Part shown: positions 1-64,000 of the stretch, piece by piece
Layout: each line of letters opens with the position of its first letter
Position numbering within the stretch: position 1 is the stretch's first letter
From: Oscillospiraceae bacterium
Lineage (GTDB): Bacteria > Bacillota > Clostridia > Oscillospirales > Oscillospiraceae
NCBI GenBank assembly: GCA_017395085.1
Contig: JAFPWF010000034.1
Coordinates: 62,001 to 126,000 of the forward strand
Reading direction: 5' to 3'
Length of the DNA stretch: 64,000 bases
Position numbers and translations under genes: made by a program
The notes under the pieces: generated by a model
What the model was told of the DNA's origin: nothing
Database searches by the model: none
Seen by the model: only the letters and a program-made list of their open reading frames with translations

Positions 1-183
1 ACAGAGCATTTCCAGAACACGGAACTGAAGATTGAGGAGCTAAAAGCCGTCACCTACTGTCAGGACTGCGCGCAGACCTACCCGACCATCCCGCAGGGCA
101 AAACCTGCCCCTACTGCGGAAGCGGCAACACCTTTCTGGTCACCGGAAACGAATACAACATCAAGGAAATCGAAGCCTGTTAG
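1..183 (+). CDS. hypA: Hydrogenase nickel metallochaperone HypA, C-terminal part
   Basis: The gene enters from the left edge, so the start and N-terminal nickel-binding region are missing; 60 codons are visible up to TAG. The fragment has two knuckles, CxxC (CQDC) and CPYC, about 16 residues apart. This is the zinc site of HypA/HybF, which delivers nickel with HypB during [NiFe]-hydrogenase maturation in the cytoplasm. The spacing and the position close to the C-terminus fit HypA well. No hydrogenase subunit is visible here, but two hypB genes lie about 42 kb away on the same strand. The rest of the gene, and possibly a hyp or hydrogenase cluster, would lie to the left. Confidence 0.82.
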   Translation, partial: TEHFQNTELKIEELKAVTYCQDCAQTYPTIPQGKTCPYCGSGNTFLVTGNEYNIKEIEAC

Positions 184-189
184 TCAACA

Positions 190-226
190 AAAAAAGAACC
201 GGGAATGATGATCCCGGTTCTTTTTT
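190..226 (+). terminator. Intrinsic terminator after hypA
   Basis: The arms AAAAAAGAACCGGGA and TCCCGGTTCTTTTTT flank a 7-base loop. The A-rich and T-rich ends make it usable from both strands, so it can also end the minus-strand operon that stops at 242. Confidence 0.85.
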
Positions 227-241
227 GTTTGTTCAGGTTGC

Positions 242-754
242 TCAGATCACGTTTGTGAGCTTCAGAATGATCTGCGCAATAATGGCAGAGCCGATATAAG
301 TGCCGATGAAAGCAAGGATTGCGGTGCAAACGATCGCAATGCCCTGTTCTTTGAACGTGTCAAGGTCTTTGCCTGCAGAAATACCGGCATAGGCAAGGAT
401 CGGCGTGCAAAGCGGAAGCAGGCCGATTTTGGCAAACTCCGTCGCCATGGTGGTGGAGAACCAGCCGGCGAACGGGAAGCTGAGAATGGTCGTAATCAGC
501 GCCACATAGAGGATGACGGGAACCTGGAACGGCAGAACCTTCGCCAGAAGGTCATGAATGACGCAGCTGACAATGATGATAATGAACATGTAAAGAAGGG
601 CCGGGAAAACTTCCCATGGCAGGTGGATATGCTCCGCGCCGGTGCGCCAGTCGTAAATCATATTCGCAATAGAAGCAAGCACGCCGCTGATCAGAAGGAC
701 TTTGATTCTGGTCGCCCAGACTTTTCCCATGTTTTCAGTCTTCTTTTCCTTCAT
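242..754 (-). CDS. Small integral membrane protein, probable transporter subunit
   Basis: A 170-residue very hydrophobic protein with about five predicted membrane segments. The first follows a short basic N-terminus (MKEKKTENMGK); others include stretches around residues 47-68, 75-100 and 135-165. It starts 2 bases after the stop of the 288-residue membrane protein upstream, so the two are almost certainly translated together and may form one two-part carrier. An M20 amidohydrolase precedes them in the same direction. I do not recognise a specific family. A role in export or import of the amidohydrolase's substrate or product is inference from the operon only. Confidence 0.6.
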   Translation of the reverse strand: MKEKKTENMGKVWATRIKVLLISGVLASIANMIYDWRTGAEHIHLPWEVFPALLYMFIIIIVSCVIHDLLAKVLPFQVPVILYVALITTILSFPFAGWFSTTMATEFAKIGLLPLCTPILAYAGISAGKDLDTFKEQGIAIVCTAILAFIGTYIGSAIIAQIILKLTNVI

Positions 755-756
755 GA

Positions 757-1623
757 TTAGATATCCTCCTTCTCGACAACGATATCCTCTTTGCCCTTCT
801 GCGGCCTCATACCTTTCTGGGGATGATTCTTAGCGAGCTTCTTGTACAGCCATTCGGTAAGCGGGAGGCCGATCAGGAGGCTCATATACAGGCCGTCGGC
901 ATTGGTCAGGGTGTTGGAGGTAACAGCATAGGCCTGAATCTCTTCCGCCATATCCGGGAACTTTTCCACCAGCGGGGCAAGAGACGCCGTCAGCATGGAT
1001 GCCGAACCCATGCCGGACGCCATGGCGAGAGCATACGGATGGAAGATTTTCGCTCCTGCAAAGATCGATGCCAGAATGCCGTAGAACACCGTACCAAGCA
1101 CGGTACCGGTCACGTAGGCACCCATAACGCCGGAGCCTTCCGGGCCGTCAAGACCGTATTTGTCGGCAACGATGGCGATAGAGGGCTCACGGGAGATGGA
1201 AAACGCCGCGCCGATGGCAGCTCTGCCCATCCGGAAGACCAGCACTGCCAGAGGCAGGGACAGGAAGATCGTACCGAGGTTACCGAATTCCTGCAGAATC
1301 AGCGCCGGGCCGGCAACTACGATCTTATCCCAGGACGGCCCTATGGAGCAGCTGAGCTTGACAATGAGGAACATAACGCAGATTCCGATATAGCCGGATG
1401 CGGTTTCCATGGTCTCTCTCTTGAGCTTCTTGGTTCCGCCAAGGATGATGCCGATCATGATCGCAAACAGCATCGGAATCAGGGAGAATGAGATGCCGTT
1501 TCCTCTTGCCCCGTTAATTGCGATCTTCATGGTGCCGATGAGTTCGGCAATGACCATGATCACAAGGCACAGGACATGGACTTTCCAGTCCTTCAGATTG
1601 AAGTTTTCCTTGAAATCCTTCAT
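757..1623 (-). CDS. Multi-pass membrane protein, probably DUF3100 family
   Basis: A 288-residue protein with roughly eight hydrophobic segments and a charged lysine- and glutamate-rich C-terminal tail. Glycine-rich motifs (GPEGSGVMGAYVTGTV and MASGMGSASM) and an NTLTNADGLY segment look like substrate-path motifs of a carrier. From memory this resembles the DUF3100 membrane family, often found beside M20 peptidases; that assignment is a recollection, not a search result. It sits 28 bases after the M20 gene and 2 bases before the small membrane protein, which supports one transport-plus-hydrolysis operon. The substrate is unknown; acylated amino acids or p-aminobenzoyl-glutamate-like compounds would suit the enzyme. 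Confidence 0.6.
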   Translation of the reverse strand: MKDFKENFNLKDWKVHVLCLVIMVIAELIGTMKIAINGARGNGISFSLIPMLFAIMIGIILGGTKKLKRETMETASGYIGICVMFLIVKLSCSIGPSWDKIVVAGPALILQEFGNLGTIFLSLPLAVLVFRMGRAAIGAAFSISREPSIAIVADKYGLDGPEGSGVMGAYVTGTVLGTVFYGILASIFAGAKIFHPYALAMASGMGSASMLTASLAPLVEKFPDMAEEIQAYAVTSNTLTNADGLYMSLLIGLPLTEWLYKKLAKNHPQKGMRPQKGKEDIVVEKEDI

Positions 1624-1651
1624 GTTTTCCTACCTTTCTCTCAAACGTGAT

Positions 1652-2965
1652 TTATAATTCCAACCTTCCCCAGTCACGGAGATATTCCTCCTTGGTGAGG
1701 ACCGGTTTGAATCCTTCTTTGATCTTTTTGCCTGTCTTCGCCCCGTCATAGAGCAGTTCTATGACCAGGCAAAGCAGCGCTTTCGCTGAGGTGATCATGG
1801 TCAGCTCCTTGTCCTTCATACAGAAGTCCTTACTGTGGAGCCCGCCTGTCACTCCGGCAAAATAGGACTGAATCGACGGCATAAGCTGGGATACATCCCC
1901 CTGATCAGAAGATCCCCCGCCGAAGCCCGGACAGATTTTCAGAACATCGTCACCGATCAGTGCTTTCAGTTCGTTGTACATGAGGTCATTGAGTTCATCA
2001 CACTGAACGACCGGAAGATAACCCGGGAGTTCAATAATCTCACATTCCGCACCGACCGCATCCGCACCGGCGCGGAAGGCTCTGTTGACCTTCTCCGATG
2101 CTCCCATGATTGCTTCGACGCTGCTGCCGCGCACATAAGTCTCAAGCCGGACATCCGCCGGAACAACATTGACGATGTCGCCGCCTTTTGTAATGATAGG
2201 ATGAACCCGGATATGGTCCTCATCCCTGAAGGTTTCGCGCTGGGCATGTACGGCCATCAGGCCGAGCATCGCAGCATTCAGCGCGTTGACCCCCTCGAAC
2301 GGGGCGGCGCCGGCATGGGCCGCTTTTCCTTTGTAATTAACCAGTTTTGTCGTAAACCCGGTGCACACGGAGGAAGCACCGGCCTTAAACCCCGGTTCCA
2401 TAACGGAACTGTGCTGCATGACGCTGATGTCGATATCATCGAATTCACCAAGCCGGATAAACTCCTGTTTCCCGCCCAGGAACCACTGTTTTCCTTCTTC
2501 CCTGCGCCTGTTCCGATATGTAATCTCAACAAATTCCTCCGCCGGAACGCCCATCAGAACGATGTCACCGTCCAGGTTTTCCATAAGATCGGTATCGTGA
2601 AGCGCATAGGCAATGGCCGCAATGGAAGCCAGCTGGGCATTGTGGCCGCATGCGTGAACCGCTCCGGTCACTTTGTCCGCATCGGGATGATCCGCCACAA
2701 GGATTGCGTCCAGCTCCCCCATGACCGCAACCCGGATGCCGGACTGTTTTCCCCGATATGCGTCCACCACGCCGGTACCTGCAACACCGGTTCTCGGTTT
2801 TCTTCCGAGAGTCTTCAGAATTGAAGCAAATTTTTCGGATGTCTTAACCTCTTTAAAGCCAAGCTCAGGTTCCGCCGCCACAGAATCCGCAAAAGCAATG
2901 ATTTCATCCCTGCGGGCATCTATGGCATCACATACCATTTTTTTCAGTTCTTCTTTTGTTTTCAT
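1652..2965 (-). CDS. M20 family metal-dependent amidohydrolase (AbgB/YxeP-like)
   Basis: A 437-residue cytoplasmic hydrolase of the M20D type. The metal-binding signature HACGHN is at residues 104-109, preceded by GELDA, with the PAEE glutamate further on and a dimerisation insert in the middle. Family members cleave N-acyl or aminobenzoyl groups from amino acids. The frame is open to 3031, but that upstream ATG overlaps the -35 box of a strong promoter (3003-3031), so the start at 2965 is preferred. It leads an operon with two membrane proteins. The family is firm; the substrate is not. Confidence 0.85.
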   Translation of the reverse strand: MKTKEELKKMVCDAIDARRDEIIAFADSVAAEPELGFKEVKTSEKFASILKTLGRKPRTGVAGTGVVDAYRGKQSGIRVAVMGELDAILVADHPDADKVTGAVHACGHNAQLASIAAIAYALHDTDLMENLDGDIVLMGVPAEEFVEITYRNRRREEGKQWFLGGKQEFIRLGEFDDIDISVMQHSSVMEPGFKAGASSVCTGFTTKLVNYKGKAAHAGAAPFEGVNALNAAMLGLMAVHAQRETFRDEDHIRVHPIITKGGDIVNVVPADVRLETYVRGSSVEAIMGASEKVNRAFRAGADAVGAECEIIELPGYLPVVQCDELNDLMYNELKALIGDDVLKICPGFGGGSSDQGDVSQLMPSIQSYFAGVTGGLHSKDFCMKDKELTMITSAKALLCLVIELLYDGAKTGKKIKEGFKPVLTKEEYLRDWGRLEL

Positions 2966-3002
2966 CGCGCAGTCCCATCTCAATATATTCAATAATGAAA
3001 GT

Positions 3003-3031
3003 ATTTTAATACCGGATGCGGCATTAGTCAA
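3003..3031 (-). promoter_or_regulatory. Promoter of the M20/membrane protein operon
   Basis: On the minus strand, TTGACT is 17 bases from TAAAAT, upstream of the amidohydrolase start at 2965. It also argues against the longer reading frame start at 3031. Confidence 0.72.
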
Positions 3032-3087
3032 TTGTTAATAAAGTATGAAATAAATTTTTTTGTCCGTGATGATCAGGCGGATGTCGT

Positions 3088-4290
3088 TTACGTGCAAAAC
3101 ACAGGTCCCCGGCGCCAATCTTCTCCACAGATATGAGAATCCCGGTCTGTATAATGCAGTGCATAAAAGTCGTGTGCATCCGCGTTCAATGCAAACCCGC
3201 TCTCCGTCGACGGGTACAACGACCTTAACTGTGCGGGTTTCGTCAGAATGGGAAGCACGGCATTTTCCTTACGTTCATGCAGCAGACATCTGCCCTTTTC
3301 ATTGAAGGCAAGGATCCTGATATACTCCGGCATCCGTTGGAAGTCCGATTCCGTGATCCCGAGTGCCGCATACAGAAGGATTCTCCGGATTCTTGCCAGC
3401 GGATATCGCCGTGTCGCGGCTGCTCTCGCAGCAGGCTCGCAATCCGGTTCGTTCCAAAGCGCTTCATAGAGACGGTCTCCCAGACCGTTTCCGGCATCCG
3501 GCAGTTTCCGATAGTCTTCCCTCTTCAGGAAGCGGAGGCGGGACAGCATCAGCAGGTCTGCCCGGTTTTTATCCGACACTTCCCGTCCCGCTTCCCGTTC
3601 CCGGGCAAAAACCGATTCCGCAGCTGCCGGGACGCAGCTCCGGATGCTCTCGCCTGCGCAGATACGACGGCGAAGCTCTGATGCCGAAGCATACTCTCCG
3701 GCTCCGGCCTCATCATGCCCGGCTCCCTTGCGCAGGACGACGAGCGGACGGATGTACAGGCCGTCCTGCTGAATTGCCTTTAAGTACTCCAGTGCCAGGA
3801 TGCTGTTCGGACGCTGCATGCAGTCCAGTTGTCTCCCGAGTATCTGCTCGGCCGTCTGCTGTCTGGCAGCGGCATAGTTCTGCTCCGGATGTCCCTTCAG
3901 CATCCTGCGAACCCTGTCGATAAAGTCCTCCTGCCGGAGCAGGTCCGCGATGGAAGCGAGTTCCTCCAGATTCTCCGTTTCACTGCCGAAACTGATGAGG
4001 TCCGTCCCCATGGCCGCCAGTAGTTTTACTGCAGCTTTTGCAAAGCCTTCCGCAGAGGCAAGCGCCCACGGCAGCGGAAGTTCCACGACCAGATCCGCTC
4101 CGCAGCGGCAGGCCGCTTCCGCCCGGGCATATTTGCTGTAGACGGCCGCTTCTCCCCGCTGTACAAAATCTCCGCTCATGACAGCAATCACGGCGGCATC
4201 TTCTCCGGCTATCCGTCTGCTTTCCGCCAGGTGATAGGCATGCCCGTAATGGAACGGATTATACTCGGCGACGACCCCGATTGTTTTCAT
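3088..4290 (-). CDS. tmcAL: tRNA(Met) cytidine acetate ligase
   Basis: A 400-residue protein that begins with [17 protein letters not shown], the nucleotidyltransferase HxGH-type motif of TmcAL (formerly YlbM/DUF795). Further family blocks follow: [33 protein letters not shown] and ISFGSE. The enzyme activates acetate with ATP and makes N4-acetylcytidine at the wobble position of elongator tRNA-Met. It is divergent from acetate kinase across a 118-base gap. Because TmcAL uses free acetate, this shared regulatory region is biologically sensible, though the link is inference. Length is normal and no defect is visible. Confidence 0.93.
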
Positions 4291-4310
4291 ATTCAGCCCC
4301 CAAAAAAGAC

Positions 4311-4339
4311 TTGCGCTTTTCTATGAAATTTACTACAAT
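4311..4339 (+). promoter_or_regulatory. Promoter of ackA
   Basis: TTGCGC, a 17-base spacer, then TACAAT, 70 bases before the ackA start. Confidence 0.75.
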
Positions 4340-4408
4340 AGGAACAGAATCCCGGCATATTATGTGATGATCCGGGGGTATTTTCCCGGAAAGAAAGGAA
4401 CGCAATTC

Positions 4409-5605
4409 ATGAAAATTCTTGTTATCAATGCTGGCAGCTCTTCCCTGAAATATCAGCTGATCGACATGGAAACCGAAACCGTTCTCGCAAAGGGCCTCTG
4501 CGAGCGCATCGGGATCGGCGGTCACCTGAAGCACAGCCCTCTGGTTGGCGGAAAGCCCGTGTTTAATGAGGATCTTCCCATGCCCACGCATTCTGAAGCG
4601 ATCGCAGCCGTCATTGACAAGCTGACCAGCGCGGAATACGGTGTGGTTTCCTCCATGTCCGAGATTGACGCAGTCGGACACCGCGTGGTTCACGGCGGTG
4701 AAAAGTTTGCAAACTCTGTCCGGATTGATGACGACGTCATGGCCGCGATTGAGGAATGCACGCCGTTTGCGCCGCTGCATAACCCCGCAAACATCACGGG
4801 CATCAACGCCTGCAAAGCCGTCATGGGTGACGTGCCCATGGTCGCCGTCTTTGATACTGCCTTCCACCAGACCATGCCCGGCAAAGCCTATATGTATGCC
4901 ATTCCCTATGAATATTACCAGAATGACGGAATCCGCCGCTACGGCTTCCACGGCACTTCACACCGTTACGTTTCCTCCCGCTGTGCCGAACTCATGGGCA
5001 AACCGATTGAAGAGCTGAAGCTGATCTCCTGCCATATGGGCAACGGTTCTTCCATCTGCGCCATCGACGGCGGCAAATGCGTGGACACTTCCATGGGCTT
5101 TACGCCTCTGGTCGGTCTGCCGATGGGCACCCGCTGCGGCGATATCGACGCCGGCATCATCCAGTTCATGATGAAGAAATACGGCTACAGCATTGACGAG
5201 ATGCTGAACATTCTGAACAAGAAGTCCGGCGTGGCCGGCGTTTCCGGCGTTTCTTCCGACTTCCGCGACCTCAGCTCCGCTGCCGACGAAGGCAACGAAC
5301 GCGCACAGCTTGCTCTTGATATGTTCCACTACTGGGTTGCCAAGGTGGCAGGCTCCTATGTGGCAGCCATGAACGGCGTGGATGCCATCATCTACACAGC
5401 AGGCGTCGGTGAAAACAGCAAGGAATCCCGCGCAGCCATCAGCGAGTACTTCGGATATCTGGGTGTTCAGATTGATCCTGAAGCAAATGCCAAGCGCGGC
5501 GAGGACATCATGATTTCCACTCCCGACTCAAAGGTCAAAGTCTTTGTCATCCCCACGAACGAGGAACTTGTGATCGCCCGCGACACCCGCGACATCATCA
5601 GCTGA
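4409..5605 (+). CDS. ackA: Acetate kinase
   Basis: A 398-residue acetate kinase, which interconverts acetyl phosphate plus ADP with acetate plus ATP and so gives fermentative ATP. The ASKHA-fold motifs are complete: NAGSSSLKY at the N-terminus (phosphate 1), [11 protein letters not shown], the catalytic region [32 protein letters not shown] and TAGVGENS. The ATG at 4409 is preceded by AAAGGAA at 4395-4400 and gives the standard N-terminus MKILVINAG; the frame is open upstream but that part is not conserved. No phosphotransacetylase is adjacent. A hairpin at 5609-5630 follows the stop directly. Confidence 0.97.
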
Positions 5606-5648
5606 ATACCGTCTGCGAAACGGCAGACGGCTCCGCAAAGCATCTTCT

Positions 5649-5674
5649 CTCCCCGCCTGCGGCGGGGAGTTTTT
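5649..5674 (+). terminator. Terminator of ackA
   Basis: CTCCCCGCC and GGCGGGGAG around a 3-base loop, followed by five T. It just touches the stop codon of the convergent dut gene. A second hairpin (CCGTCTGC/GCAGACGG, 5609-5630) lies between it and the ackA stop. Confidence 0.85.
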
Positions 5675-6107
5675 ATGTGCCGGTTGAACCGAAGCCTCCC
5701 GCTCCGCGTTCGGTTTCCGTCAGATCATCCGTTTCTTCAAACTCCAATGCCAGATACGGAAGCACAATCATCTGCGCGATCTTTTCACCCGGTACGATCA
5801 CACGCGGTACGTCGGAATCGTTGTGGATTGCCACGATATAGTTCCCGCGGTAGTCTGAATCGCAGACCCCGACGCAGTTTGCCGGGCGAAGCCCCTCCCG
5901 GGATGCGATCCCGCTGCGGGCGAATATTCCCGCAAAATATCCATCCGGCAATTCCATCTGCAGGCCGGTATCCACTTTGACCGTCGTATGCGGCAAAACG
6001 GTCAGTTCCTCCCGGATAGCCGCACAAAGATCATATCCGGCAGCATGGCTGCTGCCGCGAACCGGCATGAGGGCAGCTTCACTGACCCGTTTTACTTTGA
6101 TTTTCAT
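5673..6107 (-). CDS. dut: dUTP diphosphatase
   Basis: A 144-residue trimeric dUTPase that hydrolyses dUTP to dUMP and keeps uracil out of DNA. All five motifs are present: AAGYDLCA (1), ARSGIA (2), GVCDSDYRGNY (3, with Cys where Ile is usual), PGEKIAQ (4) and RGAGGFGSTGT (5, the C-terminal arm). The frame continues upstream to 6275, but the ATG at 6107 has GGAGG upstream on the minus strand and gives the normal family length. It is convergent with ackA and divergent from the alpha/beta hydrolase. Confidence 0.96.
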   Translation of the reverse strand: MKIKVKRVSEAALMPVRGSSHAAGYDLCAAIREELTVLPHTTVKVDTGLQMELPDGYFAGIFARSGIASREGLRPANCVGVCDSDYRGNYIVAIHNDSDVPRVIVPGEKIAQMIVLPYLALEFEETDDLTETERGAGGFGSTGT

Positions 6108-6273
6108 CTTAAGCCTCCATTCCCATGCCGCTGCCGCGCTACTCTCATCTCCAGCTGTATCTGTGCAATTCCGCAGACAGTTGACGAACGCAGAGGACAG
6201 GAGTAAAATAGCAGCTAACAGAATCCGTTTATCTGAATAAGCAACACTATAACACAGGAGAGGAGAAATTGCC

Positions 6274-7212
6274 ATGCCTGAAATCCGGGACTTTTACTTT
6301 CCTTCCACCAACGGGAAAAACAAAATTCTTGCGCGCATCTGCACACCCGACAAACCGCCGAAAGCCGTTGTTCAGATTGCGCATGGGATAGCCGAGCATA
6401 TCTCCCGTTATGATCCTTTCATGTTTTTCCTTGCCGAGAACGGATATGTCGCTGTCGGCAACGACCATCTCGGTCATGGGCTGTCTGCTGAAAATGAGGA
6501 TGGTCTCGGCATTTTTGACACTCAAAACGGCTGGACTTATGCCGTCGATGATATGAAAGCCCTGCGGGATCAGGTTCGGCAGGAATTTCATGACATTCCC
6601 TATATCTTTTTCGGGCACAGCATGGGCAGTTTTCTGACCCGCACCTATCTGATTCGCTATCCGGACCAATATGACGCCGCCATCCTCAGCGGTACCGGGC
6701 AGCAGTCCCCTGCGCTGATCAACGCCGGTTTCTTTGCTGCCAATCTGCTGACGCTGCTGAGAGGACCCGGAGCTGATGGAAAGCTGCTGAATGACATGGC
6801 ATTCGGTTCCTACTGCAAAAAGATAGACAACCCGCGTACTCCTTTTGACTGGCTCAGCACCAATGAGGAAAATGTCGACCGTTATATCGCGGATCCACTC
6901 TGCGGCTTTGTTGCCAAATGCAGCATGTACCGTGACATGATGGGCGGATTGAAGTTTCTGACCAAGCAGAGCAACATCGACAAGATGAACAAAGACGCCC
7001 CGATCTATTTCATGTCGGGTGCCGAAGATCCGGTCGGCGACTACGGCGCCGGGGTGGAAAAGGCTTACCGTGCATTCTGCGATGCGGGGCTTCACGATGT
7101 TACCATGAAGCTCTATCCGGGCGGCCGGCATGAGATGCTGAACGAGACCAACCGGGAGGAAGTCATGCAGGACATCCTGGCCTGGCTGGATCAGCGGGTT
7201 GATTCCCTTTAA
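6274..7212 (+). CDS. Alpha/beta hydrolase, monoacylglycerol-lipase/PldB-like
   Basis: A 312-residue cytoplasmic serine hydrolase. The oxyanion region is AHGIAEHISRY, the nucleophile elbow is GHSMGS with Ser116, and the late blocks SGAEDPVGDYG (acid) and GGRHEML (His) complete the triad. HGxxEHxxRY and GNDHLGHGLS are typical of the serine aminopeptidase S33/monoacylglycerol lipase group, which act on lysophospholipids or monoglycerides. There is no signal peptide. An AGGAGAGGAG ribosome site lies at 6257-6266. It appears to be a single-gene unit. The exact substrate cannot be read from sequence. Confidence 0.88.
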   Translation: MPEIRDFYFPSTNGKNKILARICTPDKPPKAVVQIAHGIAEHISRYDPFMFFLAENGYVAVGNDHLGHGLSAENEDGLGIFDTQNGWTYAVDDMKALRDQVRQEFHDIPYIFFGHSMGSFLTRTYLIRYPDQYDAAILSGTGQQSPALINAGFFAANLLTLLRGPGADGKLLNDMAFGSYCKKIDNPRTPFDWLSTNEENVDRYIADPLCGFVAKCSMYRDMMGGLKFLTKQSNIDKMNKDAPIYFMSGAEDPVGDYGAGVEKAYRAFCDAGLHDVTMKLYPGGRHEMLNETNREEVMQDILAWLDQRVDSL

Positions 7213-7226
7213 AGCAAGAAAAAAAA

Positions 7227-7259
7227 GAAAGAGGGGCGGATGATTCCGTCCCTCTTTCC
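7227..7259. terminator. Bidirectional terminator between convergent genes
   Basis: AAAGAGGGGCGGA and TCCGTCCCTCTTT form the stem. The minus-strand reading ends in a long T-rich run (from the A-rich 7215-7230), so it serves the thioesterase operon best and can also stop the hydrolase transcript. Confidence 0.8.
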
Positions 7260-7288
7260 TGTTGTTTTATGTATCGGCAGGTCTACTG

Positions 7289-7675
7289 CTACTTTTTTGC
7301 AAGCGCTTTCTGCAGAAAACGCTCTTCATTGATAATAAAACGCGTATGGGTTCCTTTGCCTATGATTTCATCCCCCACGCGGGCCTGCACCTGAAACTGA
7401 AGCTTCCTGCGATCCACTGCAATCAGTTCCGCCTCCGCGGTAACCGTTTCCCCGATCGGTGTCGGCGCATTGTGCGTCACACTGATTTCCGTTCCGACGG
7501 TTGCCTCACCTTCCGCAAGGAAAGGCTTGACGGTGTTCAGTGCGGCGTTCTCCATCAGGGCAATCATCATGGGCGTTGCAAACACCTCGAGGGAACCGCT
7601 TCCCACAACAGCCGCCGTGTTTTCATGAATCACCCGAACCGAGGCACTGCCCTTTAATCCGGGCACCAGGCTCAT
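7289..7675 (-). CDS. Hotdog-fold thioesterase (FlK-like)
   Basis: A 128-residue single-domain hotdog protein. ATPMMIALMENAA with VGTEISVTHNAPTP matches the fluoroacetyl-CoA thioesterase-like family, in which Thr, Glu and His of these two blocks are catalytic. Such proteins hydrolyse short acyl-CoA thioesters; true fluoroacetyl-CoA activity is not implied. Its ATG overlaps the TGA of the aminotransferase by 4 bases, so it is translationally coupled to that gene. A role in clearing an acyl-CoA made from the aminotransferase's keto acid is inference. Confidence 0.82.
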   Translation of the reverse strand: MSLVPGLKGSASVRVIHENTAAVVGSGSLEVFATPMMIALMENAALNTVKPFLAEGEATVGTEISVTHNAPTPIGETVTAEAELIAVDRRKLQFQVQARVGDEIIGKGTHTRFIINEERFLQKALAKK

Positions 7676-8856
7676 CTCATTGCCCCTTTGATGACATCTG
7701 CCAGACGCTTGACGCCCTCCACCAGGCGCTCGTCGGTGGCATTGGAATAATTCAGGCGCATGCAGTTCTTGACGGAACCGGAGGGATAGAACCCGTCGCC
7801 CGGAACAAACGCGACTTTCTTTTCCAGCGCAATGGGCGCAATGTCACGGGTGTTGATATACTCGGGAAGCTCGCACCAGGTGAAGAGACCGCCGTCCGGA
7901 TCGGTGAATCTGCACTCCTCCGGGAAGGTTTCCCGCATGGTCTGAATCATCAGCTCGCAGCGGTGCTTATAGACCGGCAGGATCTTCGCCACATGGGCGT
8001 CAATGTCAAACATCTCAAGATACTTGGAGATGGCCATGGCATTGATGGTAGCCGTCTGCAAAACCGCAGCCTGCGCAATCAGATTCACCTTGCCGATGAT
8101 CGCATCGCTTGCCCCGATCCATCCCAAGCGCATACCGGGAGAAAGGATCTTCGAGAAGGTGCCGAAGTACATGATCAGCCCCTTCTCATCCATGCTCTTC
8201 AGGGCCGGAAGATACTCGCCCTTGAACCGCAGATCGCCGTAGGGGTTGTCCTCAATTGCAGGAATCTCATACTTGTTGATGATTTCCATGAACTGCTTGC
8301 GGCGCTCAAGAGGCCAGGTGCGTCCACTCGGATTCTGGAAGTCGGGAATGATATAGATGAACTTGACATTCTTTGTCGTTGCAAGAACTTTATCGAGTTC
8401 TTCCATGATCATACCGTCTCCGTCGGTCGGAACTTCCACAAAGTTCGGCTGGTACTGACGGAATGCGTTGATGGCGCCCAGATAACTCGGACTCTCCAGG
8501 ACTACAACATCTCCGGGATTCAGGAACAGCTTGCCGATAAAGTCAAGCCCCTGCTGGCTGCCCGCTGTCAGGATAATCTGCGAGGGATCAATCGTCACAT
8601 TGTTTTTTGCAAGCATGCGTTCCGCAATCTGTTTGCGGAGCGGCGCCCAGCCATCGGTGGCGCCATACTGCAGTGCCGTGGGACCGGCCTCATCCAGAAC
8701 GGCATCATACGCTGCTTTAATATCCGCAACCGGGAAAAGTTCCGGAGCAGGAAGGCCGCCGGCAAAAGAAATAATATCGGGTTTGGAAGCGACTGCGAGA
8801 AGCTGACGAATGTCCGATGCTTTGATTCCGCCCATTCTTTCCGCAAATTCTACCAT
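7672..8856 (-). CDS. PLP-dependent class I aminotransferase (2-aminoadipate/aromatic type)
   Basis: A 394-residue fold-type I aminotransferase. IISFAGGLPAPELFP near the N-terminus and GTFSKILSPGMRLGW (PLP lysine in SKIL) are the signatures of the LysN/KatII-like and MocR-related group; YIIPDFQNPSGRTW and EDNPYGDL hold the PLP-ring Asp/Tyr region. There is no GntR domain, so it is an enzyme rather than a MocR regulator. The start at 8856 is preceded by AGGAGG on the minus strand. Likely substrates are branched, aromatic or 2-aminoadipate amino acids with 2-oxoglutarate; sequence alone does not decide. It is the first gene of a two-gene operon. Confidence 0.9.
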   Translation of the reverse strand: MVEFAERMGGIKASDIRQLLAVASKPDIISFAGGLPAPELFPVADIKAAYDAVLDEAGPTALQYGATDGWAPLRKQIAERMLAKNNVTIDPSQIILTAGSQQGLDFIGKLFLNPGDVVVLESPSYLGAINAFRQYQPNFVEVPTDGDGMIMEELDKVLATTKNVKFIYIIPDFQNPSGRTWPLERRKQFMEIINKYEIPAIEDNPYGDLRFKGEYLPALKSMDEKGLIMYFGTFSKILSPGMRLGWIGASDAIIGKVNLIAQAAVLQTATINAMAISKYLEMFDIDAHVAKILPVYKHRCELMIQTMRETFPEECRFTDPDGGLFTWCELPEYINTRDIAPIALEKKVAFVPGDGFYPSGSVKNCMRLNYSNATDERLVEGVKRLADVIKGAMR

Positions 8857-8937
8857 GTGATAATCCTCCTGTATAAGATAATGTGGGATAAAACAGTCCG
8901 GCAACGGAACATATTGCCGCCTGTCGTTTCTGTGAGA

Positions 8938-8966
8938 ATTGTATCACATTATTCCGGGGATGTAAA
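8938..8966 (-). promoter_or_regulatory. Promoter of the aminotransferase-thioesterase operon
   Basis: Minus strand: TTTACA, 17 bases, TACAAT, about 80 bases before the start codon. Confidence 0.72.
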
Positions 8967-8969
8967 GCA

Positions 8970-8998
8970 AAATGCACAGGGGATCCCCCTGTGCATTT
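8970..8998 (-). terminator. Perfect hairpin after cdd
   Basis: AAATGCACAGGGG and CCCCTGTGCATTT are perfect 13-base arms around a 3-base loop. It lies just downstream of cdd and immediately behind the next promoter. The T-tract on the minus strand is interrupted (TTTTGCTTT), so it is a moderately good terminator. Confidence 0.65.
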
Positions 8999-9051
8999 GC
9001 CGTTTCCTGTAGCTTTTGCAACAAAATGTGCCCTGTTCTGACGGAATACAA

Positions 9052-9432
9052 TCAGTAGTTGAATGTGTGCGGGAGCAGGGTGCTGAGCTTATAACTGACA
9101 TAACGGCTCCCCGCTTTGGCGCACAGCACTTCCATATCCGGTGAAAACTCTGCCAGAAACTGCCTGCATGCGCCGCAGGGTGTGCACCAATTCTCGCTGT
9201 CGGCATAGATGGCGATTCTGCGGAAACTGCGTTTCCCTTCGCTCACCGCTTTGCAGCACGCGGTCCGTTCGGCACAGATTGTGCTGCCCAGTGCCGCATT
9301 TTCCACGTTGCATCCGGTGTACACGCTGCCGTCGGCACATTCAATCGCGGCACCGACAGGAAATCTGGAATACGGAACATAGGCATTCATGGATGCCTCA
9401 CGCGCCATGGTCATCAATTCACGGTCTGTCAT
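9052..9432 (-). CDS. cdd: Cytidine deaminase
   Basis: A 126-residue homotetrameric-type cytidine deaminase, converting cytidine and deoxycytidine to uridine forms in pyrimidine salvage. The zinc ligands are in CAE (Cys53, catalytic Glu55) and PCGAC (Cys86, Cys89); the substrate motif GCNVENAA is intact. A GGAGG ribosome site precedes the ATG. It is the last gene in a minus-strand run after secA, pgeF and a peptide-binding lipoprotein, 15 bases after the latter. Length and motifs are normal. Confidence 0.95.
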   Translation of the reverse strand: MTDRELMTMAREASMNAYVPYSRFPVGAAIECADGSVYTGCNVENAALGSTICAERTACCKAVSEGKRSFRRIAIYADSENWCTPCGACRQFLAEFSPDMEVLCAKAGSRYVSYKLSTLLPHTFNY

Positions 9433-9447
9433 TGTTCTTCTCCTCCG

Positions 9448-11100
9448 TTATTCACCCATATCGATGGTCCAGTCTGCAAAGCCGTACAGGGGATTCCCGA
9501 AATTCGGTTCCATCCCTTTCACCACGCCGCGGTGCGTGATAATCTGCTGTTTTTCGAAACCGATGCTGACAAGGTTGCCGGACGTGCGCGTTATATATTC
9601 GCACAGATCGTTATAAGCCAAAGGTCTTGCGGCATCGGTCGCCCTCAGGTAGTTTTTGATGCGGTCCTCTATGGTCGTATCGCGGGATCTGCTGAAGTTG
9701 ATATTGGTTCCTTCGTTCTCCTTCTTCCGGACCTGAAGCAGTTCGGTCAGATCGAAGTCGTTGCGGAGCTTGACTTCACCGTAATACATATCCCATGTGA
9801 CTTCGAGGTTTCCCGACTCAAAGAAGCCGTCAATCAAAGCCTGTTTATAGGCTTCCCAATCCAGCTCCTGAACATTGACCGTGATGCCGATGGCCTTCAT
9901 ATCCTCTTTAAACCGATTGACGATACCCGCCTTGGCGCTGCTGTCAGCACAGACAATGATCACGATTTCAAACCGCCCGGTACCGCTCCCGGCATACTCC
10001 ATCCGTCCGTCCCCGTCCGTATCCGCGATTCCCGCACTCTGCAGCACAGCCTTGCAGGTAGTCATATTGTAATGCAGGGAATCTGCCAGCGCGCGGGGGT
10101 AGAAGTCCACGGTCGGATACAGCGGTACCGCGGACGCAACTGCGTCGCCACTCAGCAGTTCTTCGAGATAGTCCCGGTCAAAGGCATACTGCATGGCGAC
10201 CCGGAACGCACTGTTTTTACCGAAGGTGCTTTCCTCGTTGAACATGATGTAGTGCAGGTTTGTGGTGGCATAATTGTGGATCTCGTTGGAAGAAGCATAG
10301 CCCAGAGAAGTATAGCTGGAAGGATCGTTGATCGCCACATCGATCACGCCGTCCTCAAAAGCCTCCAGCGTTCCCTCTGCATCCGTGTACTCCTGAAGAT
10401 AGATCGTCTGGAGCGGCAGTTTTCTGCTGTTCGGATAATGGGGATTTGCCTGGAGTGTGACCAGATCCTCATCATACATATACGGCCCGCTCCCGATGGG
10501 CGGAACACCGGCTTCGACTTCAAACGTTCCGAACTTGATTACCGGGATGTTCAGGAGCTTCACAAACTGGCTGTCGCCGATCCCGAGTGTCACGGTCATG
10601 CCGTCATCGTGATAGGATGCACCTTTAAAACTGGCAAAACGCCCGCGGTAACGGTCGTTGTAAATTGCAAAACCGATGGAGTAAACAAGGTCCCGTCCGG
10701 TCACCGGATCGCCGTCGGAAAAGGTATGCTCATGTTCCGTATCCAGCGTAAGACTCCATACTGTGGAATCGTCATTGCTGGTCCAGGATCCGATTACATT
10801 CGGGATCACATGGAAGTTTTCATCCACTTCAACCATGTTCTCATAAACCAGGCAGCACAGCAGCTGATTGGAATGGTTTGTCGCCACAAAAGGGTTTTTG
10901 CTGTAATTTGGATTTGAATTCAGGGAAAAGACATTATCCGCCAGTTCGGCACGGGCAAGGTCTTTTCCTCCCGTTGATTCCGGAATCCCGTCCCCGCTGT
11001 TCTGGTTTCGCCTGCCACAGGCGGTCAGGCTCAGCACCATGACCCCTGCGAGCATCAGCGCAGCAATCCGGCAAAGGACCGAACGATGGTTTCTACTCAT
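9448..11100 (-). CDS. Peptide-type ABC transporter substrate-binding lipoprotein (SBP family 5)
   Basis: A 550-residue exported lipoprotein. The N-terminus has basic residues, a hydrophobic core and the lipobox LTAC with the lipidated Cys at position 28. The body has solute-binding family 5 features: LVYENMVEVDENFHVIPNVIGSW, DGDPVTGRDLVYSI, and the late block VRKKENEGTNINFSR. Relatives bind oligopeptides, dipeptides or nickel for OppBCDF/DppBCDF permeases. No permease or ATPase gene is nearby, so it is an orphan binding protein or pairs with a distant transporter. Its start overlaps the stop of pgeF by 4 bases. Confidence 0.88.
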   Translation of the reverse strand: MSRNHRSVLCRIAALMLAGVMVLSLTACGRRNQNSGDGIPESTGGKDLARAELADNVFSLNSNPNYSKNPFVATNHSNQLLCCLVYENMVEVDENFHVIPNVIGSWTSNDDSTVWSLTLDTEHEHTFSDGDPVTGRDLVYSIGFAIYNDRYRGRFASFKGASYHDDGMTVTLGIGDSQFVKLLNIPVIKFGTFEVEAGVPPIGSGPYMYDEDLVTLQANPHYPNSRKLPLQTIYLQEYTDAEGTLEAFEDGVIDVAINDPSSYTSLGYASSNEIHNYATTNLHYIMFNEESTFGKNSAFRVAMQYAFDRDYLEELLSGDAVASAVPLYPTVDFYPRALADSLHYNMTTCKAVLQSAGIADTDGDGRMEYAGSGTGRFEIVIIVCADSSAKAGIVNRFKEDMKAIGITVNVQELDWEAYKQALIDGFFESGNLEVTWDMYYGEVKLRNDFDLTELLQVRKKENEGTNINFSRSRDTTIEDRIKNYLRATDAARPLAYNDLCEYITRTSGNLVSIGFEKQQIITHRGVVKGMEPNFGNPLYGFADWTIDMGE

Positions 11101-11900
11101 GCAGCACCTCCGGGAAGGGCAATGCCGGCTGCCTGACCGCCGCGTTTCCCACGGGTGTACCGGTGTGACCAGTACTTTTCATGGCAGCAGAAAGTGCACT
11201 CTTCCGAACTATCAATCTGTTCCGCAGGAACACCAAGCTGTATCAGCCGTCTCGCATTCGCCGCACGAAGATCCACCATCGTCTTCCCATCGTCCCTGTG
11301 AAAGAAGAGGCCTTCCGTATCATCGGACAGCCAGGCCGTGATCGCATCCGGGACATCATCGTCCGTCTCAAAACAGCAGGCGCCGATGGCCGGCCCGATG
11401 GCAGCCCGGAGATGTGCCGGTTCGGCCCCGAGAGCCTGCATGGCCCGCAGCGCATTGTTCAGAATGTCTGAAACGCTGCTTCTCCACCCGCAGTGGATGG
11501 CGCCGATCACACCGGCTTCCGCATCGCAGAGCAGCACGGGAACACAGTCTGCCGTAAAGCAGAAAATCGGAAGACCGGGTGTCGCGGTCACAATCCCGTC
11601 GGCATCATAGGGGACCCTGTCCAGGCATTTGTGCCGGTCATCCATCGTAACCGTCCGCACAACATTTCCGTGTACCTGTTTTGTCACGGCGCAGTCATCC
11701 GGTCCTGTACCGAATAAAGCGGCAACCCGGCGGAAGTTTTCCCTGATATTCTCCGGCTCATCTCCGTGATTTGAGATCAGGTTCAGACTCTCCAGATAAC
11801 CGGTGCTGACGCCGCCGAAGCGCGTCGTGAAAACATGCTTCAGCGGAATGAGATTAGACCGCATATATACGATTCCGTTTTCGTTTTCCTGAACAAACAT
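11097..11900 (-). CDS. pgeF: Peptidoglycan editing factor / multicopper-like purine phosphorylase (YfiH family)
   Basis: A 267-residue YfiH/DUF152 protein. Metal-binding motifs are present: KQVHGN, ADGIVT, FTADCVPVLLCD and HCGWR, followed by AIGPAIGACCFE. Family members are variously reported to remove mis-incorporated amino acids from peptidoglycan precursors (PgeF) and to act as purine nucleoside phosphorylases or laccase-like enzymes. It lies 7 bases after secA and overlaps the lipoprotein gene. Adjacency to cdd two genes on fits nucleoside salvage at least as well as wall editing; this is inference. Confidence 0.88.
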   Translation of the reverse strand: MFVQENENGIVYMRSNLIPLKHVFTTRFGGVSTGYLESLNLISNHGDEPENIRENFRRVAALFGTGPDDCAVTKQVHGNVVRTVTMDDRHKCLDRVPYDADGIVTATPGLPIFCFTADCVPVLLCDAEAGVIGAIHCGWRSSVSDILNNALRAMQALGAEPAHLRAAIGPAIGACCFETDDDVPDAITAWLSDDTEGLFFHRDDGKTMVDLRAANARRLIQLGVPAEQIDSSEECTFCCHEKYWSHRYTRGKRGGQAAGIALPGGAA

Positions 11901-11907
11901 GAATGGC

Positions 11908-14676
11908 TTACTCGTTTCTCCCGCAGCATTCCTTGTACTTCAGCCGGCGGCTTCCGTCCGCCTTCATTTTTCCGCAGGGACAGGGATCATTCCGACCCGG
12001 CTTCGGCGCTTTTTTCACCGGCTTCTTCTTTTCGGGTTCTCCACCTACATTGGCTGCCGCATTCTTTGCTACGGCTTTCCGTTCAATCGGCTGCTGGACG
12101 CGTACCCTTACGGTGTAGAGGCGGCGTACCGTCTCTTCCCGGATCCCGCGAACCATGGCCTCAAACATGTCAAAGCCTTCCTGCTTGTAGGCATCGATCG
12201 GCTTGGTTGCACCGTAGCCGCGCAGACCGATCCCCCGCTTGAGTTCGGTCATTGCGTCGATGTGATCCATCCAGTATTCATCGACCACGCGGAGCATCAC
12301 GACGCGCTCCAGTTCCCGCATCAGCGGAGTACCATTCGGTCCAGGGCCGAATGCGGCCTCGCGCTCCGCGTAGGTTTTTTGTGCAATTTCCAGAACTCTG
12401 GCTGCTATCTCGCCGCTGTCTGCCTTCCGGAAATCCTCCAGCTTCAAGGTACCGTGCGGAAGAAACAGGCCTTCAAAAGCCTTCAGCGCTTCGTCCAACT
12501 GCTGCTGGCTCTCGGCAACCATTCCGCCTAGCCCGTCGGACACGGTACCGGTTACGAACTCCTCTATCATCCCCTGAATCTGTTCCTGCAGATCTTCACC
12601 ATCCAGCACCTTCTGACGCTCGCCGTAGATGATGTTCCTCTGCTGATTCATCACATCATCGTATTCAAGGACGCTCTTACGGGTCTGGAAGTTCCGGCTT
12701 TCCACCGTCTTCTGCGCCTGTTCGATCGCACCGGACAGCATCTTTGCGTCCAGCGGCGTGTCCTCTTCCATCTTCAGGGAGTCCATCATTCCCATGATCC
12801 GCTCAGAGCCGAACAGACGCATGACATCGTCCGTCATCGCCAGATAGAACCGACTTTCGCCCGGATCGCCCTGACGGCCGGAACGGCCGCGCAGCTGGTT
12901 GTCAATTCTGCGTGACTCGTGCCGTTCGGTACCGAGAATAAAGAGTCCGCCAACCTCACGAACCTTCTCTGCTTCGGTATTGGTCACTTCCTTGTGTGCG
13001 GCAAGCTGCTTTGCAAAAAGGGCCCTCGCCTCGGTGATGGTTTCATCCTGCGTTTCGGCATAGCCCGTAGCTTCGGCAATCACAGCATCGTCATAACCGG
13101 CCTTCTTCAGGTCGTATTTGGCAAGGTACTCGGCATTGCCGCCCAGCATGATATCGGTGCCGCGGCCTGCCATGTTCGTAGCAATCGTGACAGCGCCGAG
13201 TTTGCCCGCCTGCGCAACGATCTCCGCTTCCTTCTCGTGATACTTTGCATTCAGCACTGTGTGAGGAATGCCGCGTTTTTTCAGCAGGGATGACAGGTAT
13301 TCGCTCTTTTCAATCGAGACCGTACCAACCAGAACAGGCTGCCCTTTGTCATGGCATTCCGCAATCTGATCAATGATCGCGCGGTTTTTGCCGATATCGC
13401 TGCGATACACAACATCCGGCCAGTCCTGCCGGATAACCGGCTTGTTGGTCGGGATTTCAATGATATCCAGTTTGTAGATTGCGGCAAATTCCTCCGCCTC
13501 GGTTACAGCGGTACCGGTCATTCCCGACAGCTTCTGGTACAGGCGGAAATAATTCTGGAAGGTAATGGTAGCCAGCGTCTTGTTCTCTTTCTGAACATCA
13601 ACGTGTTCCTTGGCCTCAATTGCCTGATGCAGGCCTTCGGAGTACCGGCGCCCGAGCATCAGGCGGCCCGTAAACTCGTCCACGATGATGATCTCGCCGT
13701 CTTTGACGATATAGTCGATATCGCGCTTCATGATGCCGTGGGCACGCAGCGCCTGGTTGATGTGATGGCTCAGCGTGGCATTTTCCATATCGGCCAGATT
13801 CTCAAGACCGAAGGCACGTTCCGCTTTCGCGATGCCCCTTGCCGTCAGTGTTGCGGTCCTCGCCTTTTCATCCACCACGTAGTCGGCATCCAGCTCTTCG
13901 CTTTCCTCTTCCTTTTCGTCAACCGACGCATAGACGATTTTTTTCAGCCGGCAAACGAAATCATCGGCCTGGCGGTAGAGATCCGTACTCTCATCGCCCT
14001 GCCCGGAGATGATCAGCGGGGTCCTAGCTTCATCAATCAGGATTGAGTCCACCTCGTCCACAATGGCAAAAACATGCCCGCGCTGCACCATATCGGCCTT
14101 GTACAGGGCCATGTTATCGCGCAGGTAATCAAAGCCCATTTCATTATTCGTACCATAGGTGATATCGCAGTTGTAGGCCGCCCGCCGCTCATCATTGCTG
14201 AGCCCGTGCACAATGAGGCCGACACTGAGGCCGAGGAAGCGATGAACCTTCCCCATCCATTCGCTGTCGCGGCGTGCAAGGTAGTCGTTGACGGTAACAA
14301 TGTGCACGCCTTCACCGGTCAGGGCATTCAGGTATGCCGGAAGAACCGCAACCAGAGTTTTTCCTTCGCCGGTCTTCATCTCGGCGATTCTGCCCTGATG
14401 CAGGACAATTCCGCCGATAATCTGTACCGGGAAGGGCTTCATCCCGAGCACGCGCCACGCTGCCTCTCTGGCTGTAGCAAAGGCATCGGGAAGGATATCG
14501 TCCAGTGTCTCCCCGTCGGCAAGACGCTGCTTCAAAGCCGCTGTCTTCCCCCGAAGCTGTTCGTCGGTTAGTTTGCCGTATTCTTCTTCTTTCTCTTCAA
14601 CCGATTTCGCAATCGGCAGAATTCTCTTCAGTTCTCTGTCGGAATAGCTTCCGAAGAGTTTTGTAAACAGTCCCAT
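11908..14676 (-). CDS. secA: Preprotein translocase ATPase SecA
   Basis: The 922-residue motor of the Sec export pathway. The P-loop MKTGEGKT is at residues 100-107, with the [19 protein letters not shown] helicase motif, the [11 protein letters not shown] and NMAGRGTDI motifs of the second motor domain, and the C-terminal SecB/lipid-binding zinc finger (CPCG...ECCG, last 30 residues). Long-form length is normal for Clostridia. No prfB follows; instead pgeF, an exported lipoprotein and cdd follow closely in one transcription unit. I could not pick a convincing promoter in the 209-base gap upstream, though it is AT-rich. Confidence 0.98.
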
Positions 14677-14812
14677 CTATGCCTCCGAAAATGGTATTCT
14701 GTAAGATCCGGGAAAAGGCTCCCCGCAATCAGCAGGAATCATACATATACAGAAAGTTCTAAATTCATAGTTTAACACAAACTTATGAATAAAAAAAGAG
14801 AAAATTTCCTTC

Positions 14813-14841
14813 TTGTTATGAACTGTGTCTTATGCTAAAAT
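14813..14841 (+). promoter_or_regulatory. Promoter of the DUF1846/esterase/ABC-F run
   Basis: TTGTTA, 17 bases, TAAAAT, 45 bases before the DUF1846 start, in the gap divergent from secA. Confidence 0.7.
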
Positions 14842-14885
14842 AATTTGGTTATCATATCAAACAATATTTACCGGGAGGGTTCCTC

Positions 14886-16370
14886 ATGAACAGGATCGGT
14901 TTCGACAATGAAAAATACGTGAAGCTGCAGTCTCAGAACATCCGTGACCGTATCGCCAAATTCGGCGGCAAGCTCTATCTGGAATTCGGCGGCAAGCTGT
15001 TTGACGACTACCACGCGTCCAGAGTGCTCCCCGGCTTTGAGCCGGACAGCAAGGTTAAAATGCTTCTCGAAATGAAGGAAGATGCGGAAATCGTCATCGC
15101 ACTGTCTGCAGACGATATTGAGCGCTCCAAACGGCGCGGCGATCTCGGCATCACCTACGACGAGGATACGCTGCGCCTCATCGATGCGTTTCGCGGGATC
15201 GGCCTGTATATCGGCAGCGTCGTCATCACGCACTATCGTGAACAATCTGCCGCTGACAAATTCATTAAGCGCCTTGAAATACTCGGGGTGCCTGTCTACC
15301 GCCACTACATCATTCCGGATTACCCTTCAAATGTTCCGCTGATTGTTTCAGACGACGGTTTCGGAAAAAATGACTATATTGAAACCAGCCGCAAACTGGT
15401 GGTTGTCACCGCGCCCGGCCCCGGCAGCGGGAAGATGGCTACCTGCCTCAGCCAGCTCTATCATGAGCATAAGCGCGGCATAACTGCCGGCTACGCCAAG
15501 TTTGAAACCTTCCCGATCTGGAATCTCCCGCTCAAACATCCTGTAAATCTTGCCTATGAAGCAGCCACGGCGGATCTTGACGACGTGAACATGATCGATC
15601 CCTTCCATCTGGAAGCATACGGAAAAACTACGGTAAACTACAACCGTGACGTCGAGATCTTCCCGGTGCTTGAAGCCATTTTCCGCCAGATTTACGGCGA
15701 TTGCCCATACAAGAGTCCGACCGACATGGGCGTCAACATGGCCGGGTACTGCATTTCAGATGATGAAGCCTGCTGCGAAGCATCCAGGCAGGAAGTCATC
15801 CGCCGCTGGTATGATGCGGCCTGTTCCGTTCGAAGGGGCCTGTCCGACGGAGCCGAAATGAGGAAGATCGAGCTTCTTCTCAACACCATGGAAACCAGCC
15901 CGAAAGACCGCCCGGTCGTACAGGCTGCGCTGGATCGGGCAGAAGAAACCGGCGGCCCTGCCGTGGCCATCGAGCTGCCGGACGGGCGTATCATCACGGG
16001 GAAAACCACATCGCTGCTCGGTGCCGCATCTGCCTGCCTGATGAACGCCCTGAAAGCGCTCTCCGGGATTGACAAAAAGCTCCAGCTGATTACCCCCAGC
16101 ATTATCGAACAGATCCAGCATCTGAAAGTCGAACACCTCGGCAACCACAATCCCCGTATGCATACCGACGAACTGCTGATTACGCTGGCAATCTGCGCGG
16201 TTACAAACCCCATCGCCGGGCGCGCCATCGAAGAACTCAGTTCCCTTCGCGGCTGCGAGGCGCATTCCAGCGTCATCCTGTCCCATGTAGATATTGAACT
16301 CTTTAAAAAACTGGGCGTTAACATCACCTTTGAGCCTCGTTATCAGGCAGAAAAACTCTATCATAAGTGA
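14886..16370 (+). CDS. DUF1846 family protein
   Basis: A 494-residue cytoplasmic protein of the DUF1846 family, common in Clostridia and lactic bacteria and without an assigned reaction. Recognisable blocks: GFDNEKYVKLQSQNI at the N-terminus, KLYLEFGGKLFDDYHASRVLPGF, TAPGPGSGKMATCLSQLYHE (a P-loop-like GPGSGKMAT near residues 178-186), and LLGAASACLMNALK. The GSGK segment and nucleotide-like architecture suggest ligand or nucleotide binding, but no activity is established from sequence. An AGGG ribosome site lies just before the ATG. The gene opens a plus-strand run into two esterases and an ABC-F protein. Confidence 0.88.
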   Translation: MNRIGFDNEKYVKLQSQNIRDRIAKFGGKLYLEFGGKLFDDYHASRVLPGFEPDSKVKMLLEMKEDAEIVIALSADDIERSKRRGDLGITYDEDTLRLIDAFRGIGLYIGSVVITHYREQSAADKFIKRLEILGVPVYRHYIIPDYPSNVPLIVSDDGFGKNDYIETSRKLVVVTAPGPGSGKMATCLSQLYHEHKRGITAGYAKFETFPIWNLPLKHPVNLAYEAATADLDDVNMIDPFHLEAYGKTTVNYNRDVEIFPVLEAIFRQIYGDCPYKSPTDMGVNMAGYCISDDEACCEASRQEVIRRWYDAACSVRRGLSDGAEMRKIELLLNTMETSPKDRPVVQAALDRAEETGGPAVAIELPDGRIITGKTTSLLGAASACLMNALKALSGIDKKLQLITPSIIEQIQHLKVEHLGNHNPRMHTDELLITLAICAVTNPIAGRAIEELSSLRGCEAHSSVILSHVDIELFKKLGVNITFEPRYQAEKLYHK

Positions 16371-16382
16371 GATTGCCATCTG

Positions 16383-17645
16383 ATGCATCAGAAAAAACAT
16401 TTTCCGATCTGGCTGCTGTGCCTGCTGCTGTTTGCGGGATTTCTTTTCCTTGCAATCAGGCTGATTCCGCCGTTTCTTGCAAAAAACACGGCTGCACAAG
16501 TTGTTCCGCCCATTGCAGATTTCCCTTCACCGGTCAGCTCCGTTGAGCCGGAAGTTCCTAACGAAGAGCCTGAAGCCGAAACGGAAACCGAACGCAACGT
16601 CACGGCAGAACCCGCCGAAATCGTCGAGGAAGAATCTCCGGCTGTCATCGACGACTCCGTTCCTGAAGGCCTGAGTGTTCCGGATTCCGGTGAGGCCGAA
16701 CCCCTTTCCGCTTCCGGATACGGAATTCCGGAGTGGGGACATATTCACCGTTACAGCGACGGCATCTGTACGGTATGCGGTTCGGCGCCGGAGTTTTACA
16801 CCGGTTTTCTCCCGCATGAATTTTATTCTGAGACGGATAAGGCCGGTACCGTAGAGCTCCACAAGTATGAGATCACCGCATATCCTGTCGGTTACGGCAC
16901 CTACAACAAGTGCTTTAACATCTACCTTCCTTACGGCTATGACGATTCAAAGCCGTATAATGTACTGGTTCTGGTTCACGGGGGAGGCGGCAATCAGGAC
17001 TCCTGGCTGAACGATGTCTACCGGTACAAAGACGAGGGGATTGAGATGTGCGGCAGGGTCATCTTCGACAACATGTTCGAGAAAGGCATCTGCGATCCCT
17101 GCATCATTGTCTGTCCCGTTACGGAAATTCCCCAGTGTCAGGGTCTTACCGCCAGCACCATTCAGCTCCGGCAGGAGCTGCGAGAATACATTCTTCCCTA
17201 TGTTGCGGAGCATTACAGCACTTATGCTGCCGACAGCAGTCTGGAAAGTCTCAAGGCTGCGCGCGATCACTTTGCGCTCGGCGGTCTGTCAAACGGCGCG
17301 CTTTTCGTTTATGAGGGCGGCATGCGCTATAATTTTGACCTGTTCGGAAGCTATGCCGCGTTTTCCGGCAACGGTGAACCCTGGGAGACTGTCACAGTAA
17401 TCAAACACACGAAGGAAGCGTTCAAAGACCTTACCATGAATTGTTATTTCACTGGTGCGGGCACTGTGAACGACTGGCAGCAGAATTATACCAAGATCGG
17501 TTACGAATACTTTCTGGAGCACCTGCCCTATCTGGTTGAAGGTAAAAATGCCTGGAGAGTCGATGTTGAAGGAGAACATGAGTGGAAGGTCTGGTTTACC
17601 GACATCTTTAATGCGCTTCCGCTGATGTTCCCGGCCGAACCGTGA
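16383..17645 (+). CDS. Exported or membrane-anchored CE1-type esterase, copy 1
   Basis: A 420-residue protein. An N-terminal hydrophobic segment (residues 8-30, no clear cleavage site) is followed by an acidic Pro/Glu-rich linker to about residue 110. Then comes a small HxH-x6-CxxC module (His120, His122, Cys129, Cys132) and an alpha/beta hydrolase domain: YLPYGYDD, LVHGGGGNQDSW (oxyanion region), nucleophile elbow GLSNG with Ser303, and a late GEHEW His. This is the esterase D/feruloyl or acetyl-xylan esterase family, acting outside the cell. It is followed 12 bases later by a close paralogue, and about 12 bases after DUF1846. The substrate is unknown; plant polysaccharide esters are possible. 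Confidence 0.82.
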   Translation: MHQKKHFPIWLLCLLLFAGFLFLAIRLIPPFLAKNTAAQVVPPIADFPSPVSSVEPEVPNEEPEAETETERNVTAEPAEIVEEESPAVIDDSVPEGLSVPDSGEAEPLSASGYGIPEWGHIHRYSDGICTVCGSAPEFYTGFLPHEFYSETDKAGTVELHKYEITAYPVGYGTYNKCFNIYLPYGYDDSKPYNVLVLVHGGGGNQDSWLNDVYRYKDEGIEMCGRVIFDNMFEKGICDPCIIVCPVTEIPQCQGLTASTIQLRQELREYILPYVAEHYSTYAADSSLESLKAARDHFALGGLSNGALFVYEGGMRYNFDLFGSYAAFSGNGEPWETVTVIKHTKEAFKDLTMNCYFTGAGTVNDWQQNYTKIGYEYFLEHLPYLVEGKNAWRVDVEGEHEWKVWFTDIFNALPLMFPAEP

Positions 17646-17657
17646 GATTTACTCTTT

Positions 17658-18890
17658 ATGCGCCACAAAAAAATCTTTCGAGCCTGTCTGTTCTCTCTGC
17701 TGTTTTTTTCCGGTATGCTTTTTCTTGTGTTCAATGTAAGTTCTCCTCTTTTCATCAGGAATTCCATTTCGCAGGCAACTCAGGCAGCAGATAAAACCGC
17801 TGAGGAAGAACCGGACTCCGAGCATGTTAAAGAGCCTGCCGGCGATTATCGTACCGCCGCGGAATCGTGTAATCCTTGCACTGGCCACTCTCCTTCCGCT
17901 CCAAAGAGCGAGATCTCCACGGGAGGCCTGAGTACTCCCCTCTCTGCCAACAGGATGGTTTTCCCTTCCGGATATGGCATACCCGAATGGGGGCACATTC
18001 ATCGCTACCGCGACGGCGTCTGCACCGTCTGCGGTTCTGCACCGGATCTCCACACAGACTTTCTGCCGATTGAGTTCTATACTGAAACAGAGAATGCCGG
18101 CACTGTTTACCTGCACGAATATGAGATTCCCGCCTATGAAGATCAGCAGCATGCGACTTACGAGAAGCGCATTAACATCTATTTACCCTATGGATACGAC
18201 GAGTCCACACCGTACAATGTGCTGGTTCTGGTTCACGGAGGCGGGGGCAACCAGGATTCCTGGCTGAATGACGTCTATTATTACGACGAAGGCATCCAGA
18301 TGCGCGGGCGTGTTATTTTCGACAACATGTTTGAACAGGGGATCTGCGATCCCTGTATCATTGTTTGCCCTGTAACGGAAATCCCTCAATGCCAGGGTAT
18401 TGTGTCCAGCACCGTTCAGCTCCGTCAGGAACTCCGGGAATACATTCTTCCCTATTTGGCGGAACACTACAGCACCTATGCCGCCGATGGCAGGCTGGAT
18501 AGTCTGAAAGCTGCCCGCGACCACTTTGGTCTCGGTGGGCTTTCCAATGGTGCGCTGTTTGTGTACGAGGGCGGAATGTGTTATAATTTCGATCTTTTCG
18601 GCAGTTACGCCGCGTTTTCCGGGAACGGATCGCCCTGGGAAACCGTCAACACGATTCAGCAGAGCAGCGAATACAGCCAGCTTCCCATCAACTGCTACTT
18701 TACCGGCGCCGGTACCGTGAATGACTGGCAGATTGACTTCACCCGGAACGGCTACAATTATTTTGTAGAACAGTTACCGCAGCTGGAAGAGGGAAAGAAC
18801 GCCTGGCATGTAGATGTGAACGGCGGGCACGAGTGGAAAGTCTGGTTTACCGACATCTTTAACGCGCTGCCGCTGATGTTTCCATCCTGA
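17658..18890 (+). CDS. Exported or membrane-anchored CE1-type esterase, copy 2
   Basis: A 410-residue tandem paralogue of the preceding gene. It has the same plan: N-terminal membrane segment (residues 9-27), variable linker, HIHRYRDGVCTVCG module at 113-126, and an esterase domain with LVHGGGGNQDSWLND and GLSNGA (Ser296). The last 300 residues are very similar to copy 1, while the linker (residues 35-105) is unrelated in sequence and holds an extra CxxC (CNPC). This pattern points to a duplication with relaxed or diversifying selection on the linker. A weak ribosome site precedes ATG 17658. Substrate specificity cannot be told. Confidence 0.82.
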   Translation: MRHKKIFRACLFSLLFFSGMLFLVFNVSSPLFIRNSISQATQAADKTAEEEPDSEHVKEPAGDYRTAAESCNPCTGHSPSAPKSEISTGGLSTPLSANRMVFPSGYGIPEWGHIHRYRDGVCTVCGSAPDLHTDFLPIEFYTETENAGTVYLHEYEIPAYEDQQHATYEKRINIYLPYGYDESTPYNVLVLVHGGGGNQDSWLNDVYYYDEGIQMRGRVIFDNMFEQGICDPCIIVCPVTEIPQCQGIVSSTVQLRQELREYILPYLAEHYSTYAADGRLDSLKAARDHFGLGGLSNGALFVYEGGMCYNFDLFGSYAAFSGNGSPWETVNTIQQSSEYSQLPINCYFTGAGTVNDWQIDFTRNGYNYFVEQLPQLEEGKNAWHVDVNGGHEWKVWFTDIFNALPLMFPS

Positions 18891-18910
18891 ATTCAAAGGA
18901 GGTCAGTAAG

Positions 18911-20506
18911 GTGCTGACAGTCAATGATCTTTCCATGCAGTTCGGGCCCTCCGTTCTGTTCAGCAAGGTCGACCTGCAGTTTACCGCGGGTAACTGCTAC
19001 GGAATCATCGGGGCCAACGGCGCCGGAAAATCGACCTTCATCAAAATTCTCTCCGGGGAACTGGAGCCGACAAGCGGTTCCGTTGTCCTGGATCCGAAGC
19101 GGCGGATGTCTGTCCTGAAGCAAAACCAGAGTCTGTACGACGATTATTCCGTTCTGGATACCGTCATCATGGGAAACCAGCGTCTTTACGACTGCGGCAG
19201 GGAAAAAGACGCGATTTATGAGAAGGACGATTTCAGCGATGAGGACGGAATCCGTGCTGCTGAGCTGGAAGAGGAATTCGCCGAGCTTGGCGGCTGGGAA
19301 GCCGAGAGCGACGCTTCTCGGATTCTGCAGGGTCTCGGGGTGGAGGTTGCTCTTCACGACCGCCTGATGCGGGACATCGATCCACGGCTGAAAGTGAAGG
19401 TTCTGCTCGCACAGGCGCTCTTTGGTCATCCCGACGTGATCCTGCTGGATGAGCCGACGAACAACCTGGATCTGAACAGCGTTGTCTGGCTGGAAGACTT
19501 CCTGATGGATTATGAGGGTACCGTCCTTGTCGTCAGCCATGACCGCTACTTTCTGAACAACGTCTGCACCCATATCGTCGACATTGACTACGGCAAGATC
19601 AAAATGTACGTCGGAAACTACGACTTCTGGTATGAATCCAGCCAGCTGATCCAGAAGCTGATCCGTGATCAGAACAAGCGCGCCGAACAGAAGATTCAGG
19701 AACTGCAGACATTCATTGCCCGGTTTTCCGCAAACCGCAGCAAATCCAGGCAGGCAACTTCCAGACGCAAGCTGCTGGATAAGATCACGGTCGAAGAGCT
19801 GCCCGCTTCCGGCAGGCGCTATCCCTGGGTCGGGTTTAAAGCCGACCGTGAACCGGGGAAAGACCGCCTTTTTGTTACGGAAGTCAGCAAAACCGTGGAT
19901 GGCGTCAAGCTGCTGAACAACATCAGCTTTATCGTTGGGAAAGAAGACAAAATCGCCGTAATCGGGAAAAATGAACTTGCCGTCACTGCGCTTTTCCAAA
20001 TCCTCATGGGTCTGGAGGAACCGGACTCCGGCACCGTCAAGTGGGGAGCTTCGATTTCACCGGCGTATTTTCCGAAGGATCACAACGATTTCTTTGAAAA
20101 CTATGACGGCGATCTGATCGAATGGATGCGTCAGTTTTCCGATGATAAGCGGGAAAGTTACCTGCGCACGTTTCTCGGGCGTATGCTGTTTTCCGGAGAT
20201 GATGTATACAAGCCGGCAAAAGTGCTCTCCGGCGGCGAGAAGGTCCGCTGCATGCTGAGCCGCATGATGCTGTCCGGAGCAAATTTCCTTGTTCTGGATC
20301 AGCCGACAAACCACCTGGATCTAGAGAGCATTGCCGCACTGAACAACGGCCTTGAGGCTTTTAAATACAATGTCATCTTTTCCTGTCACGACCACCAGCT
20401 GACACAGACAGTCGCCAACCGGATCATTGAAATCACCGATACGGGCATTATCGACCGGATGTGCACTTATGACGAGTACATGAATCTGATCCGACCGGAA
20501 GAATAA
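18911..20506 (+). CDS. ABC-F family ATPase, YbiT-like, with degenerate second nucleotide domain
   Basis: A 531-residue twin-ATPase without membrane segments; ABC-F proteins act on ribosomes. It starts with GTG after AAAGGAGGT. Domain 1 has an intact P-loop (GANGAGKST, 34-42), Walker B LLDEPTNNLD with Glu181 and His210, but its signature lacks LSGG (RDIDPRLK, 154-161). Domain 2 has LSGGE (439-443), but its P-loop reads GKNELAVTA (352-360), with Val358 where the catalytic Lys belongs, and Walker B is LDQPTNHLD, with Gln464 replacing the catalytic Glu. One composite ATP site therefore looks complete and the other dead. No antibiotic-resistance role is implied. Confidence 0.9.
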   Translation: MLTVNDLSMQFGPSVLFSKVDLQFTAGNCYGIIGANGAGKSTFIKILSGELEPTSGSVVLDPKRRMSVLKQNQSLYDDYSVLDTVIMGNQRLYDCGREKDAIYEKDDFSDEDGIRAAELEEEFAELGGWEAESDASRILQGLGVEVALHDRLMRDIDPRLKVKVLLAQALFGHPDVILLDEPTNNLDLNSVVWLEDFLMDYEGTVLVVSHDRYFLNNVCTHIVDIDYGKIKMYVGNYDFWYESSQLIQKLIRDQNKRAEQKIQELQTFIARFSANRSKSRQATSRRKLLDKITVEELPASGRRYPWVGFKADREPGKDRLFVTEVSKTVDGVKLLNNISFIVGKEDKIAVIGKNELAVTALFQILMGLEEPDSGTVKWGASISPAYFPKDHNDFFENYDGDLIEWMRQFSDDKRESYLRTFLGRMLFSGDDVYKPAKVLSGGEKVRCMLSRMMLSGANFLVLDQPTNHLDLESIAALNNGLEAFKYNVIFSCHDHQLTQTVANRIIEITDTGIIDRMCTYDEYMNLIRPEE

Positions 20507-20543
20507 ACTAGCCTGCTGTTTTCAATCTGATCCAGTCTGTTTC

Positions 20544-20582
20544 CCCGAACCGTGAAATATCCATTCCGGTTCGGGTTTTTTT
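20544..20582 (+). terminator. Terminator after the ABC-F gene
   Basis: CCCGAACCG and CGGTTCGGG pair around a 14-base loop, followed by TTTTTTT. It closes the transcription unit that starts at DUF1846. Confidence 0.85.
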
Positions 20583-20594
20583 ATCCGAATGAAT

Positions 20595-20623
20595 TTGACA
20601 AGCTTCCTCTTTTGTTGTATATT
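20595..20623 (+). promoter_or_regulatory. Promoter of the hflX-yigZ-dgt-dnaG-rpoD run
   Basis: Consensus TTGACA, 17 bases, TATATT. The next gene is hflX; the start codon question is described there. Confidence 0.8.
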
Positions 20624-20739
20624 ATGTTGATATTTTATGCAGTATTTTTCCGTGCACCTGACAGGAAGGGCTGATTTCCGTAGAGAGTACTGAAGCAAAA
20701 AAAGAACGGGCGATTCTAGCCGGGCTGAACGCTCAGAGC

Positions 20740-21978
20740 ATGGAAGCCGGGGAACGTTCTTCGGACAGTTCCATGGATGAGCTTGCCGCCCTCGTGGAGA
20801 CAGCCGGCGGTGAAGCGGTGATCACGCTGATCCAGAACCGGCCTGCTCCCGAACCCCGAAGCTTTATCGGCGACGGGAAAATTGCCGAGATGAAGCAGCT
20901 GATCGCCATGCACGGCTGTGATATGGCCGTCTTTGACAACGAACTGTCCCCTTCCCAAATGCGGGTACTTTCCGAGGAACTCGGCGTCAAGGTGCTGGAC
21001 CGCTCCGGTCTGATCCTGGATATTTTTGCAGGAAGAGCCCGGACCCGTGAAGGCAGGCTCCAGGTTGAGCTGGCGCAGTATCAGTATCTGCTGCCGCGTC
21101 TGACCGGTATGTGGACCCATCTGGTACGCCAGACGGCGTCCGGGGGGAGCTCGCCGATCGGGACGCGCGGCCCCGGTGAAACCCAGCTGGAAACCGACCG
21201 CCGGCATATCCGCCGCAAGATCCAGAAGCTGCAGGAAGAGCTTGCCGACGTGCGCCGCGTCCGGGATACCCAGCGCCGTCTTCGTGAAAAGAATGCCCTG
21301 CCCATGGTTGCGCTGGTCGGTTATACCAATGCGGGAAAATCTACCCTGCTGAACCTGCTCACGGATTCCGACATCCCGGCCAACAACCGCCTCTTTGACA
21401 CGCTGGATCCCACAACAAGGCGCTTCCGGCTGAATGAACATCAGGAAATCCTTGTTTCGGATACGGTAGGTTTTATCCGGAAGCTTCCCACCAACCTGAT
21501 CGAGGCCTTCAAGGCAACGCTGGAAGAACTGCGTTATGCCGATCTGCTTCTGCATGTGATTGATCTTTCCAATCCGGAGTGGGAAGCTCAGGCGGCAGTT
21601 GTCGACCGGATTATCGAACAGCTGGGAGCCGGGCAGACTCCCTGTCTGCGCGTATTCAACAAATGCGATTTATACTACGGCATTCTTCCTCATGGAGATG
21701 ACACTGTCTGCATCTCGGCGAAAAGCGGGGAAGGCACAGATATTCTGGTACAGAAGCTGGAAAAAGCACTATCCGGAACCACAACCGAAGCAGAACTGCT
21801 TCTCCCCTACTCCGAGGCCGGGATCATCGATCTTCTGAAGCGGGAAGCGCAGATTCTTTCCATGAACTATGAAGAAACCGGAATCCGTGTACATGCCATT
21901 CTGGGAGATGCGCTCTACGGACGGATGCGGAACTATATCCCCGGTTTCAAAGATGTGTCTGAGGACTGGGAGCAATGA
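20740..21978 (+). CDS. hflX: GTPase HflX
   Basis: A 412-residue (from the first ATG) ribosome-associated GTPase that splits stalled or hibernating ribosomes. The N-terminal domain has the glycine-rich YIGxGK-like FIGDGKIAEMKQL; the linker has RTREGRLQVELAQYQYLLPRL and the family motif GPGETQLETDRR; the G domain has GYTNAGKST (G1), TRRF, DTVGFIRKLP (G3) and FNKCD (G4). Family-like sequence (ERAILAGLN) continues upstream of this ATG in frame back to about 20674, next to AGGAAGGG at 20663-20670, but there is no ATG, GTG or TTG there. The real start may be ATT 20674 or CTG 20671. Confidence 0.93.
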   Translation: MEAGERSSDSSMDELAALVETAGGEAVITLIQNRPAPEPRSFIGDGKIAEMKQLIAMHGCDMAVFDNELSPSQMRVLSEELGVKVLDRSGLILDIFAGRARTREGRLQVELAQYQYLLPRLTGMWTHLVRQTASGGSSPIGTRGPGETQLETDRRHIRRKIQKLQEELADVRRVRDTQRRLREKNALPMVALVGYTNAGKSTLLNLLTDSDIPANNRLFDTLDPTTRRFRLNEHQEILVSDTVGFIRKLPTNLIEAFKATLEELRYADLLLHVIDLSNPEWEAQAAVVDRIIEQLGAGQTPCLRVFNKCDLYYGILPHGDDTVCISAKSGEGTDILVQKLEKALSGTTTEAELLLPYSEAGIIDLLKREAQILSMNYEETGIRVHAILGDALYGRMRNYIPGFKDVSEDWEQ

Positions 21979-22592
21979 GTGAGTTTCTGGTACCGGCCGG
22001 AACCGGAGAATCTGAACTGACAGAAAAGCGTTCCCGTTTTCTCGGACATCTTTTGCCGGTTGAGACTGAGGAGGAAGCACGGGCATTCCTCAACGAGATC
22101 AGGCGAAAGTATCACGATGCGCGGCATAACTGCTGGTGTTACCGGATTCATGGCGGCCCTGAGCGTTTCTCGGATGACGGGGAACCGCAGGGTTCCGCGG
22201 GGATGCCGATGCTGGAGGTCTTCCGGAAAGAAAACGTTGAGAACTGTGTCTGCGTGGTAACGCGATACTTCGGCGGCGTTCTCCTGGGTACGGGCGGCCT
22301 TTCCAGAGCCTACTCTCAGGCAGCCAAGGATGCGCTGCTGGACGCCGGTACCGTACAGACCGGGCTCTGGTGTGAGATTTGCTTCTACTGTCCCTACGGG
22401 ATGCTGGATCGTTATAAAAATGAGCTTGCAGGCTTCGGAGCGCTATTGGGAGAATTTGATTACGCTGCCGAAGTGCTGATTCGGGCAATAATCCCGGAAA
22501 CAGAAGCCCCCGTTCTTGCGGACCGAATCCGGGATCTCAGCGGAGGGAGGATAAATCCGCAGGTTTCAGGCCCTTTTCTGAAGAGCATCTGA
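21975..22592 (+). CDS. YigZ/IMPACT family protein
   Basis: A 205-residue two-domain protein of the UPF0029/IMPACT family. The conserved N-terminal core is EKRSRFLGHLLPV, DARHNCWCYRI, RFSDDGEPQGSAGMPMLEV and VVTRYFGGVLLGTGGLSRAYSQAA; a shorter alpha/beta C-terminal domain follows. Relatives are linked to translation or stress responses, but the biochemical role in bacteria is not settled. The start overlaps the hflX stop by ATGA, so the two are coupled, which agrees with a ribosome-related job. Confidence 0.9.
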   Translation: MSEFLVPAGTGESELTEKRSRFLGHLLPVETEEEARAFLNEIRRKYHDARHNCWCYRIHGGPERFSDDGEPQGSAGMPMLEVFRKENVENCVCVVTRYFGGVLLGTGGLSRAYSQAAKDALLDAGTVQTGLWCEICFYCPYGMLDRYKNELAGFGALLGEFDYAAEVLIRAIIPETEAPVLADRIRDLSGGRINPQVSGPFLKSI

Positions 22593-22603
22593 AAGGAGTT
22601 CTC

Positions 22604-23608
22604 ATGAACTGTCCGAGAGAAGAAAGAGAGCAGGCTGAATACCTTCTGGTCGGCAATTACGGCGTTCGTGCTGTCGATTCCCGCGGGCGGGAAATGCCGG
22701 AGGAAGAGTGCAGCATCCGAACCTGTTTTCAGCGGGATGTGGACCGCATCACACACTGCAAATCCTTCCGCCGCTTAAAACATAAGACCCAGGTCTTCCT
22801 CCAGCCGGAGGGCGACCACTATCGCACAAGACTGACGCACACTCTTGAAGTCAGCCGCCTTGCAAGGACCGTTTCACGGGCATTGAGGCTGAATGAGGAC
22901 CTTACGGAGGCCATCGCGCTGGGGCATGATCTCGGGCACACTCCTTTCGGGCATGCCGGAGAACGGGCACTGAACCGCATCCACCCAGGAGGCTTTCGCC
23001 ACTACGAACAGAGTCTGCGTGTTGCGGACCTGCTGGAGCGTGACGGGCGAGGTCTCAACCTTTGTTATGAAACCCGGATGGGAATCCTGAATCACACTTA
23101 CGGGGCTCCGGACGACACGCGGGAAGCAACCTGCGTTCGCCTCTGTGATCGGATTGCCTATATCAACCATGACCTGGACGACGCCATCCGCGCCGGCCTG
23201 CTGACAGAGGAAGACGTACCGGAAAAAATCCGCAGCGGAGCCGGAAGCCGCAACAGCGCCCGCATCAACAGCTTTATCCGCGATCTGATCATGAGCAGCG
23301 GCAACGGAGCTCTTGCCCTATCGGAACCGATGCAGGACCTCTTTGATTACTTCCACAGCTTTATGTACGCTGAAATCTATACCAATCCCCTTGCAAAAGG
23401 TGAAGAAGGCAAGGTGGACGGAATTCTTGCCGCGCTGTATGATTACTATACTGCCCATCCCGAAACCCTGCCGGAGGATTATCTGGGCATTCTGGAGAAC
23501 GAAGGCGTTGAACGTGCCGCGTGCGATTACATCTCCGGCATGACAGACGGCTATGCGATGGAAAAATACAGCGAATTATTCATTCCCTTCGCCTGGACGG
23601 TGAAGTAG
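22604..23608 (+). CDS. Deoxyguanosinetriphosphate triphosphohydrolase-like HD protein
   Basis: A 334-residue HD-superfamily hydrolase. Metal ligands are in HTLEVSRLART (His), GHDLGHTPFGHAGE (His-Asp) and NHDLDDAIRAG (Asp); the N-terminal RTCFQRDVDRITHCKSFRRLKHKTQVF is the dGTPase family block. Family members cut dNTPs to nucleoside plus tripolyphosphate, or act as regulated dNTPases. It lies directly before dnaG and rpoD, the usual clostridial order, which suits dNTP control at replication. An AAAGGAG ribosome site precedes the ATG. It is of the short dgt-like class, so its exact substrate is uncertain. Confidence 0.92.
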   Translation: MNCPREEREQAEYLLVGNYGVRAVDSRGREMPEEECSIRTCFQRDVDRITHCKSFRRLKHKTQVFLQPEGDHYRTRLTHTLEVSRLARTVSRALRLNEDLTEAIALGHDLGHTPFGHAGERALNRIHPGGFRHYEQSLRVADLLERDGRGLNLCYETRMGILNHTYGAPDDTREATCVRLCDRIAYINHDLDDAIRAGLLTEEDVPEKIRSGAGSRNSARINSFIRDLIMSSGNGALALSEPMQDLFDYFHSFMYAEIYTNPLAKGEEGKVDGILAALYDYYTAHPETLPEDYLGILENEGVERAACDYISGMTDGYAMEKYSELFIPFAWTVK

Positions 23609-23638
23609 CGGCACTGGTGAAGAAAGGAGGAGAGGCTG

Positions 23639-25378
23639 GTGGCCTTTCCGGAAAACTTCATACAGGAACTGATTGACCGCAACGACATCGTCGATGTGAT
23701 AGGAAGTTATGTAAACCTGTCAAAGCGGAGCGGAGCAAATCTGTTCGGTCTGTGCCCGTTTCACAACGAGAGGACTCCCTCCTTTGCCGTCAACCCGTCC
23801 GGACAGTTTTATCACTGTTTCGGCTGCGGAAAAGGCGGCGGCGTGATCAACTTCATCATGGAGATAGAGAATCTCTCCTATCCCGATGCGGTCCGACATC
23901 TTGCTGCCCGCGTAGGGATGGAAGTACCTGATGACGGCTATGACAAAGATTCCAAACGCCGTGCACGTCTGCTGGAACTGAACAGGGACGCCGCAAAGTT
24001 TTTTTACGAACAGCTTTCGGCACCTGATGGGCAGAATGCGGTCCGGTATATGCGGGAACGCGGCATTTCACCCCAGACTGCAAAGCGTTTCGGATTGGGG
24101 TGCGCACCGGACAGCTGGGAAAGCCTTCGGAAGGCAATGGCCGAGAAAGGGTATTCCGATTTTGAGCTATTTGACGCAGGTCTTGTAAAACGCGGCCAGC
24201 GCGGCGGTTTCTATGATACTTTCCGCAACCGCCTGATGTTCCCCGTGATCGACGTACGGGGAGATGTCATCGGCTTTTCAGGGAGAATCCTGGGCGGTGA
24301 CGGTGCAAAGTACATGAACAGCCCTGACACCCTGGTATACAACAAGAGCCGGAACCTTTTTGCGATGAACCTGGCCAAAAAATCCAAGAACGGATACCTG
24401 CTGCTTGTGGAAGGAAATGTGGATGTCGTAACACTCCACCAGGCCGGGTTCGACTCGGCGGTAGCGTCGCTGGGCACTTCCCTGACTCCGGAACAGGCCC
24501 GCCTAATGAGCCGCTACACTAAGGAAGTCATCATTGCATACGACAGTGACGGCGCCGGGCAGAAGGCGGCGCAGCGCGCCATCGGGATTCTTGAGAGGCT
24601 GGACCTGAAAGTGCGCGTCCTGCGTATGACCGGGGCAAAAGACCCGGATGAGTTTATCCGGATGAAAGGCGCTGACGCCTTTGCAAATCTTCTGAAAGAT
24701 TCCGAAAACCAGGTGGACTATCGCCTGAACACGGTCAAAGCAAAGTATGACCTTAGCCTTGACGACCAGAAGGTGTCGTACCTGAAAGAAGCTTCGGAAC
24801 TGCTTGCGAGCCTTCCGGGGCAGGTGGAGCGTCAGGTTTACGCAATCCGGGTTGCCGGCGAAGCCGGTATCGGTCAGGACGCCGTAATCCGAGAAGTGGA
24901 ACGGCGCCGCAAGATCCTGCTGTCCCGGCTTAAGAAGGACTACGAGCGGGATATCACCCGTCCGGAGAAGGCCGTACAGCCGGCAGAGCGCACGATGCGT
25001 TATTCCAATCCCGGAGCTGCCGCCGCTGAAGAGGGTATCATCCGCCTTCTTTATCTGGAGCCCGCACTTGTGCGCGAAGAACTTCCGGGCGCAAAGGAGT
25101 TCTCAAGCGAGGCGCTCGGCAAGATCTATTCCGTTATTAAAGCGGCGATCGAATCCGGGACATCCGTGAGCGTAAACGCTCTTGCGCCGAAGCTGGCTCA
25201 GGAGGAGATGAATCTCCTCGTGCGGATCATCCAGAAGCCTGAACGATTAAGCGAAAGCCGAAGCATTCTCGCAGACTATGTCCGCAGGATGCGGGAGGAG
25301 CAGGATCGGAAAGGCGGTTCGGAAGATCTGAAGGCACTGAGTGAGAAGCTCAGAAAGGAAAAAGGATTCCGCCCTTAG
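23639..25378 (+). CDS. dnaG: DNA primase
   Basis: A 579-residue primase that makes RNA primers for replication. The CHC2 zinc ribbon has Cys39, His42, Cys60 and Cys63 (CPFH...CFGC). The core has RFGLGCAPDSW, the TOPRIM block VEGNVDVVTLHQAG (Asn where Tyr is common in EGYMDV) and AYDSDGAGQKAA. The C-terminal region is shorter and less conserved and would contact the helicase. The start is GTG at 23639 after AAAGGAGGAG. It sits between the dGTPase-like gene and rpoD in the macromolecular synthesis operon. Confidence 0.97.
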   Translation: MAFPENFIQELIDRNDIVDVIGSYVNLSKRSGANLFGLCPFHNERTPSFAVNPSGQFYHCFGCGKGGGVINFIMEIENLSYPDAVRHLAARVGMEVPDDGYDKDSKRRARLLELNRDAAKFFYEQLSAPDGQNAVRYMRERGISPQTAKRFGLGCAPDSWESLRKAMAEKGYSDFELFDAGLVKRGQRGGFYDTFRNRLMFPVIDVRGDVIGFSGRILGGDGAKYMNSPDTLVYNKSRNLFAMNLAKKSKNGYLLLVEGNVDVVTLHQAGFDSAVASLGTSLTPEQARLMSRYTKEVIIAYDSDGAGQKAAQRAIGILERLDLKVRVLRMTGAKDPDEFIRMKGADAFANLLKDSENQVDYRLNTVKAKYDLSLDDQKVSYLKEASELLASLPGQVERQVYAIRVAGEAGIGQDAVIREVERRRKILLSRLKKDYERDITRPEKAVQPAERTMRYSNPGAAAAEEGIIRLLYLEPALVREELPGAKEFSSEALGKIYSVIKAAIESGTSVSVNALAPKLAQEEMNLLVRIIQKPERLSESRSILADYVRRMREEQDRKGGSEDLKALSEKLRKEKGFRP

Positions 25379-25466
25379 CGGCGGCTGGAACAGGCACTCC
25401 GGAGCATATCACGGAGCATGAGGACAATACAGTTACTCTGTAAGGATTACGGAAAGAAGGAAAACC

Positions 25467-26738
25467 ATGAACGACGAACTGCAACTGACTGAAGAAGAAC
25501 TGGAGAGCATGGCGGACAGGCTGATTGAGGAAGCAGCCGGATCTGATATTGCAAATCAGCAGGAGACCGAACTCATCAAGGCCCCCAGAAGAAATACCAG
25601 AAAAAAGGACGAGGCACCGACAGACAGCCGGCCGCCGGAAGTCCGGCTTCAGGAACTGATGGAGAAGGGCCGCAAGGCCGGGAAGCTTACAAGCAAGGAT
25701 CTGGATCTTCTCAACGAACTGAACCTGGATGCAGACACCGTGGACAAATTCTATGAGGATTTGGAAAAGGCCGGAGTCGAAATTGACTACGGCGTAGGCG
25801 ATCTGCCGGTTCTGGATGACGACCTGCTGCCCGAGCTGGATGACCTGAGTCAGGTTGAGGAGGTTCCGGAGGAAGAGGTCACGGATACGGACGCCCTGAT
25901 GGACACCTTTGCAACAGACGACCCGGTGCGGATGTATCTGAAGGAGATCGGAAAGGTGCCTCTGCTCACTCCGGAAGAAGAACAGGAACTGGCCAGGCGG
26001 ATGAATGCCGGCGATGAAGAAGCGAAGCGGAGAATGACGGAAGCCAATCTCCGTCTGGTTGTAAGCATCGCAAAGCGTTACGTTGGGCGCGGAATGCTTT
26101 TCCTGGATCTCATTCAGGAAGGCAACCTTGGGCTTATCAAGGCAGTTGAGAAGTTCGACGTCGAAAAGGGATACAAATTCTCCACCTACGCGACCTGGTG
26201 GATCCGTCAGGCGATCACAAGGGCAATCGCCGATCAGGCAAGGACCATCCGGATTCCCGTACACATGGTGGAAACGATCAACAAAACAATCCGCGTATCC
26301 CGGCAGCTCCTGCAGGAACTCGGGCATGATCCGAGCGCCGAGGAGATCGCTGCGGAGATGAACATGCCTGTGGATAAGGTGCGGGACATCCTGAAGATTG
26401 CTCAGGAACCGGTGTCTCTGGAAACCCCCATCGGTGAGGAAGAAGACAGCCATCTGGGCGACTTTATCCCGGACGAGGATGCAAGCGAGCCGAGTGAGGC
26501 TGCAAGCTTCTCCCTGCTGCGGGAACAGCTGGAGGAAGTTCTGGACACGCTGGCTCCCCGGGAGAAGAAGGTGCTGGAGCTGCGTTTCGGGATCGTAGAC
26601 GGAAGAACAAGGACCCTGGAGGAAGTCGGCAAAGAGTTTAATGTAACCAGGGAGCGCATCCGCCAGATCGAGGCAAAAGCATTGCGGAAGCTCCGGCACC
26701 CCAGCCGGAGCAAAAAGCTCCGGGATTTCCTGAACTGA
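25467..26738 (+). CDS. rpoD: RNA polymerase primary sigma factor
   Basis: A 423-residue sigma-70. After a charged N-terminal region of about 150 residues come region 1.2 ([18 protein letters not shown]), region 2 ([47 protein letters not shown]), region 3 ([10 protein letters not shown]) and region 4 ([48 protein letters not shown]). The region 2.4 and 4.2 helices are those of a housekeeping sigma, in agreement with the TTGACA/TATAAT-like promoters found throughout the window. It is the last gene of the dnaG operon. Confidence 0.98.
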
Positions 26739-26774
26739 TTCTTCGCCAGCACAGGTCCTGACATAACAAAAAAC

Positions 26775-26810
26775 ACACCCTCTGCGGAGCAAAAGTCTCG
26801 CAGAGGGTGT
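26775..26810. terminator. Hairpin between rpoD and the alpha-glucosidase gene
   Basis: Perfect 12-base arms ACACCCTCTGCG/CGCAGAGGGTGT. The minus-strand reading is followed by TTTTTTG, so it is a good terminator for the glucosidase gene; on the plus strand the T-tract is poor, so it would act on rpoD only as a hairpin. Confidence 0.75.
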
Positions 26811-26883
26811 TGCATTTGCTGAGCATGATATTCTGAACAATCCGGATGGCAGTGAAAAACGGGTTCCCGGTTTCGATCCGGGT

Positions 26884-28548
26884 TCAAGTTCGATGGTATA
26901 CTACGCATTCCCAGGGGCGCAGCGTCCCATACGGGGCCGGTTCCGGATAATTGGCTATCAGGATTTCGGCATTTTGATACTTCTCCGGAATTTTGTATCC
27001 CTGCTCCCGCTCAGAGAAATTGCAAACGACCAGCAGGCTCTCGTACCCATAGCTGCGGGTATAGATAAAGAGATCCGGGTGGTCGGGCTCCAGAAGCTCA
27101 TAATGGCCGTAAACAATGACGTCCATCTTTCTCCGCAGGGCAATCAGCTTCTGATAGTAATGGAAAACAGAATCGGGACGCCTGAGCTGTTCGGCAGCAT
27201 TGATGTACACATAATTCGGGTTGACCGGAAGCCAGGGCTTCCCGGTTGTAAAGCCTGCCTCGGATGTAGCGTCCCATTGCATGGGCGTACGGGCATTGTC
27301 CCGACTGCGCTGACGCATCATACGGATACCCTCTTCCTCGGTCATATAGCCTCTGGCTCGGTAATCCCTGTAATTGCCGAGAGATTCTATGTCATTGATC
27401 TGATCGATGCCTGTCCAGGGATAATTCGTCATGCCCAGTTCCTCGCCCTGGTATACATACGGAGTCCCCTGCATCATATGAAGACAGGTCGCCAGCATCT
27501 TGGCAGACCGTTCGCGGTGCTCTTCGGACTCACTTCCGTATCGTGAGACAATGCGCGGCTGATCGTGGTTGTCCCAGTAGAGACTGTTCCATGCAACCCC
27601 CTCCAGCTCCCGCTGCCAGCGGCTCATGATTTCCTTAAGTTTCGGCAGGTCTTTGCACTGCTCTGCATAACGGCCCAGAAGCGGGTGGAAGTCCGCTTCC
27701 ATATGCTCAAACTGGAATACCATGGACAGTTCGCTTCCATCGAGATTCGCGCACGATTTGGCTTCCTCCAGCGTAACGCCCGCGCATTCCCCCACGGTAA
27801 GCAGGTCATATCTGGAAAGCACTTTCCGGTTCATCTCCTGCAGATACTCATGCTCGTGCGGGCCGTTCGCCGCCAGCAGAAAGGAGGCATAACCGTTCGG
27901 GCCCGGTTCGCCGTCAGGCAGTCCTTCCGGCTTGGAGATGAGGCTGATCACATCCATACGGAATCCGTCAATTCCCTTCTGCAGCCACCAGTCCATCATA
28001 CGGAAGATTTCGTCACGCACGACCGGATTGTCCCAGTTGAGATCCGGCTGTTTTTTTGAGAAAAGGTGCAGGTAATACATGCCTGTCTGACTGTCGAACT
28101 CCCAGGCGCTGCCGCCGAAACATGAACACCAGTTATTTGGCTCTGCGCCGTTTTTCCCCTCACGCCAGATATAATAGTCCCGATAGGGATTGTCCGCGGA
28201 CGAACGGGACTCTACAAACCAGCGGTGTTCGTCAGAACTGTGGTTGACCACCAGATCCATCACGATCTTCAGACCGAGTTCATGCGCCTTTTCCAGCAGC
28301 CGGTCAAAGTCCGCCATGGTGCCGAACTCTTTCATGATGTCCTGGTAGTCGCTGATGTCGTAGCCGTTGTCGTCATTCGGAGACTTGTAAATCGGAGAGA
28401 GCCAGATCGTGTCCGTTCCCAATTCGCGGATGTATTCAAGCCGGTCTGTAATGCCGGTGAGATCGCCGATTCCGTCTCCGTCCGAGTCCTGAAAGCTGCG
28501 CGGATAGATTTGATAGACCACGCTTCGCTGCCACCATTTTTCTTCCAT
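26884..28548 (-). CDS. Alpha-glucosidase, GH13 oligo-1,6-glucosidase type
   Basis: A 554-residue cytoplasmic GH13 enzyme hydrolysing alpha-glucosides. The N-terminus WWQRSVVYQIYPRSFQDSDGDGIGDL is typical of subfamily 31. The catalytic residues are Asp199 (GFRMDV), Glu254 (VGECAG) and Asp329 (NHD). Val200, right after the nucleophile, is the residue associated in this subfamily with alpha-1,6 (isomaltase) rather than alpha-1,4 preference; specificity is therefore inferred as isomaltose-like, with trehalose-6-phosphate hydrolase as an alternative. The frame is open to 28593, but the ATG at 28548 has GGAGGTCAAG upstream. It is a single gene, divergent from serine dehydratase, with no sugar transporter adjacent. 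Confidence 0.9.
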   Translation of the reverse strand: MEEKWWQRSVVYQIYPRSFQDSDGDGIGDLTGITDRLEYIRELGTDTIWLSPIYKSPNDDNGYDISDYQDIMKEFGTMADFDRLLEKAHELGLKIVMDLVVNHSSDEHRWFVESRSSADNPYRDYYIWREGKNGAEPNNWCSCFGGSAWEFDSQTGMYYLHLFSKKQPDLNWDNPVVRDEIFRMMDWWLQKGIDGFRMDVISLISKPEGLPDGEPGPNGYASFLLAANGPHEHEYLQEMNRKVLSRYDLLTVGECAGVTLEEAKSCANLDGSELSMVFQFEHMEADFHPLLGRYAEQCKDLPKLKEIMSRWQRELEGVAWNSLYWDNHDQPRIVSRYGSESEEHRERSAKMLATCLHMMQGTPYVYQGEELGMTNYPWTGIDQINDIESLGNYRDYRARGYMTEEEGIRMMRQRSRDNARTPMQWDATSEAGFTTGKPWLPVNPNYVYINAAEQLRRPDSVFHYYQKLIALRRKMDVIVYGHYELLEPDHPDLFIYTRSYGYESLLVVCNFSEREQGYKIPEKYQNAEILIANYPEPAPYGTLRPWECVVYHRT

Positions 28549-28636
28549 ACACTTGACCTCCTGACACTTTTGAAGAAGTATACCATGAAACAATTCCGAA
28601 TGGTAGACTGTGCCGGTTTTTTATCCAATCCCGGGG

Positions 28637-28665
28637 TTTTCACAGGCAGGGAATTCTGATATAAT
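28637..28665 (+). promoter_or_regulatory. Promoter of serine dehydratase
   Basis: TTTTCA, 17 bases, TATAAT, about 40 bases before the start codon. The -10 is perfect; the -35 is weak. Confidence 0.6.
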
Positions 28666-28703
28666 CATTTAAAATCTCAAACGGAAAGCTGGAGCATTCT
28701 GCG

Positions 28704-29915
28704 ATGAAAACAATCCGTGAAATCTATAAAATCGGAAAAGGCCCCTCCAGTTCACATACCATCGGCCCGGAGAGAGCTGCAAGACTGTTCCGGGCACGCT
28801 ATCCGGAAGCGGACGCCTTTGCCGTAACGCTTTACGAATCTCTGTGCAAGACCGGGAAAGGGCATGGCACAGACAGGGTTTTGAACGAAGTGTTTGACCC
28901 CGTAAGAACAGACGTCATATTCTGCCCGGACTCGCCCGGCGATGTCACACATCCGAACACCATGGATTTTACCGCCTTCAAGGCGGGTGAAATCTGCGGC
29001 AGGCTGCGTGTCCTGTCCGTCGGCGGCGGAGATATCCGCATTGTCGGCGAGCCGGAAGCGGAGTCCGAGGAGGTCTATCCTGAGAACACTTTCGCCGAAG
29101 TGGAGCAGTTCTGCCGTTTCCGAAATCTGGATCTCGCGGAGTACGTGGAATTCAATGAAGGGGAAGAGATCCGAGATTATCTGAGGACAATCTGGGAGGC
29201 AATGAAGGCATCGGTGCAGGAGGGTCTGCAGCAAAGCGGGATCCTGCCGGGAGGTCTCAGTATCGAACGAAAAGCGAAGCTGCTATATGACCGGCTGGAT
29301 CAGGATGAGCTGCCTCAGGTACGGGAATGCCGGCTGATTTCCGCATATGCTTTTGCCGTCAGTGAACAGAATGCCGACTGCGGCACGATTGTTACCGCAC
29401 CGACCTGCGGTTCCTGCGGCGTGATTCCGGCTGTCCTGCTCTACCTGCAGCAGCAAAAAAACCTGAGCGATGATGAGATCCTGCGCGGACTAGCCGTCGC
29501 CGGCCTGTTCGGAAACATCATCAAGCGCAACGCTTCCATTTCCGGTGCGGAGTGCGGCTGTCAGGCTGAAATTGGGGCTGCATGCTCCATGGCTTCGGCA
29601 GCTGCCAGTTATCTGCTCGGTCTGAACACAAATCAGATCCAGTACGCAGCGGAGATCGCGCTGGAGCACCACCTGGGGCTGACCTGCGACCCGATCTGCG
29701 GGCTGGTACAAGTACCCTGCATTGAGAGGAACGCAGTTGCCGCGCTTCGCGCTCTTGATGCATGCAATCTTGCTTATTTTCTGGCAGATACGCAGCGCAT
29801 CTCTTTTGATATTGTTGTGAAAACGATGTACGAGACCGGCATCAGCATGAACCAGCGCTTTCGTGAAACGGCAGAAGGCGGACTGGCAAAAATGTTTGAA
29901 CGCCGCAGAAGATAA
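28704..29915 (+). CDS. sdaA: L-serine dehydratase, iron-sulfur dependent, single chain
   Basis: A 403-residue enzyme deaminating L-serine to pyruvate and ammonia. The beta-type domain comes first (KIGKGPSSSHTIGPERAA) and the alpha-type catalytic domain follows (TAPTCGSCGVIPAVL, SISGAECGCQAEIGAACSMA, CDPICGLVQVPCIERNA). The cysteines in these blocks hold the labile 4Fe-4S cluster, so it is oxygen sensitive, fitting an anaerobe. In many Firmicutes the two domains are separate genes (sdaAB, sdaAA); here they are fused, and the chain is shorter than the Escherichia coli enzyme. It is a stand-alone gene with its own promoter. Confidence 0.93.
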   Translation: MKTIREIYKIGKGPSSSHTIGPERAARLFRARYPEADAFAVTLYESLCKTGKGHGTDRVLNEVFDPVRTDVIFCPDSPGDVTHPNTMDFTAFKAGEICGRLRVLSVGGGDIRIVGEPEAESEEVYPENTFAEVEQFCRFRNLDLAEYVEFNEGEEIRDYLRTIWEAMKASVQEGLQQSGILPGGLSIERKAKLLYDRLDQDELPQVRECRLISAYAFAVSEQNADCGTIVTAPTCGSCGVIPAVLLYLQQQKNLSDDEILRGLAVAGLFGNIIKRNASISGAECGCQAEIGAACSMASAAASYLLGLNTNQIQYAAEIALEHHLGLTCDPICGLVQVPCIERNAVAALRALDACNLAYFLADTQRISFDIVVKTMYETGISMNQRFRETAEGGLAKMFERRRR

Positions 29916-29961
29916 ACGTTCAACTGCCGCCTGATCTCCCCTTCCATTGCAGAAGAAACAG

Positions 29962-29993
29962 GCTCCCATCAGGAATATTTCCCTGATGGGAGC
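29962..29993 (-). terminator. Hairpin after the SpoIIE-type phosphatase gene
   Basis: Arms GCTCCCATCAGG/CCTGATGGGAGC. On the minus strand the stem is followed by a pyrimidine-rich tract (CTGTTTCTTCT) rather than a pure T run; it lies between convergent genes and could serve either. Confidence 0.55.
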
Positions 29994-30061
29994 ATGCCGT
30001 CATGCCGGGAGCACAGAAGCCTTTCTTTGCCTTCTTTACCAGGCTTCGAACGCTTTTTTCA

Positions 30062-32245
30062 TCAGAGGCCGGATTTCTGCTCGCCTGTATTCCCACGGTA
30101 CTCCATGCACAGCATGGTCATGTCGTCAAACTGCTGGGCATCACGTACAAAGCCGTCCACGGCGGTGCGCACTTTCTTCAGGATGCTTTCCGGTTCTGCA
30201 GAGGGGTCCTTGTTCAGGGCGTCCAGCATTCTGTCGGTACCGAACATTTCCAGCCGGTCATCCGTTGCCTCCGGTACCCCGTCTGTATAAAGAAAGAGTT
30301 TGGAACCGGGCGTCAGGGTCAGCTCATACTCCCGGTACTGCAGCCCATCCATGCCGCCGATGACAAAACCGTGTTTTTCCTTTATCAGTTCAAACTGTCC
30401 GCCGGATATCATCACAGCAGGATACTCGTGACCGGCATTTGCGGCAACAATTCTGCCCGTTTTGATATCCAGGATGCCGAGCCACACGGTAACAAACATT
30501 TCCTCCCGGTTGTTCTTGCAGATCTGGCTGTTCACCGCCTGAAGGATTTCAGCAGGACTGCCACCGGTCAGAGCATAGTTCTGGACAAGAATTTTCGAGA
30601 TCATCATAAACAGAGCGGCTGGTACTCCCTTTCCGGAAACATCAGCTATGACCATGGCCAGGTGATTCTCGTCGATCAGGAAAAAGTCATAGAAGTCTCC
30701 GCCGACTTCCTTAGCAGGCGTCATGGTCGCAAAAATGTCAAATTCCGGTCGATCGGGGAAGGCCGGATAAATGTTCGGCAGCATGTCAGCCTGGATTCGC
30801 CTTGCCAGGGCAAGTTCCGTTCCGATGCGCTCCTTTTCAGCAGTGATCTCGGTGATCTGTGCAATGTAGGCTCTTGTCCGTGCGGACAGTGCTTCAAAAG
30901 ACTGTGCGAGAATCTCCACCTCGTCATCCGTACGGTAGATGTCTTCCATCAGGAAAGTCTGGTCGTTACCGCTCAGCGCGTTGACACGCTTTGTCATGTG
31001 CTCCAGCGGTTTGACAATTCTGCCAGCCAGAACCAGGGCACCGGTGACGGCCAGCGCTACGATTGCCAGCGTCAGGACGAGGATTGTATTGGCAGAAGCC
31101 TTCGCCCCCCGCGTATAAGATGCGAGCGCCTCATCGTTGATCTCTTCGTACTTCTGCAGCATGGCCACGGTCGGCTGGTCGGTAACCGTCTTCTCCACTA
31201 CGGAGATCACCGCCCAGTTCACGGTCGGCAGCGGTACGCCGGACATATAGTATTCTTTCCCATCCGCCTCAATCAGCTGCAGGCCAGTGTTCTCACGCAA
31301 GGCCTGCGACACGAAACCGGCAAGCGCCGTGTTTTCATCTTTGCGGAGATCCGCAGCATCCGACGACAGTTCCACCTTGAACACTCCGTCCTTCGCCGCG
31401 GAAAACAGCACTTCACCGCCGTCGCCGATCACACAGATGAAGCCGCCATCCGACGCCTGAGCCTGCACATAATCATGCACGGAGGTCAGAAAGATATCCG
31501 CCCCTACCACTGCGACCAGCTCACCGCCGCGATAAACGGGCGCAGCGCACACCAGACCCGGAATATCCGTAAAGGCATCCAACTCTACGCCGGTGAAGAT
31601 CAACTCCCCTGCTTCCGCGGCCTGACGATACCAGGGGCGTTCCCGCGCATCAAAAGATACGATTTCGCCGTTTTCTGTCACATAACAGCCCGAACGGTCG
31701 TCCACATAGAGGATGCAGCCGTCCGCAGTCGCAACGAAGCAGGAACTGAGCTTATCCGAGTTCTCGAACATGGCCAGCATGATTTCACTCATGTTCGCCG
31801 CAAGGCCGAGCGCCTCGGAATCAGCAGGATCCACCCCTTCCGGGTGCTGGACCTGTACGGACGCAATGCCGTCTTTCTCCGGATCCGGTTCGCTGAACGG
31901 ATGGGCAGAGAACCTGTCTGCGTTTTCAAACAGCTGGTCGGCGAAGGCCTGCAGGGTCATGACATCGGTGCGGACATCGTTAAACAGATCGTCGGCAATA
32001 TAGGCCTGCAGCGCAGTGCTTTTGGCCATGGTTGAATTCAGAACAGCCTGCATGGTCTGCTCAGAGACCTCGGTGATGGATTCCTGCTGACTGACACTCG
32101 CTCCCCTGACGATGCCGCTCAGGTTTCGCTGCTGATAGACTGCCACAGCCAGATATGCGCCGATCAGAGCAAGGATCATAATCAGCATCAGATTAAAGAT
32201 CTTATGCTGCAGACCGCCCAGTTTTATTCCGTGAACCGTTTTCAA
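30062..32245 (-). CDS. Membrane sensor with PP2C/SpoIIE-type serine phosphatase output
   Basis: A 727-residue signalling protein. TM1 is at about residues 15-36; a large extracellular region to about residue 370 has Cache-type features (FDARERPWYRQAAEAGELIFTG and PVYRGGELVAVVGADIFL); TM2 is ILVLTLAIVALAVTGALVLAG; a HAMP segment and short coiled coil follow; the C-terminal phosphatase has MTPAKEVGGDFYDFF, MVIADVSGKGVPAALFM and FDDMTMLCM. RsbU/SpoIIE-like phosphatases dephosphorylate anti-sigma-factor antagonists in partner switching. No STAS or RsbW-like partner is adjacent, so the target is unknown. Cache domains usually bind small extracellular metabolites. Confidence 0.9.
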   Translation of the reverse strand: MKTVHGIKLGGLQHKIFNLMLIMILALIGAYLAVAVYQQRNLSGIVRGASVSQQESITEVSEQTMQAVLNSTMAKSTALQAYIADDLFNDVRTDVMTLQAFADQLFENADRFSAHPFSEPDPEKDGIASVQVQHPEGVDPADSEALGLAANMSEIMLAMFENSDKLSSCFVATADGCILYVDDRSGCYVTENGEIVSFDARERPWYRQAAEAGELIFTGVELDAFTDIPGLVCAAPVYRGGELVAVVGADIFLTSVHDYVQAQASDGGFICVIGDGGEVLFSAAKDGVFKVELSSDAADLRKDENTALAGFVSQALRENTGLQLIEADGKEYYMSGVPLPTVNWAVISVVEKTVTDQPTVAMLQKYEEINDEALASYTRGAKASANTILVLTLAIVALAVTGALVLAGRIVKPLEHMTKRVNALSGNDQTFLMEDIYRTDDEVEILAQSFEALSARTRAYIAQITEITAEKERIGTELALARRIQADMLPNIYPAFPDRPEFDIFATMTPAKEVGGDFYDFFLIDENHLAMVIADVSGKGVPAALFMMISKILVQNYALTGGSPAEILQAVNSQICKNNREEMFVTVWLGILDIKTGRIVAANAGHEYPAVMISGGQFELIKEKHGFVIGGMDGLQYREYELTLTPGSKLFLYTDGVPEATDDRLEMFGTDRMLDALNKDPSAEPESILKKVRTAVDGFVRDAQQFDDMTMLCMEYRGNTGEQKSGL

Positions 32246-32398
32246 AATACTGTTCCTCTTTTCTGTTTGGCTGTATCAAGCCGCATATAAGTCCAACGTT
32301 TTTTTACCAGAATTTTCTCCGGATTGCAAGAGTCTTTTCCGGTACAGTCTGAAAGCAGACAACAATCGCGGGGAATCCGCCCGGCATCTTCTGTGCAT

Positions 32399-33613
32399 TC
32401 ATCTTTCGCTGCTACAGACTGTCATGATTCCGTTTACCGTCAGAATCCCCTGTGTTTTCCGGATGGCCGGAGAAGCGGGCGGAATGAAAAATGCCTCTGT
32501 CATGCTGCCGCTTTCCACGCTGCCGAGATTGGTAATGCTGTATCCTTTTGCCGCATCAAATCCGAAGAACATGCTTCCGATGAACTTTCCGGCTTTGCTC
32601 GGATAGTTTCCCCGGCAGGAGATCCATGCAGCGTCCAACACAGCGGGATCCAGATTCGCATAACACTGCAGCACCAGATAAAGCTTCCGCGGATGGTTCA
32701 TGATCCTGTGCACCCGTTTATGCACCGCTCCGGCAAGAATATATGGATCCCGTTCCTTTGTCCTGATGCCGACACTGAAAGCAGTGGAATAATTGCCCAG
32801 CGCCCCATCGTTGTAGCAGGCAAGCTGTTTCCGCAGATCGCAGGCCATGATCACCTTTTCGGTGTGTTCTTCGATCATCATTCTGGCAAGCAGCCAGTCA
32901 TTGACTGTCACATGATGCTTCCGGCACTCATTCCGTATGATGTTCAGTTCCTTCCGGTCAATGCGGAATACAGCATGACGAACCGGATCGTTTTTCAGAA
33001 AGTCACCGGCCGCCGCGTAATATTCCCGATAAGAAACACACTCCCGGGTTTTTGCCCGGATCTTATTGGCGCTGTTGACCAGCATCCTGCTGATCAGGGA
33101 CATTCCGGATTCTTTGGGAAAATCTTCTGCGGAAGAGATGAGCTTCTCTTCCACCAGTTCGGGAATCCTGCCCCACGCGTAGCAGTCCGCCAGTTCCTCT
33201 GCGAGACCGAGCGCCGCTCTTCCGTCTGCCAGCAGATGATGAAACACCAGCAGAAAACAGGTTTCTTCCCCTGCCGGCCAAACGGAAACTTTCAGCATGC
33301 CTTCCTCAAACAGATTCCATTCATATGACGTCAGGCGCCGATACTCGTCCATGATTTCAGGGGCATCAATCCCGGCAATTTCCTGTTCCTTCATCCGAAT
33401 GCCGATCTTCGGACTATCTGTAATGCGATAGCCGTAGAGATTGCGGTCGATTTCATATTCCAGCAGTGCCTGGAGAAAAGGATGTGCGGAAGACAGGAAT
33501 TTCAGTGTTTCCAGGATCCGGGTTTCCCCGTACGGATGCCGAACCGACAGCACAATCCCGAAATTCATATGCGGGCACATCAGGTGTGCACGTTCCGTAA
33601 AGATAAGCTGCAT
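32399..33613 (-). CDS. Stand-alone condensation-fold acyltransferase-like protein
   Basis: A 404-residue protein with the chloramphenicol-acetyltransferase-like fold signature HHLLADG (HHxxxDG, residues 126-132), as in NRPS condensation domains, alcohol acetyltransferases and PapA proteins. The DFG-like second motif is not clear. No carrier protein, adenylation or polyketide gene is nearby, so transfer may use acyl-CoA, or the partner is elsewhere. An in-frame GTG precedes the chosen ATG by 3 bases; GGAGGGG is just upstream. The gene lies in the most accessory-looking part of the window and could have been acquired. The substrate is unknown. Confidence 0.7.
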   Translation of the reverse strand: MQLIFTERAHLMCPHMNFGIVLSVRHPYGETRILETLKFLSSAHPFLQALLEYEIDRNLYGYRITDSPKIGIRMKEQEIAGIDAPEIMDEYRRLTSYEWNLFEEGMLKVSVWPAGEETCFLLVFHHLLADGRAALGLAEELADCYAWGRIPELVEEKLISSAEDFPKESGMSLISRMLVNSANKIRAKTRECVSYREYYAAAGDFLKNDPVRHAVFRIDRKELNIIRNECRKHHVTVNDWLLARMMIEEHTEKVIMACDLRKQLACYNDGALGNYSTAFSVGIRTKERDPYILAGAVHKRVHRIMNHPRKLYLVLQCYANLDPAVLDAAWISCRGNYPSKAGKFIGSMFFGFDAAKGYSITNLGSVESGSMTEAFFIPPASPAIRKTQGILTVNGIMTVCSSER

Positions 33614-33740
33614 CACGATTCCCCTCCCCCATAGAGTCTCCGTCTAGTCCCGGGCAGCTGCGATCTAACACGTCATTCCCGGCTCGTCAATGACTCCTCT
33701 CAATTTCAGGTGAAACATGTGAGTTCCGGAGTATTCCTTC

Positions 33741-33769
33741 TTGACAAAACGCAGTTTTGGCATCATGAT
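33741..33769 (+). promoter_or_regulatory. Possible promoter of the GNAT gene
   Basis: Consensus TTGACA, 17 bases, CATGAT. It overlaps the upstream in-frame codons of the GNAT reading frame, which supports the later start at 33816. Confidence 0.5.
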
Positions 33770-33815
33770 CGTTTTATTGTTACAGAACAATTCACCACTG
33801 CAAGGACAAAACCGG

Positions 33816-34256
33816 ATGATAAACTACAGAAAAGCAAATCAGAATGAACTGGAAACCATCATGTCACTTGTCGTACGCACTTTTACGGGAGAACAGGGCA
33901 TTCCAAAAGAGTTGAACTACCTGCCGCAAGAAAAGGAGCCCAGATGGTATTGCGCAGAAGAGAACGGCCATATCATTGGCGCAGTTGCATTCTTTCGGGA
34001 CAGGGGCAACTGGCATGCCGGAAGATTTGCTCTGGAACCGGCATACCGGGGCAGGCACATCGGAACCAATCTTGCTGCCTTTGCACTCCGGGACATGTTT
34101 GATTCCGGAATCTGTGAAATCGTCATGGAAGGGCGACCCGCGACAGTACATATCCTGACAAAACTGGGTGCGGAAACCACCGGGAAAGAATTTCCTTTTT
34201 ACGCTTCGACATGTACTCCCATGCGTCTGACCTGTGAAAGGTTTTATGAAGCATAA
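33816..34256 (+). CDS. GNAT family N-acetyltransferase
   Basis: A 146-residue acetyl-CoA-dependent acyltransferase. The order is the usual GNAT one: N-terminal MINYRKANQNELETIMSLV, central strand GHIIGAVAFFRDRGNWHAGRFALEPAYRGRHIGTNL with the acetyl-CoA loop RGRHIG, then a C-terminal KLGAETTGKEFPFYAS. The closest pattern is ElaA/YjcF-type small GNATs with unknown substrates. AAGGA precedes the ATG, which gives a normal domain length, although the frame is open to 33741. It is divergent from the condensation-fold gene and ends at a strong terminator. Confidence 0.88.
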   Translation: MINYRKANQNELETIMSLVVRTFTGEQGIPKELNYLPQEKEPRWYCAEENGHIIGAVAFFRDRGNWHAGRFALEPAYRGRHIGTNLAAFALRDMFDSGICEIVMEGRPATVHILTKLGAETTGKEFPFYASTCTPMRLTCERFYEA

Positions 34257-34272
34257 GATCAACAGGAAAAAT

Positions 34273-34308
34273 GCAGGCAAGCCGATGCACTTGCCTGCTT
34301 TTTGTTTT
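34273..34308. terminator. Bidirectional terminator
   Basis: GCAGGCAAG/CTTGCCTGC stem followed by TTTTTGTTTTT on plus and ATTTTTCC on minus. It separates the convergent GNAT and lipoprotein genes. Confidence 0.88.
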
Positions 34309-34318
34309 TATTACAGGA

Positions 34319-34963
34319 TCACGACGGCCTGAAGATTGCTTTACAAAGCTTTTCACCGTCGCCTTCCCGGATGCCCCAGGCGCCACTCTGAAGTTCCTCA
34401 AAACGCACAACAACTTCAATACGATCCCCATATCGGGGATCGTCCAGTTCCGCCCGCAATGCATCCACCGCATTGCGCATCAGTCTGTTGGTCAGATCTT
34501 CCTCCGTCATGAATGCGACGTTGGGATCGTTCAAGAGCTCTGCCGCGCCTTCGCTGACGGCTGCTTCGACTTTCCCGCCGAATGCAACGGGCTCCATCAC
34601 AACCGGGACATCGAAACCGTCCTCCGCCTGAGTTGCCTCGCCCACCGTGTATCTTGCCCTGGAAAACATGGCCTGCAGGACTTCGCGAAAGGCTTCCAGC
34701 ACATCCTCTCTCAGATCCAACTGCGAAAAAAGATCATCCATCGCCTCATCGACCGCAGCTTCTGCGGTTGTTTTCAGTTCATCCTCTTCTGTCAGGTGAA
34801 CCGAATGATCAAAGTCGCCGGTGCACATCAGATTCAGGGCTGCCCTGACATGCTTTTCGGCATCTTCGGCAGAGGGCTTTCTCGGCTTACCGGCACAGGC
34901 GGAGAGTGCCAACACAACACACAGTAAAAGAACAACCGCCAGTATGCATTTCACGAGTTTCAT
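34319..34963 (-). CDS. Predicted lipoprotein of unknown function
   Basis: A 214-residue exported protein. The signal peptide runs from a basic MKLVK through a hydrophobic core to the lipobox LSAC, with the lipidated Cys at position 23. The mature part is acidic and mostly helical, with no cysteine-rich or catalytic motif. Its layout (helical bundle, then a strand-rich end) is like small clostridial lipoproteins of the DUF4854/DUF5105 sort, but I cannot assign a family. AGGAGG sits upstream on the minus strand. It is a single gene. Confidence 0.75.
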   Translation of the reverse strand: MKLVKCILAVVLLLCVVLALSACAGKPRKPSAEDAEKHVRAALNLMCTGDFDHSVHLTEEDELKTTAEAAVDEAMDDLFSQLDLREDVLEAFREVLQAMFSRARYTVGEATQAEDGFDVPVVMEPVAFGGKVEAAVSEGAAELLNDPNVAFMTEEDLTNRLMRNAVDALRAELDDPRYGDRIEVVVRFEELQSGAWGIREGDGEKLCKAIFRPS

Positions 34964-35037
34964 GGCGCCATCCTCCTGCTTTCAAAACTCATCCCGCGCC
35001 GGCTCCCTGTGCTGCAGGACTGCTGTGACCGCAGGGA

Positions 35038-35835
35038 TCAATGCCCGGCTGTTGTGGCAAGGGCTGCTTCGATTACCGCTGAGCGGAATCCTTTCTCCTC
35101 AAGCTTACGGACACCCTGTATGGTGGTGCCTCCCGGGGAGCAAACCTCATCTTTCAGTACACCGGGGTGTTTTCCGCTTTCCAGGATCAGCTTTGCCGAG
35201 CCGAGGACCGTCTGGGCAGCCAGCATCATCGCGTCTTTTCTCGTGAGGCCGCCAGCGACCCCGGCATCCGCGAGTGATTCGACAAACAGGTCCACATAAG
35301 CCGGACCGCAGCCCGACACTGCCATTCCGGCGCCCATCAGTCTTTCTTCAATCGGCAGGAAGCTGCCCGCAGCCTGCATGGCAGAGAGGAATGCTGCCTT
35401 CTGGTCCTCCGTCACTTCCTCACTGCAGGAGTAGAGAATCATGCCCTCGCCGACAGAAACGGGAGTATTCGGCATAATACGAATCACAGGATACTGTGCG
35501 CCGAGCTGTCCCTGCAGATCCGCAATACTGACTCCGGCTACCATGGAAACCAGTACAAAGGGGGCTGCGTTCTCTTCCGAAGCTTTTTCCCCGAGATCAC
35601 GCCGTATCATTCCGCAGAGTTCTGAGAGCATCACCGGTTTAACTCCGATAAAGATCATCTCCGCTTCCCGCACAGCTGTTTCGTGCGTCACAACCGTTCC
35701 TCCGATTTCCTTTGACAGGCGCTCCGCCTTTTCCGGATGACGGTTTACCAGCAGCAGTTCGCTGCCTTCCTTTTTTGACGCAGCCCTTGCAAGAGCCCCG
35801 CCCATGTTCCCGGTGCCGATAAACGCAATTTTCAT
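35038..35835 (-). CDS. proC: Pyrroline-5-carboxylate reductase
   Basis: A 265-residue NAD(P)H-dependent reductase for the last step of proline synthesis. The Rossmann motif GTGNMGGALA opens the protein; VKPVMLSEL, RIMPNTPVSVGEG and the C-terminal signature SPGGTTIQGVRKLEEKGFRSAVIEA are all present. AAGGAG sits before ATG 35835, though the frame is open to 35880. It follows the GPH symporter with a 16-base gap and is probably co-transcribed with it. An aconitase-X dehydratase is encoded divergently, raising a possible hydroxyproline connection. No proA or proB is nearby. Confidence 0.95.
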   Translation of the reverse strand: MKIAFIGTGNMGGALARAASKKEGSELLLVNRHPEKAERLSKEIGGTVVTHETAVREAEMIFIGVKPVMLSELCGMIRRDLGEKASEENAAPFVLVSMVAGVSIADLQGQLGAQYPVIRIMPNTPVSVGEGMILYSCSEEVTEDQKAAFLSAMQAAGSFLPIEERLMGAGMAVSGCGPAYVDLFVESLADAGVAGGLTRKDAMMLAAQTVLGSAKLILESGKHPGVLKDEVCSPGGTTIQGVRKLEEKGFRSAVIEAALATTAGH

Positions 35836-35851
35836 GATTATTATCTCCTTT

Positions 35852-37228
35852 TTATCCGTGCTGCTCACCCAGTTCCGCATGGAGCTGATCCAGTGCTTTC
35901 TTAGTCAGCGGATAGCCGAACTGGAGAAGCAGAAACATGCACAGGTACATGACAAACGGCACCAGGGTAGCAATGGAATAGATCCCCTCATTGACGGCCC
36001 TGGTCTGTGTGATATTTCCCTGCGCAGTATTGTATCCGACCGCTGCCAGCGCCAGGGACGCGCCGATGCCGGCGAGCGTCTGGCCGAGTTTGCGGAAGAA
36101 AGAGAAGCAGGCATAAGTCGTACCTTCATCCCGACGGTGGTGAAGCTTTTCATGATAGTCGATCACGTCGGTCACCATCGCCCAGACTTCCAGAGTGAAG
36201 AAACAAAGACCGAAGCCGCTGAACACGACCACCCCGAGGAAGAGCATAGCGTTTCCCGTCCGGATAAAAAACAGAACCAGGAAAGCCAGAGTCGCAGCCA
36301 GACTTCCGAGCGCGCAGATTCCTTTTTTGCTGAACCTGCGGACCAGTCTGCCGACAAAAGGCATCAGCAGCAGCATGGGCAGATAGGTCGCCACAGTCAC
36401 CAGTGCAAACAGGCCTGGTTTTTCAAAGTAGTTCTTAAACAGATAGTTGAACACGGTCTGCGTATACATGGAACCGGCAATCAGCAGCATGGAAGCCAGA
36501 CAGAGGGCTACAAAGGGCCGGTTTTTCAGAAGTTTGCCAAAGGTTTTCAGGAAGTTTTCGCTCTTTTGGCCTTTGACAGGCGCCACGTATTCCCTGGTCA
36601 GGCGGAAAAACAGGTAATATACCACCACGCTGAGCGCAGCGAGCATCAGGACGCCGCGGAAGAGTTTGCTCTGGTCCAGAATCTTCGCACCGCCGGCAAC
36701 CGTAGAGTAAACAAAGAGCGGGAGCACCATCTGGGAAAGCGCAGTACCGATGCCGGCGCCAAGGGAACGAATCACCGACAAGGTCGATCGTTCCGCCTGA
36801 TCCGTGGTCATCACAGAGGCCATGGAGCCATAAGGGATGTTCACCGCTGTATACATCATCCCGTAGAGAATGTACGTGATATAGGCATATGTCAGGTAGC
36901 CCTTTTCCGTAAGACCCGGTACTTTGTAAAACGTTGCAATAAAAGCAAGGGCCAGCGGAATGGAAAAATACCAGACATAAGGGCGGAAACGGCCGAACTT
37001 AGTCGGTTTGCGGGAATCAATGAGCGCACCGCACATCGGATCATTGACTGCATCCCAGATTCGTGCAACCATCATCAGCACCGTAATACTGCCGAGTGAG
37101 ATATGCAGGATGTCCGTATAAAACATCTGCAGGAAAGAGCCTATGGTTCCAAAGGTCAGCACGCCGGCCATATCTCCCATGGCATAGCCGACATAATTTC
37201 GCACAGGAAGTCTGTTTTCCTGCTTCAT
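35852..37228 (-). CDS. GPH-family cation-coupled symporter (MFS)
   Basis: A 458-residue 12-segment transporter of the glycoside-pentoside-hexuronide family. Typical sequences are GYAMGDMAGVLTFGTIGSFLQMFYTD, ARIWDAVNDPMCGALIDSRKPTKFGRFRPY (the conserved loop after TM2) and VNIPYGSMASVMTTDQAERSTLS. GPH members import sugars or glycosides with H+ or Na+; some clostridial relatives carry other solutes. Its operon partner is proC, so a sugar substrate is not certain. Promoter boxes lie at 37287-37315. Confidence 0.9.
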   Translation of the reverse strand: MKQENRLPVRNYVGYAMGDMAGVLTFGTIGSFLQMFYTDILHISLGSITVLMMVARIWDAVNDPMCGALIDSRKPTKFGRFRPYVWYFSIPLALAFIATFYKVPGLTEKGYLTYAYITYILYGMMYTAVNIPYGSMASVMTTDQAERSTLSVIRSLGAGIGTALSQMVLPLFVYSTVAGGAKILDQSKLFRGVLMLAALSVVVYYLFFRLTREYVAPVKGQKSENFLKTFGKLLKNRPFVALCLASMLLIAGSMYTQTVFNYLFKNYFEKPGLFALVTVATYLPMLLLMPFVGRLVRRFSKKGICALGSLAATLAFLVLFFIRTGNAMLFLGVVVFSGFGLCFFTLEVWAMVTDVIDYHEKLHHRRDEGTTYACFSFFRKLGQTLAGIGASLALAAVGYNTAQGNITQTRAVNEGIYSIATLVPFVMYLCMFLLLQFGYPLTKKALDQLHAELGEQHG

Positions 37229-37286
37229 CGTCTGAATTCTCCTCCCATCTTTCCTGCCTGACTTAACAGGTCTGTTTACGAATTAA

Positions 37287-37315
37287 AGTATAGCAGAAAA
37301 GTACCGTTTCCGCAA
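37287..37315 (-). promoter_or_regulatory. Promoter of the symporter-proC operon
   Basis: Minus strand: TTGCGG, 17 bases, TATACT. The region is divergent from the AcnX promoter. Confidence 0.65.
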
Positions 37316-37347
37316 TCATCTGCATAAAACAACCACTTGAAAAACTC

Positions 37348-37376
37348 TTGAAAGAAGGCAATGTTTCCGTTACAAT
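37348..37376 (+). promoter_or_regulatory. Promoter of the AcnX operon
   Basis: TTGAAA, 17 bases, TACAAT, 84 bases before the large-subunit start and only about 32 bases from the divergent promoter, leaving room for a shared regulator. Confidence 0.75.
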
Positions 37377-37460
37377 ACAATCAGAATGTACCCGGAAGGC
37401 TACGAAAACAGGCTTTGCCGGGCCGAATCGTAAAGTTCACTACAAAGGAGCGTGATAGGA

Positions 37461-38735
37461 ATGAAACTCAATGAGGAGCAGCAGGCCATGCTGGACGGCA
37501 GCCGCGGCGCGGTTATGGCAAAGATTATGAAGACTCTCGTCATGTACGGCGACGCCTTCGATGCCGAGCGTATGGTGCCCGTAACCAGCAGGTACGGGCA
37601 TACTGTCATCAGCTTCGGCCTCGGCGTCATGGATCCCGTATACGACCTGTATGACGAAATCCTCTCTGCCGGCATTCTGCCGGAGCAGAAGTTCACCGCA
37701 GACCCAAAGCCGCTGGACCCGAAAGTTCCATCCGGCCCGCTGGAAGATCTGGTGTTCAAAAAGCTCATGTACAACCGGCAGGAACGCTATGAGCAGCAGC
37801 TGAAGAAACTCGGCATCACCAAGGATGAGGACTATACCTGTGCGTGCTATCTGGAGCTGGTCGGGAACGCCCCGCAAAAAGGCGATGTGCTCTCCTGGGC
37901 TGAGAGTTCCGCCGTCGTCTATGCAAACTCAGTACTCGGTGCACGCTGCAACCGAAACTCCGGCATTCTGGAGATGATGGGAAGCATCGCCGGCTTTGTT
38001 CCGGAATTCGGACTTCTGACCGAGGAGGGCCGCAAGGCAGACTGGGTTGTCGAAGTGCGCTGTGAGAAAAAGCCGGAAGCCCAGCTTCTGGGTTCCGCAA
38101 TCGGCATGAAGGTTATGGAAGAAGTTCCCTATATCAAAGGTCTTGACGCCTGGCTGGGAACGGAACTGAACGACAGTGCAAAAGCATATCTGAAAGACTT
38201 CGGTGCGGCTACCGCTTCCAACGGCGCCGTCGGACTGTATCACATTGAAAATCTGACGCCGGAAGCAGTTGAACTGGGAGAATCCCTCATCAAACCCGAT
38301 GCAAAGGTCTATGTGATTGATGACGCCGAGCTGGAGCGCGTTCACCGCGAGTATCCGGTTATCTGGAAAAATCCCGATGCAAATCCGCAGCTGGCCTTTG
38401 TCGGTTGTCCGCATCTTTCCCTGCAGCAGCTGACCGACTGGGCCCGGGCGGTGCTGAAAGGTCTGGAGGCAAACGGCAGAAAGCGGGTCGCTGTGCCTAC
38501 CGTATTCACCGCGCCCGTACCGGTCATCCGGGAGTATGAGAAGACAATTTATGCGTGGCCGCTGAAGAAAGCAGGTGTCGTGATCAGCTACATCTGTCCC
38601 CTGATGTACATGAACAACCCACTCTGCAAATCCAAAGCCGTGATCACCAGCTCAAACAAGCTGCGCACCTATACCAGCGCAAAATACTGTACCGATTCCG
38701 AAATCCTTGACATCATTACGGGAGGTGCAAAATGA
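37461..38735 (+). CDS. Aconitase X, catalytic (large) subunit
   Basis: A 424-residue protein of the DUF521/AcnX family. Diagnostic stretches include LNEEQQAMLDGSRG at the N-terminus, SWAESSAVVYANSVLGARCNRN, the cysteine segments GCPHLSLQQL and CPLMYMNNPLC (iron-sulfur ligands in the family are cysteines in such positions), and TSSNKLRTYTSAKYC. Known AcnX enzymes are dehydratases for cis-3-hydroxy-L-proline or, in archaea, phosphomevalonate. The small swivel subunit is encoded next, overlapping by 4 bases, as in two-subunit type II AcnX. ATG at 37461 follows AAAGGAG; a GTG at 37452 is possible. Confidence 0.9.
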   Translation: MKLNEEQQAMLDGSRGAVMAKIMKTLVMYGDAFDAERMVPVTSRYGHTVISFGLGVMDPVYDLYDEILSAGILPEQKFTADPKPLDPKVPSGPLEDLVFKKLMYNRQERYEQQLKKLGITKDEDYTCACYLELVGNAPQKGDVLSWAESSAVVYANSVLGARCNRNSGILEMMGSIAGFVPEFGLLTEEGRKADWVVEVRCEKKPEAQLLGSAIGMKVMEEVPYIKGLDAWLGTELNDSAKAYLKDFGAATASNGAVGLYHIENLTPEAVELGESLIKPDAKVYVIDDAELERVHREYPVIWKNPDANPQLAFVGCPHLSLQQLTDWARAVLKGLEANGRKRVAVPTVFTAPVPVIREYEKTIYAWPLKKAGVVISYICPLMYMNNPLCKSKAVITSSNKLRTYTSAKYCTDSEILDIITGGAK

Positions 38736-39199
38736 AGATCTTTCAGGGACGCGTTGTGGTTCCCGGCACGGTGACAGCCGAAGCGCTGGTCAGCCACGGC
38801 GGTTTCAACACGCTGGCGAGTTACCAAATGGCCCTCCAGTTCGGCGATCTGAAGGCCATGGGCAAGGATACCGAGGTTGCCTGCGGAGATCAGAACAACC
38901 CGGAACTCTACAAAAAACCCATGATGGGCAAAGCGCTCTGCCTGCCGCAAACCATCGGCTCCACTACCGGCGGCATGATTCTTTTCACAGCCTGCGCGCT
39001 CGGTAAACAGCCTGCCTGCATGCTCTTCTCCAAACCGATCGACTCTCTGGCTGCCTCAGGAGCCATTCTCGGCGATGTGTGGACCGACGCCGTAATGCCC
39101 GTGGTGGATCAGCTGGGAGATGAATTCCTGGAATATGTCAAGACCGGCATGAGCATAAGCGTCAAGGAAAACGGTATTGTGGAAGTGCATGATTCATAA
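38732..39199 (+). CDS. Aconitase X, swivel (small) subunit
   Basis: A 155-residue DUF126 domain. The conserved signatures are MKIFQGRVVVPGTVTAEALVS, FGDLKAMGK, GKALCLPQTIGSTTGGMIL (the substrate-binding serine/threonine loop) and DVWTDAVMPVVDQLGDEF. It forms the active site together with the preceding large subunit in the cytoplasm, and its ATG overlaps that gene's TGA. Length and motifs are normal for the separate small subunit. The substrate remains open, as for the large subunit. Confidence 0.92.
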   Translation: MKIFQGRVVVPGTVTAEALVSHGGFNTLASYQMALQFGDLKAMGKDTEVACGDQNNPELYKKPMMGKALCLPQTIGSTTGGMILFTACALGKQPACMLFSKPIDSLAASGAILGDVWTDAVMPVVDQLGDEFLEYVKTGMSISVKENGIVEVHDS

Positions 39200-39228
39200 A
39201 AGTCTTTCCAAGTGAATTCACCGTATAT

Positions 39229-39270
39229 AATTACAGGGGGCTGTCTCTTTTTGAGACAGCCCCTGTAATT
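39229..39270. terminator. Large hairpin between AcnX and the CYTH gene
   Basis: AATTACAGGGG-CTGTCTC pairs with GAGACAG-CCCCTGTAATT (18 pairs with one bulged G) around TTTTT. It separates convergent genes. Neither strand has a strong T-tract outside the stem, so termination is inferred from position. Confidence 0.65.
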
Positions 39271-39278
39271 TGTCCAAT

Positions 39279-39794
39279 TCACAGATCTTCTGCCGGGATT
39301 GTTCTTGCCAGAGAGGAGTTCAGGTACTGCGGATCTCCGGTGACTTCGCGCAGGATACTGAGCTCCGGCGGAACGGCAAATACCTCATCTTCGCTTTCCA
39401 GTTCACATTCCAGAACGGCCTGCCTCTCCCAGAAAGGATACAGGTCAATTTCAAGTGTGTGCCCCTCATACGGGAGACACCAGCGCGTCTTTCGGATCGG
39501 ATGCCGGGCGGGATCCGCCTCCTTGAGCAGGGCAAGATATTCCTCTTCGCTGATTTCACGTTCGATCTCTTCCCGGGTGATGTCGGTCACCATGCGTTTG
39601 GAGGTCTCATACCAGACGGTTTTCCCTGACTCGGTCCAGGACCGGACCCGCCGGGAACCATGACCATCAGAGCGCAGATAAGTTTGAGTCAGTTCGGCGC
39701 AGCGGCTTCCCTGACGATCAGCAAGCCAGGAGACCTCCGGGTATCGAATCAGGAATTTGCGTTCAATTTCCAGCGGCGACGGTCCTTTCTGCAT
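39279..39794 (-). CDS. CYTH domain protein (triphosphate tunnel metalloenzyme)
   Basis: A 171-residue protein with the signature EIERKFL (ExExK: Glu9, Glu11, Lys13) of CYTH enzymes, a beta-barrel tunnel binding triphosphates with metal ions. Alternating basic and acidic strands follow: RRVRSW, YETSKR, EIEREISEEEY, HTLEIDLYPF, ECELESEDE. Bacterial members act as inorganic triphosphatases, adenylate cyclases or thiamine-triphosphatase-like enzymes; simple length favours triphosphatase. It has no operon partner here. Confidence 0.88.
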   Translation of the reverse strand: MQKGPSPLEIERKFLIRYPEVSWLADRQGSRCAELTQTYLRSDGHGSRRVRSWTESGKTVWYETSKRMVTDITREEIEREISEEEYLALLKEADPARHPIRKTRWCLPYEGHTLEIDLYPFWERQAVLECELESEDEVFAVPPELSILREVTGDPQYLNSSLARTIPAEDL

Positions 39795-39870
39795 GCTTCA
39801 TTCCTCCAACGTGTTCGGTTTTTTCCGACGCGCACAGTTTAGCACATTGTTTTCGGCGGCGCAACCGCTA

Positions 39871-39899
39871 TGGACAAGATAGCGGCTTGCTGATATAAT
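39871..39899 (+). promoter_or_regulatory. Promoter of the BMP-fusion operon
   Basis: TGGACA, 17 bases, TATAAT, about 95 bases before the start codon. Confidence 0.75.
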
Positions 39900-39994
39900 A
39901 CCGGGCAGCAACATTCTCCAATCTTCCATGTCCCAACAGATCCGTTCGCCCGGTGCGAGGGCAAAATACAGACCTGTCCAACTAAGGAGACCCC

Positions 39995-41941
39995 ATGAAA
40001 GCTGAAGCGCTTGCGCAATATAACACCGCCCTGAAGGCCGGTCAGAAATACTATAAAACAGCTGTTTCCCGAGGGAAATACCCATATCCTCTGGTTCTGG
40101 ATGAAATCCTGCCGGAGTCTTCCATCGCCGGTTACGACAATCTCGGTATCCTCGAAATACCCACAGACAGTGTCATCGGCACCCGATTCGCAGGACGGAA
40201 AGACGCTCTTGCAGGGAACTTCATGCCGCTGCTGGGACCGGAAAGCGAATTCGCTCAGAAATGGATGCGCCTGTGTGAAGCGCATCTGAGCGACGAGGGC
40301 ATCCGCGACCCGATCCAGTGCTTCGAGTATCTCGGCCGATTTTACATTCAGGAAGGCAATAAGCGCTGTAGCGTTCTGAAGAGTTACCTGGCGCCGACAA
40401 TTCCCGCTTCTGTCACCCGGGTGATTCCCCGCTGGTCTGGAGATCCTGAAATTCAGCTCTACTATGAGTTCATGCATTTTTATTCTCTTTCCAGACTGTA
40501 CGGCGTGGAATTCCGGCATCCTGGCGGTTATGCCCGGCTTCAGGCGGCTCTCGGCTTTGCTCCCGAACACATCTGGTCGACAGAAGAACGGCAAAGCTTT
40601 TCCGCTGTGTTTTCCGTTTTTCAAAAAGCTCTGGAAAAGCTTCCGGAGGAGCATCTTTCTCATACCGCAGCAGAGTTTCTGCTGGTCTGGCTGCAGCTCT
40701 TTCCCTTCCATGAAATTCAGGAAGTCCCAGCCGCCGAGCTTACGGCAAGGCTGGAAAAGCTTCTGCCTGATGTGATCGCGCTGGAGAACGAACGGGCGAT
40801 CGAACTTCGTACCGAACCCGCCGAAAAAGGCCCCGGCGTGCTGACGAAAATTCTGAATGCGGTAATCCCGGAGCACCTGAATATCGCCTTTCTGTATTCC
40901 TGCCCACCAGAGGAGAGCACCTGGGTACGCGCCCATGATGACGGCCGGAAGGTTCTGGAAGATCGGCTTGGAAGCCGGGTCACCGTCAAAACCTGGGTAC
41001 GCGGAGGCAAGGATTACGGCGAGGTTCTGGAAGCGGCGATAGCAGACGGTGCTGACGTCGTCTTCGCAACCGACGCCGGCATGATCAGCGCATGCCGGAA
41101 AGCCGCCACACTGCATCCAAACGTTCGTTTTTTGAATTGTGCCGTATTTCAGCCGTACACAGGAGTCCGCATGTATAACGGGCGCACCTATGAATGCAAG
41201 TTTATCACCGGTGCGGTTGCTGGAGCCATGACCCGCTCTGATACAATCGGTTATGTGGCCAACAATCCTATTTTCGGAACACCTGCGAGCGTGAACGCCT
41301 TCGCCCTCGGGGCCCGTATGACCAACCCCAATGCCCGTATTGTTCTGGATTGGGCCTGTCTGCCGGGCGACCCGGTACAGCGGCTGCTGGAGCAGGGTGT
41401 CACCGTGATTTCCAACCGTGAGATCGTCAGTCCCAGCACGGTGCAAACACATTTTGAAATGGGCACCTTCCGGGTTCTTCTTGACGGCAGTCTTCTCCCG
41501 CTGGCAAGCCCCTTCTGGGATTGGGGGGAGCTTTATGATAAAATCGTGCGCAGCATTTTCAGCGGCGACTGGAAAACAGTTTCCGGCAGTCAGGCCATCA
41601 ACTACTGGTGGGGCATGGCAAGCGGCGTTCTGGACGTTAAGCTGAGCGACCTGCTGCCTGACGGGGTGCAGAGTCTGGGGCAGATTCTGAAAGAAGGCAT
41701 CTGCGACGGCAGCATTCAGCCCTTCCGGACCAGAATATTCGATCAGCACGGCGAACTGCGAAACGACGGTTCCCATACGCTTTCTCCTGAGGAAATCCTT
41801 TCGATGGACTGGTTCTGCGACAATGTGGACGGATGCATTCCGGATTATTCGCTGCTGCGTCCTGAACATGCCGAAACCGTGCGGGTACTCGGGCTGTACC
41901 GTGACAGCCTGCTTCCGGAAGCCGGGGGAGGCCAGCTGTGA
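39995..41941 (+). CDS. Intracellular BMP-family ligand-binding protein with ParB-like N-terminal region
   Basis: A 648-residue protein with no signal peptide or lipobox. Residues 1-130 resemble a ParB/Srx-like fold: IPTDSVIGTR followed by QEGNKRCSVLKS, similar to the ParB GNRR box. A helical middle follows. From about residue 294 it reads as a BMP-type periplasmic-binding fold (HLNIAFLYSCPPEES, LEAAIADGADVVFATDAGMISA, TYECKFITGAVAGAMTRSDTIGYV, WWGMASGVLDVKLSDLL), the class that binds purine nucleosides when exported. Here it must act in the cytoplasm as a sensor or enzyme. It is coupled to a metallophosphoesterase by a 4-base overlap. Confidence 0.78.
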   Translation: MKAEALAQYNTALKAGQKYYKTAVSRGKYPYPLVLDEILPESSIAGYDNLGILEIPTDSVIGTRFAGRKDALAGNFMPLLGPESEFAQKWMRLCEAHLSDEGIRDPIQCFEYLGRFYIQEGNKRCSVLKSYLAPTIPASVTRVIPRWSGDPEIQLYYEFMHFYSLSRLYGVEFRHPGGYARLQAALGFAPEHIWSTEERQSFSAVFSVFQKALEKLPEEHLSHTAAEFLLVWLQLFPFHEIQEVPAAELTARLEKLLPDVIALENERAIELRTEPAEKGPGVLTKILNAVIPEHLNIAFLYSCPPEESTWVRAHDDGRKVLEDRLGSRVTVKTWVRGGKDYGEVLEAAIADGADVVFATDAGMISACRKAATLHPNVRFLNCAVFQPYTGVRMYNGRTYECKFITGAVAGAMTRSDTIGYVANNPIFGTPASVNAFALGARMTNPNARIVLDWACLPGDPVQRLLEQGVTVISNREIVSPSTVQTHFEMGTFRVLLDGSLLPLASPFWDWGELYDKIVRSIFSGDWKTVSGSQAINYWWGMASGVLDVKLSDLLPDGVQSLGQILKEGICDGSIQPFRTRIFDQHGELRNDGSHTLSPEEILSMDWFCDNVDGCIPDYSLLRPEHAETVRVLGLYRDSLLPEAGGGQL

Positions 41942-42528
41942 GGCTGCTGCTGGTTTCAGATGAAGAAGACCGTTATCTCTGGGATTTTTACCGGCCGGGG
42001 AATCTGGAGGGCATAGATATGATCCTGTCCGCCGGAGATCTGAAGGCAGAGTATCTCAGCTTTCTGGTTACCATGTCGAACAAGCCGCTTCTGTACGTGC
42101 ACGGAAACCATGATGCGGAATATGACCGGAGTCCTCCCGAGGGCTGCGAATGCATTGATGACAGGCTTGTTACCGTAAACGGGCTGCGGATTCTCGGGCT
42201 CGGCGGCTGCCAGTGCTACAATTACGGTCCCTATCAGTATACAGAGCGTGAAATGGAGCGGCGTATCCGCCGTCTCTCATGGAAGCTGCACCGTGCGGGC
42301 GGCGTCGACATCGTTCTGACGCATGCTCCGGTTCGCGGATACGGGGATGAGGAAAACGTAACCCATCGCGGGTTTGAGACTTTTCTTCCTCTGCTGGACC
42401 GCTGGGAGCCCCGCTATCTGATCCACGGGCATGTGCACCGGAGATATCAACCGAGACAGAAAGACGTTCTGCAGCACGGGAACACGACCATCATCAACGC
42501 AAACGGCAAGTACTACCTGGACCTGTAA
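41938..42528 (+). CDS. Calcineurin-like metallophosphoesterase
   Basis: A 196-residue single-domain phosphoesterase. Metal-binding motifs are in order: SAGDLK (D of GDxx), YVHGNHDAE (GNH[DE]), VLTHAPVRG (H) and IHGHVHRRYQ (GHxH). The usual first DxH motif is altered: the N-terminus reads LLLVSDEEDRYLWDF, with Glu where His is expected. It starts with GTG inside the end of the preceding BMP-fusion gene, so the two are translationally coupled and likely work on the same signal. The substrate is unknown; nucleotides or cyclic nucleotides are possible. Confidence 0.85.
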   Translation: MRLLLVSDEEDRYLWDFYRPGNLEGIDMILSAGDLKAEYLSFLVTMSNKPLLYVHGNHDAEYDRSPPEGCECIDDRLVTVNGLRILGLGGCQCYNYGPYQYTEREMERRIRRLSWKLHRAGGVDIVLTHAPVRGYGDEENVTHRGFETFLPLLDRWEPRYLIHGHVHRRYQPRQKDVLQHGNTTIINANGKYYLDL

Positions 42529-42575
42529 GGCCTGCGAACCTCCACAGGTCGCGGTACAAACTCGCGGAATACCAA

Positions 42576-42604
42576 TTGAAAAATACCCCGGTTCGCAATA
42601 TAAT
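42576..42604 (+). promoter_or_regulatory. Promoter of the tandem hypB genes
   Basis: TTGAAA, 17 bases, TATAAT, 52 bases before hypB copy 1. It lies inside the open frame upstream of the chosen start. Confidence 0.75.
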
Positions 42605-42656
42605 GGATTCACCCTGCAGGCAATGGAACGAACAAGCTGATGAGGAGAGCCGTACC

Positions 42657-43328
42657 ATGGAACAGATTAAAATCATCGCACTGAAGGAATCGGTGCTGGC
42701 AGACAACAATGCCGACGCGCAGGCGCTGCGAGAAGAGCTGCAAAGCCGCGGAACCTGCCTGCTGAACCTGATGTCGTCCCCGGGCAGCGGAAAAACCACG
42801 ACCCTTCTCGCCCTGAACCGCGCTTTTGACGGCCGGCTTCGCTGGGGCGTCATGGAAGCCGACATTGACAGTGCCGTAGATGCGCAGACCATTCAGAATG
42901 CCGGCATTCCGGCAGTTCAGCTGCATACGGGCGGCATGTGCCATCTGGATGCAGACATGACCCGTCAGGGAATCCGCGCACTGGATTTGGACGATGCGGA
43001 ACTGATCGTACTGGAAAATATCGGCAATCTGGTCTGCCCGGCGGAGTTTGACACCGGAGCCGCCATAAATATGACGATTCTTTCCGTTCCGGAAGGCGAC
43101 GACAAGCCGGCGAAATACCCGCTGATGTATGAGACCTGCGACATTCTTGTCGTCAACAAAATCGACACTCTGCCGGTTTTTGACTTTGACAAGGCTCGGA
43201 TGGAGCGGGACGCCAAAGAGCGGAACCATGAAATTGAGATCTTCTATATCTCAGCCAAAACCGGCGAGGGCGTGCAGGCTCTGGCGGATGCGCTGGTCAG
43301 TAAGGTAAAGGAGTGGAACGCGGTATGA
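42657..43328 (+). CDS. hypB: Nickel-insertion GTPase HypB, copy 1
   Basis: A 223-residue SIMIBI-class GTPase that works with HypA to load nickel into [NiFe]-hydrogenase. The P-loop SSPGSGKTTT is at residues 40-49; the G-domain metal site is MCHLDADM (Cys95, His96); ENIGNLVCPAEFDTGA, SVPEGDDKPAKYP and VNKIDTLP are family blocks. The N-terminal Cys-rich nickel motif and His-rich stretch of some HypB proteins are absent, which is common in Clostridia. GAGGAGAG precedes the ATG; the frame is open to 42576 but a promoter lies there. It overlaps copy 2 by 4 bases. Confidence 0.92.
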   Translation: MEQIKIIALKESVLADNNADAQALREELQSRGTCLLNLMSSPGSGKTTTLLALNRAFDGRLRWGVMEADIDSAVDAQTIQNAGIPAVQLHTGGMCHLDADMTRQGIRALDLDDAELIVLENIGNLVCPAEFDTGAAINMTILSVPEGDDKPAKYPLMYETCDILVVNKIDTLPVFDFDKARMERDAKERNHEIEIFYISAKTGEGVQALADALVSKVKEWNAV

Positions 43329-43996
43329 GCGAAGTCAGAGTCATTCAGATCAACGAGTCGGTTTTTGCGGAAAATGACCGGACTGCTGAGCTGATCCGGA
43401 AACGGCTTACCGATCAGGGAACGCTGTTCCTGAATATCATGTCCTCCCCGGGGAGCGGGAAAACCACCACGCTGGTCGCGCTCATCAACCGGCTGAAAGG
43501 GCGCCTGAACATCGGTGAGATGGATGTGGATATTGAGAGCAGCCTGGACGCGCAGCGCGTGGCAGACCGAACCGGCATCCGCAGCCTGCAGATCCATAAC
43601 GGCGGACTTTGCCACATTGACGCAGACATGACCGCACGGGCGCTGCTGGAATACGACACGAAGGGACTGGATCTGCTGATTCTGGAGAACATCGGGAATC
43701 TGGTATGCCCGGCGGAATTCGACACCGGCGCGCACCGGAACGTAACTATCCTGTCTGTGCCGGAAGGAGACGACAAGCCCCTGAAGTATCCGCTGATGTA
43801 CCAGGTCAGCGATGTGGTGCTCATCAACAAGATTGATGCCATGGATTACTTTGATTTTGACCTGGAGAAAGCAAAAGAGCGCATTCTGGCACTGAACCCG
43901 AAGGCACTCTTCTTCCCCATCAGTGCGAAAACCGGTGAAGGTCTTGATGCAGTCTGCGAGTGGGTGCTCAAAGAAGTTGCTGCCGTCAAAGCCTGA
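43325..43996 (+). CDS. hypB: Nickel-insertion GTPase HypB, copy 2
   Basis: A 223-residue paralogue of the preceding gene with the same length and layout: MSSPGSGKTTT (39-49), metal site LCHIDADM (Cys96, His97), LVCPAEFDTGAHRNV, SVPEGDDKPLKYP and INKIDAMDYFDFD. It is clearly homologous but not nearly identical, so this is an old tandem duplication or two specialised forms. The ATG overlaps the copy 1 stop, so both are made together and could form a heterodimer, as SIMIBI GTPases dimerise. An in-frame GTG at 43313 is less likely. Confidence 0.92.
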   Translation: MSEVRVIQINESVFAENDRTAELIRKRLTDQGTLFLNIMSSPGSGKTTTLVALINRLKGRLNIGEMDVDIESSLDAQRVADRTGIRSLQIHNGGLCHIDADMTARALLEYDTKGLDLLILENIGNLVCPAEFDTGAHRNVTILSVPEGDDKPLKYPLMYQVSDVVLINKIDAMDYFDFDLEKAKERILALNPKALFFPISAKTGEGLDAVCEWVLKEVAAVKA

Positions 43997-44025
43997 ATTT
44001 CTGCCGTATTACTCTTTGAAACTGA

Positions 44026-44190
44026 ATGATGAACAGCTTTATTCCCTACGACAAGCTCTCAAAAAAGAAAAAGCGTGCCCTTGACCGGGAAAAGCGAGGG
44101 ATCTGGGGTATCAGCCCGGTTTCCCGCAGGCCGGATAATCCGAGAGCTTACAAACGCAAGAAGGCGCTGAGGACGGATCAGGAAGACTGA
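44026..44190 (+). CDS. Small basic conserved-looking protein, 54 residues
   Basis: The frame reads MMNSFIPYDKLSKKKKRA, then REKRGIWGISPVSRRPDNP and ends RKKALRTDQED. It is strongly basic in the first two thirds, with no membrane segment. From memory, similar short FIPYxKLSKKKxRxLD proteins occur in many Clostridia, usually unannotated. It lies 29 bases after hypB copy 2, in the same direction, and could be co-transcribed. The ribosome site is weak. Function unknown; nucleic-acid contact is only a guess from charge. Confidence 0.65.
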   Translation: MMNSFIPYDKLSKKKKRALDREKRGIWGISPVSRRPDNPRAYKRKKALRTDQED

Positions 44191-44232
44191 TTCGGCCCCG
44201 GCGCCTTTCCGGTTTTACTGTGCAATTCTCTG

Positions 44233-44261
44233 TAGCCAAGAAGGTTTCCGCATGGTATAAT
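44233..44261 (+). promoter_or_regulatory. Promoter before the lysozyme-like gene
   Basis: TAGCCA, 17 bases, TATAAT (with an extended-type TGG before it), 30 bases ahead of the start codon and with GGAGG at 44281-44285. The -35 is weak. Confidence 0.55.
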
Positions 44262-44291
44262 GACCTATCATTAACAGGACGGAGGCGGAAT

Positions 44292-44891
44292 ATGTTCAAG
44301 CTTTACAGCATGGAAAAAGCGAAGAGAATTGTTTCAGACCAATCAGATCTGATCGAGAGCATCTGCGCCCCATATCGTCTGCCTTCCGCCTGTCTGAAAG
44401 CAATCCTGCTGATGGAAATCCCGGAGATCGATCTGACAGACCTGTTGGTTGACACCATTGTCAGGCTTAACTGGCTCCGCTATTTTATGACTCACCGCTA
44501 TAATCCGGAGCGGCACACGCGAAATCCTCTGCGGAAATTTGACAGTTCCACCGGATACGGGCAGATTTTTTCCCGTGTTGCAATTGAGGCGATTCTTTTT
44601 GCCAGAAGCAGAGGGATCCCGGTCGACGTCGGAATAACCGGCGAACTTTCCCCTGTCCGACCGGAAGACCTGCGGCGGGTTTGGCTGCGCCTTAACCGCG
44701 AACCGGTCTTTAATCTCAAATGTTCCGCACTGAATCTCCTGCATGCCGCCTTCCAAATGACCGGCCGGGTCGATTTCGGACAATATACCGAGGAAGAGTT
44801 GAAGCTGATTTTCACGCGCTATAACGGAAATGTAAAACAAATCTCCGCTTACGGGGAAAAGGCTTACCGATACTATCTGAACTTTTTGTAA
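44292..44891 (+). CDS. Cytoplasmic protein with lysozyme/transglycosylase-like motifs
   Basis: A 199-residue protein. The order of short motifs recalls the SLT/lysozyme fold: a helix with Glu42 (AILLMEIPEID), STGYGQIFSRVAIEA at 86-100 in the place of the GxMQI strand, and TRYNGNVKQISAYGEKAYRYY at the C-terminus, where transglycosylases have AYNxG...Y. There is no signal peptide or membrane segment, so it may not reach peptidoglycan by the Sec route. GGAGG precedes the ATG. The next gene, 69 bases on, is the CARF nuclease. The assignment rests on pattern only. Confidence 0.6.
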   Translation: MFKLYSMEKAKRIVSDQSDLIESICAPYRLPSACLKAILLMEIPEIDLTDLLVDTIVRLNWLRYFMTHRYNPERHTRNPLRKFDSSTGYGQIFSRVAIEAILFARSRGIPVDVGITGELSPVRPEDLRRVWLRLNREPVFNLKCSALNLLHAAFQMTGRVDFGQYTEEELKLIFTRYNGNVKQISAYGEKAYRYYLNFL

Positions 44892-44960
44892 CCGCGACAG
44901 ATATTCCGGACTGGTTTAACGGGATACTTCTGCTGCCCAGGAAAGCCGGAGGGAAACAAT

Positions 44961-46136
44961 GTGGAAACGCTGATTGAACTGTATGACGAGCGGCCGCTGG
45001 AAAACGTGCTCGGAGTGGAGATGTTCCGCCCTGAACGCGTGGTTTACGTTTGTCCGGACCGGATCGCTTCCAACAATACCATTCAACATAAGCTCCGGCA
45101 GTATTTTCTGCATCGCGGGTTGAAAGTGGAGCTTATTTTCCTGCGCGCCCAGGTTTATGATTCCTATGCCATGCGGAATCTGTTTCAAAAGACCGTGGCG
45201 CGGTACCCGGACTGTGCCATCGACATTACCGGCGGAACCGACGCCGTGCTGTTCGCCGCAGGACTCCTCTGCGCAGAGACAGAAATTCCGGTTTTTACCT
45301 ACAGCCGAAGGAAAAACCGCTTTTATGATATCCGGAACGCTTCTTTCGCAGCAAATCTCCCCTGTTGCCTGTCCTACAGCGTGGAAGACTGTTTTCTGAT
45401 GGCAGGCGGCTCCATGCGGACCGGGCGGGTAGACAACGCCATTCTTTCCCGGTACCTGGATGATATCGAGCCGTTTTTCCGGATCTACCTGGAGCATCGC
45501 CGTCAATGGGTAAAAATCGTCACATACATGCAACGCATCTCCGCCGGAAACGCTGACGGATCCATCCCGCTTTCCGTATCCGGAAAATACACCGTAAAGG
45601 GGGAGCAGTCTTCCCGGATCAGCGCCCCCGAAGATACTCTCCGTCAATTCGAGGACCTTGGTTTTATCCATGATCTTTCCATCGTTCCCGAAGAATCCGT
45701 TTCCTTTCACTTTCGTGATGCGCAGGTGCGTTCCTGGCTGCGGGATGTCGGGAGCGTGTTGGAACTCTATGTCTACAAAACCTGTCTGGACACCGGTCTG
45801 TTTCAGGACGTGATCACCAGTGCCGTTGTCGACTGGGATGGCAGCAGCGGCCGCAATGCCGTTACCAATGAACTTGACGTTATGTGCACCCGCGGCATCA
45901 CCCCGCTGTTTATCAGCTGCAAAACCTGTGACGCCAGGACCGAAGCGCTGAATGAACTGGCGATCCTGAGGGACCGGTTCGGAGGGAGAATTGCACGTGC
46001 GGCGATCGTGACCGCTGAAAAGGGAGGCATTGCCCTGAGAAACCGCGCCGCTGAACTCGGTATCACTGTCATTGATATCAACGACCTTGTCAACAACAGA
46101 ACGGAAAAGCGGATCCGCAACCTCGTGAAGGACTGA
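44961..46136 (+). CDS. Card1-like CARF-domain nuclease (DUF1887)
   Basis: A 391-residue protein. The N-terminal half (1-140) is a CARF-type Rossmann domain: VVYVCPDRI, then DITGGTDAVLFAAGLL with the GGTDA ligand loop at 91-95. A linker/winged region (about 170-260) follows, then a PD-(D/E)xK nuclease: Glu268 (LELYVYK), Glu304 and Asp306 (NELDVMC), and Lys321 (FISCKT). In Card1/Can2 proteins, cyclic tetra-adenylate bound by CARF switches on DNA and RNA cutting. No cas gene or array is visible. The start is GTG after GGAGGG; a nearby ATG in another frame stops at once. It ends 4 bases before the alkyltransferase gene. Confidence 0.82.
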   Translation: METLIELYDERPLENVLGVEMFRPERVVYVCPDRIASNNTIQHKLRQYFLHRGLKVELIFLRAQVYDSYAMRNLFQKTVARYPDCAIDITGGTDAVLFAAGLLCAETEIPVFTYSRRKNRFYDIRNASFAANLPCCLSYSVEDCFLMAGGSMRTGRVDNAILSRYLDDIEPFFRIYLEHRRQWVKIVTYMQRISAGNADGSIPLSVSGKYTVKGEQSSRISAPEDTLRQFEDLGFIHDLSIVPEESVSFHFRDAQVRSWLRDVGSVLELYVYKTCLDTGLFQDVITSAVVDWDGSSGRNAVTNELDVMCTRGITPLFISCKTCDARTEALNELAILRDRFGGRIARAAIVTAEKGGIALRNRAAELGITVIDINDLVNNRTEKRIRNLVKD

Positions 46137-46140
46137 GAAC

Positions 46141-46665
46141 ATGAACTATATCACACATTACCGATCCCCTTTCGGCGGCATTACACTTGCCTGCGACGGG
46201 GAAGCTCTCACAGGCCTCTGGTTTGACGGGCAGAAGTATTTCGGCCGTACGCTGGAAAAGGATTACGTGGAAAGGAAGCTCCCCATTCTCGAAGAAACTG
46301 TTTCCTGGCTGAATCAATACTTCAACGGCAGAGATCCCGGGTTTTCCCCAAAGCTGAATCCGCACGGCACTCCATTCCAAAAATCGGTCTGGGATGTTTT
46401 GCTTTCCGTTCCTTACGGGAAAATCATCACTTACGGGCAGATTGCGGAAAGTATCGCTTCTCAGATGAATCTGGAGCGGATGTCTGCCCAGGCTGTCGGC
46501 GGCGCGGTCGGGCGCAATCCGATTTCGCTGATTATTCCGTGTCACCGGGTCATCGGAGCAGACGGCAGCCTGACCGGTTATGCCGGCGGCATTGACAGAA
46601 AGCTCCTACTCCTGCAGCTGGAGCAGGCTGAGACTGACAGGTTTCATTTGCCGAAAGTCCGATGA
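46141..46665 (+). CDS. ogt: Methylated-DNA-protein-cysteine methyltransferase
   Basis: A 174-residue suicide repair protein that takes alkyl groups from O6-alkylguanine. The active site is IIPCHRV with Cys134; the helix-turn-helix region is TPFQKSVWDVLLSVPYGKIITYGQIAE, and the arginine finger is in NLERMSAQAVGGAVGRNP. The N-terminal domain is of the short ribonuclease-like type. It starts 4 bases after the CARF nuclease stop, so the two are probably translated together, an unexpected pairing. Confidence 0.95.
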   Translation: MNYITHYRSPFGGITLACDGEALTGLWFDGQKYFGRTLEKDYVERKLPILEETVSWLNQYFNGRDPGFSPKLNPHGTPFQKSVWDVLLSVPYGKIITYGQIAESIASQMNLERMSAQAVGGAVGRNPISLIIPCHRVIGADGSLTGYAGGIDRKLLLLQLEQAETDRFHLPKVR

Positions 46666-46724
46666 GCCTGACCGGGATGGTTCCGGCTGTTGGAAACGAT
46701 GTTCCGCCTGCATCAGGCCAGACC

Positions 46725-46769
46725 AAAACGAGCAGAGTTCCCGGACATGCCGGGATCTCTGCTCGTTTT
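46725..46769. terminator. Bidirectional terminator after ogt and yifB
   Basis: AAAACGAGCAGAG/CTCTGCTCGTTTT outer stem and CCCGG/CCGGG inner stem. T-tracts are present on both strands between the convergent genes. Confidence 0.85.
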
Positions 46770-46791
46770 CGATTGTCTTTTCACGGGTATT

Positions 46792-48312
46792 CTACCGTAC
46801 TTCCAGCAGGTCATAAGTCCTGTACTGAATCGCCTCGGCCAGGTGCTCCGGCTCCACACGCTCCGAACCAGCCAGGTCTGCAATGGTTCTGGCAACGCGC
46901 AGAATCCGGTCGTGGCTGCGTGCGGAAAGCCCCATCGCATCAAAAGCGTCCCGCATCAGTTTTTCTCCCTCCGGAGACAGCACACAGTATTGACGAAGCT
47001 GCTGTGAGGACATGTGAGCATTGGACATTGTGCTGTCCAGCGGAAAACGAGCGTGCTGTAGCCTGCGAGCAGCATTGACTCTTGCACGAATCGATGCGGA
47101 GTTTTCTGACGGAGCCTTCCGGTGAATTTCATCGTATTCCAGTGCGGGTGCTTCCACAATGATATCGATCCGATCCAGCAGCGGGCCGGAAATTCTGCTC
47201 TGGTACCGGCGTACATCGTTCAGGCTGCAGCGGCAGCGTCCGGACGGGTGCCCATACCAGCCGCATTTGCACGGATTCATTGCACAGATCAGCATGAAGC
47301 GGCTCGGAAACGTCACGCTGCCGGCAGCTCTGGAAACCGTTACCTGCCCGTCTTCCAACGGCTGCCTCAGAAGGTCGAGGATGTCGCTGCGAAACTCAGG
47401 CAGTTCGTCCAGGAAAAGCACTCCGTTGTGCGCAAGGCTCATTTCACCCGGCCGCGGATTCTGTCCTCCTCCGGCGAGGCCTGCGCCTGAAACGCTGTGA
47501 TGCGGTGACCGGAACGGCCGGACGGAAACGATCGGATAGAGCTGATCCGTCAGTCCGGCTACGGAGTGGATTTCGGTGGTTTCAATGATCTCCTCGCGGC
47601 TCATATCCGGAAGAATCGTCGGAAGACGTTTCGCCATCATGGACTTTCCGGCTCCCGGCGGTCCTACCAGCAGAATGTTGTGGCCGCCTGCCGCAGCGAT
47701 CTCGAAGGCACGGCGGACATTTTCCTGACCCCGGATGTCCGAGAAATCCGGCAGTGCATTCATTTCCCCGGAGATTTCCGGAACCGGGGCTGCTTCGATC
47801 CGCTCTTCCCCGCGCAGGTGACGAAGGATTGTCTGCAAGTCGGAAACCGGATATACCGTAATTCCGTCTGCAAAAGCAGCTTCCGCAGCGTTCTCAGCAG
47901 GCACAAACAGGGTACGGAATCTTTCACGGCCGGCCGCAATCGCCATCGGAAGCGCACCTGCTACCGGGCGCAGCTCGCCGGTCAGTGACAGTTCTCCGAG
48001 GAAGGCACTGTCTTTCGCAGGCTGGCGGATTTCCCCCACAGCCGCAAGAATCCCGATCAGAATCGGCAGATCATACATGGTGCCGGCTTTCCTGAGATCT
48101 GCCGGAGCAAGATTGACCGTGATGCGGCTGACCGGAAACTTAAAGCCGTTATTCTTGATGGCTGCCCGGACGCGTTCGCGCGATTCCTTCACCGCGGCAT
48201 CGGGGAGGCCGACGATATCGAATCCGGGAAGGCCGTTGGAAATATAAACTTCCACGCTGACCTGATACCCGCCCACGCCGGTGACGCCGAGACTTTTGAC
48301 ATTTGAATACAT
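46792..48312 (-). CDS. YifB/ComM family Mg-chelatase-like AAA+ ATPase
   Basis: A 506-residue protein. The N-terminal Lon-protease-like domain starts YSNVKSLGVTGVGGYQVSVEV and holds SNGLPGFDIVGLPDAAVKESRERV. The ATPase has the P-loop VGPPGAGKSMMAKRLPTILP, FRSPHHS, NGVLFLDELPEF (Walker B) and the zinc-like CAMNPCKCGWYGHPSGRCRCS. ComM, the best-known member, is a helicase aiding branch migration in transformation. The start at 48312 gives the family N-terminus; the frame is open to 48333. Confidence 0.93.
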   Translation of the reverse strand: MYSNVKSLGVTGVGGYQVSVEVYISNGLPGFDIVGLPDAAVKESRERVRAAIKNNGFKFPVSRITVNLAPADLRKAGTMYDLPILIGILAAVGEIRQPAKDSAFLGELSLTGELRPVAGALPMAIAAGRERFRTLFVPAENAAEAAFADGITVYPVSDLQTILRHLRGEERIEAAPVPEISGEMNALPDFSDIRGQENVRRAFEIAAAGGHNILLVGPPGAGKSMMAKRLPTILPDMSREEIIETTEIHSVAGLTDQLYPIVSVRPFRSPHHSVSGAGLAGGGQNPRPGEMSLAHNGVLFLDELPEFRSDILDLLRQPLEDGQVTVSRAAGSVTFPSRFMLICAMNPCKCGWYGHPSGRCRCSLNDVRRYQSRISGPLLDRIDIIVEAPALEYDEIHRKAPSENSASIRARVNAARRLQHARFPLDSTMSNAHMSSQQLRQYCVLSPEGEKLMRDAFDAMGLSARSHDRILRVARTIADLAGSERVEPEHLAEAIQYRTYDLLEVR

Positions 48313-48344
48313 ATGGCATGCACTCCGTATCATTGCTTAAAATC

Positions 48345-48372
48345 ATGTTAGCAGGAAGAGTGGAAATGTCAA
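48345..48372 (-). promoter_or_regulatory. Promoter of yifB
   Basis: Minus strand: consensus TTGACA, 16 bases, TAACAT, 33 bases before the chosen start. Confidence 0.65.
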
Positions 48373-48417
48373 GCTTTCTTTTCCAGCGGCTTCACAAATT
48401 CTTCAAATAATGTATAG

Positions 48418-48450
48418 AAATTTATTCAAAAAACGATGCAAATTTATTCA
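48418..48450. repeat. Direct repeat pair upstream of htrA
   Basis: AAATTTATTCA occurs at 48418-48428 and again at 48440-48450, a 22-base period (two helical turns) in an AT-rich stretch before the protease gene. It could be a paired regulator site. A promoter TTCACA/TATAGA (48391-48418, 16-base spacer) overlaps its left edge. Confidence 0.55.
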
Positions 48451-48534
48451 TGGTTTTATGGTTTAATAGCGGCAACAGAAAACAGGGTATTCAGTCCCTG
48501 AGAACTGAATCTGACGAAAAGAGGGCCAATATTC

Positions 48535-49761
48535 ATGAAAACAGTCCAACTTAAAAAACCGGCAGCCATCAAAAAACTGCTCAGCATTGTCCTGCTCTGC
48601 TCGCTGATCTTCGGTGTCACCGTAATCGGCACATCGAACACGGCGTATGCGGCCTTTGATGAGCTTTCGCCTGCCGACCTCTATGAAGAGAACGTCAATT
48701 CCACCGTCGGTATTACGATCAGTGCGAAAACCACCAGCCGCTACGGTTACGGATATACGTATGAAGCATCCGGTTCCGGGTTTATCATCTCCGACGACGG
48801 CTATGTCCTGACCAACTACCATGTCATCAGCGGCTATGACAAGGTCACCGTGGCAACCTACGACCAGGAAACCTATGACGCCACTGTAATCGGCTATGAT
48901 GAAAGCAGTGATATCGCCGTTTTGAAGATTGATGCAGGAAACCTCAAGCCGGTGACTCTGGGTGATTCAGGAAAGCTCCGTGTGGGTGATACGGTTTATG
49001 CGATCGGCAATCCGCTCGGCGAACTCACCTTCTCTCTGACCAGAGGAATTGTCAGCGCTCTCAGCCGCAATATCAGCACTGAATCCGGCAGCAGCATGGG
49101 ACTCATCCAGACTGACTGCGCCATCAATTCCGGCAACTCCGGCGGCGCACTTTTCAACACCAGCGGTGAAGTGATCGGAATTACGAATGCAAAATTCTCC
49201 TCCTCCGGTTCAATGGAAGCCGAAATCGACAACATCGGCTTTGCCATTCCGATCAACAGTGTCAAACGCATTGTCACCAGCATCATTGAAAATGGTTACG
49301 TTCTCAAGCCCTATATCGGTATCGCGGTTTCTCCCCTGTCTGAGGAATCTGCCGGCATCATCGGCATCAAATCCGGTGCGGTCGTCCAGGACGTCACAGC
49401 GGATGCGCCCGCAGACAAAGCAGGCATCAAGGTGAACGATGTCATCACCAAGGTAGATGACAAGGTCATCCGGGATTCCACTGACCTGGTTCAGGTGATT
49501 GCTGACACCGACCCCGGTGAAATTGTCACCTTCTCAATCTACCGGCAGGGCAAAGAACTGACCCTTCCGGTTGAAGTCGGCAGCAAAACGGAGTCCGCCC
49601 TGAAGAATGAGGAAGCAGCCGCCGATGCGGAAGAATCCGAAACCCAGCAGGAACAGCAAAACCAGCCCAACGGTTCCGAGAACCAGCAGGGCATGCCGAA
49701 CTGGGGCAGTGACGAGTTCGGGAACTTTGAAGACTTTTTCAAATACTTCTTCGGATACTGA
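48535..49761 (+). CDS. HtrA/DegP-type trypsin-like serine protease with PDZ domain
   Basis: A 408-residue exported protease for quality control at the cell surface. A signal peptide ends near AYA (residues 37-39); there may be no later anchor. The catalytic triad is His96 (TNYHVI), Asp126 (SDIAVLKI) and Ser202 (GNSGG). A PDZ domain follows (IGIAVSPLS, QDVTADAPADKAGIKVNDVITKVDDKVI). The last 60 residues are an acidic, Gln/Asn-rich tail ending in aromatic FGNFEDFFKYFFGY, an unusual low-complexity end. It has a single PDZ domain, as Gram-positive HtrA proteins do. Confidence 0.93.
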   Translation: MKTVQLKKPAAIKKLLSIVLLCSLIFGVTVIGTSNTAYAAFDELSPADLYEENVNSTVGITISAKTTSRYGYGYTYEASGSGFIISDDGYVLTNYHVISGYDKVTVATYDQETYDATVIGYDESSDIAVLKIDAGNLKPVTLGDSGKLRVGDTVYAIGNPLGELTFSLTRGIVSALSRNISTESGSSMGLIQTDCAINSGNSGGALFNTSGEVIGITNAKFSSSGSMEAEIDNIGFAIPINSVKRIVTSIIENGYVLKPYIGIAVSPLSEESAGIIGIKSGAVVQDVTADAPADKAGIKVNDVITKVDDKVIRDSTDLVQVIADTDPGEIVTFSIYRQGKELTLPVEVGSKTESALKNEEAAADAEESETQQEQQNQPNGSENQQGMPNWGSDEFGNFEDFFKYFFGY

Positions 49762-49810
49762 TTTCTCCGGAAAACAGCAGTTTCTCTAAATTCTAATTAT
49801 TAACTATGAT

Positions 49811-49849
49811 GAAAGCGCTGCCTCAAATGAGGCAGCGCTTTCATGTTTT
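49811..49849. terminator. Terminator between htrA and aspS
   Basis: GAAAGCGCTGCCTC and GAGGCAGCGCTTTC are perfect arms with an AAAT loop, followed on plus by ATGTTTTT. It can serve both convergent genes. Confidence 0.85.
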
Positions 49850-49874
49850 TCAAGCCGCTATTACGGACGGGGAT

Positions 49875-51653
49875 TCATGCTTCCGGTTCGCAGGTAATGG
49901 CAATATTCAGCTCATCCAACTGCTTCTGTTCAACCGCGGAGGGGGCCCCCATCATAACATCCTGTGCGCTCTTGTTCATCGGGAACGGGATAATCTCACG
50001 GATACTCTCCTCGCCTGCCAGCAGCATGACCATACGGTCGATGCCAGGTGCAATCCCTGCATGCGGCGGCGCGCCGTAACAGAATGCATTGTACATGGCC
50101 GGGAACTTTCTGCGGACATCCTCTTCCCCGAGGCGAACCATCTCAAATGCCTTGATCATAATTTCCGGATCGTGATTCCGAACCGCGCCGGAGGAGAGTT
50201 CCACGCCGTTGCAGACTAGGTCGTACTGGTCGGCCGTGATACTGAGGGGGTCGATTTCACCGCGTTCCGCCTGCAGAAGAACTTCCAGACCGCCGCTTGG
50301 CATCGAAAAGGGATTGTGGCAGAATTCGAGTTCTCCGGATTCCTCACCGATCTCATACATCGGGAAGTCGACAATCCAGCAGAATTCATAGCGTTCACGG
50401 TCCATATGGCCGGGAACCGCCGCACCGAACTGTTTGATCGAAACACCGATCACCTTCTGCGCCAGCTCCTTCTTTCCCGCCGCAATGACGACCAGGCAGC
50501 CCGGCGCCAGATTCAGGCGTTCGGCCAGAACATCCTTCAGCGGCTCCACAAATTTGGTCACACCGCCGGCAAGAACGCCGTTTTCATCCATACGGAACCA
50601 GTAGGGCTTTGCCCCCGCCTGCACCTCAACATCCGCGCAAAGCTTGTCGATCTGCTTGCGGGTCAGGCCGCAGCACGAGATGGCAACCGCTTTGACCGTG
50701 TCCCCATCCCGGAATGGTGCGAACTCCGTATCGCAGACAAGATCCGTGATGTCTTTAGCAGAGAGGTCGATGCGGAGATCCGGCTTATCCGTTCCGTAGG
50801 TTTCCATGGCTTCGGTGTAGCCAATGCGGCGGAAAGGCGCAGCCGAAGCAATGTTATACTTGCCGTAATGGGCAAAAATCGGCGGGAGAACATCTTCCAG
50901 AATGGCAAATACATCCTCCTGGTCCGCAAAGGCCATCTCCATATCAAGCTGGTAAAACTCGCCCGGGCTGCGGTCACCGCGCGCATCCTCATCCCGGAAG
51001 CACGGGGCAATCTGGAAATAGCGGTCAAAGCCGGAAGTCATGAGCAACTGTTTGAACTGCTGCGGTGCCTGGGGCAGCGCATAGAATTTCCCCGGATGCT
51101 TGCGTGCGGGAACCAGGTAGTCGCGCGCTCCCTCGGGAGACGACGCCGTCAGGATGGGCGTGGTAATCTCCAGGAAGCCATGCTCCAGCATCGCTTTCCG
51201 GATTGCCGCAATGACCTCGCAGCGCAAAATGATGTTCTGTTTCACGGCCGGATTCCGCAGATCCAGATAGCGATACTTCAGGCGCTGCGCTTCATCCGCT
51301 TCACGGCTGCGGTTAATTTCAAACGGCAACTCGTTATACCGGCACTTCCCCAGAACCGTAATGCTGTCGGGAACGACTTCAATGTCGCCGGTGGGCTGAT
51401 TCGGGTTCTTGCTTGCACGCTCACGAACCGTACCCGTCACAGAAACGGTTGATTCCTTGTTGATTCCCTTTATCTGACGGATCAGCGTCTCGTCCTGGAT
51501 AACAAGCTGCGTCTTGCCGTAAAAGTCACGCACCACGACAAATGCCAGACTTGCACCGACCTCGCGCACGTTTTCCATCCAGCCGGCCAGCTGAACCTGT
51601 TGTCCGACATGCTCCAAGCGAAGTTCTCCGCAGGTATGCGTACGGGATTGCAT
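49875..51653 (-). CDS. aspS: Aspartyl-tRNA synthetase
   Basis: A 592-residue class II synthetase of the bacterial type. The anticodon-binding OB domain (GWMENVREVGASLAFVVVRDFYGKTQLVI) is followed by motif 1 (ITTPILTASSPEGARDYLVP), motif 2 (FRDEDARGDRSPGEFYQLD), a GAD insertion and motif 3 (GIAPGIDRMVMLLAG). The frame is open to 51701, but ATG 51653 has AAAAGGAGGAG ahead of it. Whether it also charges tRNA-Asn cannot be judged; no gatCAB is here. It follows hisS with an 82-base gap, the classic hisS-aspS pair. Confidence 0.97.
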   Translation of the reverse strand: MQSRTHTCGELRLEHVGQQVQLAGWMENVREVGASLAFVVVRDFYGKTQLVIQDETLIRQIKGINKESTVSVTGTVRERASKNPNQPTGDIEVVPDSITVLGKCRYNELPFEINRSREADEAQRLKYRYLDLRNPAVKQNIILRCEVIAAIRKAMLEHGFLEITTPILTASSPEGARDYLVPARKHPGKFYALPQAPQQFKQLLMTSGFDRYFQIAPCFRDEDARGDRSPGEFYQLDMEMAFADQEDVFAILEDVLPPIFAHYGKYNIASAAPFRRIGYTEAMETYGTDKPDLRIDLSAKDITDLVCDTEFAPFRDGDTVKAVAISCCGLTRKQIDKLCADVEVQAGAKPYWFRMDENGVLAGGVTKFVEPLKDVLAERLNLAPGCLVVIAAGKKELAQKVIGVSIKQFGAAVPGHMDRERYEFCWIVDFPMYEIGEESGELEFCHNPFSMPSGGLEVLLQAERGEIDPLSITADQYDLVCNGVELSSGAVRNHDPEIMIKAFEMVRLGEEDVRRKFPAMYNAFCYGAPPHAGIAPGIDRMVMLLAGEESIREIIPFPMNKSAQDVMMGAPSAVEQKQLDELNIAITCEPEA

Positions 51654-51735
51654 GATCAAAACTCCTCCTTTTATCCTCACCGCCGCAAGGCGGCAACACA
51701 CAGAACAAGCAGTCTGTTTGGTTTACATAATATTC

Positions 51736-53091
51736 TTATTCCCGAATCGGCGCTTCCGCATTTCTGCGCCTGACAGTTTCCCAGATCCACGCGGCCGCTT
51801 CCTCATCCTTCAGTTTGCGCTGCTCACCGGTTTCCATGTTTTTAACCGTCAGAACTCCCTCGGCCAGTTCATCTTCCCCCAAAAGGACCGTAAAGGGTGT
51901 GCCGATTTTGTCCGCATAGCTCATCTTCACCTTAAACTTGCGCTGTTCGGCATACAGCTGGCAGCGAAGCCCTGCGGCACGCATGGCTGTCGCCGCGGCA
52001 ATCGCTGGCGCCCTGTTCTCCGTCATGGGGATAACCAGCACGTCACAGGGAGCTGTCATCACTTCGTCAGACAGAAGCTTCTGCTCCTGCAGCACGTAGA
52101 AAAGCCTGGTCAGGCCGATTGAGATTCCGACTCCCGGAAGCTGCCGGTCGGTGTAGTATTCCGCGAGGTTATCATAACGCCCGCCCGAACAGACCGAGCC
52201 GATTTCGGGATAATCGGTCAGTTCGGTTTCATATACAGTACCCGTATAATAATCCAGGCCACGCGCAATGGTCAGGTCAACGGAAAAATTCTCCTCGGGG
52301 ACGCCGAATGCGCTCAGGTGTTCCGTTACCGCCCGCAGTTCGTCCAGGCCGCAGTCAAAGGTTTCATCCATCCCCCTGTAGCACTCGAGACGTTCAAGAA
52401 TCTCTGCATTGGAGCCACAGATGGCCATAAAATCCAGGACATTTTCCGCTTTGCTTGGGATCATGCTGAGTTCGTCCACCAGCATCTGTTTGACTTTTAC
52501 TTCGCCCACTTTATCCAGCTTGTCAACCGTGCGCATGATGTCCTGCGACTTCTCAGACATGCCGTTCATGGCATAGAAGCCGTTCAAAAGCTTGCGGTTG
52601 TTGACCTTGATTTTAAACCGCTTCAGCCCAAGGCGGCTGAATGCGGTGTAGATAATCGCGGGGATTTCAGCTTCATTGGCAATATCCAGCTTTCCGTCAC
52701 CGATGACGTCGATGTCCGCCTGGTAGAACTCACGGAAGCGGCCGCGCTGTGCGCGCTCGCCGCGGTATACTTTGCCGATCTGATACCTGCGAAACGGAAA
52801 AGCAAGTTCTGCATAATGCGCAGCAACATATTTGGCAAGCGGTACCGTCAGGTCAAACCGCAGTGCGAGATCGCTGTCGCCCTTTTCAAAACGGTAGATC
52901 TGTTTCTCTGTCTCTCCTCCGCCCTTTGCCAAAAGTACTTCTGCCGCTTCAATGACAGGCGTATCCAGCGGGGTGAATGCAAACAGGGCATAAGTCTCCC
53001 GCAGGATCTGCATCATGCGTTCCATCTTCATCTGGTCTTCCGGCAGCAGTTCCATAAAGCCGGACAGGGTTCTCGGTTTTACTCGATTCAT
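51736..53091 (-). CDS. hisS: Histidyl-tRNA synthetase
   Basis: A 451-residue class II synthetase. Motif 1 region TPLDTPVIEAAEVL, RFDLTVPLAKYVA and YQIGKVYRGERAQRGRFREFYQADIDVIG (motif 2), ARGLDYYTGTVYE (the histidine A box) and motif 3 in SGGRYDNLAEYY...GVGISIGLTRL, then the anticodon-binding domain. The start at 53091 follows AGGAAG; the frame is open to 53172 through a hairpin region, which is unlikely to be coding. No T-box element was found in the leader. Confidence 0.97.
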   Translation of the reverse strand: MNRVKPRTLSGFMELLPEDQMKMERMMQILRETYALFAFTPLDTPVIEAAEVLLAKGGGETEKQIYRFEKGDSDLALRFDLTVPLAKYVAAHYAELAFPFRRYQIGKVYRGERAQRGRFREFYQADIDVIGDGKLDIANEAEIPAIIYTAFSRLGLKRFKIKVNNRKLLNGFYAMNGMSEKSQDIMRTVDKLDKVGEVKVKQMLVDELSMIPSKAENVLDFMAICGSNAEILERLECYRGMDETFDCGLDELRAVTEHLSAFGVPEENFSVDLTIARGLDYYTGTVYETELTDYPEIGSVCSGGRYDNLAEYYTDRQLPGVGISIGLTRLFYVLQEQKLLSDEVMTAPCDVLVIPMTENRAPAIAAATAMRAAGLRCQLYAEQRKFKVKMSYADKIGTPFTVLLGEDELAEGVLTVKNMETGEQRKLKDEEAAAWIWETVRRRNAEAPIRE

Positions 53092-53127
53092 CTTTATCTT
53101 CCTGCTTTCTTCCTTACATTTACATGC

Positions 53128-53167
53128 AGAAGAGTGAAGACCGGATCTTCTCCAAGCTTCACTCTTC
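53128..53167 (-). other. Inverted repeat in the hisS leader
   Basis: GAAGAGTGAAG/CTTCACTCTTC, 11-base arms, 18-base loop, between mgsA and hisS. There is no T-tract on the minus strand, so it is more likely an mRNA structure or weak processing site than a terminator. Confidence 0.5.
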
Positions 53168-53211
53168 GGCAAACCGTTTTGGTCCGTTGGTTCAGTTCTC
53201 CTGTGGGTACC

Positions 53212-53616
53212 TTACCGCTTCTGAGGATTCACAATGTTGCGCCAGTCAAGGTCGCCGCGCCGCAGCCCCTGCACGAGCACTTCCGCTGTAGCAGCGTTGG
53301 TGGCAAAGGGAATCTGATACTGGTCGCAGAGACGCTCCACCTTGTTGATGTCGTCAAAACCGCGGGGATTGGCAGGATCGCAGAAAAAGAGCACCAGGTC
53401 AATCTCGTTGTATGAAATCCTGGAACCGATCTGCTGGGCCCCTCCCTGATCCGCATGCAGATACAGGGTAATCGGCAGGCCTGTGGCTTCGGATACCAGC
53501 TTGCCCGTTACATGCGTGGCGCAGAGACTGTGCTCCGCCAGAATCCCGCAGTAAGCGATGCAGAACTGCACCATGAGTTCCTTTTTCCTGTCGTGTGCCA
53601 TCAAGGCAATATTCAT
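53212..53616 (-). CDS. mgsA: Methylglyoxal synthase
   Basis: A 134-residue enzyme converting dihydroxyacetone phosphate to methylglyoxal, a bypass relieving phosphate limitation. Family blocks: ALMAHDRKKELM at the start, ATHVTGKLV (TGT-like phosphate site), LHADQGGAQQIGSRI with the catalytic Asp region, LVLFFCDPAN and NAATAEVLVQGL. Hexameric MgsA length is normal. In many Clostridia it sits near mre genes and rodA; here it directly follows the elongation operon and has its own promoter (53703-53731). hisS and aspS follow downstream. Confidence 0.95.
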   Translation of the reverse strand: MNIALMAHDRKKELMVQFCIAYCGILAEHSLCATHVTGKLVSEATGLPITLYLHADQGGAQQIGSRISYNEIDLVLFFCDPANPRGFDDINKVERLCDQYQIPFATNAATAEVLVQGLRRGDLDWRNIVNPQKR

Positions 53617-53702
53617 GGATGAAGTCTCCTTCTTTTACACATTCACCGCAAAAGGTATTACCACGTTCAAGCCGTTGGCTGAACAAACATATTTGATGGT
53701 AT

Positions 53703-53731
53703 ATTATACCCGTTTTTTCGGCATTGTGCAA
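53703..53731 (-). promoter_or_regulatory. Promoter of mgsA
   Basis: Minus strand: TTGCAC, 17 bases, TATAAT, about 85 bases before the start, in the gap after mrdA. Confidence 0.78.
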
Positions 53732-53775
53732 CAGAAAATGTATGGGATTGATAAAAACTTCGAAGCAGCCGCTGA

Positions 53776-55896
53776 TTACCTAAGCAGTGCCATTTCGTCT
53801 TCCGAAGAATCGGAATAGCTGCAGATGTTGATATAAGCATCCATGATACGGCGGGCGATACGCTGCACATTCGCACCGGAACCGCCACGCTCGACAACCA
53901 CGGCGATGGCGACATCGGGCTCGCTGTAGGGACCGTACACAATGAAAATACCGTCGTTGGTGATTTTTTCACCTTTCTGAGCCGTTCCGGTCTTGCCGGC
54001 GCAGATCCATCGGCAGGCTGTCCACACTTCGGCATTCTGTTCGTTCATCCAGTCGTTCAGCACCATGTACATGCCTTCGTGGATGGCAACCCAGTTGTAT
54101 TCGGCGGACCGGATGGTGTTCAGCACTTCCGGTTCGCGCTCATAGATTTTCCTGCTGTAGTCATAGTTGCGAACCGTCTTCAGGATGGACGCAGAGTAGC
54201 GATGACCGGAATTGGCAACAGTGGCACAGTACTCTGCAAGCTGAAGCGGTGTAAAGATACTGTCCGACTGGCCGATGGCTGCCTGCATCGTATCACCGAT
54301 ACGCCACACGGTTCCGGTATAGTCGGCATGGTTCGCCTCATTTGACATATTGCCTTTGGTTTCCACCAGCTCAATCCCGGTGCTGACGCCGAGTCCGTAC
54401 GCATGGGCGTACTCACCCATCTTGTCGATACCAAGGTCATGCCCGACCGAATAGAAGAAGAAATTGCAGGAATCGCGCAGCGCCGTGGTCACATTTTCTT
54501 CGGGGTGTGTATAATGCTGACCCTTCACGCTGTTCCAGATCCAGCATTCAGGCGCGTAACCTTCCGCCGCGTACTTGGTGAATACGCCTTCACACTTGAT
54601 TTTATATTCGGTGTTGATCTGACCTTCGGTCAGCACCGCCGTTGCCACGCACGGTTTGAACGCGGAACCAGGCGCGTAGGCACCCATCAGCGCGCGGTTA
54701 AACAGAGGGGCATTCGGGGTTTCCATCAGCTCCTGGTACTTTTCGATGATGGTTGAGACATCGTAGGTCGGCCAGCTTGCTATGGCAAGCGGCTCTCCCG
54801 TCTCCACCTTGACCACCACCGCCGCCGCGCCGGTAATCTCGTCCTTCATTTCAGGATCATAGTCACCGCGTTCGATGCCTTCGGCGCGCTCCTGCGCCCG
54901 GTTCAGCTTCATGGTATTGACGCTGTTGGCCAGAATTCGCTCTGTCTGTTCCTGAAGGACCTTGTCGATGGTCAAATAAATGTGGTCGCCGGGAGTCGGT
55001 TCTTCAAGATAGACCGTACTCAAAATCGTCCCGGCATTGTTCTGCGTTTCGGCCACTTTCCCGTCATGACCGTGCAGATACTCCTCAAACGCGTACTCGA
55101 CCCCGTCTTTCCCGACCATCGCGTCGTTTGCATAGTTGAGGAGTGAATATCGCTCATACTCCTCCTGGGTCATAAGCCCGGTATAGCCCAGAAGGTGCGC
55201 TGCATATTCGGTCTCATAGTCGCGGATATAAGCGCGCTGCACTTCAATACCTACGAGCTTATTCTCCATGATGGAAGAAATCAGCGCCATACTCGCATCT
55301 TCAACAAACAGGTAGTCTGCCGTATTGACCGCATAGCGGACATTGATGGAGTAACGAACCCCCGCAATAATGCGCATTTCTTCGCTGGAATAGCGGTTAT
55401 CGATCCCGTAGCGGGTACGCATAAAACTCAGAAGTTCGACCGCACTTGGATTTTCGGGCAGCCCGTCAGGTTTCTGACGGACGAAATACGCGTTCAGCAT
55501 CGTGCGCTGGATGGCGGTCATGTTCTCGTCATAGGTGAACGGCGGCGTTCTGCTGACAGGAAGATCGTCGGTGTACGTGTCGCCGAAGCCTTCTACCATC
55601 CGTACCAGTTCCAGAATTACAGCATTCGGATCCTCGTTGGCAAAAAGCTTGACGTTGTCCACTTTCAGGTTATAGCACTCTTTATTGCTGACCAGAACGC
55701 GCCCGTAGCGATCCAGAATATTACCTCTGGCGGCCGTTACCGTGCGTTCGGAGTTGGTAATCTCATTGCTCTGGTTATAGTATTTTTCGCCTTCGATAAT
55801 CTGCAGCCTGTAGAGGAAAGTCAGGTACAGCACCACAATCAACGCGGCCAGAAGAACCATAAACGCAACGCGTCCGGGTTTTACAAGATGATTCAC
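53776..55896 (-). CDS. mrdA: Penicillin-binding protein 2-type transpeptidase
   Basis: A 706-residue class B PBP that cross-links peptidoglycan during cell elongation. One N-terminal membrane anchor (residues 9-31), then the pedestal/dimerisation region with ARGNILDRYGRVL, then the transpeptidase: SxxK at Ser411-Lys414 (SAFK), SCN (SxN) and AGKTGTAQKG (KTG). The chain lies outside the membrane apart from its anchor. It follows mreD by 13 bases. A rodA gene, its usual partner, is not in the window. Confidence 0.93.
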   Translation of the reverse strand: MNHLVKPGRVAFMVLLAALIVVLYLTFLYRLQIIEGEKYYNQSNEITNSERTVTAARGNILDRYGRVLVSNKECYNLKVDNVKLFANEDPNAVILELVRMVEGFGDTYTDDLPVSRTPPFTYDENMTAIQRTMLNAYFVRQKPDGLPENPSAVELLSFMRTRYGIDNRYSSEEMRIIAGVRYSINVRYAVNTADYLFVEDASMALISSIMENKLVGIEVQRAYIRDYETEYAAHLLGYTGLMTQEEYERYSLLNYANDAMVGKDGVEYAFEEYLHGHDGKVAETQNNAGTILSTVYLEEPTPGDHIYLTIDKVLQEQTERILANSVNTMKLNRAQERAEGIERGDYDPEMKDEITGAAAVVVKVETGEPLAIASWPTYDVSTIIEKYQELMETPNAPLFNRALMGAYAPGSAFKPCVATAVLTEGQINTEYKIKCEGVFTKYAAEGYAPECWIWNSVKGQHYTHPEENVTTALRDSCNFFFYSVGHDLGIDKMGEYAHAYGLGVSTGIELVETKGNMSNEANHADYTGTVWRIGDTMQAAIGQSDSIFTPLQLAEYCATVANSGHRYSASILKTVRNYDYSRKIYEREPEVLNTIRSAEYNWVAIHEGMYMVLNDWMNEQNAEVWTACRWICAGKTGTAQKGEKITNDGIFIVYGPYSEPDVAIAVVVERGGSGANVQRIARRIMDAYINICSYSDSSEDEMALLR

Positions 55897-55909
55897 TCTA
55901 TTCTCCTTC

Positions 55910-56425
55910 CTAACCGGCTCTGCTCAGCCGGGCTGGCGGAAGATACACCAGTGCGGCGAAAGGCAGCGACCACAGTGTCTGAAGCACTGCCGTCGTGACC
56001 ATCACCATGGAAAAACTGTCGGAAGCGGATGTCTTCAGAATCTGGCCTGCAGCCGTAATCAGCAGGCCGATCGCCGCAGCGCCCATATAGGCGAAAAAGC
56101 GGCGATTGATGAAAAAATTCGCAACAAATGCCGCCGCAAAGCTGACAGCCGGAAAAACCAGAGTAAAGAAGATCGTGTTCTCCACAAAGGCCATATCCGC
56201 AAAAATGCCAAGCAGCAGACTGAAGAGAGGGCCCCAGACCGCACCTTCAAACATGCCCATGGCAACCGCCACAGCAGGCAGCACCAACGGGCATACGTCA
56301 AACAGGCGCAGCTGAGTAAATATGATATTCTGCAGAATCAGGCAAAGGAGCAGATACGCCGCGTATTTGGCAACCTTACCGAAGTCGATTCTGTCCAGAA
56401 AGTCTTTTGGGATCACTGTCTTCAA
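55910..56425 (-). CDS. mreD: Rod-shape-determining protein MreD
   Basis: A 171-residue membrane protein with about five segments, the usual MreD size and hydropathy. Weakly conserved in sequence; the blocks ICLILQNIIFTQLRLFDVCPLVLPAVAVAMGMFEG-like (residues 34-65) and GIFADMAFVENTIFFTLVFPAV fit the family. Identification rests on the position between mreC (3 bases away) and mrdA. It belongs to the Rod complex. Confidence 0.88.
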   Translation of the reverse strand: MKTVIPKDFLDRIDFGKVAKYAAYLLLCLILQNIIFTQLRLFDVCPLVLPAVAVAMGMFEGAVWGPLFSLLLGIFADMAFVENTIFFTLVFPAVSFAAAFVANFFINRRFFAYMGAAAIGLLITAAGQILKTSASDSFSMVMVTTAVLQTLWSLPFAALVYLPPARLSRAG

Positions 56426-56428
56426 AGC

Positions 56429-57271
56429 TTACTCCACCACGTCAAAATCCTTGATGATAAACACCTGCACCAGTGAATCGATGTTGGCCTGCGGTTCGAC
56501 GATACCGTACTCAATCTGGCCTCCGGCTTCAGTCTGAACGTTGGTGATAGTCCCGATGACAAGCCCCGCAGGGAATGCACCGCCGGAACCGGAAGTCAGC
56601 ACCTCGTCCCCAACGAAGATCTGCGCACCATCGGCAAGGAAGGTAAGCTTGGCCAGCTTTTGCTTCATCAAAGAGTACTCACCGACAACCATTCCGGAAC
56701 TGCCTGTGGTAACGATGGTTCCGCCGACACTCATATCGACATCAATCAGCGTGCTGACCGTTGCCCAGGTCTCGCCAAGTTCCGTGATCTGCCCGACCAG
56801 CGCGCCGTATTCCGTAATGACCGGGTCGCCATACTCTATTCCGCTGCGGGCACCCTTGCTGATGGTGAATGAGGAGGACCAGTTTGAGGAGGACCACAAT
56901 ACCACCTTGCTTGATTCCAGCACATAATCCGTGTGCTTGTCCCGCAGACTCAGCAGTTCACGCAGACGCACGTTTTCTTCCGAGGCCTCAATGCCGTCGC
57001 GGGCAGACTGCTGCGCATCGGCAAGTTGGGAACGGAGCGACTCGTTTTCAGCCACCAGAGAGTCATAATCATAAAGATACCCGTAGATGGTGTCGAACCA
57101 GTTGGCCGCCGAACTCAGAACCTTCTGCAGCGGGGCGGAGAGAACACCGCGGGCATTCTGAACAAAGCTGATTCTTCCGCCGCGTGCGGCAGAGCCAAGC
57201 CCGATCAGAAGAACGACCGCAGCAATGATGATTCCGACCCGAAGACCGTTTTTTCTGAGATATTCCTTCAA
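56429..57271 (-). CDS. mreC: Rod-shape-determining protein MreC
   Basis: A 280-residue protein with an N-terminal membrane helix (residues 11-28), a coiled coil (about 75-110, YDSLVAENESLRSQLADAQQ) and the beta-rich extracellular domain: ELLSLRDKH, GARSGIEYGDPVITEYGALVGQI, MVVGEYSL, VGDEVLTSGSGGAFPAGLVIGTI. MreC bridges MreB-type filaments and PBP2. Its start overlaps the maf stop by 4 bases. mreB itself is not in the operon segment seen here. Confidence 0.95.
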   Translation of the reverse strand: MKEYLRKNGLRVGIIIAAVVLLIGLGSAARGGRISFVQNARGVLSAPLQKVLSSAANWFDTIYGYLYDYDSLVAENESLRSQLADAQQSARDGIEASEENVRLRELLSLRDKHTDYVLESSKVVLWSSSNWSSSFTISKGARSGIEYGDPVITEYGALVGQITELGETWATVSTLIDVDMSVGGTIVTTGSSGMVVGEYSLMKQKLAKLTFLADGAQIFVGDEVLTSGSGGAFPAGLVIGTITNVQTEAGGQIEYGIVEPQANIDSLVQVFIIKDFDVVE

Positions 57272-57846
57272 AGGATCTGTACTCCCTTCCCTGCAAGCAT
57301 CTGCCCCAGCAGGCAGAGCGGCAGGCCCATCACGTTAAAAAAATCGCCGTCGATGCGGCGCACAAACAGAGCGCCTTTCCCCTGGGCACCGTACGCGCCC
57401 GCCTTATCCATCGGTTCGCCGCTTTGAATATAGCGGCGGATTTCATCATTTGATAGTTCCCGAAACCATACCACGCTTCGTTCGGCCTTGCTCTGGCTGC
57501 CGGTACGATCCAAGAGCGTGATCCCGGTATACACTTCATGGCTGCGCCCGGAAAGACTCCGGAGCATCTCGGCCGCCTCTTCTTCGCTGTGCGGCTTTCC
57601 CAGTGCGCGTCCTTCATGCCAGACGATGGTATCGGCAGCCACCACCAGCGCATCATCCGGGCAGTGTTCCCAGACTTCCTTTGCTTTTGCGCCTGAGAGT
57701 GCGCAGACAATCTCCTCCGGGCCGGCATCTTCCGGGATATGCTCTTCCCCTTTTGCAGGACAGATCACCAGATTCTGAACCCCCAGCATTTGCATCAGTT
57801 CTCGGCGGCGCGGGGAAGCAGAGGCTAAAATGACGGATCGTTCCAT
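57268..57846 (-). CDS. maf: Maf-type nucleoside triphosphate pyrophosphatase
   Basis: A 192-residue Maf/HAM1-like enzyme that hydrolyses dTTP, UTP and modified pyrimidine triphosphates. Motifs: ILASASPRRRELMQMLG, the catalytic KGEEHIPE region, VVAADTIVWHEGRALGKP and SGRSHEVYTGITLL; KAGAYGAQGKGALFVRRIDGDFFNVMGLP at the end. ATG 57846 gives the family start; the frame is open to 57867. It sits between the U32 gene and mreC, a common clostridial arrangement. Confidence 0.95.
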   Translation of the reverse strand: MERSVILASASPRRRELMQMLGVQNLVICPAKGEEHIPEDAGPEEIVCALSGAKAKEVWEHCPDDALVVAADTIVWHEGRALGKPHSEEEAAEMLRSLSGRSHEVYTGITLLDRTGSQSKAERSVVWFRELSNDEIRRYIQSGEPMDKAGAYGAQGKGALFVRRIDGDFFNVMGLPLCLLGQMLAGKGVQIL

Positions 57847-57856
57847 GGCTGCCTGA

Positions 57857-59941
57857 TTATTCCACACCGCGGTAATACAGTCCGCGCGTGAGCATGTTCG
57901 GCTGGTAGTCCGTCATCCCAAGGTATGCTTTTGCAACCTCGACGCATTCACGGGCACTTTCGGTGGTAAACAGCAGACGCATTCCCCACAGCCCGGCTGA
58001 CAGAAGTTCATCACGCCTGTCCGCCAGGAAGAGCTTATGCGCATTGTAGATGACATTCCGGCATCCGAATTCCTTCATCACAGGAAAAACCGAGCCGGTC
58101 CGGTCTGCGAGCTGCCCGGGTACCTGGCAGTTGCATCTTCCGGAACTCTGCCGGATGATGCACTGGTCTGAAACCATCACAGGCAGCCGGCCGTATATGA
58201 TCATTTCGGTGTCCAGCGGCTTCTGCATGTCGCGAATCTGCTGGATGCGGAGTTCAAAGGATGCCGTTGCGGAAAGGAAACCCGCGGCGCGAAGCACATC
58301 CAGCGTCTGTGAGTTAAATGCGTTCAGCCCAAAGTCGCCGCGGACTTCCATGCCAGCCTGCTTTGCCAGCGCCACATGGCCGATATTTCCGATCAGGGCC
58401 TGATTCACCCCGTATTCATGCAGCTTCTCCAGTGTGCTGAAGATCTCTTCCGTCTCATCGTCGGTTATGACACGCGGCAGAACCGCAACCGGGGTCGTCC
58501 CTCCGGTCAGGAACGGAAGAACACCGCTGTAGTTCTCGGCCATCACCGCAGCCGGTGCATACAGGAAATGCGGCTTCAGTGCGGCAAGTTCCGGTGTAAG
58601 CTGTTCCGCGGTTGTAATCTGGAAAATCGCCTCCGGTTCTCCTCTGCGGCCGCGATCCTCCGGTGCAACCGGCATCGCGAAACTGCGGCGCTGCGGCGGG
58701 GTCATCCGCTTCTCCGAAAGCTCGGAAATCAGCTTGCGGCGCAATTCATTGATTTCAGCGGCAGGCAGAAACAGCCCTTCGTCCGCTTTCGCCTGGTTCT
58801 CCACCACCGTGAAGGGAGTGCCGCCGGTTTTATACATCTGTTCAACGATGTAATTTGCGGTAACCCCCTGCCGCTTGGCACGTTCCGGAACCGGGCCGAA
58901 TGCCGCCGCACGATTCCCGTCATCATCAAAGGCAATGGCTTTTGCACGCTCGCCCTTCTCCACCAGAGAATAAAAATGAATCGGCACGCGGCGTACTTCA
59001 CCCGTGCTGTATGCTTTCCTCGCATCAGCATAGAGAGAATCAATCTCTTCATCCGGCTCGGCCTTGATGCCGAACATGTCGGACTTGTCGCCGTCCAGGT
59101 AGCCCTGGGTAAAGCCCTGCCTGGAGAACGTTCTGGCAAGCAGTTCCATCTCATCCAGTGTCGGGTTTCGTTTTTCCTTCAGGAGTTTGGAGTACACGCC
59201 CGTCACAATACCGGTGTACTCGGGACGCTTCATGCGCCCCTCAATCTTCACGCAGGCGACGCCGGCCTCTTCCAGGGCCTGCAGGCGATTGGCAAGACAG
59301 TTGTCCTTCAGGGAAAGCGGATAGTCGTCCATCCTGCCACCCAGGGAATACTGCATCCGGCAGGGCTGCGCGCACATCCCGCGGTTGCCGCTGCGCCGGC
59401 CGATCATGGCGGACATGTAACACTGCCCGGAATGGCAGAAGCAAAGAGCGCCGTGTACGAACACTTCCGTTTCCGCGGAGCAGTGTTTGCTGATAAAGCG
59501 GATTTCCTCCAGGCTGAGTTCCCTTGCCAAGACAATACGCGTCATGCCAAGCTGCGCCGCAGCTTCCGCCCCGGCGAGATTGTGGATGCTCATCTGCGTA
59601 CTGGCATGCAACGGAATGTCCGGCACCGTGCGGCGCAGCACCTTTGCAAGTCCGAAATCCTGGACCAGGATCGCGTCTGCGCCCTTTTCTGACGCCATGC
59701 GGGCAGCATTGACTGCGGCAGTCATTTCACGGTCGTTCACCAGGGTATTCAGCGTTACATAGACCTTGCAGTTCCGAAGACGGCAGTAGCGAACAGCCTT
59801 TTCAAATTCATCCGGTGTAAAATTATGAGCGCTTCTGCGCGCATTAAAATCTCCGAAGCCGAGATATACCGCATCCGCGCCGTTCTGCACAGCTGCAATA
59901 ACGGCTTCCGGTGATCCCGCCGGAGAAAGAAGTTCCATCAT
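57857..59941 (-). CDS. Peptidase U32 family protein (long form)
   Basis: A 694-residue protein of the U32 collagenase/YrrO-RlhA type. The N-terminal TIM-barrel part has ELLSPAGSPEAVIAAVQNGADAVYLG, FGDFNARRSAHNFT, the U32 signature EVFVHGALCFCHSGQCYMSAMIGRRSGNRGMCAQPCRMQYS (seen across residues 170-210) and KIEGRMKRPEY; a C-terminal second domain ends with ECRNVIYNAHK-like and YYRGV. Family members are linked to tRNA or rRNA hydroxylation as well as proteolysis. ATGATG start; the first, at 59941, has GGGAG ahead. It leads the maf-mreCD-mrdA run. Confidence 0.9.
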   Translation of the reverse strand: MMELLSPAGSPEAVIAAVQNGADAVYLGFGDFNARRSAHNFTPDEFEKAVRYCRLRNCKVYVTLNTLVNDREMTAAVNAARMASEKGADAILVQDFGLAKVLRRTVPDIPLHASTQMSIHNLAGAEAAAQLGMTRIVLARELSLEEIRFISKHCSAETEVFVHGALCFCHSGQCYMSAMIGRRSGNRGMCAQPCRMQYSLGGRMDDYPLSLKDNCLANRLQALEEAGVACVKIEGRMKRPEYTGIVTGVYSKLLKEKRNPTLDEMELLARTFSRQGFTQGYLDGDKSDMFGIKAEPDEEIDSLYADARKAYSTGEVRRVPIHFYSLVEKGERAKAIAFDDDGNRAAAFGPVPERAKRQGVTANYIVEQMYKTGGTPFTVVENQAKADEGLFLPAAEINELRRKLISELSEKRMTPPQRRSFAMPVAPEDRGRRGEPEAIFQITTAEQLTPELAALKPHFLYAPAAVMAENYSGVLPFLTGGTTPVAVLPRVITDDETEEIFSTLEKLHEYGVNQALIGNIGHVALAKQAGMEVRGDFGLNAFNSQTLDVLRAAGFLSATASFELRIQQIRDMQKPLDTEMIIYGRLPVMVSDQCIIRQSSGRCNCQVPGQLADRTGSVFPVMKEFGCRNVIYNAHKLFLADRRDELLSAGLWGMRLLFTTESARECVEVAKAYLGMTDYQPNMLTRGLYYRGVE

Positions 59942-59983
59942 ACCTGTACTCCCAAGAGTAAGCATAAGTTCATAAAGCGGTTT

Positions 59984-60012
59984 ATTATAGCACAGCTTCC
60001 CACTTGCGACAA
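59984..60012 (-). promoter_or_regulatory. Promoter of the U32-maf-mreCD-mrdA operon
   Basis: Minus strand: TTGTCG, 17 bases, perfect TATAAT. Its -35 box overlaps the -35 box of the divergent dnaD promoter. Confidence 0.7.
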
Positions 60013-60032
60013 GTTAATTTTAATGCTATAAT
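60004..60032 (+). promoter_or_regulatory. Promoter of the dnaD-dnaC pair
   Basis: TTGCGA, 17 bases, perfect TATAAT. The two divergent -35 boxes share 60007-60009, so RNA polymerase can hold only one at a time. Confidence 0.78.
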
Positions 60033-60082
60033 GTCACGCACGTAATAATAAACTGTTAAATTTTGCAATGATGGAGCAGAGG

Positions 60083-61066
60083 ATGAGCAGGAACGATTCT
60101 GACAATCTCATCAGTCCAAAAGCGGCGGATCTGCTGATTTCGCTGCGCGACGGGGATGCGGCGCTTCTGTATCTTTATTTCTGCCGGCATGGGTTCCGTG
60201 ACCCGGAGCGTGCCGGCAGGGAACTGTTCATGCCAAGACAGCGGCTGCAGGAGGCCTGTGAGCGTCTGGAGATGCAGGGCCTCCTGGCACAGGCCGGCAA
60301 TGAAGAATCCTCTAAGGTACCGGATTCCTCCGCGCAGCGGCACCGCGCTCCCGTCGCCCCGGCTGCATCTTCCCAAAGCAGCGACCTGCCGCCTTATTCG
60401 GCAGCTGACGTCAGCACCCGTTCCAATGTCGACAGCGCTTTCGCCGCCGTGCTCAACGAAGCAAAGCTGATACTCGGCCGGCCTCTCAGCACACCGGACC
60501 TGATCAAGATGCTTGGAATCTACGATCATTTCGGGCTTCCTGCAGAGGTCATGATGGAACTGATGCACTTTGTCGCCGACTGTTACCGGGAACGATATCA
60601 GGAAGGGCGCCGCCCCACGGTAGGTGCGTTTGAACGGGAGGCCCGCATCTGGGCAGAGCGCGACATCCGGGACTTTGACGCCGCCGAACAATACATTCAG
60701 AAATATCGGGAGCGGAAAAGCCTGGAAGGCGCGCTGAAAGATGCCCTGCAGATTGTCAACCGTGACTTCACCGAAACCGAGCGCAGTCTGACCTCCCAAT
60801 GGCTGGATTGGGGTTTTCAGCCGGATGCAATCGCTCTGGCATATGATGTTACCGTCACCAACACCCGTAAATTCAGTTCAAAGTATATGAACCGGGTATT
60901 GGAGAACTGGCACAAAGCAGGCCTGCACACACCCAAGGAAATCCGGGAGAAGGACCGGCCTGTCCAGACTCCGGTCAATTCCGGAAAAACCGGGACATCC
61001 GGCCCGATAGACCCCAAACTTCTGGACGAAATCGAAAAAGCCATGAATGGCTGGAAGAAGGAGTAA
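60083..61066 (+). CDS. DnaD-domain replication initiation protein
   Basis: A 327-residue cytoplasmic protein. A winged-helix-like N-terminal part (residues 5-80) and a variable Ser/Pro-rich linker (90-120) precede two DnaD_2-type helical domains with the family motif YDHFGLPAEVMMELMHF and WLDWGFQPDAIALAYD; the C-terminus ends EIEKAMNGWKKE. DnaD brings the helicase loader to DNA. ATG 60083 has GGAG 6 bases upstream; earlier ATGs at 60068 and 60071 lack one. It is followed by the loader gene after 1 base. Confidence 0.9.
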   Translation: MSRNDSDNLISPKAADLLISLRDGDAALLYLYFCRHGFRDPERAGRELFMPRQRLQEACERLEMQGLLAQAGNEESSKVPDSSAQRHRAPVAPAASSQSSDLPPYSAADVSTRSNVDSAFAAVLNEAKLILGRPLSTPDLIKMLGIYDHFGLPAEVMMELMHFVADCYRERYQEGRRPTVGAFEREARIWAERDIRDFDAAEQYIQKYRERKSLEGALKDALQIVNRDFTETERSLTSQWLDWGFQPDAIALAYDVTVTNTRKFSSKYMNRVLENWHKAGLHTPKEIREKDRPVQTPVNSGKTGTSGPIDPKLLDEIEKAMNGWKKE

Positions 61067-61067
61067 C

Positions 61068-62081
61068 ATGGCTCATGACGGAAAACTCCTGGCCCGTGCC
61101 CGCGAAGCACTGGAGCAGGATCGCGCGGCAAACCAGGCGGAACAGCAGCGCCGCACCGAACAGGTCTATCGTGATATTCCACAGGTAGAACAGATCGATG
61201 ACCGTCTGCGCGGACATATGGCCGAACTGGTGCGGCTGACGATTTCCCGGCCGCCGGATCTCGCAGCACGTCTGGAAGCGCTGAAGGAAGCGAACCTGGA
61301 TCTGCAGATGCGCAGAGCCGGACTACTGACCGAGCACGGCTATCCCATTGAATATCTGGACGAGATTATCTCCTGCCCTGAATGCCAGGACACCGGCCTC
61401 GTAAACGGCGTCCTCTGCGCCTGCATGGAACGGCGCTATAATCATGAACTGACCAAGGAGCTCTCCGCACTGCTGCGCAACGGGAACGAATCGTTTGAAC
61501 AGTTCGACCTGAATTACTATTCCGATCAGCCCGAAGCGGAAAGCGGCATCAGCCCGCGGCAGGCAATGACGATCGCTTTTCAGGCCTGCAGGCACTTTGC
61601 CTACAGTTTTCCGGACATTTCACAAAATCTGCTGCTGCGCGGCGGTACCGGTCTCGGCAAAACCTATCTTTCCGCCTGCATTGCGCGTGTTGTCGCTGAA
61701 AAGGGATTCTCCGTCTGCTACGACACCGCCTTTTCCGCGCTGGAGGCTTTTGAGAAGCAGAAGTTCTCCCGGTCTCCCGAAGACGCGGAGGCCGCATCGG
61801 TGCGGGTCAGCAGGATGCTTTCGTGCGACCTGATGATTCTGGATGATCTCGGAACCGAGATGGTCACAGCGATGTCAGTCAGCGCGCTCTATACGCTGCT
61901 GAACAGCCGGCTGAACGCCGGGCTACACACCGTAATCAGCACCAACTGCACAAACGAGGAACTTGAGCGCCGTTATACCCCTCAGATCTGTTCCCGGATC
62001 CACGGTGAATTCCTTGAACTGCCGTTCTATGGTACGGATATCCGTCTGATGCAGAAGCACGGTTATTCCGGAGATCGCTGA
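61068..62081 (+). CDS. dnaC: DnaC/DnaI-type helicase loader ATPase
   Basis: A 337-residue AAA+ protein. The N-terminal part has a coiled coil and a CxxC-CxC knuckle (CPECQDTGLVNGVLCACMERR, about residues 104-124) that binds zinc in relatives. The ATPase has LLLRGGTGLGKTYLSACIA (P-loop), LMILDDLGTEM (Walker B) and ISTNCTNEEL (sensor 1), then SRIHGEF (arginine finger region). It loads the replicative helicase onto DNA with the DnaD protein. AAGAAGGAG precedes the ATG. Confidence 0.93.
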   Translation: MAHDGKLLARAREALEQDRAANQAEQQRRTEQVYRDIPQVEQIDDRLRGHMAELVRLTISRPPDLAARLEALKEANLDLQMRRAGLLTEHGYPIEYLDEIISCPECQDTGLVNGVLCACMERRYNHELTKELSALLRNGNESFEQFDLNYYSDQPEAESGISPRQAMTIAFQACRHFAYSFPDISQNLLLRGGTGLGKTYLSACIARVVAEKGFSVCYDTAFSALEAFEKQKFSRSPEDAEAASVRVSRMLSCDLMILDDLGTEMVTAMSVSALYTLLNSRLNAGLHTVISTNCTNEELERRYTPQICSRIHGEFLELPFYGTDIRLMQKHGYSGDR

Positions 62082-62107
62082 TTTCCTCCATTTCTTTTAT
62101 TTTTCAC

Positions 62108-62136
62108 TTGTATTCTTCCCGATTATCCTGTATGAT
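62108..62136 (+). promoter_or_regulatory. Promoter of the E2-like gene
   Basis: TTGTAT, 17 bases, TATGAT, 64 bases before the start codon. Confidence 0.6.
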
Positions 62137-62199
62137 CAGGAAGCTTTTCCGCACGGATCGGCGGAGAGTCCCCTACTATGATTTTTCGGAGGTTGCTAT

Positions 62200-63081
62200 A
62201 TGGCACGCACATCACGCCGACGCATGGGTGATCGGAAAGAAGGACGTCTGCTGCGCTCTCTTCCCGGTTTTGCCAAGTTTATTCCCTTTATCATGCCGCA
62301 GCGGAATGACCGGCTGATTCATTACGAGGAAAGTTTTGAGGTAACCGAACTGGACCGGATGCTGCGGAAACTGCGCGTGGAAGGTTACAAGGGCATCGGC
62401 ATTCTCCACTTTATGATCGCGGCCTATGTCCGCGGACTCTCGCGGATGCCCGGGATCAACCGTTTTGTTGTCGGGCGGCGGATCTATGCCCGCGACAACA
62501 TTGAAGTCGTCATGACCGTAAAACGCACCCTCACCCTCAATGCGAGCGAAACCACCATCAAGGTGGTTTTTGAACCGACCGATACGATTCTTGACGTTTA
62601 CCGCAAGATGAACGAAAAAATCGACGAGATCAAGTCTTCAGAAGAGAACAACGGAACCGAAGACATTGCCGACTTTTTTGCCCGTCTTCCCCGTTTCCTG
62701 ATCCGTTTTGCCATTTGGATTCTTCGGGTAATGGATTACTTCGGGTGGATTCCGCAATCCCTGCTCAATGCCAGCCCCTTCCACGGCTCCATGATTATTA
62801 CGGATATGGGTTCCCTCCGCATCGGTCCCGTATACCACCATATCTATAACTTCGGTACTCTGCCCACGTTCATTGCATTCGGCGCCAAGCGGCACGCTTA
62901 CGAGATCGACCGTCACGGTCAGGTCGTGGACCACAAGTATGTCGACTGCAAGTTTGTTACCGATGAGGGCATCGTCGACGGGCACTACTGGGCTCAGTTC
63001 CTGCAGGCCTACCGTTATATGTTCGGCCATCCGGATATTCTTCTTTCCCCGCCCAGCAAAGTATACGAAGACATCGTCTGA
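62200..63081 (+). CDS. CAT-fold protein resembling 2-oxoacid dehydrogenase E2, catalytic His absent
   Basis: A 293-residue protein without a lipoyl or peripheral-subunit domain. The C-terminal motif TDEGIVDGHYWAQFLQ (254-269) aligns with the E2/CAT DHRxxDG box, but the His that deprotonates the CoA or dihydrolipoyl thiol is Glu256 and the Arg is Gly257. PFHGSMIITDMGSLRIGPVYHHIYNFGTLP (193-222) matches the E2 core SNxGxxG region. It has a basic N-terminus, an amphipathic helix near 160-185 and a GGAGG ribosome site. It may be a noncatalytic relative or use another base. A GPH or dehydrogenase partner is not present. Confidence 0.78.
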   Translation: MARTSRRRMGDRKEGRLLRSLPGFAKFIPFIMPQRNDRLIHYEESFEVTELDRMLRKLRVEGYKGIGILHFMIAAYVRGLSRMPGINRFVVGRRIYARDNIEVVMTVKRTLTLNASETTIKVVFEPTDTILDVYRKMNEKIDEIKSSEENNGTEDIADFFARLPRFLIRFAIWILRVMDYFGWIPQSLLNASPFHGSMIITDMGSLRIGPVYHHIYNFGTLPTFIAFGAKRHAYEIDRHGQVVDHKYVDCKFVTDEGIVDGHYWAQFLQAYRYMFGHPDILLSPPSKVYEDIV

Positions 63082-63109
63082 GACTGTTTTTTTGTTCGCA
63101 AGCCTCTCG

Positions 63110-63145
63110 CGCCATGCCGGCAAGAACCCGGTATGGCGTTTTTTT
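63110..63145 (+). terminator. Terminator after the E2-like gene
   Basis: CGCCATGCCGG and CCGGTATGGCG pair with a 7-base loop, then TTTTTTT. Confidence 0.88.
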
Positions 63146-63166
63146 ACTTCAATAATTGAATTCTTC

Positions 63167-63195
63167 TTGACCATTTGTTTGATAGAGATTATAAT
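63167..63195 (+). promoter_or_regulatory. Promoter of the last gene
   Basis: TTGACC, 17 bases, perfect TATAAT, 79 bases before the start codon. Confidence 0.8.
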
Positions 63196-63274
63196 AGCGT
63201 CCAGATCAAGATGTTGTGTTTCAATTTCTGTTTGACCACAACTCATCCCATTATATTCCGGAGAGGGATCGATT

Positions 63275-64000
63275 ATGCGAGTTCTTGTGAAACGGATTTT
63301 GATATTACTTTTTGCGCTGAGCATGGTGTTCTGTTTTTCGGTTCGTGTGGTTCCAACCGCCTCAGCGGAGGACACGGTGATTCACAAGATTCTGACCACC
63401 GTCACTCCAACGCCTGTCGCGCTGCTTGACCCCGCAACAATCACGGCCGCCACCAGCACGCCCGGCCTGTCCATCACCAGCGCGGGCTGGTTTGACGCGT
63501 CCGGAAATGCTGTCAAAAGCGCCTTTAATCCGGAAACCTATAAGATTGAGATTCATGTCAAGGCTGACGACGGCTATGTAATCGCGTCAGATGTGGCTGC
63601 CTATCTCAACAACAGCACCGTCAAAATCGACGTGGAGAATTCCGGCAAGACTGCAACGATCTACCGCGAGTACACCGCAGCCATCTGGGCGCCAACCATT
63701 ATCAAGAATCCCTCAGCCGAAACGGTAAAGGAAGGCGGCTGGGCCAGTTTCGCCGTCTCTGCCAGCTATGCAAGGGATTACGAATGGTTCCTGGAAGGAC
63801 CTGACGGAAGACAGGCCGTTTCCGTTTCGGATATTCACCTCACCTATCCGGAAATGTCGGCCACCGGCAACGGCAGCACGAAGATGAACCTGTACCACAT
63901 CCCCTATGAGCTGAACGGATGGAGGGTTGTGTGCAACTTCATCGGTGCGGGTACCAACAACAGCGTCAAATCTCAGGGAGCCCTGCTCACGGTCATCCCC
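63275..64000 (+). CDS. Secreted protein, N-terminal part (cut by window edge)
   Basis: An open frame of 242 codons that runs off the right edge without a stop. ATG follows GGAGAGGG. The N-terminus MRVLVKRILILLFALSMVF is a clear signal peptide, with likely cleavage after TASA (near residue 31). Two repeats of an immunoglobulin-like or beta-sandwich layout follow; the stretch from about residue 145 (IIKNPSAETVKEGGWASFAVSA, then a strand-rich part to WRVVCNF) reads like an Ig-like domain with the paired W and C. No catalytic motif is visible. It is probably a surface or adhesion-type protein; the rest would decide. Confidence 0.75.
   Translation, partial: MRVLVKRILILLFALSMVFCFSVRVVPTASAEDTVIHKILTTVTPTPVALLDPATITAATSTPGLSITSAGWFDASGNAVKSAFNPETYKIEIHVKADDGYVIASDVAAYLNNSTVKIDVENSGKTATIYREYTAAIWAPTIIKNPSAETVKEGGWASFAVSASYARDYEWFLEGPDGRQAVSVSDIHLTYPEMSATGNGSTKMNLYHIPYELNGWRVVCNFIGAGTNNSVKSQGALLTVIP

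Follow-up and report, generated by a model that had tools for sequence, protein, structure and literature searches.

A solitary CARF–PD-(D/E)xK nuclease of gut and rumen Oscillospiraceae-like bacteria may sense a ligand other than cA4 without Cas10

Known CARF nucleases and the gene in the window

In most accounts, CARF domains are receptors of cyclic oligoadenylates. NucC and the Cap-type nucleases of CBASS are switched by cyclic nucleotides outside CRISPR and are paired with a CD-NTase. Can2 and Card1 (CARF4; PDB 7BDV, 6WXW/6XL1, 8Q3Z, and 8BAO) are effectors of type III CRISPR systems, and the cA4 contacts common to Can1 and Can2 are Ser19, Thr42, Lys99, and Tyr118 (PMC7969007). Cdn1 (PDB 9U49 and 8Z4I) belongs to a III-B locus, is activated by cA4 and cA6, and retains Thr9, Lys104, and Tyr124 (PMC12825302). 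The residues named for Cdn1 in that report also include Thr37, and we equate the four with the contact set of Can2. The orphan CARF nuclease VC1899 of Vibrio cholerae (DUF1887, PDB 1XMX) has Asp, Asp, Arg, and Val at the four positions, is not regulated by cA4, and has been suggested to be possibly degenerate (PMC7969007). A further comparison is offered by RtcR, a transcription activator with AAA+ and HTH domains and no nuclease. Its CARF domain operates outside CRISPR and, in a likeness to the clade described here, the RtcR and RV2818 CARF families mostly lack a basic residue after strand 4; they might bind distinct ligands (PMC4012209). The same survey notes that every CARF family has members unlinked to CRISPR-Cas, some of those from the VC1899 family lying in other gene clusters. 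Therefore, orphan status alone is not new. No published report of the present clade was found in the part of the literature that was covered.

The window is the whole 64,000-nt stretch of DNA that was analysed, from an Oscillospiraceae bacterium (GCA_017395085.1, JAFPWF010000034.1 positions 62,001–126,000, forward strand). The gene under study and its two domains are located as follows.

44961..46136, plus strand: DUF1887 CARF nuclease with the Card1/Can2 fold, 391 residues, GTG start, stop codon included
44961..45380, plus strand: CARF domain, approximately residues 1–140 (boundary approximate)
45750..46100, plus strand: PD-(D/E)xK nuclease domain, residues 264–380 (range of Pfam PF09002), with Glu268, Glu304, Asp306, and Lys321

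The Card1-like endonuclease domain PF09002 scores 34.3 bits against a curated cut-off of 26.4. The predicted model of the protein (pLDDT 92.8) has a CARF fold joined N-terminally to the PD-(D/E)xK domain, and its whole chain matches 1XMX, 7BDV, 9U49, and 6XL1, with VC1899 (1XMX) as the best match in the PDB; matches limited to the CARF domain cover approximately residues 1–130 of the model. The first-pass annotation had claimed a CARF domain and a PD-(D/E)xK core, to be given up if a structure prediction lacked the nuclease core. The profile score and the predicted fold, in which both domains are retained, bear the claim out and confirm the gene as a real member of the DUF1887/PF09002 superfamily. 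Antisense to the gene lies a 408-residue open frame (window 44916–46142, minus strand), which is longer than the gene itself and probably reflects codon bias.

Ligand pocket and nuclease centre

The residues that occupy the ligand pocket of the CARF domain are encoded at the following positions.

44985..44987, plus strand: codon of Asp9, at the position of the cA4 contact Ser19 of Can2; Asp in 72 of 72 close orthologs and 120 of 120 metagenomic homologs
45231..45245, plus strand: GGTDA loop, residues 91–95, with Asp94 at the position of Can2 Lys99
45297..45308, plus strand: residues 113–116, with conserved Thr113, Ser115, and Arg116 at the positions of Can2 Tyr118, Asp120, and Ser121

Conservation was assessed in an alignment of 84 sequences, comprising 72 close orthologs and 12 distant homologs. 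Three longer proteins (from loci L169, L170, and L185) were left out of it, and neither the fragmentary genus orthologs of genomes G011, G033, G034, and G097 nor the family members in G188, G390, and G409 were taken in. Two of the longer proteins, L169:6018-10253(-) in G120 and L170:2069-6244(+) in G156, have about 1400 residues; a protein-kinase match lies close to the N-terminus, and the C-terminus matches the Card1-like endonuclease weakly, slightly below the cut-off.

In a HMMER alignment, Ser19, Lys99, Tyr118, and Ser121 of Can2 correspond to Asp9, Asp94, Thr113, and Arg116, and Thr42 to Pro32; these equivalences are those of a profile alignment at about 15% identity. The Ser/Thr-Thr-Lys-Tyr set published for Can1 and Can2 is thus absent from the aligned positions, where Asp9, Pro32, Asp94, and Thr113 stand instead. 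It had been asked whether the cA4-binding residues of Card1 and Can2 are kept: all four contact positions of Can2 are replaced. The replacements are nearly uniform among the 72 close orthologs, with Asp9, Thr113, and Ser115 in all, Asp94 in 71 (Glu in one), Arg116 in 69, and Pro32 in 58. The best 120 of 2932 metagenomic homologs show the same pattern (Asp9, Thr113, and Ser115 in 120, Asp94 in 119 with Asn in one, Arg116 in 118, and Pro32 in 115). Position 94 is acidic (Asp or Glu) in each of the 12 distant homologs, but Asp9 is present in only 7 of them and Thr113 in none. Therefore, the full pocket set marks the close clade. Judged by the sequences, the change of the pocket is a substitution by a fixed new residue set and not decay. 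The replacement of Ser121 by Arg116 may offset that of Lys by Asp and restore the positive charge elsewhere, so that an anionic ligand, including a cyclic nucleotide, could still be accommodated.

The GGTDA sequence had been described as a CARF ligand loop. The loop is present, yet it carries Asp94 where Can2 has Lys99, and Card1 and 8BAO read GGTK where the window nuclease reads GGTD. VC1899 has Arg96 and no GGT motif. The clade resembles this orphan in being a DUF1887 protein with no type III system in the genome and Asp at the Ser19 position; however, the Arg of VC1899 at the Lys99 position is found in none of the 72 close or 12 distant sequences. A DUF1887 CARF protein without the GGTD motif is also encoded on the Peptoclostridium acidaminophilum plasmid NZ_CP007453.1 (L288:11596-12753), where the incomplete gene table lists no cas gene in the 24.7 kb around it.

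The nuclease shares domain order, fold, and nuclease residues with Can2 and Card1. The catalytic core that had been named in the first annotation, a Glu-Glu-Asp-Lys centre of the Can2/Card1 type formed by the four residues given above, is invariant in 84 of the 84 aligned sequences and in all of the best 120 of 2932 metagenomic homologs. Orthologs within the genus are 50–74% identical, and dN/dS is 0.06–0.17 in 11 of 11 pairs closer than 16% protein distance. The purifying selection together with the invariant catalytic residues indicates that the nuclease is in use.

Cas10, Cas1, and other signal makers in genomes with the nuclease

The genome from which the window comes is a draft of 2.52 Mb in 86 contigs with a completeness of 84.5%. 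A search of it for cas10, csm, and cmr genes, as the first annotation had proposed, gives no match to the Cas10 palm (PF22335) or RAMP models, and none to Cas1 or SMODS CD-NTases. Absence from a draft is weak evidence, and the whole genus was therefore examined. The genus set contains 102 draft genomes (MAGs), in each of which a single absence likewise weighs little, and an ortholog of the nuclease is matched in 55 of them, and in 18 of the 34 genomes of best quality. The search for signal makers and CRISPR markers covered four families, PF22335, PF03787, PF01867, and PF18144.

Matches to PF22335 occur in 10 of the 102 genomes, and one protein was fetched from each; outside these ten, there is one more match in G068, which lacks the nuclease, and two more in G026. 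The ten proteins comprise one Cas10a (G084), two Cas10d-like proteins (G022 and G026), and seven whose GGDEF/GGEE motif marks them, in our reading, as GGDEF proteins. Several carriers of the nuclease contain GGDEF proteins. The Cas10a of G084 has Csm1_B, palm, and Cmr2 helical domains. Its genome has three RAMP matches, the only ones among the 102 genomes, and this single ordinary type III locus of the genus set is in a non-carrier. A search with the Cas10d-like protein of G026 finds it in G022 and G026 alone (2 of 102), both of which are carriers. With the palm model and the Cas10d-like query together, no Cas10 is detected in 53 of the 55 carriers, or in 17 of the 18 carriers of high quality; a very divergent Cas10 may escape the single palm model. 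The type III CRISPR system that accompanies Can2 and Card1 is thus not detected in the draft genome of the window or in 53 of 55 carriers. Since neither the cA4-contact set nor a Cas10 in the genome was found, the nuclease is not classed as a type III ancillary effector.

In the two exceptions, the Cas10d-like gene (GGDD/AGDD) lies in a compact set with a gene for a Csx10/Cas5-III-D-like protein of 580–588 residues and a Csx19-like gene (G026, L181:4753-8514; G022, L182:3322-6996). Neither genome has a PF03787 RAMP or Cas1 match, and the set is perhaps a reduced III-D-like system. Both nucleases belong to the 72 close orthologs, and position 94 is acidic there too.

Cas1 matches are found in eight of the 102 genomes, all of them non-carriers. 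Consequently, no genome was seen to have both ortholog and Cas1 (0 of 55 carriers vs 8 of 47 non-carriers, Fisher p 0.0014, kinship ignored). Five of the eight Cas1 genomes fall within one ortholog-free group of the aspS tree, which covers 90 of the 102 genomes, so that the exclusion is partly a one-clade effect. A CD-NTase of the SMODS family, the one family searched for a CBASS partner, is matched in three of the 102 genomes; one of these is a carrier (1 of 55), in contrast to the pairing of NucC and Cap-type nucleases with a CD-NTase.

A wider family sample comprises 350 genomes from 106 genera, 44 of which have a match to the nuclease; 27 of the matches are close orthologs (bits over 350), five of them from the genus itself. 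Among the matches listed, a Cas10 palm at E ≤ 1e-5 is present in 22 of the 350 genomes, in none of the 27 with a close ortholog, and in G107 and G390, two of the 17 carriers of a distant one. The first impression that there was no CRISPR in sight therefore holds beyond the window, as no Cas10 is detected in 53 of 55 genus carriers and no Cas1 in any of the 55. With 53 of 55 and 27 of 27 carriers lacking a detected Cas10, the proposed supply of the signal by a Cas10 elsewhere in the genome is unlikely, and the Cas10 independence of the nuclease is well supported.

The presence of the ortholog changes 19 times on the aspS tree, compared with 30.4 (minimum 23) in shuffles. Gene distances correlate weakly with aspS distances (r 0.19; 15 of 999 permutations reach this value), and the host tree built from aspS alone is doubtful because aspS may itself have been replaced. 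The nuclease genes of G044 and G043 are 7% apart, yet the two genomes lie in different deep aspS clades. The genome of the window holds a second, 51% identical aspS-like gene (G000:C52:61840-63573).

Gene neighbourhoods and readings of the nuclease

The nuclease gene lies between two co-directional genes, with gaps of 69 and 4 nt.

44233..44261, plus strand: extended -10 sigma-70-like site, a consensus match only, ending 30 nt before the lysozyme-fold gene
44292..44891, plus strand: lysozyme-fold protein, 199 residues, no Pfam family; the transcript may begin with this gene
46141..46665, plus strand: ogt, O6-alkylguanine-DNA alkyltransferase, 174 residues; next gene, probably an incidental neighbour

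Two adjoining CobW/HypB-type GTPase genes are located further upstream (window 42576–43996). Four extended -10 sites are found in the region, where 1.9 are expected. Just before the nuclease gene, the -10-like words GTATAAT and ATTATAC occur in 9 and 11 of the 72 upstream regions, compared with a maximum of 7 for any word in mononucleotide shuffles. This fits promoters near the gene; A-rich words are equally enriched.

A coupling of the nuclease to DNA repair had been proposed from the adjacent ogt. However, ogt is present in 93 of the 102 genus genomes, and among 85 other neighbourhoods fetched (3 to 15 kb each), it stands beside the nuclease in none. For the LexA box, which we take to have the consensus GAAC-N4-GTTC, no exact copy is found upstream of the nuclease in 72 loci, and 2 of 72 have a copy with one mismatch, compared with 7.0 expected in mononucleotide shuffles. 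The coupling is unsupported on these three counts, and regulation as a LexA/SOS DNA-damage unit was rejected on the lack of an exact box.

Partner genes were sought by clustering the neighbourhoods of 40 orthologs and the window, and then 87 loci. The families that recur (cystathionine-lyase-like, RecG, VWA/CobT-like, PHP, and chromate-transporter genes) do so, in our reading, mainly in loci of shared ancestry, and a conserved partner was rejected because none was seen to recur across unrelated neighbourhoods. Of the 159 genes called as immediate neighbours (on the same strand, less than 150 nt away), 59 were scanned, with a Pfam view of the first 25 of 100 families, and most of these 59 resemble housekeeping genes; the lists are incomplete, since many loci are short and the gene caller missed the ogt of the window and an MGMT-fold gene at L079. 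PADLOC at E ≤ 1e-10 gives two members each for Cas3-type models, which are probably RecG helicases, and PbeA, and one each for SngA (E 2.8e-79), mad2, and pVip; no other defence gene is repeated among the 59 neighbours. In a control with aspS, hisS adjoins in 28 of 29 relatives and htrA, which flanks aspS on the other side in the window, in none of the 29. As an operon pair is kept while other gene order is lost, the absence of any constant neighbour speaks against an operon partner and not for mobility. At L064:6506-7060(+) in G025, a LigT/2H phosphoesterase gene overlaps the start of the nuclease. Some 2H enzymes cleave cyclic oligonucleotides.

These neighbourhoods bear on the possibility that the CARF domain binds a partner protein or an RNA end, as that of RtcR does with RtcA/RtcB, and that the nuclease acts in RNA or DNA processing or repair. 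The CARF domain of RtcR binds RtcAB (PMC9650030) and, as noted above for the RtcR and RV2818 families, mostly lacks the basic residue after strand 4; the housekeeping character of the scanned neighbours also agrees with such a role. An MGMT-fold gene touches the nuclease gene twice, in the window and at L079:8167-8490(-) in G042, where the 107-residue protein (Pfam DNA_binding_1, PCFRV motif) is shorter than, and distinct from, the ogt of the window and overlaps the nuclease start. However, no partner was seen to accompany the nuclease from one unrelated locus to another, and 47 of the 102 genomes have no match, which indicates that it is not essential housekeeping. This role is unlikely.

It is hard to maintain that the protein is still a receptor for cyclic oligoadenylate, with the signal made in trans by a type III system that resides on a mobile element, in some strains of the species, or in an invader, and we regard this as improbable. 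An infecting element could bring cyclic oligoadenylate into cells that lack Cas10, the architecture of CARF domain and nuclease is retained, Arg116 could provide a substitute positive charge, and two carriers have the Cas10d-Csx10-like-Csx19 operon. Those two are the only ones of 55, however, with none among the 27 close-ortholog family genomes, and every one of the four Can2 contact positions is replaced. Searches of viral contigs (with one short pattern), plasmids, and phages gave no relative of the nuclease at the sensitivity used.

That the lysozyme-fold, nuclease, and ogt genes form a single stress- or lysis-sensing operon is very doubtful, for all their common direction and short gaps. 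The lysozyme-like fold of the upstream protein, which had been called cytoplasmic, is confirmed, and no signal peptide was seen in it; its family has 30 invariant columns in 33 sequences. Between its 86 homologs and the best 120 of the 2932 nuclease homologs, there are six cases of longest contigs equal in size, compared with 0.6 expected by jittering and at most 5 in 2000 trials, although a contig of 1722 nt, counted among the six, could not hold both genes whole. Linkage in close relatives is therefore likely, with the two genes perhaps adjacent. Against a three-gene unit stand the small size of the family (86 vs 2932 homologs) and the 85 other neighbourhoods surveyed for the same neighbours: a lysozyme-fold gene is present in one, about 6 kb away (L076), and a true ogt in none.

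A decayed relic, the published view of the structurally nearest protein VC1899 (PMC7969007), is highly improbable in the face of low dN/dS, an invariant catalytic centre, and a new pocket that is uniform both across genus orthologs of 50–74% identity and among the best 120 of 2932 metagenomic homologs.

The nuclease is not a Cas10 effector of the ordinary kind, and it is not a decayed relic either. On balance, we favour a solitary CARF–PD-(D/E)xK nuclease of the DUF1887 family, from a gut and rumen Oscillospiraceae-like clade, that is independent of Cas10 and senses a ligand other than cA4. The lack of Cas10 and the replaced cA4 contacts make another molecule the most likely ligand. The earlier suggestion that this branch listens to another nucleotide gains weight from the replaced and conserved pocket, as far as we infer a ligand from it. 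By analogy with Can2, Card1, and Cdn1, the protein would be a homodimer that holds its ligand between two CARF domains, and binding would clamp both nuclease domains onto DNA or RNA. The least certain steps are that the trigger would be another small molecule, an RNA end, or a protein arising under stress or infection, and that the gene would be a one-gene sensor-plus-effector unit. More tentatively, it may be an immune or stress sensor-effector with a pocket remodelled for a ligand that is not a cyclic oligoadenylate and is made or exposed without Cas10 or CD-NTase. Roughly every second genome of this large genus from rumen and gut carries it, and none of these has a Cas1 match.

A 2014 survey counted only 9 of 145 complete CARF-bearing genomes with neither cas1 nor cas10 (PMC4012209), compared with 53 of 55 draft carrier genomes that show neither Cas1 nor Cas10 here. 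Published discussion treats VC1899 as a lone and possibly degenerate protein; the present clade is conserved, being matched in 55 genomes of a single genus, and argues against degeneration of that kind as a general rule for orphans. An intact nuclease with a uniformly different pocket in a conserved clade moves orphan CARF nucleases from presumed relics to a testable class, and the clade offers a possible route to a new nucleotide or non-nucleotide signal.
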